NCBI RefSeq assembly: GCF_028502605.1 | Contig: NC_079234.1 | Span: forward strand, 1,240,001 to 1,304,000 | DNA length: 64,000 bases | Direction of reading: 5' to 3' | Origin: Trichoderma breve | Taxonomy: Eukaryota > Ascomycota > Sordariomycetes > Hypocreales > Hypocreaceae | Part shown: positions 1-64,000 of the stretch, one piece after another | Numbering within the stretch: the first letter of the stretch is position 1 | How the letters are laid out: each line of letters starts with the position of its first letter | Notes under the pieces: generated by a model | Databases searched by the model: none | Told to the model about the DNA's origin: nothing | Seen by the model: the letters and a program-made list of their open reading frames with translations, nothing else | Translations under genes and position numbers: made by a program

Positions 1-305
1 CTTGATAAGGATATACATGCGTTCTGGGTCCGTTCCCTTTGGGTATCTCACAGAAATGAGGGATGGTATTTCCTGTCAATTTGGCATTATTGTACTACCA
101 TCGCCACTCCTGCTACCAAAGGATTCGCCAGCCCGCATTGTAAGTAGTGACAAGTGGGAGCCACGACGCTTTCCATCTACCTATTAAAAACTACTTCAAC
201 AATAAATCCCCTTAATGAGCTTATTCCATCTCTACAGAATGCACCGTCGCAGGTGACATCTTCACAGCTCCTCATTCGAAAGTATGTTTTCTTAACACAT
301 ATGAG
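1..305. other. Gene-free left edge
   Basis: No supported gene is visible in this stretch. Two short plus-strand ORFs overlap each other and show no family resemblance. The region is the 3' flank of the minus-strand 2EXR gene. Confidence 0.5.
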
Positions 306-1370
306 TTACTCGGCCTTCTCGCATTCTAGAACCTCAGCATGAACCCAGATGTTGTACCAGCCCCATTTTTCCCAAGTATCGCATCCATTGCACCCAAAAT
401 CGCCTTCAAAACCATGCCCTAAACAAAAATGTGTGGGGTTGATGCCGCCGAATAGATCGTTGATTCTATCTACGAACTCGAGTGCTGAACGACTCCAAGT
501 GTCGGAATAATCACCCCAGTTCGGGCTGGCTTCGACAAATCTTCGATCAATACTGCTGAAAACTTTTCGTTTGTTTGACAAGGCATGACTGTCTTCGGTC
601 CTGGTTCGCTTCAAATTGTAATCGATAAGATATAGCGTTTGGTTACGTGAATAACTTTCGACCATCCAGACTATGATGCGTACGAAAAGACCTCGAGGAC
701 TCATCTCTTCAAATAGAACATTCGGGTTCCTAATCTCGTCAAGACCATCGCACCAACTAGGATCGTATTCGAGCGCCAAATTAGGAAAGCCGCGCATCCC
801 GATCGCATAATCGACCATGCAGAAGTCTTCTATAAAGTACGGATTCTCCCTATAATAGCCGACAGTGCCTGCGTTAACGGGCTGTAGGCAGACGAGATCT
901 TGGTTTGGATGAATAGCGAAGCACCAGCTCCCGCTACTGTGTGGATAAATGAATGGCACACAGGCGTCCACAGGTAGGTTGTCATCCATTGAGCTTCGGC
1001 CTTGACGAAACTTTGCTGTCCAGTGGTTCATTTTATAATGCTTCTCGATAACTTCCCTAGACTCACGGCATGCATTCCACATGCCATAGTCCCATAGATA
1101 CGCAGACGGGTTATTGTTGGTCCACGAATGGCTGTCGCCAAATTTTGGTGCAGCGAGGCAATATGTAGTACCGTGATTAATTTCGCAATCAGAACCTAGA
1201 TGACATTGCACTCTGAGCTTTTTTAACGCGTCGCTGTCTTCTTTATAGTTGGTCACCGAGAAGAAATGAGCCCTAGGGCGGGACGGGCTGAGTGGTTGTA
1301 AGGCGTGTTTCCAAATTTTGAGCCTTAGCTCAGTTGGTAGATTCGGAAATTGGTGGAATTCCGATGGCAT
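306..1370 (-). CDS. 2EXR domain-containing protein
   Basis: This is an uninterrupted 354-residue reading frame starting with ATG at 1370. Residues about 7-22 read FPNLPTELRLKIWKHA, the start of the 2EXR domain, a fungal F-box-like module of unknown biochemical role. The rest holds aromatic and acidic patches typical of the family and a Cys-rich C-terminal part (FGCNGCDTW). There is no signal peptide or membrane segment. 2EXR genes form large, fast-evolving families in Pezizomycotina. The family assignment rests on the N-terminal motif; the function is unknown. An upstream 770-nt gap separates it from the end of the HATPase gene on the same strand. Confidence 0.8.
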   Translation of the reverse strand: MPSEFHQFPNLPTELRLKIWKHALQPLSPSRPRAHFFSVTNYKEDSDALKKLRVQCHLGSDCEINHGTTYCLAAPKFGDSHSWTNNNPSAYLWDYGMWNACRESREVIEKHYKMNHWTAKFRQGRSSMDDNLPVDACVPFIYPHSSGSWCFAIHPNQDLVCLQPVNAGTVGYYRENPYFIEDFCMVDYAIGMRGFPNLALEYDPSWCDGLDEIRNPNVLFEEMSPRGLFVRIIVWMVESYSRNQTLYLIDYNLKRTRTEDSHALSNKRKVFSSIDRRFVEASPNWGDYSDTWSRSALEFVDRINDLFGGINPTHFCLGHGFEGDFGCNGCDTWEKWGWYNIWVHAEVLECEKAE

Positions 1371-2140
1371 TTTGCATGTATCGTCAAGGTATTATCCTAC
1401 AGGCGCCATGATGTTCTTGAAAATTGCTTCTCTGGCAACTCAGCTGGATTATGGACTGTATGTATGCCTTCCTCGAGGAACGTTGCAATGACTGTGTTGT
1501 TGCTTAATAATGGTGAGGGGAGGAGAATTTTGTTAGAGGGAGAGTTGAGATGGAAAAGAATTGTCGAATGGAGGGGGGGCTTCGTGTCGCTTATATAGGT
1601 GTCCCGGTGGGTAGATGTAAATAAACAAACATCTACTGGAAGATTAAATTTCTCAACATCTCAACACTCAGGAAGAAATGGTGGAATCTTGTTACTCGAG
1701 GCTTGCAGAGGCTTCTATTTGGACGCCTCCGAAGTACCTGTGAGTCATTTGGTGCACGAAGTTAGGTATAGCCACAAAGGCTTATAGTAAAGTTATAATA
1801 ATTATAGATATCTGTGGATAACTGCCAATGATATGAAACTTCATCACGCCTCCCCGAGAACTTCAGTCAGTAAGGTTTACGGTAAATAGGTATCCCTTAT
1901 TTACATAGAAGGCGAAAGCCTTTCTCATTGATAAACTTCGATGACTCACAAACGCAACAAATATAGTAGTATGCCATAGGTATGATAGCTGACCTTGACA
2001 GAAGATATGGGTGGCTATCAACACTGATGTAATGTTCACGATCAGCTTAGATACGTGGGCCATAAAGTCAATCTTTTCTGATCTTTTTATATACTTAAAT
2101 GATCCTAATATAATGAAGCAACCAAACTCTACACCACAGT
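1371..2140. other. Intergenic, no gene seen
   Basis: This stretch is the promoter of the 2EXR gene and the 3' flank of the HATPase gene. Several short ORFs occur on both strands, but none has a recognisable motif or splice context. Confidence 0.5.
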
Positions 2141-5100
2141 CTAAGCGCCAGGCACAACAGACCACGTTTCGGCTGTAAACAAAAGCTCTTCTTTGGCCTC
2201 CAACTCCGCTGGGTCCACATAGAGACGCAGCCCGATATTAGCATTCCCGACATTAAAGACTCTCATGATAATGTATACGGAATCTTCTTTTCCACGGTTA
2301 TCGTGTAACTGAAATCGTTTGTTAGCAGTGAACCAAAAATACATCAATCAGGGAGTCCGTACCATTTTGTACTGGTTCTTGCTTACAAAGAAGCGAGTCT
2401 CGCAAGAGGAAACCGTCGTTTTTACCTCAAAGTTGTATGTTGGCCTTCTATGCTCCCATGTACTGGCATTAAAATAACAGTTGTCTATGAGTAACTTTGT
2501 GAAAGTTCCCATTTTGTCGTGATAGACAAGATCTGACGTCTCGCGGCCATGCCAAGGTAGCATAGATGCATATTCCGGATGCTTCTTCGCATACGATCGA
2601 ATCTTGCTCTTCCAATTATCTATGCCAAAATCTGGTAGCGAGGGATTACACGCTTTTAGAAGTTCAAACACCTAAGCTTTTAGTCAGTATCAAGGGAATT
2701 CTAACCCATTCTCTTTTGTCCCTTGGAAACTCACATATAGCTCTCCTGCAGCTCCAATCATCTTGTCTCTCTCCAATTGGGGAAAGGTACTGTCAATTTT
2801 TTCATACCACGGAATTCCAAAAACACTGGAAAGTAAGGGTAAAGATTCTCGAAGAGTATCCAGGTCGAAAATACCCTTTGTCGGAAACGGCGCTCTTCGT
2901 GCAGCAGAGACGACATGCCTTAACAGCCCAAAATATACGAGATCAACCGATAAAGATTCCCTCTGTATAGAGGTAGACACTTCAACATTTTCTGCAGAAG
3001 CATTCGATGACGTTTCCTGTATAAAAAGCCTATTGGCACTCGGCGAAGATGCAAACCGGCTAATGGAAACAGTTGTATCTTGATGAGCAACAGTAGGTCG
3101 TATCGCATCGTGATCGAAGATCGTCCTTGGAGAGGAGATATCCGTTGATGGAGTCGACATATCTGATACAATTTCTGTCGAACCACGCAGCTCGGAGGCA
3201 TCTCCTGTCACCGAGCTAATCAAGATCGAGTCTTCACCAGAAAGCTCCTCACCCTCTATTGTGATTTCAATTATACCTTCCTCAAAAAGAATGTGGTTAT
3301 AGGCATAAGAATCTTCTTTCAAGATATCCTTTACTAGTGAATAGCTTCGTTCGTAGGTAGAGCTGGGATCATCCGCAGAGCGATTCGTTGTCAGCCATTT
3401 AAATAATCGCGCAGGCAAATCTCGAGCGAGACAAAGCGCTCGAGACTTTTGCTCCAGAGGAACGAAGATATCAAGGCCTTTACTAGACTCTTCCAGATGA
3501 AATTTACCGCGTCTTATCTCATGAGAATAGGACTGGCCACCTTGTTGTACGAGTTGTATGCAAGATATTTTATCTGTCTCAAAAACCTTGGCTTCTTTTA
3601 GCAGATAATACAATTTGTGTATCTCCTCACTAGTACGCCATCTTGGGAAACTAAAATGTTTGGCAATCCTGAACAGACAAAGATTATCAGCTGCATATAT
3701 CAAGAAGGGGGCCTATATGGCTTACCGGCATAAAGCAAGGGCTCTTGATTCGATGCTATGACTCAGCGCGTGATTCAGAACACGGTCATCGTCTTCCACT
3801 TTGGACGTTTCCGTGACTAGGTATGAAAGATATCTTTCCTCTAGAGCTAACCATCTTATAACAGGGCCTAGAGAATGGACTTCGTCAAATGCGAAGCCCA
3901 ACATTTTGATCTTTTGTTGAAAGCTCTCTTCTAGAGGACGTCTGTCCGCTATCGCGAACTCTGCATTGCCGTCACAAAATCGGACGTCTTGCTGAGCGCC
4001 AGGATATCGGACAGGAAAAATAGTGAGTTTTCTCATTCCATCTGGATTGATGTTTTTATAGCTGTCGATAGTATGTAGGTGGTCCTTGAAGGCGAATAAC
4101 TGTTCCTTTACCAATTCGACCGTAGGTGTCGACTCTCCTAGCCTTGAGAGCTCGCGGTAAATCACCCCAATATTGAGCGTCTCCACACCCAGGATGTCGA
4201 CGAAAAACGTCTTCAATTCATTGTAGTCGCTCTCCAGGGCCTTCTTGCTGCGAATAGTTGACTTAGACCAGAGACATTGAGAAATTTTGCTCCAGCAATT
4301 GTCAGACTTTGTATATATCAGAGCTTTATCTGCGAATTTGCTTCTGTGGATAGGTATTAGCTCTACTTTTAATTGAGTGGACAGATTTTCGCCTCAAACT
4401 CACTTCATTAATTCCTTAGAATCATTCAGCTTCTTCTTACGCAACATGCCCCAGAGCGAAGTATATAGGTCCTTGATTCTGTCAAAATCATTGGAACCGC
4501 AACTTCTTAAATCGTCTAGCTGATTGCAAATGATTTCTTCGTCGCAGTGGCCTATATCGAGTACATCGGTCATAAAGGATGCAATCGATGACAAATTACT
4601 AATTGACATAGCTTGATATCGAGCCCGGAGCGGTGCTTTGTTGGTTAAACTTTCGGGGCCTTCCCACACACAATCTTTCGGGAACATGTGTGATGAAGCA
4701 CTGTATTTGGTCTTTGGAACATATATTAATGGATTCCTCTGAAAGAACTTTCTATTTTGAAATAGCAGTAAGTATGCGTGATGCAGAAGCTAATGACTGG
4801 AACAAATATTGTAACATACCGGATATATTCCTTTTGCTTCTTTTTCTCAGCCTCATCACTCTCAACATATCTGTTATGGATGTGCTTGTAAAGGTCGATT
4901 ATACGAAAAGCATCATCTATATCCCCTCCCTTGTGGTGAGACATAATATAGAACAGGATCCAGAGGTAGAACCGAATATTGTCCTCAACGCCAACCGAAA
5001 GGCATGAAACAAGAAAGCCCCAATCTTGCACATATGTCTCGCGTGTGATTTCTTTATCGAGCTTGATGAACGGAAAGATTTCAGAGCCCCTTGAAAATCT

Positions 5101-7667
5101 TTCCCACTGGCGTTGCAGGTTTGGTAACGGAAGATAAATAAACTTAATATGCGTCGATTTGCCGCCATAGCAGGGAACGACGACTCGTTTAAGCTGTCGA
5201 ATCAAGCCAGGAGTGGATTCTATCGTTTTGCGCTCCTGCTTCCAGCTATAACGCAAATATCCAAGGAATTTATCGGCATGATTGGCTGCAATGTATAGGC
5301 ATTCCTTTGAGAGTTCGTTCGTGTTATGTTGAGATATAATTCGTATATGGCGCCTCACCCCAGCATAGCTGCAAAGCCAGTCCTTCCACGAGCTGATCAA
5401 GTTCTCATCTTCCTTCTCAAATATGCTACCCATACAAGAGTGGTGGAGGAACTTAAAATATATACCATCTGTTCGTTTGACTTTTCCAAGGAGCTCTGAA
5501 GGACCAAAAATGTTGCCGCTGTCAGGCATGTATACATCTATAACATACGCCGACTGTTTTTGACCTTCACTGTCCACTATCAAAATGTTTTCTTTGTTTT
5601 CCCACAGGCCTCTGAGTTTGTCTGTTAAGAACATAAATTGGAGTTGTTTCAACGATGATGACGATGCTGTAACCCTGAACCCACTCGCCAGAATAACAAG
5701 ACGCAAGTAGGAAATTTCGACCTCTCGCACGCCCAGTTGGTGGAAAAGGTGTCGACGATGTACATTGTGAGCAGCTTTTGAATCGATGATTTTGAGGTCG
5801 ACTTCTGGTGGAATCTCTAGTCCAGTCTTGGTTTTAGGGAAATATACTGCTTCATCATCAGGTGCAATCCATGTCCCATCTTGAAGTGGCAGCAATGGAA
5901 AACTGCACAATGAGTTCTTGTACCACGTCTCGTGCAACATGCTGCTTAAGTACTTTGAAGCTCGCGTATGCCAGTCATCATCCGCATCTTTGGATCTCAA
6001 TTTCGATTCCGCTGAATAGCTGTATAATGATAAAGCAGACAGAACGTAAGACATAGGGTATTCTGTTAAGCCGTAAGAACGTAGTGTTTTAATGTCCAAC
6101 TCGCTGTACTGTTTTGAGATGTAAGCTCCTCTATATATATCCTCAAATAATGGATTTCCATGGCAATCAAGTTGAGAGCTTAATGGGAAATGGAGAGAAG
6201 TAATTAAGCGCAAAGAATCTTCGCATATTGGTCGCAGTACTGGGGTTTCTTTCAGTCTTTCTTCTAGTAATGTAACTAGTTGAGACCAAAATGCATCGTA
6301 ATGTTGATCCTTGCGTGGTAAAAATCTCATCCAAGTATATTGAAGTTTTGGATGATGGCAAAATTTCATGATAGCTTGGATGAATGCTTCAACTATGCCC
6401 TTTCGAAGGCCTAGATTTCTGCGAGATGTCATAACAATGTCTTGCCGATTCGCCTGAGTGACAAAGTCGCTATTGATTAAAAACTTGACAATTTTGTTAG
6501 CATGGAATAAGTTGAGAGGATAGAATGGCATACGGTAAATCCTGCTTGCTTCATAGGCAAATATGCAAAAATATGTTCGTATTCCAGAATTGGGATTGAT
6601 TCCTCGGTTAATGGGAAACCTAGGAAGATCTCTGCCGAAGCATATGCTTTGGTTGCCTCTTCGTCTTCTGAATAGATACGATTGTCGTGTTTGTCGAGGT
6701 TTTCAACGTTGTGCTTGAAAATATAGTAATCTTTAGACCCGGTTTCGATGGAGTCAGCTGCATTCGTTACTTTAGTGACCCGGATGACATTTGCACTGAT
6801 ACGCAGCTTCGAAAAAATATATGATTTTTCCATTTTCCCCCCGTTATCAAAGATGGATATGCGGATTTCTTCCAGATTCCGCATGAAGAGTAGTATGTTC
6901 TCGTTTAAACTGTTGAATTGATCTAGGATAATATCGTAGTCACTGGGTAGAATAGGGCTGCGGCCATCACCAAGAAGTAGTTTCATTCGCGTTGTTGGAT
7001 GCGGCGGGCCCTCACCTGGCTCACACCAAATTGGACGAATCATTCCCAATCCATTGTCCCCATTTCTGTGCTCGAAGGCGAAACTGAAGTGACCGGATTG
7101 GATATAAACTTTCCACGCCATCTTGAAGACAGATTTGAAGCCAATGCCCTTTTGGCCGATATATCCATTCTGAACACCCGTTTTTGAACTTTGTCCAATA
7201 TCGCAGATGGCTTTGAGGTTCTTGGATTCGAAGCCATCTTCGTTGCACTCGGTAATGATGTGATCAGGATGAACTTCGAAGGAGACATACCGGGTCAAGT
7301 TTGCTTCACGTGCTTTATGGAAAGAGTTATCTTCGGCATTCTGCAGCAGCTCAAATACAAATCGTGCATCACTAGTGTATATATTTGTCGCCAGACTGGG
7401 AGAAAGAGTAAGTACATAAAAACATGTCCTAGTTGGTTCAAATGTGACGGACGTAGAAATTGTAACTCCGGCGATGCCCTGCAAGCCACCCACTGCATTT
7501 TGTAGTCTTTCGCGAACGTCAGACGGTACTAACTTCCAGTCGTCTTCATCAACGTAGCCATGGTTCTGAGCGATGGATTGAACGAGTTTGCGAGCCTCGT
7601 CTCGACTCGTTACTGGTGCGGACATTTTTTGGGTTAGATTACTATTTGGTACGAGCGTATTTGACAT
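2141..7667 (-). CDS. GHKL/HSP90-type ATPase protein, NO VEIN / sacsin-like, with nuclease-like C-terminus
   Basis: Exons (minus strand): 7453-7667, 6534-7395, 4820-6483, 4404-4751, 3726-4343, 2735-3668, 2363-2671, 2141-2308. All phases match and give about 1,705 residues. The ATG is at 7667; an internal ATG at 7625 is an alternative start. The N-terminal third carries GHKL ATPase signatures: RFVFELLQNAEDN (N-box), a degenerate CNEDGF, and QKGIGFKSVFKM (G-box). The middle is the long helical region typical of fungal HATPase-Nov proteins (for example the NPLIYVP and W..A.. blocks). The C-terminal 150 residues match the DUF3883/NOV_C domain, with GAAGELYVFELLK, TSDLVYHD and NFEVKTT. The spaced D and E-x-K are like a PD-(D/E)XK nuclease core. 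The first intron (7396-7452, donor GTCCGT) is the least certain; 6484-6533, with a TGCTAAC branch site, is clear. The cellular role is unknown. Confidence 0.85.
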
Positions 7668-8877
7668 CAACCCAAATATAGCATTGGATGTAAGAAATGG
7701 GTGTGAAAAAAGAAAGCGAAAGCTTTCGGGTCAGAAAGGCAGCCAAAAAAGAAAAGAGAAAGAAAAAAAGAAATGGCAGGGCATGCGCACTTAATGGGTT
7801 AGGATTGCAGAGAAAGGGATTTCAAGTGCTACATGCTAGTGATGTAAGCATGTTAAATACAGCAGTTGGGAAGCAATTGTTGCACGTAGAAAGACTACAG
7901 TGCCTCTATTTAGAAATTGCAGAACCAACATGCATACAACGGCCTGCTCGGAAATTGGCACTAAGCCGTGTCGGAATATCTATCAACGAAAATGTCACGG
8001 CCTGTGAAAAGAACATTAGCCGCCAGCGGTACCCTTGGATCATCGTTATGAAACGCAATAGATCTGCAGGACCGCGGGCAGTACACCTCAATCAGTCATG
8101 GTCTCGTTTGTACGGCTGAACGGAACATCTCCGTTGGAGAGCCGAGATTCCACTTTGGTGGTTACGACGTTTACTTATACGACCTGTTGCACTGTACTCG
8201 TACTATCTTGTATGCGCGCGCACTTTTATTAGCGCTATAGTGCCGAAAATCTCGCGATGCTGGGGCCGTGTTAACTACATACTAATGTACTCGTCCTTTA
8301 CATCTACGTTACCAACGAGGCTCGTTGTAACTTATTGCGGGCATGTTATTAGCCGTGCCACATATCATCAATTGAAGTCGTTGTGCATCAATGGTGTAAT
8401 TTTGTCTCGCTTCCACAAGTCCCTCGAGCCTGTACAGTACTAGAGGCAGCCTTACACTCTAACACAGATTTTACAAAATACGCCAAACAACAATACAACA
8501 TGTAAATTGCGTCATTTAATAAGAAATGCAAGTACTAGCTGTGAATACACCAAGCCCACTAAAGACGATCCGGATATATGCTCCATGGCACATTGAGAGT
8601 AACGTAATTAACCACGGCATTTGTTAGCCAGCACCCCAAGTTGGCTATCCAGCACTCTAGCGACTGTAGGTGGTTTGTTAAAGGCCCCGGCATCTACTAC
8701 AGCTACTTTCTTCTACTATCGCTGCTTTCTTCTACTATCCTTTACTTGCTTCTACTATCCTTTACTTGCTTCTACTATCCGTTACTTTCTTCTACTGTCG
8801 CTACTTTCTTCTACTGTCGCTACCTCGTACTTTAGTGTGATGCTCCCCAAACATTTGTATTCATTGCTTAATATGTT
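7668..8877. other. Intergenic with purine-rich tract; no gene seen
   Basis: This is the promoter side of the HATPase gene, with a purine-rich tract at 7700-7780 (pyrimidine-rich when read in the gene's direction). The ORF spanning 7697-8119 is basic and low-complexity at its start and resembles nothing. The tandem repeat near 8696 is listed separately. Confidence 0.5.
8696..8828. repeat. 20-bp tandem repeat, core CTTCTACTATC
   Basis: About six imperfect copies of a 20-bp unit starting CTTCTACT occur in a row. Two neighbouring copies are identical; the others differ in the CTT/GTT/CGCT spacer. The array ends about 50 nt beyond the stop codon of the micro-exon gene on the minus strand. Confidence 0.85.
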
Positions 8878-10187
8878 CTACCACCAAGATGTGCGGCTTT
8901 CCTCCCCCACGTTCTCCTCGGCCTTCTTGGCCACTTCCTCATCTTTCTTTCCCTATTTAGACAAGCCTTGTCAGTATTCTAAGTTGCGCATATTTATGAA
9001 TATACTCACGCATTGTTCGAACAAGGCCTGAAATCGTCAGTATTTTTCCTTTGCCCACCATGATGAGATGCTTACCTCTACTTTGGCGTCCAAATCCTAT
9101 GATGTTACCGAGACGCTGAATTAGTAATGACCCATCATGAAAATCGGGCATACTAACGTCGTCGTTGCCGACACGAAGCTATAGATTGTCAATAGTAATT
9201 GTACAATAAAAGTCCGATAATCACTTACAGCGAGCTCTTTCTTCCAGTGCTTCATTATATGTCAGATTACCATGACTTAAGACATCGGAATGACAGAAGA
9301 CGTACCTTGATTCGATCAACAATTTTCTTCGACATTAGTATGATATGATTTCGGCAAAATATACTTGGCTATACTTACTTCCTTCTCCTTTTCTACGTCC
9401 TGTAAAAAAAGCCGTTAGATTGTCCGTGGCATAACGAGATTGAGAAGATCAAACCTACCTCGATCTTCTTGACAACGGTCTTCAAGTTGGTTTTCAGATT
9501 CTAAAGATAGTGTCAACAGCGTTTGCTCAGTTCAACATCAGTACAAACTGTATAGTCTTACCGCCAGCTTGGTCTTGGCCTCCTGTATTTGCAAACTATT
9601 GTTAGAGAAGATACTCTCGCTCTTGTAGATAGTATGATTTACCAAACGAGATCCTTTCTATTACGTTTCAGCGACGTTAACGTAGAGATATTCTCTCTAT
9701 GTCTGACTTACCTCCGGTTGTTTATTTTTCTACAAGATTATCCCCTTGTAAGTACATGCAATAATCTCTTACGGCAACAAAGTACATACCTTTGCCGGCT
9801 GCTGGGCCGGTGCGGGCTGACTCGATTGTTAGTAAGCTGTTGTCAGTGCTTCAAAGAGTCATGTCGTACCTGTTCATTACGGCGCTGAAACAATTGGTTA
9901 GCAACATTGTCATTTAGGGAACAGAGGTGGTCGCAGAGATCAATATGAGACTCACTTTCTGACCCCGGGGGCCCTGCTGCTGGTTGGCGTCCTATAATCA
10001 TATCAGCTCTCACCTCCCTTCAACCGGTAAAAGACAGCGTTGAGCAGATGTCAGAAACTCGGCAATTGTGGTCAACTTACGTTGTTCTTGTTGGCCTAGG
10101 AGAATCAATGTCAGCTGGATTCTTGATTGGACGTATCGGATTGGAGGCCACATGGCAGATGTTCATACGTACAGGCATCTTGAGGAG
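8878..10187 (-). CDS. Micro-exon gene: basic, coiled-coil protein of about 123 residues, unknown family
   Basis: Sixteen exons can be chained on the minus strand, all in phase 0: 10173-10187 (LLKMP), 10081-10095 (ANKNN), 9956-9991 (DANQQQGPRGQK), 9870-9884 (RRNEQ), 9790-9816 (PAPAQQPAK), 9712-9729 (KNKQPE), 9643-9657 (KGSRL), 9562-9582 (EAKTKLA), 9459-9479 (TVVKKIE), 9379-9399 (DVEKEKE), 9306-9326 (KIVDRIK), 9229-9249 (HWKKELA), 9158-9178 (LRVGNDD), 9076-9096 (DLDAKVE), 9010-9027 (ALFEQC), 8878-8952 (GKKDEEV... stop TAG). Introns are 48-89 nt, GT-AG, mostly with textbook branch sites (TACTAAC, GCTAAC, ACTGAC). The chosen ATG lies in the first exon (10178). In-phase exons upstream at 10251-10265 (KYQPF) and possibly 10386-10397 (MEQL) could extend the N-terminus. 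The N-terminal part is Lys/Arg/Gln/Pro-rich and NLS-like; the centre is a heptad-patterned coiled coil; the tail is acidic. I recognise no family. The least certain exon is 9643-9657. Confidence 0.75.
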
Positions 10188-10455
10188 CTAGCATCAAACA
10201 TCGTTAGCTCATGTTAGATTACTCTGGGATATCCCTTGACGGGGACTTACGAATGGCTGGTATTTCTATGGTCGCAGCAACAGATTAGACGTTCGGTGTA
10301 GGTGGATCGGCGTAGTGCACGGAAGACTCCCTGGAAATTTGGCACTGCAAACCAAATTCAGTATTGCATGGCTTCTAAATCTTACCAATTGCTCCATGAG
10401 CAGAGATCAAGAGAGGGGTTCAGGATACTTACAAAACAGACGTGGCGTGGGACTT

Positions 10456-10500
10456 GGAGAAGAAAAAAAGAAAGAAAAGTTATCCAAGGGGGAAAAAAAG
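10456..10500 (-). promoter_or_regulatory. Pyrimidine-rich tract upstream of the micro-exon gene
   Basis: On the minus strand this is a CT-rich run with several T stretches, placed just upstream of a candidate 5' exon with donor GTAAGTATCC near 10430. CT-rich tracts at the transcription start are common in filamentous fungi. The role is inferred from position only. Confidence 0.4.
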
Positions 10501-10710
10501 CCAACAAAAGATGTGCATGTCGAACTGGAAGGAGCGGCGGTATCAGGTATCGATACCATGTCGATGTCAGGAATCGCGTAAACGTGTATGTAGGTACGTA
10601 CTCTCTGCACAATTCCTCAGGTGTCTATCTCAGGAAGTCGCGACGAAATAGTATCATTTACATTCACATATATTCTTAGAAAATATAAGATAGAAAGTAA
10701 ATAATATTTT

Positions 10711-10750
10711 TCTACTACATCTACTACATCTACTACATCTACTACATCTA
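10711..10750. repeat. 9-bp tandem repeat (TCTACTACA)n
   Basis: There are about 4.4 perfect copies of the 9-bp unit. The TCTACTA core also occurs in the 20-bp repeat on the other side of the micro-exon gene. Confidence 0.85.
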
Positions 10751-10846
10751 GCAATACTAAAAGTACCTGCTAGACGGTTTAGTTATTGTCACGCCGAAAG
10801 CGAATTGCAAGTTACAGCCAACACCCTTTGTATTGGGTAATATGAG

Positions 10847-11494
10847 ATGAGGCCTATAGCAAGAAGGAAAGCCCGCTACGTTAATAAAAGAAAAAGACGA
10901 AGATTTAGCATCGATGAGATGGAATTCGTGTTCTCCAATTATATACACGGAGCTTTCGAGTCATCGACAAAAACGCCGACCAGCCTCGACAGCGACAAGT
11001 CTGACTGGGAGCGTCTCGATATTTCCTGGGGAATTTTCGAGAGACTGGTCAAAATGTCGAAAGCTCATGCGGCGGAGATGAAAGAGCTATCCAACAAATT
11101 GACCAGAGTCGAAAGAGAACTGACAACTGTCAAAGAAGTGTCAAGCACTGGCAAGGCTTGCCTTCAGAGACTGCCATTATTCCTTTTCGAAGAAACCAGG
11201 TTGCCCAAATCATAGGCTGGATCCGCCAATACGAAAAGCCCAAGGCCAATGTCGAAACATCGAAATACGTTATACCTCGCATCGGAGAAAGGGGAATACG
11301 TGGCAATCCTGACATCGCAAATAACAATCAAGTGGTTAGCTGCATTGCACCCGAAACCCCGAGACACCTCCATCAAAAACCCAAATAAGCACAGAGACCG
11401 TGCCCTCACGAGAAAAAAAGAGGCAACGCGCCGGCTCACCAAAGAGATCGTACTTGGCGAGATCATCCTCATCAACCCGCGAGAGAAGTCCTGA
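10847..11494 (+). pseudogene. Possible decayed ORF with frameshifts, coiled-coil in first part
   Basis: A basic, coiled-coil-like frame (10847-11215; Lys/Arg-rich start, then helix-rich SKAHAAEMKELSNKL) is followed by overlapping frames 11158-11388 and 11249-11494 that read on in different phases with similar basic composition. No clear intron explains the changes. This could be a relic of a mobile-element ORF1/gag-like gene or simply chance ORFs. No family motif was found. Confidence 0.25.
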
Positions 11495-14204
11495 ACCGTG
11501 TGCCTCAAGGCCCTCAAGACAGGATTTCCCCCACGCCGTTCGACGAGATGAGTGACGATCCGGCGAGAGTCTCGTTTAATACGAGCAGCGACCATCCTAC
11601 TTCCACCTGGAGCTGGAGAGGTATACCCATCATGATGCATCATGACCGGCCACCAAGTTCAAAAGTCTATTCGAATGATTGAGGCAGAAGAATTTAAGGT
11701 GAAAAAAATGGCCTGATGAAGGATCAGACGAAACCAAGACTCCTCTCATTCCCGATCTGGATCGTATTGACGACGCATGTGCCAAGGCCTTACACCATCT
11801 AACCTGCATGCGAGAGGCCCCTAGAAAGAAGTTTCTGTCCAGTCTGCTAGCCTTCAGGAATAGTATTCCGCTCATTTCCCCATATTAGATGTTGAGAAGC
11901 TTATAGACTTGTTCAATGGGGCTTTGTTTATATATATTTCCTACTATCTGTCTAGGTACAGCATCTATAAAACCACATGGAGCAATATCTTCATGCCACA
12001 AAAGCTCAAATGCCTCAAGTATGCGATGATCACCGCAATACAAGTGCAATTGTATTTTCGCCAGACAGTAAGATGACTCGGTACCTTAAATATGTTGACG
12101 TGAACAGTCATAATAGAGCATCATCATTGTCGCCGACGGAGTTCATTTTCGCCCTCCATCTCATTACGAGCCGTGCCCATGCATCGTAGGCCAGAATTCG
12201 GGTTTCAATCACATATCTATTGAAGATTATTCACGTATTCGGTCAATAGATGTGTCTCCCCTGTCTCTTGAACGTTTATAAGGATCTAGCAGCACCAGAG
12301 TACATGCAACTTGTAATTAACCCTCAAGTAGATGTAACCAAGTATTTAACCTAGCCTTGCCCTCTGCACATGATGGGGCATTAACCACAATTATGCGCGT
12401 CATCTTGCATCATGTCCAATGAAAAATAATTAATTGGGTAGTGTGGCCAGTTATTTATCTTCGTGATGCAAGGCACAAGGCTTGAGATGCGCACGTGAGG
12501 TATCTGTCGAATCGCAAGTAAGTCTCAACCTCCAAGATCCATCAACGCTACATTGATGCCATTCTTGCATTATAAATTTGGTCTTACAGACCGTACCAAT
12601 GAAGAGCCAATGTGCTGAACATCATATTAGTTTGAGCCTGTGTGATTCTGCTGGTAAGACAGCGGATGGTTCCCTATTGCAGGCTACCTATCACCACCAC
12701 TCCTTCAATCTTGCTTTCACAGTATTACGTATTCGCCTTGACTGGGTATCCGATGTGTCTGGACTTCAATCGGTTAAAATATGCTTTATCCCAATGGCGA
12801 TCTCTTGGCCTCAATGTCTCGCTTTATTACCGAGCAAGGCATCTGACTGGTTGCCACATTTCAATCTTTTCCACCACCTGGGCTCCCTCAACGGCGGACC
12901 CGGTCATATGGGGCCGTCTCTCTCTCCCTGGTGATCATCTCCAGCTTATTATGCTCCCACCTTTAGCCGGCGGGAGTCTATCCTTTAGTGCTTTGCTTGC
13001 TGGATCAGCGGCTGCATTTATTCGCGAGGGATACCAGCCGCTTCGCATTCTAGCACTATATCAACCGCTATGGAGCAATAAAGACCATCTTTGATATCTG
13101 AAAAATATTTTGTTCTCTTCATAAATATGAGTCAAATATGACGCGGCTTACGATTTGTAAGATACGCAGAGATATCTCTCGGCGCTGAAGATTGACCGAC
13201 AGCACTGTTTCGATATCGTCATGTCGCGCGAATCAAAACTTAGAATCGCTATGGATGTAAATGCCAGCTTTTCGCAGCGCTTACATCCCCACTGCACAGC
13301 CGTGCTTGTGCAAAGCTGAATATCAGAGTACTATGTGTAACGTGGCGAGCTGAGTCCCTCGGATGATGCACATCGGGCTAGGGCTTTGTCTTACCTTCAA
13401 TTCAGAGTGTGCCTGGCACGGTAACCTAATCTGGCATCATAGACAAGATCCAGCGCAGAACCGCGATCCCTACAATCTATTCGGGCGAGGGCTGTGAGTA
13501 GCGTCATTGCTGTGTGCCTTGCCTTCGGATACACCGAAGCTACTGTGCAAACATTTGCGATAGCCCTGAACTACCGAATGCAGAAATGCTTCGCAAACTG
13601 AACTATTGGTAGTGGCAGTGATGCTCCATCGTACCGTCCAACAGATAGCCTTTTATGTCGCAGACCAATCGACAGAGCTACAGATGCATAGTCTCCAAAA
13701 CATCTCCATTGAATCCACACGATAGCCGCGGGAGTTGTGGATCTCACCGCTAGCAAATGCTGCAGCGTCCGCAATTTACTCTCTTTTCGGATATGCTCAG
13801 CTTCACTCACGCAAGGCTGCCACATGGTTTTGCTAAAATATATCCAATAAAAAGTGAATAACGTCATCTGATCTTGAATGTGAATGATATCTTTACTGAT
13901 GTACCATCACGATGGGTCATATCCCATCGATCTGTTTTTGTGGGCATGTCTATGAATCGGGCCCACGCCGAAGCACAGGCCGGGGCCGATTAGAATCGTG
14001 AAACCTTACATGAGCTCTGATAGGTAGCCTTAGTCTTATTGTCAATCATTAGTCCCTATTGAATACGCGAGGATATCTATGATGAACTCGGAAAATTATC
14101 ATGGCTGCCTCCAGACTCAATCTCATATAAAAGAACCATGGCATTCCCGCAAGCAAGGACATATTCAAACCAAACAACAAGTTCTTCAATCAGACAAATA
14201 AATC
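11495..14204. other. Gene-poor stretch
   Basis: No supported gene was found. ORFs at 12578-12934 and 12642-13094 overlap in different frames and lack motifs. The last 100 nt form the promoter of the terpene synthase. Confidence 0.45.
14124..14133 (+). promoter_or_regulatory. TATA-like box of the terpene synthase
   Basis: CATATAAAAG lies 71 nt upstream of the ATG at 14205, a normal place for a fungal TATA element with a short leader. Confidence 0.5.
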
Positions 14205-15688
14205 ATGGCACCTAGCAGATACAACCTTGGAGCTAATGAGCTCGCTTCCATGTTGAGTGGAAGTACTCTTCCCATTCCGAACTTGAAAGCTCCCCTGGCG
14301 AATTTCCCCAAGGGTGTCAACAAATATTTGCATGAGATTCGACAATGGGTAGATAGACTTATCGACGAGTTAGTACATCATTCTCATCCTAGAGAGTCAT
14401 CAATGCTGACCGGGAGTATAGGAACATTCATGACAGAAGAAAACGTGCTGGTGTCAAGCGTTGCGATTTTGGATATCTCGCAGCTTGGTAAAAGTGCTCA
14501 CATCAACGTTCTTTGAATTCAACTAACCTTTCTCTGGCAGTTGCTACCCTTATTCAGAATGGGAAGAGCTGAAGGCCTCGGCAGCATTTCTGGTCTGGGT
14601 ATTCACATGGGACGATATTATTGACCATGGAGAAGACGATACTGGCATCATCTCAAACGCAGATTTAGCTCGGATATTTTGCGATCAGTCACTGGATCAC
14701 ATCAAGCTCAAGTTGGAACTGGATGATTCTCTCCAAAGAGCAGCCTCGACAGAGCCTCTACCTAGCATGACCATGTTTGACCATGTGGCTAAACCGCTAA
14801 CCGTGGCATGGAATCACCGTTCGTATTCACTCTTACATCGCAATCTACTAAACTTTGGCTTTAATGCATACTAATGAGAAACGTTTAGCACGGAAACAGC
14901 GTTTATATAATGAAATTGAACATTATGTGAACTGCTGCTTGGTTGAGCATATTCAGCAAGGGGATGATTCTATCCCTACACAAGAAGAATTTACAATCAT
15001 GCGATTCGGTACATCAGGCATCACCCCCGGGATTGCTATATGCGAGTAAGTACTGGTCTTTTGTCGTGCTGTTGAGGCGGTCGATACTAACGCATATCAG
15101 GTTCACTATGAATGTGTCATTACCAGATGAGATTGTTGAATCCGCCCCCATGAAAGTGATTTGGAAAGAAATCACTAGACTTTGCATGATGTAAGAGATG
15201 ATAGACAAGTAAGAGTGTGGATTATGCTAATTAAAAAAAGGATCAACGATATCTACTCCTGCCAAAAAGAACTGGTAAGTGCATACTCTGGCTTCAAGAT
15301 GACAATGAACAACGGGAATCTAACGAATATTCCTCATTAGCGAAGCGGCGTCATCCAAAACATAATTCCCGTCATAGCCTATGCTAGCGGAACAGACGAC
15401 ATCAGCACAGTCACCCAAGAATTCATGCACATATTTCAGACTTCGGTAAACACCTTTGAAGAAGCCTTCCAGGTTCTCAAAGCGCTTGCATCCCCCGACA
15501 CGAAGCTATCAGAGGATATACAGAAATACATCGAGAATTGCCAGACTATTACAACGGGATTGCTTGACTGGATGTTGTCATCAGAGCGATATGGCGTCAC
15601 CAAGCATTTACAAGCTGACGGGTCGGCATTGGTGCCCCTTATTTTTGAAAATCCGCAGAGTCAGAAATTGGCTGTGGTTGAGGCTTAG
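14205..15688 (+). CDS. Class I terpene synthase (terpene cyclase)
   Basis: Likely exons: 14205-14487, 14558-14818, 14889-15045, 15101-15190, 15241-15274, 15341-15688, giving about 390 residues, close to the usual length for fungal sesquiterpene-type cyclases. The aspartate-rich metal motif is seen in VFTWDDIIDHGED near residue 112. The NSE motif is seen in INDIYSCQKEL and is split by an intron. A conserved RY pair (SERYG) lies near the C-terminus. The enzyme should bind Mg2+ and ionise a prenyl diphosphate, but the product cannot be told. The first intron's acceptor is uncertain: the first AG at 14540 breaks the frame, while the AG ending at 14557 keeps it. The FAD monooxygenase 5 kb downstream could be a tailoring enzyme. 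Confidence 0.85.
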
Positions 15689-18070
15689 ATGAATGGGTTA
15701 TGTACTTGAGCATGTGTATGGCATTTCAGAAGGAGTTTCATAGCGGTATTTGGCGTTTTAGGGTTTATTTGATATAGATGTTGGATCCATCTTAGAACGA
15801 AGCACAATCGGACCTCTTATTCTTCGTTGGCAAGATTTGATTTCGAATCCTCTGTCCTATTTATCGTATAATTGTGTCAAGAGTTGTATTCTTCGACCAG
15901 CTGTATATACTCGAAGATCCTTGATCTTCTATAAGATTCTGCTACCATCCTGTTACCCTGTACATGGCCAACTCTGCTTGTTTGGAAAGCCCGCTTTGAC
16001 ATGAGAAAAGTCAGTCATAACAGCATCTGCATGTTATTCAGAGTTGCAGTCAATGTAAGTGCTGAAAAGGGGCAGTAACCATGAAGGTAACTGTGCAAGT
16101 CGAATACAAGAGTCTAGTAGTAGATACTATATATAAGGGCCCCCTGCCCGACTAGAGTCGAGCAAGGAATTAAGCCAATTGAACATGTCGAGCATACATT
16201 TCAACAGTAAGGATAGTGCTGTTCAATATCTAGGCTACGTGGAGGCTACGGGGAGGCTGCTCGGTAAGTCTGACTCTACTATATTTGGCTGTAAGGCTTC
16301 GTCAATACCAGCTTGAAATCTTCAAGACTCAAGATGAAGAGCTGTGAGGTACTAAAGTGCATAGCATGCAATACTCAAATCTCCAGCATGAGTTCAGTGA
16401 GATCCAATTCAGCTCTGCATCCGTCGGAGTGCAGCTACCAAAAAAACATTTATCATGATTGAAGGCTCGTGGGCCGCGTTAACAATTCCTCATCAACTAA
16501 GTACTAATTCGAAGAAGAGAGGGAAGTAAAACAACGGATCAGACACATGAGGATCGTAATTGACATCAAGCGATATAAGGCTGTTGGTTAATCATCGCAA
16601 TGATCGACAAGTAATCTACGAGAATATGCTTTCCCCAAGGCCCCAGGGATCTCAAAACGCCCATTGCCTGAGTTTTTACTCCGGTGTTGTCCATAACCCC
16701 GGCCAGTGTCCGAACCCGGCCAGGCATGCAAGCAAAAAAGGTTCCTTGCCTGTCGAAGAGCTAATGGACCCCACGCTGACTCTTTTCTACCCACTTCCGT
16801 TTACGAATCTGACTCGGTTAAATCCCAGTTCCCGCCTGTCAGCACTGAGTCTCGGTGATTACAATGGGCTGTTTTGCCCGCGAATATCAGATGTTTCTCA
16901 GGCCTTTTTCATCTGAAATGGTAAACTACCTCTCTCGTGAACGACGTCCGAGGCACGAGCATAAGACCCGAGGATGTCAGCAACAATAAATCTCCCCCCA
17001 GCACTCACCTTGATAGCTTTGAAGCCAGGGACCTGCAAGTGGCTGTGTTCCAATGTCTTCTAGATACTCCTGAAAAGCGGATTACTGATCCAAAAGAAGC
17101 AGCATGCAGGAGTTGGACCTGGTCTCTGTGCCTGGTCTCTGCTTGCCCATATTGCCCTGCAATGTCTCCGATACATGGGTGCACTGTGCACTCCGTGATG
17201 AGCTACTACGTTTTAGCAGTAGTAGGCTTTCAACGGTTTGGGCAAGGGGCTATAACTGCCGCTCGTTAAGGAGCACATACCCGGGCGGTCGCGCAGATCG
17301 ACCTCGTTGTTCCTGGTACAGTTGACCTGCCTTCGTTTGGTTGACGAAAGTATGGCAACATCTCTGTCGTTTTAGAAGAAATGAGCCAGTCAACTATTTC
17401 TATAGAGGTAGAAGAAATGTTGGCAAGTCGGAAGCAATTTGGCTATTGCGGTAAGACTGGAACATACCGACGGCTAAACGGCAACGGCGTCTTAATTTCG
17501 TAGCGCAAGCCACATGGCGCCGCCTTATTTTACGTACCGAAAGAAAGCTGCCTTGAAAGGCATTCGTTATTGGCTGCTAGAACTGAGGGAGATTTTGGAT
17601 CAACCATGAAGCAATGTATATCGCTTGTTCGATGATGCTGTCTCATCAAATGTTGTGTGTAACTTTTTAATGCTGCAAATCCTCAGATAAATGACAGCAA
17701 CTCAACGAGATCTCTCCCCCGATCGTCATAATCTGATAAAATGGCACAATATATTCACGCGAGGGCTTGGAGCAGATTTATTAAAGTTTAACAAGGTGTC
17801 CCTCTCAATATTTTCACATCCCGGTATCGCCTTTTGCCGTCTCATTAGACAAAGATAACATTGCTTTTTAGTCTATAGTATGGTAGAAAGAAGTCAAATT
17901 ACCGCCCGTTTAGCTCCGCATCCAGGCCTTGGAGCTGGTTGGTACATTAAATCACAAACACCCAACAATGCCGAAATCGGCCAGATATATCCCATCGTGT
18001 TTCCATTTTTTATCAGACATTACAAACTGGGTATCAACATCGACGGAAGTACCAAGTTTGAGACGCTGGT
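15689..18070. other. Gene-poor stretch
   Basis: No gene is supported. ORFs at 16560-16916, 16937-17269 and 17880-18132 show no motifs, and their overlapping frames have similar length, as expected by chance. Confidence 0.45.
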
Positions 18071-19486
18071 TTAATCGAACTGGCGCCAGGCCTGCTGGTT
18101 GCCTCGTGAATCTCCCTCTCGAGCTTCGCTAGTCACCGTAAAGACCTCAGTCTTCACAATCCGTGCTTCCTCACTATCTCGTGAAGAATCATCTCTGTCC
18201 ATGACCGTTTGGTCCAGTACACTGTCTCCTTGGAACCTGTTTTTGCTTCCTTGGGTTCGTCTTCCAGTTCCCCATTGCTTGCTATTCTGATCTTCGAGTT
18301 GGTACGAAGGTGTGAATTGGTTCTGGCCGCTGGAAGCATCTGCGCTGCTACCGAACATGCCGAGACGTTGGAAGAGCGGACGAAGTGCTGGAAGGGATCC
18401 GGCAACTAAACCCATGTTATACTCAATAGCCATCCAGTACAAAGAAGATGCACCCTCAACTATGATAGACTCTGATTAGCTGGATCTCTATTTTCTTGAG
18501 GGCCATAAGGGGTAAACATACAAGTAGTATCGGTACTTCCTGTCTTGTAAAAGTTCAAGCTCTTGAATCTGATTGCCGGGGCGATACAGGCGACAACGCC
18601 GCTTCCAAAGACCGCCAACAGCGCAAGACTCTTCCTGCTGTTCAGTTGCACGCTCATCAAAGCTGGGAACGGCAATAGGAACATGATGATATCGCAGCAG
18701 AAGATGAGAACCGCCTGATACATGAAGATGGCATAAGACGTCATTGCTGGGAAGCAGAACTTGGCGCGATCGGGCGACATGAGGAAGACGATGTCATATG
18801 TGTACTTGGGCGGGTTGCATTGGAATGCAGCGAGGAAAGTTCCGGAAATAGTAAACAGCGTAAAGAAGATCAGGAGTCCCATAGTAGTGTATTGAACGTA
18901 TGCTGTGGGAAAGGCTCAATGTTAATGCGCCAAAACCCTGAGAATCGATGGCTAAGAGTTAAACTTACGGACAGGGAAGACTCGTCGAAGAAAGAGTAGA
19001 ATACTCGATTTGACGGCAAAGGAGATGGATAAGTAAAGACAAATGCAAACGTAGTATAGCTGGTTGATCAAACAGTGGTTAGCTACCTCTTGCATGTGGC
19101 GGGATGGAAGGGGTAGCAGAACAACCTACCATAAACCAGTGCTTAAGTTCGTCTGCCGTGACATGTTGAATATGTTTTCCAGCGCCATAGTATACCACTG
19201 CCAATCCAATCCCGTTGAATGTCGTAACGAATATCTAGTCGCAAATGATTTGTTAGGATGAGGAACACATCGATACCATAATTGAGCCGAATCAACTCAC
19301 CAGTCCAACCAAGCATGCCCAGTCATCAATACCGAAAGAGTTCAACATAAACTTGCGAATGTAGAGTTTCGTACTGCAAACAATAATTGCAAAGACACCT
19401 GTGCCAATGATGGTACCGTACGAGACAGCAATCTCGTACTTCTCATCCGGCAACAGTGTCATGTCTACAGGTGCGGAGGTCGCCAT
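18071..19486 (-). CDS. Rhodopsin-domain integral membrane protein (Pth11-type family)
   Basis: Exons: 19301-19486, 19130-19234, 18969-19059, 18522-18902, 18071-18459. The phases agree and give 383 residues. The start is the ATG at 19486. Helices 1-7 are visible as hydrophobic runs (IIGTGVFAIIVCSTKLY, MGLLIFFTLFTISGTFLAAF, AVLIFCCDIIMFLLPFPAL, LALLAVFGSGVVACIAPAI). Family landmarks are FGIDDWACL after helix 1, CNPPKYTYD in the extracellular loop and SLPALRPLF near the last helix. The C-terminal 100 residues are hydrophilic and Ser/Asp-rich, as in cytosolic tails. Members are linked to signalling at the plasma membrane in fungi, but the ligand is unknown. It is transcribed away from the FAD monooxygenase. 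Confidence 0.85.
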
Positions 19487-20491
19487 TTCGGAGTCTTGAT
19501 GGAGCCCGAAGCACACTTTGAGAATCGCCCAAACAACGCATGATTCCGGTATCTTGGGACGGCATTGTTAGCTATATATGATGGTCATAGCAACGGCGAA
19601 GCCGCACTCGACCAACTCCCTGTGCCGAAACAGGAATGCTCATACGACAACGACAAGGTACCCCGTAGCAGTACGAAGGAGAGAAGGGAAAATCTTTCTG
19701 TTCCTTGCATGGATCCAATCCTTGAAGGCCTGTCGTTTTGTTACAAGTCTGTGAGGCGTGCATGTGCCTTCACAGCAGCTAAGGCAGCCTAACAGCTGGA
19801 CTCGCCACCCGCTTTTGGTAGCGAACTGCAGATATCGGAGACAAGCTAAATTTGGTCCCTGAAGAATTGACAACTGTCTACCTCTTGCCATCCTTGTTCA
19901 CCCTGGACATTTCCCCCATAGCCATGTATCGCACGTGTATCTGGAGGACCCGTCTCCTCCATGCGCTTAATTTTCCATTGGCTAGGGACCCTTGCAGGCG
20001 TAGTTCTGACAATCGTTCCCAAGAGCGACTGCAGGCGCAGGCAATTCAACATCCGTCTTTCCGCATGATATGACCTGTAAGAATTCGATTGCCAGCGCCC
20101 ATAATCTTCACTGCTAGCTGGAGATGATTCAATTTTATATGGGGAGATCCATCATCTCGGGCAGCGCAGACAGGACAGCGTAGACAGGCTAAAATGTCCA
20201 AGGTAGGGGTATGAGACGACCAGGCGACGGGGAAGACGGCACCACCCTAGTTGCAAAAGAAATACGGCCGCGCATCAATCATGTAATGCCATCTAACTGG
20301 TATTAATACTCACTGTGTGTACTTCGTACTCGGGGGCTTATTAAAGACACACGTTGCTGTTACGAGACCTAAATCTCGCAGTCACTTTCACGCTTGTTTT
20401 TTACGCCCGCTGAACCCCATATTGATGAACCTGAACGTTCACGGCATTGGAAGACACACACTAAAATCCTCCCGGCTTGTTTTCTGATACC
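19487..20491. other. Divergent intergenic region
   Basis: This 1.0-kb stretch separates the start codons of the rhodopsin-domain protein (minus) and the FAD monooxygenase (plus) and so holds both promoters. No convincing ORF lies inside. Confidence 0.55.
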
Positions 20492-21988
20492 ATGGCAGAC
20501 TCCAATTCGTCGCGGTTCACGGTAATCATTGCCGGCGGCAGTCTGGTCGGTTTGACAACGGCGGTGACGCTGGAAAAGGCTGGGATCGACTATGTCCTGT
20601 TAGAGAAGCGAGAGATCGCTCCTCATCTGGGCGCCTCTGTCTCAATTCATCCACATACCCAGAGGGTTATGGAGCAGCTTGGCATTTGGCCCGAGATCCA
20701 GGCTGGCGTTGTGCCGTTAGAAACTCGACAACACTATGATGAGAATGGTAACATGTTTGAAGACTCGGCCATCTTGCAAGAGATTTCCAAGATGTAAGTG
20801 TGTGAAATGAAATTGCGAATCCTACGATACCGTAGCATTTTCGTTTTCTTTTCTTTTTCTTTTTCCCCTGAAAATGCTACGCTATGCCTGCAAGAAATAA
20901 GCGAAGGTGACAACCCGACTGATTACCATCCCGTTCCTGACAGGACCCTCCATCGATGGACTACTTTTATGGAGCGAAGGTTTATGCTTAGCTGTATCTA
21001 TAACCAGATTGCAGACAAGTCTAGAATCCGAGCTCACACTGGTGTTGCTTCCTTCACTGAGACAGAGGATGGTGTTGAGGTAGTTACGGATAAAGGTGAA
21101 ACCATCAAGGGAGACATCCTCCTCGGTGCCGATGGCATCCACAGCACAATTCGAAACTTGATGGCCGATAAGATTGCTTCTACTGATCCTGCTGCATCAA
21201 AAGAAATGCAAAGTGGCTTCATCAGCAACTACCATTGCATTTTTGCAACCTCAAAGAACTCTAAAGAGTCAGCTGGCGGCAAGCAATTCTTGCCAGAGCG
21301 AGCTGTCCACAATGTCTACTACCCGGGCTTCTCCGGTGTCATTGCTGCCGGTGTCCCTGGTCTTGTCTTTTGGTTTCTGTTTGTGAAGAGTGACCGTACA
21401 ACACAGACTCCCAATACACCGCGCTTCACAGAAGAAGAGACCGAGGCCACAATCGCCAAGTACGGAGACTATGCCGTGGGCCCTGGCTACACCTTCAAAG
21501 ACTTGTGGGAAAGCAGGGTTAGGGCGAACATGCTACCCCTTGAAGAGGGAGTCTTGAAGCCAAAGTGGAATACCGGCGGTAGAGTTGCATTGATGGGCGA
21601 CGCAGTTCACAAGGCGACCATCAATCCTGGACTCGGAGGCAACTTGGCCATCGAGGGTGTTGTCCACTTAATGAACGAATTGATACCCTTAGTGCGACGA
21701 TGCGAAGCAGATGGTGGGAGAAAGCCGACAAAGAGCGAGATCACTGCTGCTTTGGATGCTTATGAGGCGAAGCAACGACCCCATGCCAACACCATTGTCA
21801 CCATGTCTGGGTATGTCACACGGTATGAAGCAATGGAGACATGGTGGTTGAGGCTCTTGCGCCGTGTTTCTCCTTGGGTCAGCGATAAGACCAAGGCTGG
21901 TGGATTTGTTGGATATATAAATGAAGGACCATGGCTGAACTTTTTGCCCAATCCGGATGAGCAACAGAAGGTGGATGAGAAGCCGTAG
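20492..21988 (+). CDS. FAD-dependent monooxygenase (PaxM/salicylate hydroxylase-like)
   Basis: Two exons, 20492-20793 and 20902-21988, give 462 residues; the start is the ATG at 20492. Family motifs are all present: the dinucleotide-binding GGSLVGLTTAVTLEKAG followed by LLEKRE (ribose-binding Glu), GADGIHSTIR (DG motif) and GDAVHKATINPGLGGNLAIEG (GD motif). It should use FAD and NAD(P)H with O2 to hydroxylate or epoxidise a small molecule. Relatives act in meroterpenoid and indole-diterpene pathways, which fits the terpene synthase nearby, but this link is inference. The C-terminal end lacks a long membrane helix. The intron (108 nt) contains a 12-bp inverted repeat. Confidence 0.85.
20831..20881. 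repeat. 12-bp perfect inverted repeat inside the FAD monooxygenase intron
   Basis: CGTAGCATTTTC (20831-20842) and its exact reverse complement (20870-20881) enclose a 27-nt pyrimidine-rich loop. In RNA this would put the polypyrimidine tract in a hairpin loop just before the 3' splice site at 20901. Confidence 0.85.
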
Positions 21989-24773
21989 CGCGGAGTTCAA
22001 TGGTCTTTAGGTGTTTCTTGCATTGTGTCGAGGGGGAATTGGTTACTGTATATCACAACTGCCGGACAGGGCATTTCCAAACTTGTAATTCTTATTAATA
22101 TACTTACGTACTTGGTATGAAGCTCTACATGAAGTCTTGCAGATGCACTGTATTATTCCCCACGTCCGCCCGCAGAGAGCCATCTCACTCAAAGCTGTCT
22201 TTTACCCCTGCATCAGCATGGCACTGAAACATACTTACCACATCAAGTAGAGTCTTGCGCTGCGAATCCGCGGTCTCGGAACCGTCTTCTAAACCGCCGA
22301 TCACGAAGCGGCCGAAACCTGCTCTAGATGAGTAACAAACAGAGAGCACAGCGTTTACTAACATGGGAAGCGCAGGGCTTACCCCAGGCACCGCGCATTG
22401 ATCCCTGGGAGCTGGGCAGAGCATTGGGAAGTGATCTGCAGGAGCCGTGTGGAAATGAGAGTCTTTTAGACTACCAAGCAGACTGCGGAGTACGGAGTGC
22501 AGGTAGTCAGAAATGATAGCCAAAGAGGATAGAGGCAGCTTGTTCCGCCAGTTCAACGTCGGTTTCCGATAGGGCGCAACGGGATATTGTATCCGGCTGC
22601 CAAAAAGTTCCAGGATATCGCGAAAATTCGGCATACATGTTCCGTAATTGTGCGATAGTGGGATGATTTCCTTCGTAGGATAGCCATAATACACTAAACT
22701 ACAAGCTGAACGGCCTAAAAATAACAATTCGGAACAGTTATTCCTTAGCTTATCCAGCTCTCCTACTCCGTGTTCCCCTAGGGCTCTGATACGTGTAATA
22801 TCATCACCTCCCTTATACTGGTAGCTTGCTCTCACTTCGTGGGCTAAGTCTTATATGATCACTTCACACCGGTAGCTATACGGGCGTTTCCTGCACCTAG
22901 CCTAACTTTCGGCCCTGAGTCATGTGCTTCACAAGCCGTGAGCCGCACCCTGCAAGTTAAATCTCAGTAGTCCGGAGTAGAATTCGCGGAATACGACCCC
23001 TACCGCCGTTTTACTGTATTTGCCCGCGAAATGCCGCGAAATAGCGGCCCGACGACCGGGTTGGCGCCACCAAACCAGCAGACGGCCATCCATGAAGTAC
23101 GAGTACAATCCGAGAGAGTATAACGTATTGACATCAATTACAAGAGGGTCATTATGTCAAACCCCGCATATGCTTTCATCATTCAGCAACTTATCCACGA
23201 GATTGGGCAAGGATCCTCGATGAATCCTCGATGAATCCAGCCAAGGACCAAAGGCGACCAAAGCGCGTAGCCAGAACTCCCCTATTTGCGGCAGATATGC
23301 TCCGCGTGAAAGCTCGGTGCCCTTGCTAGCGCTCTGTTTGGTACAGCGAGAGCCTGGGATTTCAAGGTGAGAATTCACATTACAGGGGTCCCTTGTTAGC
23401 TACAGTACAGGGGATTACTTCCGTCTTCCATTCTTTGAGCACATGTTATAGTGATAACATTTGCGGCTGATTGCAGGGTACTAGGTACTTCCTCTCCAGG
23501 CACGGTGCCATGATAATAGATGCAGAGCAGAAAACGTACTCGTATACGAGCATGCCGATTTGAAGGTCTCGTCAACTTCCAGGCTGTTGAACTTTTCTTC
23601 TTCTTTGCCATTTTGACTCTCCCCTATCGTGGGCATGTACTTCTAAGACAATCTCACAAATACGAACTCGATATGACATATCGTGATTCATACGTCGTAT
23701 GTAACGGATATATGATCTTCTATGCAGGAGGCAGAGCGGTATCTTCACACCAAGGATTGCCTGAGGCTGCAAATCGTTTTCATTTGGCATCAATCTCGTT
23801 TCTTCATCGCACTCACTCTTCACGTAAGCCCCTTTCATCAGCACTTTTCGCTTCAAGACTGAATGCAGCCTACCGAGAGCTAAACGAATGGCAAGCCCTG
23901 TTGACAGCCATGGATAAATTTGGCGAAGACGCCCGGTCCAAGCGAGTAGCCGATCCTACGGGGTATCCGGCTATTCTCACCGCTATACTCCGTATTCCTA
24001 TAATTTCTGGAAGGGGGAGACAAGAAAGGCTAATAGAAGCTCATTGGGATCTACTGACTCCCACGCTTACCTTAACAGCTTCAACATCTTGGGAGTGATT
24101 GGTCATCCCCTTTTCCTGTATCACATGTCCCTCCTGTGACCTCGGAACTCCAAGAGCGTCTGTAATCTCCCAGCAGGCTCTTGAATGAGGGCTGTGCAGC
24201 CGGGTGAACCTTTGCTCTTAGCAACCTTTTCTCTCAGTTATTAGTATCGCACCCAGCACCAAAAATTGACCAATTTGTGCTGCAGTTTCCTGGTTCTAAA
24301 GATCCTGGCCACCATGAAATAAAGGTGGTGGCATGGACAAAGTGCCGGTACATGAACCCAAAAAGTGCTAAAGACATATCTCTTTTATCTAATTCGTCAG
24401 TCGACAGATTGAAACAAAAGCAATCGCACCCTTTTGGACGGAAATTTCGTGGGGAGAGCTGTTCAAAACACTCAGCTTTATGCACTTTCCATTGTCACTA
24501 TGATGTATATTTAGTCATAAACACCACGTAATTGCCTAGACTTCGAGTTTTGGTTCTCAACATTAAACACAATGCTCTAACGATAATCTGTAGGGTCTAT
24601 AGAGAAGATAGAGGAAAAGACAGAGATAAACTCCAATTGCGTAAAACATTAAACATAAATATCAAAACTACTAAAGCAAGTAAATGAGCGAATGATAGTT
24701 AAACAAACATTGTCTTGCCTTCTCTTCCCAAATCCCTGTTCCCTTTTTATACTAACAATCTGTTAAATTAACT
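21989..24773. other. Gene-poor stretch
   Basis: No gene is supported. On the minus strand a splice-bounded open segment near 22250-22325 is flanked by a good acceptor and a good GTAAGT donor, but I could not chain it to convincing neighbours. An ORF at 23520-24098 has no motif. Confidence 0.4.
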
Positions 24774-27572
24774 TTACTGCAAACCTTCTACCTGTTTCTT
24801 TTTCAGCTCGAAATTCTCCAAAGACCATTTAAAATGCTTATTCAATCTCCATCCCATGGATCGTGCAACGTAGAAAGGCAACTTTTTGTGCGGATGAGGT
24901 TCGTGGAACAGAATCGTCTGTTGTCTGTCATCATTCACCCTGTTAAATTGCCAAATTGATCCCTGCAACTTTTGTGCAGAAAATCCTGTAGAGACCATGG
25001 CGTGGATAAAATCATTCCATGGAACCTCACCTGGTGAAGAAGTCACATCTGGATTGTAGAAGAGAACACGGAAAACCTTCAGTGCTCGTGTGTCCACAGG
25101 CATGACGATGTTTATTTCAGGTATAACCTCTTTAGAAGGATTTGCATCAGTTGGCATAACAGCTTTGTGTGCTTGTCCTTTCGTCTTGACCTTGACCTGA
25201 ACGCATTGACGACCCTCTTGCTTCAACTTTTTTAGACTGCCACTCTGGTCATCGCAGGGCGCAAAGGGAGGCCTGTAGATCTCAGTCTCTTCTTGACTTG
25301 CATTTCTTTGTCTGACAGCCCTTGGTATTATAGATTGTTCTTCCTCAATCCAATCAGGCGTCCGTCGAAGGTTCTCTTGTACACTTATTATGTATTGCCC
25401 GAGTAGCGATTCACGGAAATTTTCAATTGCGGCAAACATGGCTGAATCGGCTGCGTCCCAGAACTTATCCAAGTCCCGTTCAGCCTTCTGCATCGCCTGC
25501 ACGTTTTCTTTCGTCCGGCGTTTATCCCAAGGATATATCAGTTTCCTAGTGGCAGTATCGGCCAATCCGACGATCTCATCATAAAGATGACCCTCTAATT
25601 GGAGGAGAGAATAAATATGATCCATGTCTTTGGTAAGTTGATGAATACATTTGTTCTCTTTTTCTTCATCGCAGCGTTTGTAGCTTCTTGTCCGTCGAAG
25701 ATACATATCGACTTGCTCCATACACTGCGCAAGGATTGCAAGCTCGTCTATAATCTCTCCTGTAAGGGAAGATGTAAGCTCCCATGCCTCTGGTTCATTT
25801 TCTCGAAGAGTCTCTATCTCATCCATGATCAGAGGTAAGATCAAATGAACAGCATTGGCAAGGCTGGGTAACTTTGGGTCAAATTCAGTTACACACTGAA
25901 GCAGCCATACCAAGTGGCGGCGAACTGAACTCGACTTATAATTCACTAGGTCGGATCGGAAAGAAGATAGGCTTGGACGGCCATCAGTAAAATGCCGGAA
26001 CCATTCGGGAGAGTTCTGCACGACTGCTCTGAGAGCCGATCGTCTAATATTTACCGTCTCCCAAAGGCGCATCTGATACTTGTATAGTGCCGACAAAATC
26101 TCGTCGGGTACATCTTTGAACGGCAGGACGTCTGCTTCATATTTGGCGTGTAACGTTTCCAGTTGTTGAACTTGCTCATACAAGTCCGCAAAGAACTCAA
26201 AGTCGGCGTAGAGCTTTGAAATGAGAAACTGTAGACCGTTGGTAAAATCATGTCCTGCGCACGGCCGAAAGTAAGAACCCTTATGCCCTTCCAACTCTTT
26301 TGGTGAATGGTCTTTCATCACCTGCATGGCAATGGCAAAGCAAATCGGATCTTCACGCAAGTTCGAGACACGATCCTTTAGTTCTGCCACTTTGGCACCA
26401 AGCAGTAATCCGATTTGCTTGAAGTTGGGTCTTGCCGGGACTCTGTAAGGGGCCTCTGCTGCCATTATAGCAGGATCATATAAATCGCTGTTATTCAACA
26501 GCTTTGGTGTGTCGGCTATAATTGGGAACTCATCTGAGATTAAAGTGTCCTCCGGAATGTCGTGCAATATTTTCTTGCAGCAATTTACCAGAAACTCCAT
26601 GAGTCTGTCTTGTGCCTCTAGGATGAGAATGCCATAGTACGGGCTGATCCGCTTCTCGTCAAGACATAAAATCTCCCCTTCTGAATATGTCGATATATCG
26701 ACCAGCCTTCCATAGTCTTCAATGTTCTCAGAATCCAAGAGGGTCATGCGATATCCTGGCAGGGGGACTGATTTCAAGATTCCCATCTCCAACCCGAATT
26801 TCATCGCAGCCAAATCACCGTCCACAAAATTAGAGGGGGTGTGAAATGCGCGTGAATTGATCAATAGGAGCAAAGAATCTCGCGCAGTTAGATCCTGCTT
26901 ATTGATATAAGGCCACATATACCAGTCTCTGTATTTTTTATTCCGCTTCTGAGCTCCTGCGCAGCGAAAGGCATAGAACTCAGGACGATGCTTTTCTGGC
27001 ATATTCGCCCATAGTTCATGCAAGACCTTTTGTTTTTGGCTTGGGCGTTTCTTGGTCCAACGAGCTTGTATAGTTGGCTGGTGACGGAGTAATATTTCGT
27101 GCAGAGCTTCATAGTTAATGACAATGCGATGTGCTCGCTCCTCGATTTCACGGCGGATCTCGGAGGAGTCGGTGGACGGATCGCTTGAATGCCGACGTTC
27201 TGGGCTTACCAAGGTCCCGTGAATATATCGCTGGACGTAGTCCTTGGATTTCTGACATTTTATGTTCCACTCAGCCTCTCGGGCCTCTTTAGAAGCCTGA
27301 TCCATTTTGGTGATGTCATATTCCGGTACATTTGGAGAAAACTCTTCGTCGCTAGATTCTTTGGTCTCAATTCCGAGAACTTCATTATCATATCTCTTGG
27401 CTAGATCTTCGGTTTCCGATTCATATCCAGCGGTCTTCTCCTTAACAACGCGTTTCTTCTGACGAGGTCCCGATGTACAGCAGTCATGCTGGCATGAGCT
27501 ATGTCCCTTTTTGCGGTGGCGAAGGCCTTTGCGCTGACGGATACGCAATGCTTCAGACTTGCATCGCTGCAT
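24774..27572 (-). CDS. Fungal-specific large protein, unknown function (often named 'ipa protein')
   Basis: This is an intronless frame of 932 residues from ATG 27572. The first 120 residues are basic then acidic and look disordered (Arg/Lys-rich start, a Cys pair, SSDEE). Next comes a long helical body with conserved-looking blocks (RPCAGHDFTNGLQFLISKL, PEWFRHFTDGRPSLS). The last 90 residues form a compact module: VPWNDFIHAMVSTGF, GSIWQF, ILFHEPHPHKKLPF and GWRLNKHF. The same C-terminal pattern is widespread in Pezizomycotina proteins of unknown role. There is no signal peptide or membrane helix. The frame is fully intact, unlike the spliced neighbours. Function is not known. Confidence 0.75.
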   Translation of the reverse strand: MQRCKSEALRIRQRKGLRHRKKGHSSCQHDCCTSGPRQKKRVVKEKTAGYESETEDLAKRYDNEVLGIETKESSDEEFSPNVPEYDITKMDQASKEAREAEWNIKCQKSKDYVQRYIHGTLVSPERRHSSDPSTDSSEIRREIEERAHRIVINYEALHEILLRHQPTIQARWTKKRPSQKQKVLHELWANMPEKHRPEFYAFRCAGAQKRNKKYRDWYMWPYINKQDLTARDSLLLLINSRAFHTPSNFVDGDLAAMKFGLEMGILKSVPLPGYRMTLLDSENIEDYGRLVDISTYSEGEILCLDEKRISPYYGILILEAQDRLMEFLVNCCKKILHDIPEDTLISDEFPIIADTPKLLNNSDLYDPAIMAAEAPYRVPARPNFKQIGLLLGAKVAELKDRVSNLREDPICFAIAMQVMKDHSPKELEGHKGSYFRPCAGHDFTNGLQFLISKLYADFEFFADLYEQVQQLETLHAKYEADVLPFKDVPDEILSALYKYQMRLWETVNIRRSALRAVVQNSPEWFRHFTDGRPSLSSFRSDLVNYKSSSVRRHLVWLLQCVTEFDPKLPSLANAVHLILPLIMDEIETLRENEPEAWELTSSLTGEIIDELAILAQCMEQVDMYLRRTRSYKRCDEEKENKCIHQLTKDMDHIYSLLQLEGHLYDEIVGLADTATRKLIYPWDKRRTKENVQAMQKAERDLDKFWDAADSAMFAAIENFRESLLGQYIISVQENLRRTPDWIEEEQSIIPRAVRQRNASQEETEIYRPPFAPCDDQSGSLKKLKQEGRQCVQVKVKTKGQAHKAVMPTDANPSKEVIPEINIVMPVDTRALKVFRVLFYNPDVTSSPGEVPWNDFIHAMVSTGFSAQKLQGSIWQFNRVNDDRQQTILFHEPHPHKKLPFYVARSMGWRLNKHFKWSLENFELKKKQVEGLQ

Positions 27573-29929
27573 CCTGATTTATGCTAAGAATGGCACGAGG
27601 GAATCTGGGAAAAGAAATTGGGACAAACGACGAGATGATAAATACTATTGAGCGAGGAAGACACAAAGAGATGCAAAAAGAAACAGTATCACCTGAGGAT
27701 TGCCAAGGGTATATAAACATGAAGAGATCCCTGGATTGAGCAGAATATGAAAAGTGCAGGGCGAGAGTAGGCAGCTTGCTTTCCAATGATCTTTGTGCCA
27801 CTGAGCTGCGGCTGAACTCGAAATTCGAAGCGAGAACATGGGAATATTGGATACGAGCAAACCGGTGAAGCCATGGCTTCGCATAATGGTATGACTGGCG
27901 CTTCTCTGACCGTATGCAATATGTAAATGGAACAAGATCCTATTGGATGCCTTATTTATTTGCTTTTTCTGGCTCGCATTAGTTGCAATAGCAACGCCAA
28001 ATCAGGGACTGCGATCAACTAGGCAACTCTTCCCAGTGCATACACATGCTGCACCACTGCATCGTATGTCTTTTGCTCTTGTAAAGAGCATCTCGAGACA
28101 TGTATGTTGTTGTTTCTGCTCTTGATAATATTTGCAATGGCATAAAAGAGCAATGATCAATCGTGGTAGCATAGACAACTCTATAGGAATAATAGACTCC
28201 CAATATTGCCTACGCGTATCCATATCGTCTATCAATCGCCGATTTGATCGTCTAATACAGCTCCTCCAATCTCTTGCTGCAAGCCACAAATCCATCACAC
28301 CGCATTTATGACGCTCACCGGTAGAGGATAGGCATCAGCTTTGCGTACGTGTACTCATTAATAGTAAACAGCTGCGCTGTCTAGCACCGGGGTGCTCAAT
28401 TGATGCTCTGTTTTTGGAATGGTGAAACTCGCGTATACTGCGGCAAACCATCTCTGATCACCGCCTCCAGCAAATATGTTCAGCCCAGTTGAGATGTCAT
28501 TCTATTGGCAAGCTACGTGGGCTTGGCAATTTATATAAAGAGGGGTTATAGCCAATCATCAACAGCTAGAAACCCGTGGTTACATCAATATACAGATTCC
28601 CAGGCCGGGATTTGTGTCTGGAACTCTCTGTGCATGGTCTGATGAGTAGAATCCTGGCTTTAACCATTGTTGGTTACAAGTCCTCCTCTTGTAAAGCACG
28701 GATATGGCAATGATCTTTATTTTTTGGGCCGTTTAGTTATCTCGACCAAGGTATCTCATTTTCCGAATCAATGTTTCTCATTTCATATCCCCTCAAGTGT
28801 TTCAGCCTCTTTCAGCCGCACTCACGAATCCATGTAGCTTGTACGTACATAGCAAGGTAAAAGAAACACTGTAAATTATACTGAGCTCACAGGGTACTCT
28901 CTAACTAACGAACTGAATAAGAAATAAGTGCAACAACCATTATGATCTACTTAGGCGATGATGCTGCCCCGCAAAGATCGGTCCTATGTTTACGGAGCCT
29001 TGCGGCCAGCTTTACCTGCATACTAGGTACTATCATGCAGCACCATAATCCCTCCAATGAGGGCCTACGTATAATAATCTATATAAATAAAATACGATTG
29101 GTCAAAGAAAAAAGAGCCTAATCGCTTTCTCTTTTGTTTTGCTGGTTGCAGAGCTCATTGACAACTTTTGTCTCAGCATCAACGAGAAATAAGAGGAATA
29201 TAACAGGCTTCTCAATCTCACAAAGTTTTCTTGTTTGAACAACTTACAAATTCATCAGATGGCAGTAAGATATCCCAGTATAGTGGTCGTTAAAATTGGA
29301 TTAGCACGGGTCATGTATATGCTGGTCGTTAGAACAAAGAGTGCCACATGGGAACTAACAATGTGCTGGCAAAGAGGTGGCGATGAGGTAAAACTAAACT
29401 TGACAGGTCCCCACAACCATTTTCCACATCAGATTAGTGCAGATGCTAAGGGTCGGAGGATAATAATGTAGCAGTAATAACTCCGTCGTGGACCAGGGTG
29501 CCACTGCCTTAATTCGACGATTTTGTTTCCACCATTAGCCACTTCCTATCCTGCTATTAAATGCCGTGTTGATCAAGTGAGTAACTGATGTATACTACCC
29601 TAAAGACAGAAGAAGAATGCCAATTACTTGAGCTTGATATCTTTCGATCAGTAATCTCAATCTCCCCGTTAGTTCCGGTCTTTCATTATGAGGCTGTGGG
29701 TCCATTACTACTGTCAAGAAACAGTGATATTCTGTTCAGCATCAATAATCGCTGCTGGGGTGTTGATAAATTTAGATAGAGATATATATAAGCGATATGA
29801 AAAGATGATCTCGAAACTATTCCTTCATTTTCCAACTTTCCAGCAGAGACGTTTCCCTCTACCACCAACTAGAACTAAAAGTATCGAATCTTAGACCATA
29901 TCATTTACATCATCAAACAACATATCAAA
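27573..29929. other. Gene-poor stretch
   Basis: No supported gene was found. It contains the promoter of the 932-residue protein at its left end and that of the hydrolase at its right end. Scattered ORFs below 100 codons show no motifs. Confidence 0.45.
29783..29792 (+). promoter_or_regulatory. TATA-like box of the alpha/beta hydrolase
   Basis: TATATATAAG lies about 140 nt upstream of the ATG at 29930. It is supported by sequence and position only. Confidence 0.4.
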
Positions 29930-30899
29930 ATGTCGACCTATGCAACTGCAAAAGATGAATTTGTGGACATTGATGGCATAAAGTTTGCTTACAGACGACT
30001 GGGCTTGGCAGAAGGGGTCCCTCTCGTTTTGATCATGCACTATAGGTGATTCAACCCACAAGAAAAAAACACGGAATCTCAATACTAATGTACTGAAGGG
30101 GCACCATGGATCATTGGGATCCAGCTCTCATTGATCCATTGGCAGCGAAGCGGCCAGTGATTCTTATCGATCCCGCGAATTCCGGAAGATCTAAAGGGCA
30201 TTTCCCATCAACTGTGGCTCAGCTCGCACAGTACTTTATTAACATCATAAACGCATTGGGCCTGAAGCAGGTGGATGTTATGGGATTCTCAGGCGGTGGA
30301 TTCAATGCCCAGATGATTGCTCTTAATGCGCCCAAGCTTGTCAGCCATCTCATTCTTTCGGCTACAACACCAAGTATTGGCGAAGGCGTTCAGCTTGGCA
30401 ACCCTGCCGTACTGCAAAAACTCCAACAGGCCGTTACTGTTAAGGAGCATAAAGGTGCATTTATCTCAACCTTCTTCACTAGTTCTGCTCAAGGCCAAGC
30501 TGCTGGCCACGCGGCGTGGGAGAGAATCACTACCGGGCGCCAAAATCGTAGTGACTACGCAAGCCGTGAGTCTGCTGATGAGCAAAGCGCCGCATACTTT
30601 AATTTTATCGATCTCAACAAAGCAAGTGACGGATCGTATGATCGGTTCCATGAGCTCCAGATGCCGGTCCTCATTGCCACTGGTAAGTAAACTACCAATG
30701 ACCAACTCTATAAGCGCTAATTAAAGGCAAAGGCTCTGATGATGCTATAATACCGACTAAAAACAGCATCCTTATGTGGGAGAAAATGAGCCATCCTAAT
30801 GCTGCGTTGCATATATTCCCTGACGCAGGACATGGATTCCTCTATCAGTATGCTGATGCATATGCAGCATTGATCAACGATTTCCTTGATCGTCAGTAA
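29930..30899 (+). CDS. Alpha/beta hydrolase-fold protein
   Basis: Exons 29930-30045, 30099-30682 and 30727-30899 give 290 residues in phase, from ATG 29930. The fold is clear: HYRG oxyanion-hole motif across the first splice (residues 37-40), a nucleophile elbow GFSGGG, an acid in KGSDDAIIP after the second splice, and the catalytic His in DAGHGFLYQ. It has no signal peptide, so it is likely cytosolic. Close bacterial and fungal relatives include haloperoxidase-like, esterase and epoxide-hydrolase-like enzymes; the substrate is not clear. A convergent MFS transporter and an NmrA-like reductase follow within 4 kb. Confidence 0.85.
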
Positions 30900-31318
30900 C
30901 AATTTAGGATGCGAAATTTCTCCTTCTTAGCACGAAGCTCATCATATCTGCACATGGCGATTCAATACCAGGGGAATCAGGCCTAGTTTTAACATAGACA
31001 CCCAGTTGAATTGACAATACATGCAAGCCAATGTTCCGATCTTTAGTGATGACCTACCTGTTGAAATGCAAAAATGCCGAAAGCCAGAAGGCTGTTGAGG
31101 CTTATATTTCATCACTAACTATTTCTACGCGTGCTGTAGTAAGCACTACTAGGGGTGTTCAATTGTAGACTGAAGTTGTGTGATGCTATTAAAACAATAC
31201 GTAGACAAAATAATGAGCTCTGGAGTTTTCTGTCATTAGAGTGAGAAGTCCAAATTCTTGAAAGATAGTTAATAAGGTTCTCTCCATTTTAAACCCAATA
31301 CGGAGTACAATCTCCCCT
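30900..31318. other. Convergent 3' spacer
   Basis: This AT-rich spacer lies between the convergent hydrolase and transporter genes. No ORF or motif of note was seen apart from likely 3' UTRs. Confidence 0.5.
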
Positions 31319-32668
31319 CTAAATTTTCCATGTCCCTTTCTTTTTGCTCATGGGAATCCACGACAAGCACATGAAAGCCGCTCCCAAGGTCAAACCTCCC
31401 GCAGAATATCCAATACCACCCAGCCAACGCGTGCGTGTAAAATTTCCGAATATGGCACCTGCTATAGGCGTGCCGACAAGGATAGCTACTCCGAAGAAAA
31501 TAAATGACATACCCAGACGCGTTCCCATTCGCGACATGTCGGGAGATCCGACCATGACGACGACTGGTGTTCCCACAACAGTGGCGCCAGAAGTAATTCC
31601 GTACAGAAGCGTAAACACGACGATGCCGCCCAAATTTTTAAGCCCCATCCAACCAAATGCCAAAATTGCAGAGGCAAAGGTAGAAAAGATTGTAACGTTC
31701 AACACTCCATACTTGTCGCTGAGGTACATGGGTAGCAAACGACCAATCACGCTTCCAGCGTTCAGCAATGTGACTGTATACGGTGCAAACTCCAATGTCG
31801 ACAAATGATTGAGCTCATCAAACACTTGGATGTAGAAAAAAGCAGTGTAGAGGACCAGGAAGGTCAGAAAAGTACCGATGATGAAGGTTACAAACGCCAT
31901 ATCCCTGAACGCTGAGGTGTCGACAAGAGAACGAATTTTTCCCGATGCGGGTAACCGAGGCCGCATAAAGACGGCGGGTATAACAGAGAGTCACAAAATA
32001 ATAAATGCAATGACACGAGTAGTCCAACCAAAGCCAATTTTCGGAAGTAAATGGCTGAAGATGATAGGGAAGATAATTCCTCCAACAGGTGACCCGGTCC
32101 CAGCGACGCCCATTGCAAAAGCTCGTCGCTTCGCAAAGTATTGCGACTGAATAGCCGTAGCGGGTAAAAATGTCAAGCCCATTCCAATACCGACGCAGAC
32201 TCCCTGGGCAAGCAACACTTGCCAGTAAGTTGAGCAGAGAGATGTCATAAACATTCCGAAGCAAATGAGCAGCAGCCCCCCGATCATAGTTGGCGTGAAA
32301 TAACCAGCGTCAAAGAGAGGTCCTGAAACGAGGCCTCCAAGTAATAGAAGGCATGCTTGTAGAGAGCCAATCCAGGAGATCGTAGACGCTGACTCGGATG
32401 TGAGCATTACCGTCTGATAATATGTTTGGTACGCTCCAAAGGTGTTTACAAGGCCCCAGGAGGCTGCTAGTACAACCCATCCTCCCAAAACTTGAAGCCA
32501 TGCGTTGAGTCCGCCATCTGGTACAGGACTGGTTGGAGAAGCGGCAGGTGGTGGCGTTGGAGATGTTTCTTCAGGAGAAGACGTATTTGACTGCGAGCCC
32601 TGCTTCAGTTCAATTTCGGCATTGTCGTCCGAAATGTATTTGGAAGCTACCTCGCTATCTTTGTCCAT
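31319..32668 (-). CDS. MFS monocarboxylate-type transporter interrupted by one in-frame TGA
   Basis: One continuous frame of 450 codons runs from ATG 32668 to the stop at 31319, broken only by a TGA at 31991-31993. The N-terminal part (225 residues) has a Pro/Ser-rich cytosolic start, then PDGGLNAWLQVLGGW, which is typical of the monocarboxylate-porter family at TM1, and about six helices. The C-terminal part (from LSVIPAVFMRPRLP on) holds the central loop and the remaining helices. Residues on both sides of the TGA fit the family without a gap, so no intron is needed. An intron bridging the TGA would delete conserved sequence. Either the allele is broken, the base is an error, or the codon (context TGA CTC) is read through. 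The substrate is unknown. Confidence 0.8.
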
Positions 32669-34102
32669 GTTGTCGAAATGCTAAAAATAAATAACGTAGA
32701 AGAGGAACCGCTGGCGCTTGGCCGTGCAGGAGGTTTCTGATGGCTACGTTCCTAATGGCCAGATACTCGAAGTTCGGGATCGCTAATCAGATGACTTCAA
32801 TAACATGCTGAATACTGCTCAATAACGCGTCACAATTTATATCATTACTGCAAACCAGGGCCCATACGACAATGTTGAGGTGTGATCTTGGTATATCGGA
32901 CAGGAGAGAATAGAAGCTCCGTCGCCGTTGGTCTCATTAGATTTGTAAGCTAGATATAACTACATGCCTCGTACACGTATTAGACATGATGCAAAAGGGA
33001 TACAAGAGTGGAAAGGGCTTTAACTTCAACCTTATGTGCTGTTGGTGGGGGACTGACCAGTCTCTAACAAGGTGATCAAATCCACCAATGTCCATTTCTG
33101 GAAATTCCACCATTACAATAGATTAGTGAACGGATCCATCTCTCCCGTAAGCTTCTGCGCCAAAGTCTTTAGCCTTTACGCGGATACTCGTATCTAACCC
33201 TATCCAGGAAACATTACAAAGAATAGAGATGCTAAATGCATGCAATGATGAAAGTACGAGTAACACTTTAAAGAGTTTTATTGTCGCCCTTGTTTGTGTT
33301 TCATCCGGGCTTGGGCGTTGATCATCTGCGGCATCTCAGGATGTTGAATCCCTAGTTGCTTACCGGTGAATGACGAGGCGTCGGCTACAAATCAAATATA
33401 TCTTTTACATTGCTTCTGAAGAGCCTAATGCTGAACAGGGCTAAGGTCGGAACTTGAGGCTACCCGGATGGGAAAACGTAACCTACTGAAAGGAGGTGCC
33501 CACAATCTACCTGTACGTTGTCGAGCGACACCATAACGAGGGAGGCTTGCTGATAAATCAACATCCGTCAGAGATGTTTAAGTCTTTGAGAGATATGCGC
33601 AGCTGTACATAGCTAATAGCTAATCAAGTCTGCTTGGAAATCCAACATGGGGTTTGCTACGGACCTTAACCAATGAGACTACTTCTGTTCTCAATGGGAA
33701 TGCGTTTCATTTTCGCAAAAAACAGGCTGCCTGAAGTTTTTGATGGAGCAATTGCCGGATCAGTTTTGTTAGCTGAATCGTTGTCAACTGTTTAGTATAT
33801 GTTTTGATGAAAACCGATCTTAATAAAATAGGCATTTGACCATACGCTGCTATCCATCCTTCTTTGGAGTGCTATACAAGGCGCTTCATTCAGGGTGAAT
33901 AGATAATCAGAAGCTTTAAAGTAGTTGTTGGCATAGAAGTCGGGAACATATTGAGATGGAGAAAACTATTTACGATTATCGAACAGATATAGGATATAAA
34001 AAACATGGACAACCCCAATAATCTGTATTTAATCTACATCAATCGCCTCAGCATTTGCATCTATAATTGTCCATTGTTTTAAACCACCAAATAACGCCAA
34101 TA
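32669..34102. other. Divergent intergenic region
   Basis: This 1.4-kb region lies between the divergent transporter and NmrA-like reductase genes. A TATA-like element (TATAAAAA, 33995-34002) lies about 100 nt before the reductase ATG. No gene was found. Confidence 0.5.
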
Positions 34103-34996
34103 ATGAGCTCCTTCAAGAACATTGCAATTGCTGGTGCAACTGGCTACCTCGGGCCAGCAGTTGTCAAAGCCGTTAAAGAAGCCGGATTCAATGTTACGGT
34201 GCTTCTACGAGAATCGAATTCATCCAAAATTGAGCTTGATGGCGTCAAAATTGCGAAAATGAACTACGGATCCATTGACTTTATGGTGGATGCTCTCAAG
34301 GGCCAAGACGCTGTTGTATCGACCATGAACCACTTGTACTATGACGAACAAAAGGCGCTTGTTGAAGCCGCAGTCAAAGCTGGTGTCAAGAGGTTTCTTC
34401 CTTCGGAATACGGTCTTGACGTGAGCATCCCGTCAGTTCGAGCCGTTCCTTACTTGAGCGCGAAAGGTCTTATTCAGGATCTGCTCAAAGAATTGGGCAT
34501 GGCGTATACAATCTTATATACTGGACCGTTCCTTGAATGGGGCCTTGATAACTTCTTTGTCGACTGGAAAACGGCCACGGCGAATGTATGGAACGGGGGC
34601 GATATTTCTGTCGGCATCTCCACCCTGGCAGACACTGGTCGAGCTGTCGTCAATGTCTTACTCAATCCCAAAGAGACGGAAAACAAAGCCTTTTACACAA
34701 CCACTGGCATGGCAACCCAGAATGAAATCTTGTCCGCTGTACAAGAAGGCCGCCCCGACTCGAAGCTCTCTATAATTCACCAAGACAGCAAGAGCTCACT
34801 TGCTGCTGCATATGAAGCTGCCAAGGCCGGCAGAGGTATGGAGTTTGAGGTTGCACGAGACTTCCTTGGTTCTACTATTTTTGGGCTCGAGATCGAAGCG
34901 GGCGTCCCGTACGGTAGAGATAACGATTTGCTCGGGATCAAGATGGTAACTCCAGAGGAGTTTAGGCAACTGGTGATTAATCATGTTAAAAAATAG
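34103..34996 (+). CDS. NmrA-like / isoflavone reductase-like NAD(P)-binding protein
   Basis: This is an intronless frame of 297 residues. The start is ATG 34103, as no earlier in-frame ATG exists. The N-terminal Rossmann motif is AIAGATGYLGPAVVKAV (GxxGxxG), followed by LLRES at the end of beta-2, where an Arg would favour NADPH. The typical AVVSTMN, GVKRFLPSEYGLD and YLSAKG segments of the isoflavone-reductase-like group are present. It probably reduces a small aromatic or related metabolite; some NmrA-like relatives are only regulators. Its promoter faces that of the transporter, which suggests a shared task. Confidence 0.85.
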   Translation: MSSFKNIAIAGATGYLGPAVVKAVKEAGFNVTVLLRESNSSKIELDGVKIAKMNYGSIDFMVDALKGQDAVVSTMNHLYYDEQKALVEAAVKAGVKRFLPSEYGLDVSIPSVRAVPYLSAKGLIQDLLKELGMAYTILYTGPFLEWGLDNFFVDWKTATANVWNGGDISVGISTLADTGRAVVNVLLNPKETENKAFYTTTGMATQNEILSAVQEGRPDSKLSIIHQDSKSSLAAAYEAAKAGRGMEFEVARDFLGSTIFGLEIEAGVPYGRDNDLLGIKMVTPEEFRQLVINHVKK

Positions 34997-36297
34997 GTGT
35001 GTACATATGTATACGGCTGCCCGCTATCAAGAAATGTACGTAGCGTAGATAGCAGAATAAACAATATTTTCGCGGGTATGTTTCAGACTCAGAGACATTA
35101 AGTCTTGATAAAGTCTACTAGTGGGAAGATGAATGATATTGTTCTTGTGGAGAATAGCCGTGAGAATACCGCTAGGAATGGCATGATATGATTCCTAGTA
35201 TGTTTCACCGGGCGGGATGTGTAGAACATGTAGATACAAAATATAATTTGCTGTCTTCAAAGCGTTATTCTCCCATGGAGCAACGATCTGAATGCCATTT
35301 CTAGATACTGCATAGGCTCTAGTCAGGTAGATCCAAGTCTATAATCCAAGTCTCACAATCTCTTTGCCAAGTAAAACCAGTCTAAGGGCCTCATTCCTTT
35401 GTGTCTGTAGTCCATTTCCAGCCATTCTAACCGTGATTTGAATCGAAATTGCGATATAAATGATCTTTTTATGGGAATTAGTTTCGTTTGACCTATATAT
35501 TGTTAACAACTTATGTTAGTGGATACTTGGAAACGCAGCGAATTATGGCAAGTTTCTATAGATGTCTAGCAACAAACATTGGATCATAATTCACCACATG
35601 AATCAGTCTCAATGAATTGAAACATTAGGGTTAAGAGTTTCCAAAGCTAGAAGATCGAGGGCGCAAATAAATATCATCATCTGGTTATTCGAATTGTCCT
35701 GTGAGGCATTCATACCCCGCATTTACGTCTGACCCAAACCCGATCGCTCGGGGAATTGCGACGACAGACGGAATATGCTGGCTTCTTTTCGTGCCATGGC
35801 CGGCTGTACATGAAGACAAGGATCACTGGTATAATTTCTGATATAAGAGATGGATATGAGACTCCGGAAATGATTAAGAAAGTTTGACAGCGACTCGTTG
35901 TGTTAAATAAGAGCTGTGGATGCAAAGCTCGAATTATCTCTTCAGAACGAGGAGTTCTGTATCAGTACCCAATTTACGGGCACACGAAATCGACCGAGAC
36001 TTATCAAATTAAGAAGCCCCAAGCAGAGCAAAGAGGGCGTGGTGCAAGCTCAAAGTACAAATAGGAATACAACGGCGGATTCATGTATATAGAGACTGCA
36101 AGGCTGTACGCCAGTTGGGTACACACACAAGCCAAAAAGTGGATCCAGCTGCATGGATTGGATCAACGGTATTGAAGGAGACTCGAGAGGTACAGTACAT
36201 GAGGGGGTTGTTAGGATGATGGGAAAATCTGCACTCGTAACAATCACTGAAGCGCTGTTCGCAGCGCATCTCCATTGTCGACAGCCTCGCAGAACCT
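34997..36297. other. Intergenic, no gene seen
   Basis: AT-rich sequence with short ORFs lies upstream of the NACHT-WD40 gene. A long open frame on the minus strand (36081-36731) is the complement of that gene's 5' exons. Confidence 0.45.
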
Positions 36298-39200
36298 ATG
36301 GCGGGCGACTTTACTCTCAAGAAGAAGCTGTTAAAGCAACTCAGACGTAGAGGAGGGGATTCAGCGAAGCTGAAGACGCAAGATGGCTCACCTACAAATG
36401 TCCCGGTCTCAGCAAATTCTTCACAAGGTATACTCAATATCTGACCTTGATTGTTCCCGCTGACAAACCTCAGAGCACTCATCCAACTCTCATAGCAACG
36501 CAGATCCACAGACCATAACCATCTATCCCACCCCACAGTCGACCACAGATGTCTCAACGTCGTTTCCCACCGCAACGCCTGCTGCTCTCTCAGACATAGT
36601 ATTACATACCTCCCCAAAGAATTCGGTAGAGGAGCTCTGGCTGATATACCCCAGAGAGCAAAAGGCGACCAACAGTCAAACAATGCAGAAGCAGCTACGG
36701 ACCAAGATAAGATCACTCGAGTTCGTTCCAAACTTTTACAACCGACAAGGCAGGCTCTTCTTGATCTTGAGAGGACTTATTTACGACGTTTCCGAGTGTC
36801 TGATCCTCAGCAAGATAAAGTCCAAATTGAGGCAATCAAAGGTGGTCTACTCGAAAAGTCATACAGCTGGATCCTCGATCACCCCAACTTTCGACAATGG
36901 CGCACCAAGCAGAATCGGATGCTCTGGATTAAGGGTGGGCCTGGCACGGGCAAGACCATGCTTCTTTGCGGTATCATCAACGAAATAGAACCATCGACGA
37001 GATTGAGCGACCAAAACGCCGACACACTACTCTCCTACTTCTTCTGCCAGGCAACCGACGTTCGTTTTAACAACGGTACTGCCATGCTACGCAACCTGAT
37101 CTACCTACTCATTGTTCAACAACCATCGCTCGCACGGCGCATACGCGAGAGGTATGGTCCTATCGACAGAGCGCCCTTTGAAGATTCAATTTCCTGGGAC
37201 GATTTATCAGTCATCTTCATAAACATTTTGCGAGACCTGAGGGGAACGACCACCTACCTGATCATCGACGCACTTAATGAATGCACTGATTTGGAACGCC
37301 TCATTGGCTTTATCGTGGGATGTATCCCTGAATGCCCGCATGTCAAATGGCTCGTATCCAGCCGGGAAACACACATCATCGACCGATTCCTAAGGTCTGA
37401 TGACTTTGAAATGGGGCTGAGTATCGAGTTAAACAATTCTGCGTCTGTATTTGACGCTGTTGGCACATATATTGACGAAAAGGTGTCCGAACTCAAGTCC
37501 TTGCAAGACAACGAGGCTCTCCAGGAACAAATTCGGCATACTCTCCGCCAGAAGACCGACGGTACTTTTCTCTGGGTATCCCTAGTCATCCAGCAACTGC
37601 AAGCAGTGGGATCCGGGGATGTTGAGGCCGTGATTAGTGCCGTACCAACAGACCTACAGGGCATTTATGCTCAAATGCTAGAGCAAATCCACAAACAGCA
37701 CGAAAGAAAGTACTGTCTGCTCGTGCTTACGACAGCTACTCTTGCATATCGTCCCCTGCATCTGCTGGAGCTAGCTGTTGTATCTGGACTGCCGCCAATC
37801 AATACTGAAAGAGTTGAGGAATTTGTCAAGATGTGCGGCTCATTCCTTACTTTACGAGACGATCATGTCTACATGATCCACGTATCGGCTAAGAACTATC
37901 TATACCAAAATTACAGCTCGCTTCAGCTAGCTGGGGTTGCACAAAGACATGTTGACATTGCTAGGTACTCCTTCTCTGCGATAGCAATGCTGGAGAAAAA
38001 TATCTACAGCATTGACTTCGGCTTCAGACCAGAGAACCTAGATACACAACCGGTTCATCCAGATCCGTTGACTGCAGTACGATACTCTTGCATATTCTGG
38101 GCTGACCATCTCTATCAAAATAATAATGATAAAGAGTGCAAAGAGGCGTTGACAGACGACGGAGTGGTGCTCCCGTTTCTAAAAGCACACTTCCTTCGCT
38201 GGCTTGAGTGTCTGTCATTATCGAGGAGCTTGTCAGCCGGAGTAAAGTCGATTAGAGAGCTTCAGCAGGTAGTACGTTAGTGAGCCTTCTTCATGGTATC
38301 TAGCGACTAATCGCCTCCAGGTATCGCATCAAATGAATAGTCATGAGCTCACTGCCTTCCTGGGAGATGCTGAGAAATTCATCCTTAGCTATGGATCAAT
38401 CATAGAACGCGCTCCTTTACAGACATATGGCACTGCACTCATGTTCTGTCCGAAAACAAGTATTATCCAGAAAGAGCAATGGGGGGAAAGGTTATCATTC
38501 ATCAAAACAGTTGCAGGTGTCAGAGACCACTGGGGCGCGCTCCGGCAGACTCTCGAGGGGCACAGCGGTTATGTTAATGCCGTTGCCTTGTCACCGGATG
38601 GTAAGACTATAACCTCGGCTTCAAACGACCGCACGATACGGCTCTGGGATGCAACTATTGGCACGTTCAGGCAGAAGCTTGAAGGACATGGCGAGTGGGT
38701 AAGAGCTATTGCCTTCTCGCCAGACGGCAAGATGTTGGCATCAGCCTCAAATGACCACATGGTACGGCTCTGGGATGTAACTACAGGCTCATTCCAGAAG
38801 CTTGAGGGTCATAGCGCGTGGGTTAGAGCTGTTGTCTTCTCACCGGACGGTAGCACGATAGCCTCGGCCTCAAATGACCGTACAATACGGCTTTGGAACG
38901 CAGCTACAGGCATGTTCCGGCAGAAGCTCGAGGGTCACAGCGGGTGGGCTTATGCGGTTGCTTTCTCGCCAGACAGTATAACACTGGCCTCAGCCTCGTT
39001 TGACCACACGGTCAGGGTCTGGGATACAAGTAGAGGCGTACTTCAACAGACACTCAAAGGACATAGGGGTCCAACTAGGGCAGTCGGATTTTCACCAGAT
39101 GGTAAGACGTTGGCCTCAGCCTCGGATGACCGTACAATACGGCTCTGGGATATAGATACGGGTGTGCTTCAGCAAACGTGTGAGGGACATAGAGATTGGG

Positions 39201-40369
39201 TCAGAGGTGTTGCTTTTTCACCAGATGGTCAGACACTAGCCTCCGCCTCGAACGACGGCACGGTGCAGCTTTGGAATACCGCCACAGGCACGCCCCGGCA
39301 AATGCTAGAGGGGCATAGCGATTATGTCAATGCAGTTGCTTTCTCGCCTGATGGTCAGATGCTGGTCTCTGCCTCAGATGATTACACGGTACGGCTCTGG
39401 GATACAGCTATAGGCTCACAGCAAACGCCAAAGGGACATAACGATAATATCCACCTTGTTACCTTTTCGTTAGATGGAAGAATGCTAGCTTCGGTCTCAG
39501 ACGACGGTACAGTACAGCTCTGGGATACAGCTGCAGGTACACTTCAGCAAAAACTAAAACACAGCAGTTATGTTACCGTCATTGCTTTCTCACCTAACAA
39601 CAAATTATTAGCTATAGCCTCAGATGACTGTATAGTATGGCTTTGGGACATAATTACGGGTACATTTAAACAAGCGCTCAAAGGACATAGCAGCTGTATT
39701 AACGCTATAGCTTTTTCACAAGATGGGAAAACGCTAGCCTCAGCCTCACACGATTGCACAGTACGGCTCTGGGATACAGCTACAAATACACTTCAACAGA
39801 CACTTAAGGGACACACTGAGGCTGTCGGGGCTATTGCTTTCTCACCCAATCGCAAAACGTTAGCCTCGGCCTCAGTTGACCGTACGGTGCGGCTCTGGGA
39901 TATGACCACAGGCACGCTTCAGCAGACTCTTCAGGTACAGAGCATTTCAGCTTGGGTCACGGCCATTGCTTTCTCACCCAACGGGAAGATGCTAGCCTTG
40001 TCCTCAACAGACCACACAGTGCAGCTCTTAGATGCCGTTACAGGAGCGCTCCAGCAGACGCTCGAGACTAATCAACTCCTCACGAAACTGGCATTCTCGA
40101 ACGATGGTCGGTATCTGAACACGGACTATGGAATACTCAGATTTGCAGAAACCGCTTTATACGAGAAGTCTCACGGCAAGAATGCTTCTGATTATGCACT
40201 ATTCGTCGAGAAAGAGTGGGTGACTCTTGGCGGGAGGAATATTCTTTGGCTCCCTCACGAGCACAGGCCTGCTTGTGCAGCTACGTATGGTCAAACTGTT
40301 GTCCTAGGTCATCGTCCTGGCGGGTTGACATTCTTGCAATTCAATTTTACAGATCTGGATTGTTATTGA
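36298..40369 (+). CDS. NLR-like STAND protein: NACHT NTPase with 12 WD40 repeats
   Basis: The proposed exons are 36298-36427, 36474-36598, 36655-38268 and 38321-40369 (about 1,305 residues). An alternative second intron, 36626-36675, also keeps frame. The N-terminus is short, basic and then Ser/Thr-rich, with no HET or lipase domain. The NACHT region starts with [17 protein letters not shown], then Walker A GGPGTGKT (about residue 180), Walker [11 protein letters not shown], and the winged-helix-like part ending in [11 protein letters not shown]. After the splice at 38268/38321 a linker leads to 12 WD40 repeats of about 42 residues and a degenerate thirteenth. The layout is that of HET-E/HNWD-type fungal NLRs, where WD repeats sense a ligand and NACHT oligomerises. 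Ligand and effector are unknown here. It converges on a second NLR gene. Confidence 0.85.
38540..40060 (+). repeat. WD40-coding tandem repeats, about 126 bp per unit
   Basis: Twelve units of about 42 codons each carry GH near the start, FSPDG in the middle and a WD/WN end (LWD). Units 1-7 resemble each other most. Units 9 (no GH), 12 (LLD for LWD) and a thirteenth fragment are diverged. Confidence 0.9.
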
Positions 40370-40665
40370 CTCTCTTTTCTCTTTCCTAGCAGAAGGGTCA
40401 GAGAAGAAGCATTCCATTTCTTTACATCACACTAGGTTTACTACTAGAAGTAATCTTTTAAGTGAATTTTCCACGTAACCCTTCAGCACCATTAACGTTT
40501 AAGTTCTGACAATTGGAACAACTTTGCACATGTGGTCAAAGCTTCCAGGTTGACTCAAGTCAGGAAACCAGCCTATACACTAATAATTCGTGTATTTGAC
40601 TATTAGCTGCCGTACATTGAGAGTTAGTTTCTTCACAATTTAGTGCTGGCTTATCCTACAGGAGC

Positions 40666-43600
40666 TCAGGTAGTCTCCGCTCTTCTAGGCTTTCTCTTGA
40701 CAGACTCCTCGTCAACCTTGTCTTCAGGCCTTGTCATTGCCTTAAACTTCTTCAACTGGCCACGAGCAAGTATTCTCATTCCAACTTCGTCGACATATCC
40801 AGATAACGCGTCGAGTATCTCATCCCCAAACCTAAGAAGGCGCTCAAGCCTGGAGAAGTTATCGAGTGCGAATTTCGCCTCGTAGCTTAAAATTTCAGAG
40901 ATACAGCATTCTCTCTCTCGGTTAGTTCCAAAATTTGAGACAATTGCGTTCGCCAAGGCAAGTTGTGTCTCAGCCTCACTGCTGTACGCGCGGCATTTTT
41001 GTTCAAGAACTTGTGCTGCATTTTTCTGGGCGTTGTCTGAAAGCCATTCTTGTATGAACAGAGGGAAGCCTAGAAGGCAGGCGAAAACGATTGGTGAACA
41101 TCGGACAGAGAAGAGGCTTGTTGAAGGCCAGACATCCAAGTCATTCGAACTCTTGCTAGATCCCTCAATGTAAAGAGAGCCTTCTTTCGTTAGGAGACGT
41201 CCGGAACGGTGTCGCTTCATAAGGAATTTAATTTCTGCCATCATATCAGATGACAACAACCATGCGGAACGTGTAGGATATGTCATTATTAATCGGTATG
41301 CTTGAAATAATGATTGCTTTGCGATTTGATGAGTACCCCCAATCTCCACACAATCTGCGGACATCTCTACGAGGTGAAGTTTTGCTGCTCGGAAATGGTT
41401 CGCCCAATATGTTGAGCTGTATTCAAAGAAATCGTCGGAAATGCTCAATCGGCGTCTGAATTCCCTTATACCATCGTCATATACTGTTTGATCATGCTCC
41501 CATGCATCTTCAATGAGCGCTTCAAGTTCCGTTGTTTCTGGGCGTTGCCTGTATATCGATAGGTTGGCTAAGCAGCATTCACTCATTACAAAATGAGCCT
41601 CTTCTTCGGTGTTTATTGACCCTCTCCATTTAACAGCGTTCTTTGGTAAAAGTTCAGTGCTTGACGATTTCGTCTGAAACGAGAAGACTTTCTGGTTTTC
41701 GTTTGTGATCCTGTCCATTGAGGTCTGCATTACCGGCGAAAGGAACTCTTTCGCCGTTTGGTGTATAAAGAATAGTTTGCCATCATATTCGGTAATGAAA
41801 AATCCGCATGTGTTAATGACCCATTCCTTAAAAGCTGTTTCATCTGATAAACCAAGATCTTCCAAAGAGTCTAGCAAGTATTTGCCGCGAATATTGACAG
41901 CTACGTTTGCTGCACTCATACTCAGAGGCTCCTTAGCGACATAGATGAGACGCAAGAGTGTCTCGACATGCCTGCGATTGGTACTGCTGACATTGGATAA
42001 CAGTTTTTCGTAAGCTCCAGGAACATCCTCGGGGAGCTGATCCAAAAGGTCTCTCCACCCATCCAGATTCAGTGGATAATTGTTGTCTAGGAATTTGAAG
42101 ACGAGACGAACCCAAAGATATGTCCGCTGCCCCTTTCCCTTCGTGTGAAGTCGTTCATACAGCAGCTTAGATACCTTTTGGCCTAGCCTTCTGTCTTCAA
42201 TCAGACTCTCAACGCGGTGGCGGAAAACAATGTCAATCTCATTCTGCAACTGATCTTTCTCACTCTTCTCTTCCCCTTCTAGACGCACAAGATTCTCAGC
42301 AATAGATCGGAACGAGCCTATAATTGCTGGATAGCCCCGGCTTGTAATTAAGAATCGTATACGCCTCTTGCTAAACTGATGAGAGGCGAGCAAACGCACC
42401 AGTCTTTCACGGCCGTCGCTATTACACTCATCAAATGCGTCGAAAACGCAAAATACAGTTCTCTCTGAGAGGTTCTCGCAAGCGTCCTCGATAAGCCCCC
42501 ATAAATGGCCACAGTCTTTGAGCAACTCAGGCGACAACTTCTTGATATTTGTCCCTAGAGTATCGAGAACATCTGGGCAGAGATTGAGGAGCTGATGAAG
42601 AATGGCGCTCAGTGCGTTTATCAAATTGTTTTGCACCGGATTATCTTTGAAGAAGAAATATCCAATAACGGCATCTTCTCGCTGAGACGGCAACTCTGTT
42701 TCGACCAAGAATCGGGCTAATACCGACTTACCGCAGCCTGGTTCAGCCGTGACGAGAAGCAATTCGTTTTTGGTGGAATTCAGCCACGAGTTATACTTTG
42801 GGTGTCTACAAAACCACTCACAAGTACCTGGGTGCCTTTGAGGGTTGAATTCCATTTGATCGCGGTACGTGGTGGCTCCAAATCGCGAAATGAGCCCTAC
42901 CAGATCCTCTCTCCTCTCGGCAGCCCTCGTTTTTTCAGCTCTAGTGGCAGCTTCGTTAAATTTCTTGACTTCAGCCAGGATATCCCTGGTGTTTGACGCT
43001 GTTTGCAAGGAATACTCCGCCAATGTGTTTATTCCATAACTCTGGAGATCCTTTTCAATTGCTTCCCCGTACTTTTTGATATCCTCTAGCTTACCTTCCC
43101 AGCCGCTCAGGCTAACAATGTCTCCAAGGACGCGGACGACTGGATGTGTGCTGTAAGCCCGGCAGGCGCATTCCATCTCGAATTTTAGGAGAGATGTGAA
43201 CAGGGTGACGACATTGTCTCTGAGGCTGCTTCGGTGTTGTTGAAGTGCGACGTTGTCTGGCCACTCCCGCTGCAAGACCACTTTGGTCAGTGGGATATAC
43301 CAGTCCATGCGGTTCATTACATATTCTAGCCCCTCAGTCATTTTTTCTTCTTCTTTAATTGGTTTAACAATGATCTGGTTTAATTAGTACGATGATACGA
43401 CCAGCATATGAGAACACTTACCGGGAGCAAGAGGCAGATGCCTGACCAGGCCATGGCGGCTGGTGGATGGGCTTGCAGGGCGTCTCCAACCCCTTTACCA
43501 ACATTTGCAATTAGTGTATCGGCGTACAAGGCGACATTTTTCCAAGTCTTCTCTTGCTTGGCCTTTTCCAAAACCGGACTTAGAGTAGCCTTCATCATAT

Positions 43601-44054
43601 CGACCCTGTCGGCCTCAGCAAGGCCTTCGAATTGGTTGGGAGCATCGGCCTGAACATCATCGACATATCGAGTGCCCGATATGGTTGCAGTAGCACGGTT
43701 AGTGAGTATCTTTTCGTACGCATTGACGAGTTTTCCTTCTTTCTCGTCGTTTCGCAACTTTTCGTACGCCTCAATCCAAGGGTCTCGGTCGGCTTCGGAG
43801 AGTTTCAAAGAGCCAAACTTGCCTGTGACAGATCTCTTCTCTTCGATAACGGATTCATTTGAATGATTGCGACTCTTGTCACTCCCCCCTCTATCTTTTC
43901 CCAAGAAGAGTGATGAGAATCGTCCCTTTCGCAACTGGCCGTTATTGCCGCCACTCACTGCGGTAGCCTGAGATTCACTCGACTTATTGGAGGGCTGAAC
44001 ATGGTTCGCGTTCGAAATGCGGCTCCAGAATGATGGCTTGTCCTGTCGTTCCAT
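40666..44054 (-). CDS. NLR-like STAND protein: NACHT_N and NACHT domains, no recognisable C-terminal repeats
   Basis: Two exons, 43422-44054 and 40666-43374, give 1,113 residues; the intron has a GTAAGT donor and keeps phase. The first 100 residues are Ser/Lys-rich. Residues about 90-330 match the fungal NACHT N-terminal domain (DPWIEAYEKLRNDEKEG, later GLEYVMNRMDWYIPLTK). The NTPase has Walker A AEPGCGKS, Walker B VFCVFDAFDEC and a sensor-like FLITSRG. A helical segment with FFIHQTAKEFL follows, as in NLRs just before their repeats. The last 250 residues show no ankyrin, WD or TPR pattern and end in a basic tail. It may have lost its sensor domain or carry an unrecognised one. It is tail-to-tail with the NACHT-WD40 gene, 296 nt apart. 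Confidence 0.85.
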
Positions 44055-45200
44055 AGCAGCGCTTACATCGGGCGCGCGACAAGGCTAAGCTGTTTCGTTC
44101 TAACTAGACAATGGACCAGACAATGGACCATTACTCACTGGCAGCCTGACAGCAGATCGGCCTTGTTTGATGCCGAACTGGACTTTTTTCTTTCTTTTTC
44201 TTTTCTCTCTTTCTTCTCTTCTCTCTTTTCTCGATTTAGTTGCTTAATTATGTTTCTAAGCTTAAGCTGACGTTTATTGCCTTGGGGAGCGATATGTTCA
44301 ACGTTAGGAACACAAGGCTCAATGTTACAGCCTACAGGACAAGCGGGGAAGCAGACTCTGCCGCTCCCATAGGTAGGGAAAATATCGGAATAACAGTAAG
44401 CGAAAGAGGTTTCACAATCCGCGTGGGGTACAGATGAATTCTTGTTGATGCAGGGATTGCCTACTCCATTCTTCAATCTCCAGCTCCGCTCCTTAAGACT
44501 CTTATACGCAAACAGCATACAACTTCTGCCTCGTGGGACTTATGATTAGCACAATTAGCAGGGTTGTAAATATTAGGGATCAGCCTTCATAAATCTTTGA
44601 GCATTGTATCTAATTGGCCTTTATAGGTCCATGCCTACAGCTATTTAAGCTATAGGCATTGTTAAAGATGCAGTTCCTATGGACTCCTTCAATGAAATTA
44701 CTCCCAGAGCCTAATGAAATCACTTCACCACTCGAATTGAGCTTTCCAAGTGTCGATTTGGGCAAGAATTCTCTAAAAGAGTAAAGCCACAAGCTTCTGC
44801 TATTATACTATTATAAATGCCCATCAAGCATCAAGCATCTAAGCTACGCCCTATAACGCTAAATCAACAGGCGGATCGATTTACCTATTTTGGCATCTTT
44901 CTAGTCTAGTCCACTTCCTAGAAACGACCTTACAAAGCGTCTACTACATAAACTTCACCAATGAATACGCTCAGGTTATGGAGTAGCTTCCCCGATTTGC
45001 TAGTAGAACACGATTCTGGTGTGATGCGATTTACCGCGCGGCATGAGTAAGCAGGCGCAGCTGATTTATAAGGGTGAATAAGAGAGAATGCATTCAAGCA
45101 CTCATATGCCGCCTTGTTTCCCCTCTTGTTGGATAACATAGTAGAGCTTTTACTTTCCTGTGGCAATTGTATCTATTCATTGTGAATCGTTCGCTACAAA
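44055..45200. other. Divergent intergenic region with purine/pyrimidine tract
   Basis: This is the promoter of the second NLR gene (minus), with a pyrimidine-rich tract on the plus strand at about 44166-44232 and an AT-rich remainder. No gene is supported; ORFs at 44135-44518 and 44240-44437 are low-complexity or lack motifs. Confidence 0.45.
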
Positions 45201-46642
45201 ATGGTAAGTATCCTGGCATCGCTCCGCGCGATGCGATATTCGGCTTACATCCAGTACATTGATGGACATGCCACAATAGAGAACGTTGCTAATAATTCCA
45301 CGATTGAAACAGTCTAACGGCAATATTACTAGTAACTGGAAGAGCTTTTCCGACAAATCTGGTAACTTCCAGCGCCCTGCTGCCGTCCTCCGTGAAAAAG
45401 TCTCCAAAGAACCTGGAGCCAAGTTTCCAGCAGAGAAAGGCAGATATCACCTCTATGTCAGCTATGCTTGTCCATGGGTATGCCATCTTTTCACGGTTCC
45501 AATATTTCCATTCCAAAGCTCATGTGTATCACAGGCGCATCGAATTTTGATTGCTCGAAAACTCAAGGGTCTAGAAGAGATCATCCCATTCACATCTGTG
45601 CACTGGTATTTGAAGGACGGCGGTAAGTAGCGACTCTCGACCCTGAGACACCACAAACAGCTGATCGTTCTATAGGATGGCGGTTTGCAACTGCCGAAGA
45701 TACAGACGCCGAAGGAGAAAATGTTACACCAGACCCACTTCACGAAGGCTTTACTCATCTACGACAAGTTTACTACGAGACTGATCCCGATTACCAAGCC
45801 CGATTCAGTGTTCCAGTGTTGTATGACAAGATCCAAAAAGTGATTGTAAACAATGAGAGTAGCGAAATTCTTCGCATGTTTGGCACAGAGGTTCGTTTCC
45901 AATCGCTTTTTCTCGATCGATTGATATAACACGAGCTGATATCTATTCACTGCCAGTTTGACGACATCATCGACGAAAAGTATCGCAACGTCGTTCTATA
46001 CCCCGAAGCACTCCAGAGCCAGATTGACGAGGCCCATTCTTGGCATTACGATAACATCAACAACGGCGTGTATAAATGCGGTATTGCGTCGACGCAAGAA
46101 GCTTATGAGCGTGCCGTTACCGAGCTTTTCGATGCCTTGGATAAATGTGAAAAGCACTTGGCATCTACTGAGGGCCCATACTGGTTTGGCAAGAATCTTA
46201 CAGAGGCCGACGTTAGACTGTAAGTTGCTGATCAATGCTCCGTTCTTGTAATTGAAGAAGCAAATGCTGATATGAAAACTACAGCTACGTTACAATTATT
46301 CGGTTTGATGTAGGTATTATCGTTTTTTTTTTCTCTGACTTATTCTATCCCTTAAAGATCATACTGAACACACTGCTAACGGTTATACAGCCCGTATATG
46401 TCCAGCACTTCAAGTGCAACATTCGAGACATCCGCTCCGGCTACCCGCACATTCACAAATGGTTGCGAAACCTCTACTGGAACGTCGCGGGCTTCAAAGA
46501 AACCACCAACTTCCTGCACATTAAAAACCACTATACCAAGAGCCATACCCCCATCAACCCTCTTTCAATTACTCCCGTTGGACCACTTCCGCACATCTTG
46601 CCTCTGGACGAGGAAGTTGCTGCTGTAAAAGCGAACCTGTAA
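45201..46642 (+). CDS. S-glutathionyl-hydroquinone reductase (omega/Xi-class GST, ECM4-like)
   Basis: Seven coding exons: 45201-45203, 45313-45477, 45535-45622, 45676-45890, 45957-46219, 46285-46309 and 46391-46642, totalling 336 residues in phase. The first coding exon is the ATG alone, followed at once by GTAAGT. The catalytic motif YACPWAHR, with the reactive Cys, spans the second intron. Further family blocks are KDGGWRFA, the C-terminal-domain DDIIDEKYRNVVLYP and EGPYWFGKNLTEADVRLYVTIIRFD. The enzyme reduces glutathionyl-hydroquinones back to hydroquinones using glutathione, aiding quinone detoxification in the cytosol. The length and all motifs are normal. Confidence 0.9.
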
Positions 46643-47317
46643 CTCTGATCGTTATTGGACAATTGCTGGAGTGCTTGCTAGTACACATATAGCTAGTGGG
46701 GGATTTTCAGCCAGCATCTTTGAATTGAACCATTGGCTGTCCTTGTCCCCGTACCACTGCCTTGCACTGCCTAATCTTGTGTTAAGAGATGCGCCAGTTA
46801 GAAGCGAGAACAACCAGGTCAGCTCGTAGATCAGCTCGTCTCTTCACCGAGCTGAATTAGAAATAGGTAGCATCTGCCGGACTGACTAGCGTATGCAGGC
46901 CTAATTCGTATTGCTTTCGACCTGCCATTCGTACGGTGAAAATCCACCGGTCTGACCGAATGCGTTGAAAGCCACAACGGCTTCTCCACTAATTAGGCAC
47001 TCTGACAGGGGTCGTCATCTTCAGCTTCAGCAAATGTAGGAGGAATCGGTCCGCTTTACCTGATGCGTGTAAGAATCATCACAGAAGCAGTTCCTAAACT
47101 AGCAACACGTAACTAAAACAACAAGATGTTACATTGGATGAACGCTCGAATCTCATTGTGGTATTTTTTCGAGAGGCGGAGCAAGTCTTCAACCTCAATG
47201 CCTAAAGAATTTCTATATAAATAGATGGCAACGCATCTCTCTTCAATGGCTATTCTACAAGCGCTCGAGACTTATACAACTTGACAACAATCCTCTTTCA
47301 TTCTCATCATTCTCATC
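46643..47317. other. Intergenic with TATA box of the next gene
   Basis: This is the spacer between two plus-strand genes. TATATAAATA at 47215-47224 lies about 95 nt before the ATG at 47318. Nothing else was seen. Confidence 0.5.
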
Positions 47318-48146
47318 ATGCCTTCTTTAAGCAATCTCAAAGTTCTTCCTGTTGATCTTGATAAAGATTGGGATGGAGTCTTTGGCAGTTTTTGGAAATC
47401 ATGGAGCATTCCAAGACAAGCCCCAATGGTAGTCACATTCCCTCATATTGGCGAAGGCGGCCCAAAAGAAGCTGCAGCTTTTGCAGTGAAGAAGGCTCAG
47501 TACCTTGCTGCTGCACGGACTAGTCCCGGACAGATGTGGTTCAAGCTCGTCGACACAGAAAAGTCACCACCGCTCATTGTAGGAGGTTGCTGCGTGACTC
47601 ATTGGAAGGACGAAGAGAATCCGAGGAATATGCCTGATACTCCTCATTACGGATTTGAGCCGGGATCCCAGCTCCGGTTGATGTCTGAGCAGTTGTATGG
47701 ACAGTTGGATGTGTGGCACCGCCGAGCCATGCAAGGGCGAGAGCATATCTGTAAGCTGCCTTGTTCTTTACATTAATGAGTTCTTACTGACTCTTGGGCT
47801 TTGCAATTATCTAGATGGCCAAGCCATGTGGATCCTGCCTGAATATCGAAGTCTTCACGCTGCACCGCTCCTTACGGGCAAATATGAATCCATACTTGAC
47901 GAATTTGACGTCGAGGGATATACCGAGTGTGTCCAATTGAGCCGGGGAACTCTCGAAAGAGCCGGGTCTATCCTCTTGAACATCATCAATTTCCCAATGA
48001 AAGTTGAGAACCCAAGCGACGAGACCAGGGATTTAATGGAGGATTTCTTATCTGAACCGCTATATATGATGTGGAGGCCAAGGAAGAGTGACAAAGGAAA
48101 GGATATTGCTCCTCCCTCTATTGGACTAAGAGATTCTAAGCTATGA
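47318..48146 (+). CDS. GNAT-like acetyltransferase fold protein, probably degenerate
   Basis: Exons 47318-47750 and 47815-48146 give 254 residues in phase. The N-terminal half matches fungal GNAT proteins: DWDGVFGSFWKSW, PKEAAAFAVKKA, MWFKLVDTE, IVGGCCVTHW. The usual segment after the intron would contain the acetyl-CoA loop (R/Q-x-x-G-x-G/A). Here it reads LPEYRSLHAAPLLTG, with the glycines lost. A later part (LERAGS) still fits the fold, and the C-terminal tail is charged. It may be a non-catalytic member or accept a different ligand. The gene model is otherwise clean, with a TATA-like box upstream. Confidence 0.7.
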
Positions 48147-50174
48147 GGAGACTTCTGGAATTTGTATCGTGTATTCCGTATATGAGTTTTATATACGGGC
48201 TAAGACCTTTCATATTGGAGTGTATCTTTTTTTTTTTTTTCAAGTTAAACGCTGTGCCGTTTATGTTTATACAGGTATACCAATGCATTTGAGTGTTATG
48301 TTATATAAGAAAGGTAAGCATTTTGTTTCCAAATGGAGAAATTTGCGACCACCCATCCCCTACCTGTTTATATCCAATTCGGCAGTACATGTACTTAAAC
48401 ACTCTAAGCTACATAGCACTGCAGATCTGTTTCTGTTTCATGTCCACACCATAAATCGGCATACAAAAGAAGCAGTGTATTTTTAGCAGCAAGATCCTGA
48501 TCCTTTAGTTTCATGAGGGATGCCGGTCGCGTGTGGCATCCAAGACCCCAAATGTATGAAACAAGCACAGCTCTTGGCTCAGCCCTATTCATGGTGCTTC
48601 CCAACTATCCCTGTCCTTGCCTGTTTCCTATAGTAACTTATAATTAGCGCAACAGAGTAACAAAAGAAATAGAATCGGCAGGATCTTATTGTAACGCCAC
48701 TAGTTTGTTGACGCCGTGGGTATACCAAACATGTACTGCCGCTTACAACGTGATGTTTTAAATGCATGCAGGATCGGTGGCGTTTCGTTTCTACAACTGG
48801 GGGTCGTGCATTTGAGATGGACCATATTCAAGCATATTAATGCTCAAAGAGCTATTATTTATAACACACCCTACCTCTCGCTCGACCAGCACCCTCTGGC
48901 ACAGACGGCAGGGGAAGGATTCGACCCGTGTAGCCATAGAAACCACAGGAATTGAATTACAGCCACCTTCACCATACACTCAAGCATGCCAAAGCACATA
49001 TAGTCGGTACAGCCACGCTGAGTAGAGCACATCTCCAAAACTTCTCGTTCCATATCACAGACAATAAGATCGACCTTCACACACAGACACATAGTCCCAG
49101 GGTAGTATTCCGCCTACCCCAAGGTGGTTAAAGGAAGACACCTTCTCCAATCTAGACGCGACTTCCAAGAGGGTAACAACAGAATTCTACCATAACACTT
49201 GCACAGGCTTCCAATACCACATCAAATCTTTCACCCCCGTAATCTCCATCAACAAGGGCGGTTGTCTGGGAACCCAATTGGCGGAGACAAACGGCAGCAA
49301 GCACTCAAAGTTGCCGTTGAGGCTGCATTCAAAACACCACACGAAGAAACTTCCGGTTGGTGAGCACAGACTTCCTGCGTCGAGGCGCCATTCCAGAACG
49401 AGTCATTGTACCCCAGGAAACGTCACGGAATCATTACTGGATGTCTCAAGTAAGCCTAGTGTTTAGCAAAAAAGACTCCCTGCCGCATGGATGGAAGCAC
49501 TCGGAAAATTAATGGCGAATGAGAAGGTGAAGAGACATGGCACTTGATTGATCGCCATCCTTATAATCTGTATATTTTGCATCAATATGTCCTTGGTAAA
49601 CACCAAGGGAGCTTAGGAGCATTTGAAGCATTTGGCAACGAGTGGGGACGGGAGCGGGTTTAACTATTGCCGGAGCCCCGCCAACTTTTCATCTATGAAT
49701 CTAGAATTTTTTTTCCGTTTTCCCATTTCCTTGCTTTCCTTCATCACCTTCAATTTCTTCCTCTTCTCTTTGCGAATTTGTGTGCACCTGATACTTCGAG
49801 CTATCAGCACTACTACAGCTAGCAGCAGTATCTTCATCAATGAGATATACATGTTTCCCCCTTTGCGCTTGACCGATCTCGTGCCTCGTGCGACTCGTGA
49901 ATTTTTTTTTTCCTCCTCCTTCTTTGGTGGCACATTCGAAGCTTTAGCGATCCTCTTTTCTCCGTGGTCGCCAGAGTCAATATGATGCCTATATAAACCC
50001 TTTTCTCTGTCGTGTTACAAAGTCTCAGCGTTTGCAATGAGGAACTTTGCGTCAAAATTCTACGAGATACATTCTTCCACACAATTTCCTTTTTGTTTCG
50101 TTGGTTTTCGCAATGTCGAGACCACGTGGGGCGTAGGGTTATTCTCTCTATTATCAAACTGCCTCTAGCGCCAT
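48147..50174. other. Gene-poor stretch
   Basis: No supported gene was found. It contains a T-run near 48226-48240 and the 3' flank of GET1 on the right. Overlapping ORFs on both strands near 48.8-49.0 and 49.6-49.9 kb are low-complexity or without motifs. Confidence 0.45.
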
Positions 50175-50989
50175 CTATGAAGTCTTCTTCTCGTCCGTAG
50201 TACTCGTCTCCTTGCTCTTCTCTTCGGTAGGAGTTTTGACAGGCGTTTCCGGCTGCTTTGAGCCCAAAACGAGCTTGAAGATGAAGGTCAAGATGTCGCT
50301 CAACAGCGTGACAATGCCTGCGCAAGCGAGCTGCCACGATGCGATACTGACGCTCCCCAGGGGAGCGCGCGGGAACGAGATGATCCACTCGGCGTAGTAA
50401 GGAAACCAGCCGTGCGGCAGCCAGAACATGGGCTCGGTGGCGTACCAGAAGGGAATAATGTATTGCGGCGCGCGAGTAAGGAGGAAGCGCAAGGCTGTGA
50501 GGGCGCTGTCGAACCTGGAGCGGGCGGAATCGAGTCCCTTTTCTACACACGTGAACGCACGCAACACCGGTCAGTATTTCGGTCGTAGGTACTAAGGGAG
50601 ATGTATAATGTCTCGGGGATGTAAAAGATGCACGTACTCGATGCCTCAAGCTGCTCGAGGAGCTTGTCGTGCTTGCGCCTCAGCTTTGCCCACTTTGCAA
50701 ACTCGTCCTGGCTGCTCGTGGCGTTCATCTCCCGCCGCACAGCAAGATAATCGGCTTGGACTTTTCGCTGCTCGGCGGCGGCTTTGGAGGTCGGCACGGG
50801 GAGGAAGTTGATGAGGGTCCAGAGCTGCGCAAAGACTGTTAGCACAAAGTATCCAAGAGAATTGTACGAGAGAGGTCCCAGGGTAATATGGCTGAGGCGT
50901 ACCAGGTCGTTGATCTTTGCTGCACCGACTGCGTTGATGAAGCTCACGGTGGCCTCGACGAGGAACACGATGAGCATAAGGTGAGCCAT
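50175..50989 (-). CDS. GET1: Guided entry of tail-anchored proteins factor 1 (GET1/WRB)
   Basis: Exons 50903-50989, 50638-50824 and 50175-50542 give 213 residues in phase from ATG 50989. The protein is an ER membrane receptor subunit that, with GET2, takes tail-anchored proteins from the GET3 ATPase. TM1 is the N-terminal hydrophobic stretch (LMLIVFLVEATVSFI). The cytosolic coiled coil contains the strongly conserved TSKAAAEQ, NATSSQDEFAKWAKL and RRKHDKLLEQLE, which contacts GET3. Next come FWYATEPMFWLPHGWFPYY and FPRAPLGSVSIASWQLAC, leading into TM2 and TM3. The tail is Lys/Thr/Glu-rich. Its length is normal. It is divergent from the prenyltransferase-alpha-like gene. Confidence 0.95.
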
Positions 50990-51314
50990 GTTGGCGGCGT
51001 CGAAATAGCTTGCGAAAAGTGTACAAGGTGATGCTGATTTCCCAGCCTGCCACTTTCTCTCAAACTGCGGCAAAGGCGAAGCTCTGCTCTGCTTGTGGCT
51101 CGTGGTGAAATGTTGGAACAGGTGACTCTGCAGCTTGACTTTGGCCAGCTGGACAGACATACAGACGACGTATGTCATAACCCCGAGCTATTGCATGTGG
51201 GCTGTCTGCCGTGCCTCGCCAGCTGTGCCGACTCCACCATGCACTTACCCTGCACTAACCTTGAAAGCGATACAAAAACACGCGTGCAATCGACAAAACG
51301 ACTTGGGGTTTCAA
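50990..51314. promoter_or_regulatory. Shared divergent promoter region of GET1 and the PTAR1-like gene
   Basis: Only 325 nt separate the two start codons, which point away from each other. Both promoters and 5' UTRs must lie here or overlap the genes. No clear TATA box is seen. Confidence 0.55.
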
Positions 51315-52343
51315 ATGTCGAGAGCTTTGGATGACGATGTTAAGAGGGCAATCAAGCAGGGCGACCATGAGCAGGTTTTTACCAGAATCGCGGATGCGCT
51401 GTCGCAGCGGCTGCCAGAATTGCTAGAGATTGAAATGCTGGGGCGAAGCCACATGGTTGATGGACAGACGATACTTCTACAAGATGGACCAGCAATTGCG
51501 GTGCCAAAGCTACGATTGGTGCAAGCTTTTCTTTATGCCCGCAGGATACTTCAAAAACACGTGGAAGGAGTGCGGGATGAGACCAACGAGGATGGGCTTG
51601 TGTTGAGAGCGACAGCTGTGATGCTCTTGATGGACCCTGAACATCTTACAGCCGCAAACACGAGGAAGAGGCTCATTCAAGACACGATCAAGTCAGGCAC
51701 AGACATTGAGTCAAGACTTCACGATGAACAGTACCTGATAGACAGCCTTCTTACGAGTCGCCTTCATCGCCATACGAAATCGCCCACGCTATGGAGCCAT
51801 CGCCAATGGCTCATGCAGCGCTTCCAAGATCACGGCCTCGAGATAGATGCTACAGACACCATGAAAAGGGTCATCTCGGTAGCCGCCGAGCGACACCCAC
51901 GCAACTACTACGCCTGGCTTCACGCGCGGTATCTGACCAAGGCCGTGTCCGAGACGGCGTCGCGAGGGGACAACCTCCCGGGCATGCGAGGAGATAACCT
52001 TCTGGGCATGCTGGACGCGGCGAAGAAATGGGCCATGGCCCACCACGATGACATCTCCGGGTGGGCGTTCCTCATGTTCTTCCTGGACCGGCACCCGGAA
52101 TACGCTGGGTCGGTTGTTAGCGAGGCGACGAGGCTGGCGGCTTCATTTCACTGGCGGAATGAGTCTGTCTGGTACTTTTTTAGAAACATTGCTGCGAGGC
52201 CTTGGTGTGACCAGGGCTGTCGAGAAGGGGTCGAGGCTACGAGGCTGGCGCTGCTGGGCGGCGTGGAGGAAAAATCGGATGGAGCGAGATTCTTGGAACA
52301 GGCATCAAGTTGGATCCAGACGTACCATTCCACACCTGTATAA
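51315..52343 (+). CDS. Protein prenyltransferase alpha-subunit repeat protein (PTAR1-like)
   Basis: This is an intronless frame of 342 residues. ATG 51315 is chosen because the open frame upstream overlaps the divergent promoter and lacks family sequence. PPTA-type helical repeats are visible as LWSHRQWLMQRF, NYYAWLHARYL, SGWAFLMFFLDRH and ESVWYFFRNI. The family includes farnesyl- and geranylgeranyl-transferase alpha subunits, and PTAR1 in animals is part of a third type of transferase. A small tandem repeat, GDNLPGMR then GDNLLGM, near residues 218-232 looks like a local 24-nt duplication. Catalytic activity would need a beta subunit. The exact role is unclear. Confidence 0.85.
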   Translation: MSRALDDDVKRAIKQGDHEQVFTRIADALSQRLPELLEIEMLGRSHMVDGQTILLQDGPAIAVPKLRLVQAFLYARRILQKHVEGVRDETNEDGLVLRATAVMLLMDPEHLTAANTRKRLIQDTIKSGTDIESRLHDEQYLIDSLLTSRLHRHTKSPTLWSHRQWLMQRFQDHGLEIDATDTMKRVISVAAERHPRNYYAWLHARYLTKAVSETASRGDNLPGMRGDNLLGMLDAAKKWAMAHHDDISGWAFLMFFLDRHPEYAGSVVSEATRLAASFHWRNESVWYFFRNIAARPWCDQGCREGVEATRLALLGGVEEKSDGARFLEQASSWIQTYHSTPV

Positions 52344-55300
52344 GCGATGGGGGGAGAGAGAGATATGGAAGAGATGCCGGTTATTTTGTCTTCCCATTTG
52401 CTCAGTAAGAACTTTAAAACCTCTTCCCCCCCCCCCTTCTATGCACGAAAGAAATCGAGCCACAGCGTTCAGGGGAGGACGATGTGGCTGTGAGCAAGGC
52501 CAGAATCTCCGCGTTTGGACATAGTTTAATAAGGTGCACCGTGCTCGATGCCAGGGGTTGTTTACTCGAGGGCGACGTCAATCCTTGATTTTTCCCTCTT
52601 CGGCCGCCACCAAGGCTTTTCTTGGGCCTACCTGCAGTTTCCGTAGCTGCGGTGATTTTAGGATTCAGGTATCCCGAATAGATTAAGAACCGCATTATCC
52701 GCATTCCAAAGCCGGGGGTGACCACTCATCGCAGCGTGATGTCCCTGAACTGCCGAAGACGGTGGTGGGTGACGAATATATTGACAGGCTGACTTCAGCA
52801 TGAGACTGTCTGCCGAGTTAATTTACGTAAGGAGAGATGTGACGGATGAGTTTTGACAGATGGAAGGATTAGAGTTGCATGAATCTCGGGTTTGATGGTG
52901 AGCGGCGTTGGAGAACCCTTTCCGGGGCGCCAAGCCTACGAGGGGGTTGAGCAAGCGACAGCATTGAAGAAGAAGACAAGCGAGAATGAGGGTGGGGGAA
53001 GAGAACAAGCGAAAATGCAATGCATGGAGTTGAGGCTCTAAAAAAAGGATTAAGCTACTGCTATTTAAAAAAGACCGCGGAGATGAGAAGAACATAGACG
53101 AGCTCGACAAGTAAACGAGATTATCTTCAGAGTGAATAGCGACAACAACAACCGGAATATTGGATCAACTGGCCAATACTCCGTACATCAACTAGATGGA
53201 TGTAATGTACAACAAGATCGTGGAAATTGTGGCAGTGTAACTCCGCTAGTAGCGTGCGGACGCGGGTGTAAGTCCCAGGGCCTGGGTGATCGGGCCTTTG
53301 GAGATGAATCCTTGGGCTAGCTCCATGATCTACAGAGCCATTGCCCCGACAGAGCAGCTCCCGAATAGGGTCACTGATATCAGATGTTACAGACTGGGAG
53401 GTAAGGTGGTATCAACTCGAGCAAGTATAGGAACAAGTACGGCTTGTACAGGCATACTGATGATGCGGTTAACAGCATTTTGGATGGCAGATTCGGGATT
53501 TATCGTAAAGAAGGAATGGGAAAGAAAAGAAAAGAAAGAAAAGAAAAGAAGCTGAAGACACACATGATTGAAGTTGACGTGTATGACCGTGATTGGCAAT
53601 CCCCGTCTCGCGCACGCCGTAGTCACAGCTGACAAGCTGGATTGTGAGACTTTTTCCCCTCGTTCTCCCTGCCTCTACTTGCTTCAGCAGCCACATCTCC
53701 ATCGACATCTCCATCGACATTGATAGGTAAGATGGATGGTGGTTGCATTGCGTGTCGAGTGCGACATGCAGATGGTCCAGTGGTTGCGTGGTACATGGAC
53801 TCATACTAGGCCCTTGGCGCCGTTGCAAGTACACACACATGAAACCGAGCACATACATACATTAGCACGTGCAGTTGGCCGCAGGTGAACTTCGAAGCCT
53901 TCCATGCATTGACAAGGTTCGATCTGCGCATTGGCAAGGTGCAGGGTTCAGGTTTGAGGTTTGAGGCTAGGCCAGGCGTGGAGAGTCTTGACTCTTGAGG
54001 GTGCTGGAACTGGATTGGGATTGGCGGCCTCGAGCGCTGAGGCTTTTCGTTTAGTAGCGGCCCGCTCGGCTAAGCACAGTCGCCCTGCGGATGGCCGATT
54101 TTAGAGGGCGAAAAGCCGAGAGGCAGCGGCGGTTGGAGGGTGGGCAGCTGGTTGAAACGAAACGAAAAAAAGACAGGCGAGAGACATCAGATGATGTGCG
54201 CTGCATCTGAAATGTCCATAACCGATTTTTGGATTTCCGCATCTCGAGAATAGGAGGACACAGGCACGGTCGTGATACCGCCGTTCGGTGTCAATGGATG
54301 TGCTCAGTGTTTCCTACAGCCGTAGCTGCCCGCCAGGCCAATAATTGGCACTCGAGATGACGCCCAGAGACAAAAGTCAGGCTGTCATGTGTGTTGCAGC
54401 AGAGCATCAGCATCAAACCCAAGAAAGATAATACCAAAGCCCACGACGTCACCACAAAGCGAAGATTCGTCCTCCACTGGCTCATCTGAGACTCCAGTTT
54501 GCTGCAAGTGTTGCTGCAAGTGTTGACGCCAGTGTGAGCCGCATTTTGGGGGAGTTCTAGTGCAAGGGTTAGCGGGGAGGGGCCCCCATTTGAGCTGCCC
54601 TCTTAGTCGATACTAGACATCCAGATCCTTGCCGTTGTCTTGGGCGGTGGTTTTCTGCGTCTGGTTGTTTGCTTTAGCGACACAGCACTTGGCTCCAAGC
54701 GGTTGGTTGGTATGCGGATAAGTTGGGTTAGGTGGGATGGCTTGCAGCAGACCTGGTAACGAGTTCATTTGGATTTGATGCTAGTCCAGCTTGAACCTCG
54801 TTGATTGATATTCCAGTATCGTGGATGGGGTTTGAGCGGCGCCGCTTCGAGCTTAGCAGCCTCGACCAATGCAACATGATTCAGTTCCAGTTGGTCTGGT
54901 GGTGTACTGTCAACCTGGACACTGGACTGTATCGAATGGATATCACTCACTCAATCCAAGCCCCGGAACGTGCTAAGCAGGCATGACCTCCACACGATGC
55001 AACGTGAGGTAATACGCAGCAAACCCGCATGCACGATAGATTGAAGGAGGCGCCACGGAGAGAAAGACACAGATGCACACGAAACAACATCTCCAATTGA
55101 CGAGCAAATGGCGATTGCGATCAAGGCCGATTCGAGACAGGGCTTGCAGAGAGGCTTGAGGCTTGCGGAAAAGACAGCAGGTGATGCATCATGAGGGCCA
55201 TCAGCTGGAAAGATGTGGAAGAAGAGAAGAAAAAAAGACGGATGAGGCGTCGCCAGTTGGTACCACCGCCGCTGGTATCGGTACCTGTACAAGCCCGCTC

Positions 55301-55589
55301 GCGCTTTTCCCCGCGCTAGAGACAGCGATACGGCCCTGCCCGCGCCAAATGTGTCGACGCGGCCGGTCGCTTTGGTAGCGCTCTGGTTTTAGTACTTGTA
55401 CTGGGCCAAGTCCCCGAGGGTTTCATTAATTTGGACATCTCGCTTCAATCTCCCTAGTTCTGGGCCTCCTTTCAGACTCTCCACAAAAGCGACGTCGATT
55501 TTCAGGGCAATCTTTTGCTCTTGCTTTAGCTTAGCGTCCGTGGCCTCGATAAGGGCCTCGTTCAATTTCCATTGATCCAACTTCTGTTA
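52344..55589. other. Long gene-poor stretch
   Basis: No gene is supported over about 3.2 kb. It includes a C10 run near 52427, purine-rich repeats (GAAAA/GAAAG) at 53519-53552, and short direct repeats at 53690-53720 and 54500-54525. A minus-strand ORF at 55389-55580 is helix-rich and opens just after an AG, but no other exon could be joined. Confidence 0.4.
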
Positions 55590-55760
55590 TCTTTCTTCGC
55601 CTCCCCTCATCGCCGCATCGCCATTCCTCCATCCTCCTCTACCTCTCCTCCTCTCCTCCTATACCCTCCTCCTCCTTCCCCTCCCATATAGACTTGCCGT
55701 TTCCTTTGAGTCTTTCCCCCTCATATTCCTTTTTTATTTATTTATTTTATTTTATTTTCC
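55590..55760 (+). promoter_or_regulatory. CT-rich tract upstream of the aspartic protease gene
   Basis: This is a long run dominated by CCTCCT and CTCCTC units followed by T/A-rich sequence, 400-570 nt before the ATG. Such tracts are typical of strong fungal promoters or long 5' leaders. Confidence 0.45.
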
Positions 55761-56157
55761 CCATTGCTTTCCGTCGCGTTTAGCGAGCTGCAGCATCGTC
55801 TATCCTTAATATTAGCGCATCGTTCCTTGTTTTGCTTGTACCGGCATTTGCATAAGCTATCAGCTTCCTCTTACGGTTTCTCTCGTCTTGTTTGCGATAC
55901 CGAACCGACAGTCCGATTCGAATCCATCTGCAGCATCTTCTCTCTCTCCTGCTTGAATCTGATTCCCGCCTCTGTCGAAGTTTTCTTTGCATCTGCTCTG
56001 CTTCGCCACCCTCGAATTTGTCGCCATCCAATTCCCTCCAATTGTTCTGCTCCTTTCCAGTAATCTGGCAATGTTATATGCGTAATTTCTAATCACCTAA
56101 TAACTTGACTCCCGGGCTTTTCGAACCCCAAACCGCTCCTCCTCATCTTAATTCAAC

Positions 56158-57821
56158 ATGCGTCCAAATACGGTCTTGCTGGCGCCGCTGGCTTTGTATG
56201 CGTCGGGCGCCCTTGCGTTCTATCCGTATACGCCGCCGTGGCTGAAGGAGCTTGAGGAACACAATGCTGGTGAGGCAAAGAGAAGTGTGGAAAATGGCAT
56301 GACGTTCGACGTCAGGCGAAGAGCATCCAGACGTGTAAGTCCAAGTCGAAACCTCATTCGTCGCTTATACATGCTGACCCATGATTCGCTAGGCTCCTGC
56401 ATCGCAAGAAGAAAAGGCTGCATGGCAGGCGGCTTTGCTAGCTCACAAATACAACGAACGGAGCGCCCCGAATTCCAACCATGATTCGAATCTCTCAAAA
56501 AGAGGCAACCAGTTCCATATCATGGAGGCCGTTGACCCCAAAACCCCAAAGACTGCGGGGCTCGACCAGGACGGAACCGATTATTCGTATTTCGTAGAGG
56601 CATTGCTTGGTTCTGAGAAAACTAAGATGTATATGCTTCTCGACACTGGAGCTGGCTCGAGCTGGGTCATGGGCACCGACTGTACATCTCAAGCATGCTC
56701 TTTGCATGACTCCTTCGGACCCGATGATTCGAGTACACTGAAATCCAGCTCAAAGGATTTCTCCATCGCCTATGGATCTGGATCTGTTAGTGGTTCGCTG
56801 GTCACTGACACCATCGAAGTGGCAGGCATGAGCTTGTCATATCAGTTTGGTTTGGCCACCAATACCTCTTCGGATTTCGTGCACTTCGCTTTTGATGGCA
56901 TTCTCGGCATGTCCATGAACAGTGGCGCCAATGAGAACTTCCTATCGGCATTGGAGGGTGCTGGCATGTTGAGCCAAAGCATCTTCTCCGTCGCATTGGC
57001 TCGAGCATCTGACGGTTACAACGATGGCGAAGTCACCTTTGGTGCCACAAACCCTTCCAGGTACACTGGCGCCATCACGTATACCTCCATTCCTACTGGT
57101 AGCGACTGGTCCATCCCGTTGGACGACATGTCCTACAATGGCAAGAAGGCTAGTGCCGGCGGCATCAATGCTTACATCGATACCGGCACCTCCTACATGT
57201 TCGGCCCGGCAAAGAATGTCAAGGCTTTGCACGCTGTCATTGATGGAGCGCAGAGCTCAGATGGCGTCACTTGGACAGTTCCCTGCGATACCACCACCCC
57301 GCTGGTCGTCACTTTTTCTGGTGTTGATCATGCCATCTCCAGCGAAGACTGGATCTCCCCCAAGGATAGCACTGGAAAGTGCACCAGCAATGTCTACGGC
57401 TATGAGGTAGTCTCTGGATCCTGGCTCTTTGGCGACACATTCCTGAAGAACGTCTACGCCGTCTTCGACAAGGACCAGAAGCGAATTGGTGAGTTTCTTT
57501 TTGCAAATACATGACCTGAGGCCCACGGAATACTAACTTGATTCAGGATTTGCCAAGCGGACCGGCTCCTCCACCGGTAACAAAAGTATCGCTACGGCCA
57601 CGGATACGAGCGTTGCCTCTGCTACTGCAGAGAGCACCGGCACAGCCACCTTTGAGCCCCCGTCCTCGACCGAGCCTCCCATGGGCCTCAACGGCCAAGA
57701 GACGTCAACCGTAGCCCAGCCCACTCAGACCCCTGGCTCCTCAGGGGCTGCATCGCTTATCCGGAGTGGCAGCCCGGCTCTTGTTTTATGTATATTGCCT
57801 TTTCTTGTACTGCTGGCATGA
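56158..57821 (+). CDS. GPI-anchored pepsin-like aspartic protease (yapsin-type)
   Basis: Exons 56158-56334, 56393-57488 and 57547-57821 give 515 residues in phase. A signal peptide of about 20 residues (LLAPLALYASGALA) is followed by a propeptide that ends near the KRGN Kex2-like site. Catalytic motif 1 is LLDTGAGSSWVMGTDC and motif 2 is YIDTGTSYMFGP; the flap region has AYGSGSVSG. The C-terminal 80 residues are Ser/Thr-rich and end in a hydrophobic stretch (LVLCILPFLVLLA), the usual GPI-attachment signal. It should act at the cell surface, shedding or processing proteins. A cysteine pair after motif 1 (TDCTSQAC) is typical. Confidence 0.9.
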
Positions 57822-58533
57822 AATATTGCTACGCTCAGCATTCACTACTTTACTTTTAATTGTTTGAAAACCCCGAGATAGTCCCTGGCTACCTCCATGG
57901 AAATACGTTCCACGTCACGGCACGATTGTGCGGCGATTGCAGCAGCTGCACCAATGAGAGTCTTTTGAAGCCATTTGAGCACATCCGAAATAAACGCGTC
58001 ACTCGCTATAGCAGATTTAGCTGCAAGATACCCCTCGTATGAGTTTCAATGGCAACAGGATGTGAAAATCCTTAGCTGCTCCGATTCGACAAGGCTTCGT
58101 GGCCATATCTATATACATGTAAACCAGGGCGGCGCTTATCATTACAAATATTCTGCGACATATCTGCGAATTGTTGCGCACTCCATTCGTTGAAGTAGCA
58201 TTCTGCGCACGGAAGGCGTTGGGCAATGAACCCTCGTTTTGGGCTGGCATACACGTCATGTTTACTTTGCATTGTTTGTTTAGGATGGCATATTCGTCAC
58301 GTTCACTTTGCATTGTTTGTTTGTTGTCACATTGGCCATGTCAACGTTTGTATTTTTGTAGTAGCATAGCGTGTTATATAGTGAAAGCCATCAATGTCGA
58401 ATCCAGTAAAGGAGAATAACATTGAAGTGTTCCAAAGTTCATGTGTATATACACTGTCGTCCCTTGTATGTCCTGCTTGCCCTGCTGATAAATTCCCGTT
58501 CTCAAAGCCAACTTATGCTGTCAGTACATCTGA
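57822..58533. other. Convergent 3' spacer
   Basis: This spacer lies between the convergent aspartic protease and GH64 genes. It contains the 41-bp direct repeat at 58245-58322 and no supported gene. Confidence 0.5.
58245..58322. repeat. 41-bp imperfect tandem duplication
   Basis: Two copies start TGGCATA and end GCATTGTTTGTTT. The differences between the copies are few and include C/T changes. Confidence 0.75.
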
Positions 58534-59868
58534 TTATACATCTGTCGGCGGAGAGCCAACATAAATCGTCAATAGACTTGGATCCCCTGCCGCAACTGTA
58601 CCCGACGCATCTTCATTCCCATTAGGATTGACGTCGTCGTAAGAAAACGCATAGCCCCTACCATCCACCTGCAATTCATGTACAAGGCGACTGTAATGAT
58701 TCGTTGGGCTGACCTTGTAGTGATAGTCCGATCCCAAACTAGGCTGGACGTGTCCTCCTTGGAGGAGAAGCGTCGAACGCACGAACCCGGCGCAAAGACG
58801 GGGGACTACGGCAAGGTGAGTGGAAGTTTCGTTCTCATGTCGGGCAAAGGGGCCGCCGTTGCAGCCCCAGATATCGGCGGCGGTAGGCTTGGGATATCTG
58901 TGAGGGTCGTCGCCGCAGTGCATGGTGTCGTTGTCGACTAGGCATGAGACGTTGCCCAGCTCACGTTGGGTGTCGATGATGAGGGGCGTTTTTGAGTAGG
59001 TGTCCCAAACGTCGTCCACATACTTTGTCCAGTACTCTTTGAAGGCGTTTTCGTTTATGCGCTGGTAATAGTTTGGAGAAATGACCCGGATTGGGCGGTT
59101 GTCGTTGGCCATGACGCACATTCCGAGCCAGTGATGGCCATCCTTAATTTTCTGTTCGTAAAGGCCGTAGCAGAGCTTGCGAACGGCGTCTGGTTGGAGT
59201 CCGCGGGTGATTTGGGGAGTGCCTCCGCCTGTAGTTGAGAGAACCATGCTGAGCATGAGTCCGACAAAGTCGACGTAGCTGATGTTGGCGTAGATCGATC
59301 CATCTTCGGGGTACGTCAGTTCTATGAAACCCCAGTTGAGAGAAGCGCTGGGATCATTGGAGTTGACAGAAGGCTGTACGAGGCCTTCCCCGTCTCCGCG
59401 GTCGAGAATGGCGAACGTGAGATTGCCCTCGCAGAAGTAGATTCTTCCCGAGTTGAGGGGAATGGAGAGATTGACGGTGATGAATTCGTTTATGGCGGGT
59501 AGAGGAATCGCAATGTCTTGCTTGATCTCGACGGGGAGTGAAGAGCCGTTGGAGTTGGGGTATACGAGTCTGCCGTCTGTGGTGATGAAGACGATGGCGC
59601 CGTTCATGTCTAGGCCTTGGATGTAGGCATTGATTGGGCCGCCAGCGTATTTATTGATGAGCTTCAATGGTAGAGTGTGATTTCCCGATGGCTTGCTTTG
59701 GTCGACATTGGGGCGATATGCGCCGTTGAGAATGTTTCCGTCGGTGATTACCACGTCTTGGGGCCCGCCGGGCTCTGCAAGGGTGGCTCCCCTCTCTATA
59801 AAGGATGCCTCATGAGATGCTATTGACAAGGCGACGCTCGCCATGAGAAAGAGGCTTGTGAAATGCAT
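58534..59868 (-). CDS. Secreted GH64 beta-1,3-glucanase
   Basis: This is an intronless frame of 444 residues from ATG 59868. It has a signal peptide (FTSLFLMASVALSIASHEAS). GH64 features are visible: PLKLINKYAGGPINAYIQG, the strand-rich N-terminal barrel with GRIYFCEGNLTFAI, WGFIELTYPEDGSIYANISYVDFVG containing acidic residues in the substrate cleft, and GCNGGPF near the C-terminus. The family cuts beta-1,3-glucan, releasing laminari-oligosaccharides. In a fungus this suits wall remodelling or attack on other fungi. Several N-glycosylation sites (NHT, NGS, NLS, NLT, NIS) fit secretion. A TATA-like element lies at about 60094-60100 on the minus strand. Confidence 0.9.
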   Translation of the reverse strand: MHFTSLFLMASVALSIASHEASFIERGATLAEPGGPQDVVITDGNILNGAYRPNVDQSKPSGNHTLPLKLINKYAGGPINAYIQGLDMNGAIVFITTDGRLVYPNSNGSSLPVEIKQDIAIPLPAINEFITVNLSIPLNSGRIYFCEGNLTFAILDRGDGEGLVQPSVNSNDPSASLNWGFIELTYPEDGSIYANISYVDFVGLMLSMVLSTTGGGTPQITRGLQPDAVRKLCYGLYEQKIKDGHHWLGMCVMANDNRPIRVISPNYYQRINENAFKEYWTKYVDDVWDTYSKTPLIIDTQRELGNVSCLVDNDTMHCGDDPHRYPKPTAADIWGCNGGPFARHENETSTHLAVVPRLCAGFVRSTLLLQGGHVQPSLGSDYHYKVSPTNHYSRLVHELQVDGRGYAFSYDDVNPNGNEDASGTVAAGDPSLLTIYVGSPPTDV

Positions 59869-60653
59869 TGCGATGCTCTGCGAATATTGACAAAGAGTTG
59901 ATACGTTTGCTGATAAGCTATGATTCGTGAGATGTCCTGATGGATGATATTGACATGTTAGATACTATTTCGTCAAGAAATGCATCGAATACTAAGCATG
60001 AGAGAAGATGTCGTGCTGGGTAGAGAAGACGCTGCTCAAAACTCCAAAACCAAAATTTCCCAAGCATCGCATGAACAATGGCGAAGTGCCCCGTTTTATA
60101 TTTCAGTAATTAAGTTACCACGGCCATTCCGCCATTTTTACGGATGATTTGATGATACATATAATTGTGGAGTAACTTTAAAACCTTATACCAGAGGGCT
60201 ATACGAAGCATCCAGTTACTACTCCAAATGTGAGAATTATATACCTGTCGAATAGTGTCTTGTTGTCCTGCGTTCAAGTCACGCCATGCCATTGACACAC
60301 TGTGGAATAGCATAAACTTTACTATTTGATGCTTTGGAGATGACAGCGGAAACATATATTAGTATCTTCTGGTTCATATGGCTGGTTCTCCTGTTCCTAG
60401 GTGGAATACCTGAACAATTTCCCTCGTTGGAGTTCACACGGAACGCCACATAGATGTATAGTGTAGCTAGGGCTGTTCTAGATTTGAACGTGTGGATCAA
60501 ACAGAGTCAGGAACATACTTTTCCAGAAAACCTGAAATGACTACTAACAATAGATAAGTATATGTATATAGATGCGCCACGACGCTGCTCGTGAAAGCTA
60601 TAAGAAAGTTTGATAAGAGATACAACGGCATTGATGTTATTGACCACGAGCAA
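59869..60653. other. Intergenic: GH64 promoter and amidase 3' flank
   Basis: The minus-strand sequence TATAAAACGG near 60091-60100 is a likely TATA box about 230 nt before the GH64 start. No gene was seen. Confidence 0.5.
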
Positions 60654-62537
60654 TTACAAACTTGGTACCGGACGGGGAGCAGCAACCGCCTCGTATGCCG
60701 CCATGAAACGCAATAGTAGCTCTTCTTCGTTTGCTCTAGCCAATATACACAAGCCAAACGGTCGTCCATTATATCGCAGTTGGCCCACAGGCACCGTTGC
60801 GATTGGATAGCCTACTGAAGTTAGCAAATTATGTTCCTATCTTGTCATTCATGGGGTTCTTTACCTGCTGCGGCGGCGTGTATACAGAGAGAACTATCGC
60901 CAGGAGCCACGATAAGGTTCACACCCTGGGTGTCGAAGGCAGTGTCGATAATCTGTTGGCCTACCTGTCGGAGGCCATTCCGTAGCCCCTCAATCTTTGC
61001 TGGGTCATCGTTGCAGCTGAGAGTTTTTTCGAGGTCACCTTGTTCAGTGTATGCTGGAGACATGGAATCTTAGAGATCATCACTCAGTTGCACCTTTGGC
61101 TACGAGAACTTACGCGGGGGCATCGCCTTTTCGCTATTGTCTTTGTTGAACTTGACAATATCCTCTGCACTGCTGACGGGGCATTCGTCAAACGACTCGA
61201 TGAAGCGGAGTATACCTACGTTTTTAAACTCCCAGACTGATAGGTGTGCGGTTAGCGATTCAGGCTTGAGATTTTGGGTTACTTGATGCTCACATGCGAT
61301 GGGCATGATGGCCTGCTCTCCATCCACCGTCAACTTGTCCACGTCGGCAATATTGACGGGGTATTTCAACGAGCAGCCATCTTTCTGAAGGAGTTTGGCG
61401 ACGTTTTCATATTCTTCTACCTGTATAAAATTAGCTGTAATGAATATTGGTGCATGTCGAGGATTTACTTACCATTTGTTCTGCAGTGCCTTCGTGCGGC
61501 GGACACATCTCCTTCGCCATTTTCCACACATTGGGGTCCAGAAATCCGACAGACAGCCCCTTCCAAGTCCCGAAATCTGAAGAGTTAAACCTGCGCTGCA
61601 ATAGGATCTCGGCCATTGTTCGCACGTCTGCGGAGCTCTTTGCCATGGGCCCTACGCTGTCAAAGAAGTCTGTCATTGAGTATGTACCAGTAGTATCTAG
61701 AGCGCCAGTTGTAACTTTGAGAGCATAAAGACCAGCACGCGTCGAAGGGGTGACGATGGATCCGATCGTTTCTGTGCCCATTGCTAGAGGACTAAAGCCA
61801 GCTGCCACAGCAACTGCAGAGCCGGTGGAGGATCCTCCTGGGGCCTGGTGTGTATAAGCATTGCCTGTCACGGCTTTAATAGGATATCAATGGTCTACTG
61901 ACCGAGTGCCCTAATAGGGTTTCATTTTCTTCAATCTTGCCCACGTATGGAGATAATGTTTGGCCGCCATGGCTGGACCATCCTGGCATCATCTTTGTCA
62001 TTTTCATGCCAGCAAATTCCTATCATCCTACCCATTAGCAGAGTATTAAAAAACATTCAAGTCTATTCGTACCGTCATGTTAGCCTTTCCTATTATTATG
62101 AGACCAGCATCTATCAGCAACTGTGCGATGGCAGAATTTTTGCTGGCTTTGGCACCGACAAAAGCCCATGATCCTGCGGTGTTGCTCATCCCAAGATTGG
62201 AAGCCGTTATGAAGCTGTCCTATAGGGCAAATCAGCCTGTGTATTGCGCTAAGTAGAGAGCCAACTGTCGAAACAAACATACCTTGAGAACAATCGGGAT
62301 TCCGTGAAATGCGCCACGTAAACTGCCATTGCTGCGCTCTTCATCCAAGGCTGCAGCAGCGCGCAACACTTTATCGCGGGGTGCGGGGGAGATGAGGGCA
62401 TTAAGAGCTGGTTCATGGCGATCTATTTGGTCCAAGCACTGTTGGACAATCTGGACGCTGGTGATTTGGTTGTCCGCCAGAAGCCGCTGTAGATCCACGG
62501 CAGTTGTGGTTAGAACATTAAATAATGAGTTGGCCAT
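60654..62537 (-). CDS. Amidase-signature family enzyme
   Basis: Eight exons: 62283-62537, 62073-62219, 61903-62019, 61473-61844, 61294-61420, 61114-61236, 60865-61053 and 60654-60811. All phases agree, giving 495 residues. The Ser-cisSer-Lys triad is in place: Lys in GIPIVLKD, the cis-Ser in PGGSSTGSAVA and the nucleophile Ser in MGTETIGSIV. The C-terminal GYPIATVPVG and NGRPFGLCILA are typical of fungal amidases that cleave small amides. There is no signal peptide, so it is likely cytosolic. The third intron (61845-61902) uses the second of two AGs; the first AG would break the frame. The probable aldehyde dehydrogenase 1.3 kb away is divergent. Confidence 0.9.
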
Positions 62538-63871
62538 TTTGGTATGCTAGATGGCAAATTTTGGAGAGAAAGGATAACAATTGATTTCACAATACGGACT
62601 GTAGATCTGACAACTGCAGGCGAGATGGTTTTAAACAGATATATAACGACTAACATACATATGCAGATTAACTAATGGACCTATGGTCATCCTACACATG
62701 TAGTTTAGCTTACCCCGTACATCCACTATCGCGACTGTAAAGCCAACCTGGAAATTAAGGTAATACGCCTAGGTAGCAACATTGAATCCTACCTAGGTAA
62801 CAAAGATTGAAGCCTGGGCAACAAGTCTAGGTATAACAGGCCTATTATCTTTTTCCATTTGGAGTGATTAAGATTAGACCACTAGCATTGGTGTAAATTA
62901 TTAGAAAGCTTTTTAGAACCGTCGCCGTCACGAATAATACAAATTATGGCTACTCAGTTCGTTGAGGGGAAAAAACTGGCTAATGGGCCAAACTCATACA
63001 GCGAAGTTTTGTTGTTACATACCTCTCTAAGTTGAAAAAAAAAAAAAAAAAAAACATCGGTCAAAATACACTTGCGTGCAGTACGCGCGGAGCGTATTCC
63101 TTCAGCCTTGCTGGATTTACTGGAATTGGTTGCTGAGGGCCTCCTTTATTTCCAAACTTGGCTGCCTGATAGCACGCTGTCGTATTTCAGATTCCTTCCG
63201 GTCCCATAGATACAGAAGTTCCGAATGAAATCCCTCAGGCAGAAATATTGGCGTGATGCGTAAGGATGAAGCGAAGCCGGAATTGCGCGCTTTTACAGGC
63301 AACTTGATGGTGCGATTGAAATGGGAAATGAACTCCAAGCCAGTGCTCAGAATTGTCAAGTTGACCCCCTTCCCCTACCGTGTTACACACATCCTAGGAC
63401 CACTATTACGACCTCTGCCATAGAGCTCATTAGTGCTGTAACAGTTGCATCATGATGCCTACCGCGGCACATGTGTAGCCCATGTGAATGAGCAGCGTAG
63501 AGGTCGCGAAGCCTGTAGAGCCGCGCAGAAAAGTGATCCAATATACCCCCGGTGTTCTAGTTACTACTAAACACTTTTCAATAACCTGGTCGATAATACT
63601 GACGAGTTCAATTATGTGGCTTCGGGGAAGAAACGGAGTGCCCGCCGAAAAGCGAGCGCCACTGCATCCGCCACGGAACGTTTACCATTGAGCTCCGAAA
63701 GCCGAAAGTCGCAATAGTGAGTGTGTCTTCAGTTCACTCAACGGTGAATTGACTTGGAATAAAGATGTTCACGACCACCTAATATGATGCGTCGAATTTC
63801 TACATTCACGTATTTCTTTTATGAACTCTAGTGTCCCTAAATCGACCATCTCATTTGCATCGCCAACCTCA
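62538..63871. other. Divergent intergenic region
   Basis: Upstream region of the amidase (minus) and the probable aldehyde dehydrogenase (plus). It contains a run of about 20 A near 63034-63054. A minus-strand ORF at 63117-63359 has no motif. No gene is supported. Confidence 0.45.
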
Positions 63872-64000
63872 TCATGAAGTCCAACACCGTCCCACTAATC
63901 ATTGATGGCAATGACATTGTCCTTCAAGACGAAAAGTCCATTTTCGTTTCAAATACCGACAGTGGCAGAGCATCGCAATGGAAAACTCAAGGTGTTACAC
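63872..64000 (+). CDS. Probable aldehyde dehydrogenase, N-terminal fragment (runs off the window)
   Basis: ATG 63872 opens a frame that stays open to the window end (43 codons). The start VPLIIDGNDI, followed about 15 residues later by VSNTDSGR, resembles the N-terminus of vanillin/salicylaldehyde-type aldehyde dehydrogenases (VPLIING..., then a NPATG-like turn). The catalytic parts lie outside the window, so this is a tentative call. Confidence 0.45.

Follow-up and report, generated by a model that had tools for sequence, protein, structure and literature searches.

A conserved Trichoderma micro-exon gene whose exon borders coincide with the heptads of a predicted coiled coil

In fibrillar collagen genes exon length is a multiple of the protein repeat, and 54-nt exons of Gly-X-Y repeats are joined in phase. 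The study cited for the microexons in the nank (NACHT-ankyrin) genes of Tuber melanosporum is reportedly Iotti 2012 (doi 10.1016/j.funbio.2011.11.009). In the available portions of three papers, alternative splicing is said to diversify these genes through codon-sized microexons, described as "multiple" (PMC4986451) or "tens" (PMC3689799) and called 3-bp microexons in PMC10197012. Schistosome micro-exon genes (MEGs) are described in the accessible text as having 10–20 very short exons of 3–81 nt, mostly multiples of three with 15 nt the commonest length, introns of 100 to about 5000 bp, and secreted products (PMC10526429). The bicycle genes of aphids have about 17 exons per gene, many of them micro-exons and nearly all in one phase, phase 2, according to the part of the source available (PMC9168663). 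Within filamentous fungi, a microexon is reported in Xlr2, a zinc-cluster transcription factor of Trichoderma virens, in a 2024 paper whose available text says that this group had no previously described functional microexons (PMC11121469). P450 genes of Phanerochaete chrysosporium contain microexons of 2–10 codons and introns of 45–55 bp (PMC1184071). In that source, as available, the microexons are scattered among long exons (6 to 1048 bp), and no heptad layout is described. Schistosomes and aphids have established micro-exon arrays, and truffle nank genes are reported to have them; that the 2024 paper could still make its statement shows a thinly known field.

The locus described here lies in Trichoderma breve T069 (Hypocreales) on the minus strand (10397–8878) of the window, the whole 64,000-nt stretch of DNA analyzed, which spans positions 1240001–1304000 of its contig, and has 18 exons and 142 codons in its predicted joined frame. 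It resembles nank as a fungal gene with many tiny in-frame exons, but nank genes encode NLR-type receptors and, in the available text, have 3-bp exons and reported alternative splicing, whereas the T. breve gene has 15–42-nt exons and a small predicted coiled-coil product. No Pfam match above cut-off was found for NACHT or ankyrin domains in the 130-residue protein, and the model has no 3-bp microexon, its exons being at least 12 nt long and the splice-signal program having scanned exons from 9 nt. All 16 internal exons fall within the 3–81 nt range described for schistosome MEGs and are multiples of three, five of them being 15 nt, but the introns differ from the lengths given in that source (48–89 nt in 16 of 17 and 120 nt in one). 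MEG proteins are secreted as far as the source goes; by eye, no signal-like hydrophobic stretch is seen at the T. breve N-terminus, in MEQLKYQPFLLKMPANKNN. The gene shares with the bicycle genes, as their source describes them in part, many micro-exons and a high exon number (18), but differs in phase (0 rather than 2) and in being found as one copy rather than as a large putative effector family. The Xlr2 micro-exon belongs to the same genus but is single in the text available, not part of an array, and the T. breve protein has no Zn(II)2Cys6 match in Pfam above cut-off and one cysteine in 142 residues. An analogy in layout can be drawn with fibrillar collagen, with 54-nt Gly-X-Y exons there and 21-nt coiled-coil heptad exons here. 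A literature search of titles and abstract starts, with few subscription journals, found no one-heptad-per-exon gene among the matches listed. A sequence-only reading of this DNA had named no described fungal family with such a layout. Micro-exon arrays do have relatives in kind, nank of T. melanosporum among them, while for the heptad layout the statement stands within the partly available literature searched.

All 16 internal exons are 15–42 nt long and divisible by three, and all 17 introns are in phase 0 (Table 1), so that leaving out any internal exon would keep the reading frame. Both the phase and the skippability had been read correctly from the sequence. The same reading counted at least 16 exons and 123 residues, with fifteen exons of 15–36 nt and seven consecutive exons of exactly 21 nt. 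Its minus-strand array of tiny exons is upheld, but the count becomes 18 exons and 142 codons; the 15–36-nt range covers 15 of the 16 internal exons and misses one of 42 nt, and the supposed run of seven is in fact 21, 42, 21, 21, 21, 21, 21, six members being 21 nt and the exon at 9500–9459 being 42 nt. Its intron range of 48–89 nt fits 16 of 17 introns, with the 120-nt intron 1 outside it. The introns have GT donors, branch-like sites, and AG acceptors, as had been described, but among the weaker sites are the donors GTACGA and GTAAAT and the AAG acceptors before exons 13 and 14. GC content is 0.52 in exons versus 0.40 in introns. There are two candidate starts: MEQL in exon 1, giving 142 residues and matching the T. 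harzianum and T. guizhouense entries, or the exon-3 ATG, giving 130 residues and matching the T. breve entry. The 36-nt form of exon 5 agrees with P0001, P0007, and P0008; an earlier donor used by the program gives 24 nt, also divisible by three. Two candidate exons were rejected. A 94-nt candidate for exon 2 contains an in-frame stop and was replaced by the 15-nt exon KYQPF on the basis of P0007 and P0008, and a 21-nt form of exon 11 (9479–9459) needs an internal AAG acceptor, while P0001–P0006 all have 14 residues there. Five N-terminal exons (2, 3, 4, 6, and 9; window positions 10081–10265 and 9643–9884) share a length of 15 nt.

Table 1. Exons and introns of the T. breve locus, in window coordinates. 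Deposited proteins: P0001, T. breve entry T069G_04805; P0002, T. simmonsii; P0003, Trichoderma sp. SZMC 28012; P0004, T. cf. simile; P0005, Trichoderma sp. SZMC 28011; P0006, T. afarasin; P0007 and P0008, the T. harzianum and T. guizhouense entries; P0009, T. lentiforme CFAM422_003537.
Feature	Position	Strand	Length and remarks
Exon 1	10386..10397	-	12 nt, MEQL, possible start codon; P0007 and P0008 begin MEQLKYQPFLLKMP
Intron 1	10266..10385	-	120 nt; implied by P0007 and P0008
Exon 2	10251..10265	-	15 nt, KYQPF; backed by P0007 and P0008
Introns 2–17 with exons 3–17 between	8953..10250	-	introns 48–89 nt each
Exon 3	10173..10187	-	15 nt, LLKMP; its ATG at 10178 is an alternative start, the one at which P0001 begins
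Exon 4	10081..10095	-	15 nt, ANKNN
Exon 5	9956..9991	-	36 nt, DANQQQGPRGQK; 24 nt in splice-signal program
Exon 6	9870..9884	-	15 nt, RRNEQ
Exon 7	9790..9816	-	27 nt, PAPAQQPAK; not in P0001; 8/9 residues in P0007
Exon 8	9712..9729	-	18 nt, KNKQPE; not in P0001; placed against ATKQPR of P0002
Exon 9	9643..9657	-	15 nt, KGSRL; not in P0001; placed against KGSRE of P0002
Exon 10	9562..9582	-	21 nt, heptad EAKTKLA
Exon 11	9459..9500	-	42 nt, two heptads NLKTNLK TVVKKIE
Exon 12	9379..9399	-	21 nt, heptad DVEKEKE
Exon 13	9306..9326	-	21 nt, heptad KIVDRIK; not in P0001, present in P0002–P0006
Exon 14	9229..9249	-	21 nt, heptad HWKKELA; invariant in five strains compared
Exon 15	9158..9178	-	21 nt, LRVGNDD; seven residues, heptad pattern broken; most variable exon of block
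Exon 16	9076..9096	-	21 nt, heptad DLDAKVE
Exon 17	9010..9027	-	18 nt, ALFEQC
Exon 18	8878..8952	-	75 nt including TAG stop; conserved C-terminus GKKDEEVAKKAEENVGEESRTSWW

A dynamic program was used to chain introns by donor, branch-site, and acceptor scores, with exons of 9–48 nt, an intron limit of 110 nt, and general fungal consensus weights rather than weights trained on T. breve. Both strands were scanned in the window and in another twenty stretches of 10 kb from this genome (264 kb, or 0.7% of the 38.5-Mb assembly of nine contigs), keeping at most the four best chains per strand and stretch. The locus yielded a chain of 16 introns with a score of 97.0. Among the chains kept, the next best in the 264 kb had two introns and a score of 14.2, and none elsewhere had more than two introns. 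Dinucleotide shuffling of the locus, repeated 1000 times, gave a top score of 18.4 and no best-scoring chain of more than five introns. A run without the reading-frame rule recovered the same exons, with 15 of 15 lengths divisible by three (odds of ~7e-8 if lengths are independent). Exon 1 was beyond the reach of the program because intron 1 is longer than the 110-nt limit. Since the scan covered only 0.7% of the genome, further micro-exon array genes may exist in T. breve. Two-intron chains around 21-nt and 15-nt exon candidates were among the best elsewhere (stretch L017, 9007–9140, and stretch L009, 7430–7561, both on the plus strand); these may be single micro-exons or may have arisen by chance.

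With the spliced protein as query, a database of 5.8 billion proteins yielded eight matches, all of them Trichoderma hypothetical proteins, including that of T. breve (E values of 4.6e-44 to 4.8e-21). A profile search, which scored the 8000 candidates sharing the most words, added a ninth member from T. lentiforme (E 2.4e-5, over 18% of the query). A third search added no protein, leaving nine in all, every one from Trichoderma. The structures of the related genes are inferred from these deposited proteins, not from DNA. P0002–P0006 align with exons 10–18 over 86 residues with no gap and 63–68 identities, so that conservation in relatives, expected if the exons are real, holds at the protein level in five strains. 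For P0002–P0004, gapless placement over exons 8–18 also fits in length, with 3, 1, and 3 of 6 identities in exon 8. Mean identity in exon 15 is 0.34 in the five strains. The N-termini of P0002–P0006 are unlike the T. breve model, and no counterpart of exons 4–7 was found in them by alignment.

The remaining entries differ from the model in various ways. P0001 matches the MP of exon 3 joined to exons 4–6, 10–12, and 14–18, letter for letter, and lacks exons 7, 8, 9, and 13, all in frame. P0007 and P0008 start with exons 1–6 exactly, and most of the coiled coil is missing. P0009 has exons 4–7 joined at matching sites and seems to read them in the wrong frame, a mistake in annotation for which the micro-exons are probably responsible. 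It has four residue differences from the T. breve sequence in that frame, three of which lie at third positions of the true frame (codons read by hand), a pattern that would fit coding constraint, four differences being few. The gaps in the P0007, P0008, and P0009 models look like predictor error. Those in P0001 are compatible with skipping but are equally expected from predictors dropping weak exons, since the P0007–P0009 models also omit most of the coiled coil. The expectation that ordinary gene finders would miss such a gene did not hold, as nine Trichoderma entries are deposited, T069G_04805 included, but the annotation is incomplete and the models disagree. This disagreement suggests that genes of this kind are misannotated, not absent. 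Taken with the splice-signal scan, the relatives identify the locus, at the level of sequence, as a real protein-coding micro-exon gene that is conserved and unusual.

With exon 11 split in two, exons 10–16 form eight seven-residue units (56 residues). These contain 16 strong hydrophobic residues (V, I, L, M, F, W, or Y), 12 of which are at exon positions 2 and 6, where the sequence-only reading had noted most of them; the pattern is imperfect, as exon 12 has K at position 6 and exon 15 has no hydrophobic residue at either position. Positions 2 and 6 give the best heptad register in all six sequences compared (T. breve and P0002–P0006), and the observed count was reached by 0 to 5 of 20000 permutations across the six (0 of 20000 in a separate run for T. 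breve only). Each heptad exon reads c-d-e-f-g-a-b and exon borders fall on heptad borders, a claim of the sequence-only reading that proved sound once one exon length was corrected. Domain searches gave weak matches. All Pfam matches to the 130-residue protein were below their cut-offs. Family libraries searched with six members gave weak matches, many of them to coiled-coil families (SMC, ATG16, and golgin, for example) and some to unrelated names, among the best 25 of 27 and 33 families. The best PDB match had an E value of 0.025, all matches being weak. No RNA family reached its gathering score in 8000–11500.

The eight introns that bound exons 10–16 (introns 9–16) are spaced by 7 or 14 codons and share one heptad position and one phase. 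Random phase-0 insertion would give that spacing with a probability of about (1/7)^7, an approximate value only, the stretch having been picked post hoc. One heptad position and one phase point to duplication of an exon-intron unit over scattered insertion. Likeness among these eight introns is not above that of dinucleotide shuffles, in agreement with the earlier statement that the introns are not alike, but that statement needs qualifying for introns 2–17, whose mean likeness is slightly raised (reached by 19 of 500 dinucleotide shuffles). Against base-composition shuffles the mean intron likeness is 6.28 versus 6.03 (sd 0.13), or about 1.9 standard deviations above. The excess vanishes once the 3' 33 bases are removed (146 of 500 shuffles reach it) and so probably reflects shared branch and acceptor signals. 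The 21-nt units resemble each other (p 0.005), which may stem from the shared heptad pattern itself, and a duplication test on exon DNA is confounded to that extent. We infer unit duplication from phase and length alone. An origin from introner-like introns was set aside as unsupported, no direct repeats remaining at the locus and the introns of the heptad block being unlike each other.

Protein searches of the T. breve genome at E values up to 10, with P0003 and the spliced protein as queries, gave the locus itself as the sole credible match; a match of 24% identity at E 0.148 was taken as unrelated. A DNA search in which the entire locus was the query (E up to 0.001) found the locus alone, and introns this short could be missed by such a search. 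Exon 1 and its donor, written as a degenerate pattern, have a single genomic occurrence. Exons of 21 nt cannot be found singly, so these searches would overlook a paralogue whose last exon has diverged.

Two alternatives concern the reality and origin of the array. We give virtually no credence to a chance run of splice-like signals in non-coding DNA, which has nothing in its favor beyond the shortness of each exon and has against it the 16-intron array when set against the shuffle and genome nulls, the eight relatives deposited in addition to the T. breve protein, and the gapless conservation of the protein, which already refutes it. An older, unbroken coiled-coil gene could instead have been cut by many intron insertions, the heptad spacing being a by-product of site preference or phase-0 selection. 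Separate insertions would leave the introns around exons 10–16 mutually unrelated and without direct repeats, as observed, but they would hardly place eight introns at one heptad position (the rough (1/7)^7 given above), and the genome DNA search, within its limits for short introns, finds only the locus itself; we judge this origin quite improbable. The most probable joint explanation, held with reasonable confidence, is a Trichoderma micro-exon gene for a small coiled-coil protein, probably mostly constitutively spliced, with exons derived from a duplicated heptad-sized unit. Counting against it are the mutually unlike introns of the heptad block and the lack of direct repeats, the unrelated names among the family matches, the N-terminal exons, whose 15–36 nt are not heptads, and the interruption of the heptad at exon 15. 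Intron definition fits short introns that each carry a donor, a branch site, and an acceptor, and tiny exons are then not hard to splice. The pre-mRNA would be spliced in this way, with each 48–120-nt intron recognized as a unit, and exons of 12–42 nt would be no obstacle. The predicted product has 130 or 142 residues and is intracellular by its look. Its N-terminus, rich in Q, N, P, and K, would be flexible and be followed by an amphipathic helix some six heptads long, which breaks at exon 15 ahead of a conserved C-terminus. The protein most likely acts as a coiled coil, pairing with itself or with another protein. Tandem duplication of a 21-nt exon together with its intron is the most likely source of the array, at a time remote enough for the introns to have lost their resemblance. 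With all units in phase, an exon gained or lost would alter coil length and leave the register intact; such change probably acts mainly over evolution, most exons probably being included in most transcripts.

The same in-frame layout can be read as a splice-tuned ruler, in which regulated skipping of heptad and N-terminal exons lets a single gene produce coils of many lengths with various N-termini and explains why every exon is in phase. The predominance of intron definition in fungal splicing, which favors intron retention over exon skipping, counts against this reading, as do the presence of exon 13 in all of P0002–P0006 and the omission of many exons from P0007, P0008, and P0009 in ways that resemble predictor error. 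For it are the 16 of 16 internal exons that are skippable in frame, the deposited T. breve protein without exons 7, 8, 9, and 13, and several weak splice sites. It also has precedents, as far as the available parts of the papers go, in the alternatively spliced codon-sized microexons of nank (PMC4986451, PMC3689799, PMC10197012) and in the one regulated microexon reported in T. virens Xlr2 (PMC11121469). Regulated exon skipping in the T. breve gene is possible, but we think a splice-tuned ruler of this kind unlikely, if worth keeping in view. It is doubtful, too, that splicing adds or removes single heptads to give graded coil lengths in register, a spliceable molecular ruler, with the exon born as a copy of a structural repeat. 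An 18-exon, 142-codon gene in a culturable mould offers a clean test of the splicing of many tiny exons by intron definition, and of whether exons are born as copies of one structural repeat.

Minisatellites flank the gene, with a 20-nt unit in 6.8 copies just downstream of the stop (8693–8823) and TCTACTACA in 4.4 copies upstream (10711–10750). Elsewhere in the window, four long open frames lie in a row on the minus strand at 2690–7730. The frame at 6477–7730 (minus) matches a sacsin domain, with an HSP90-like ATPase match below cut-off, and the other three have no Pfam match; together they are possibly one sacsin-like gene split by introns. On the plus strand, a NACHT open frame with a WD40-repeat frame after it lies at 36496–40369, and an NWD-type NACHT gene adjoins it on the minus strand (40666–43383), forming a pair of NLR-like genes.
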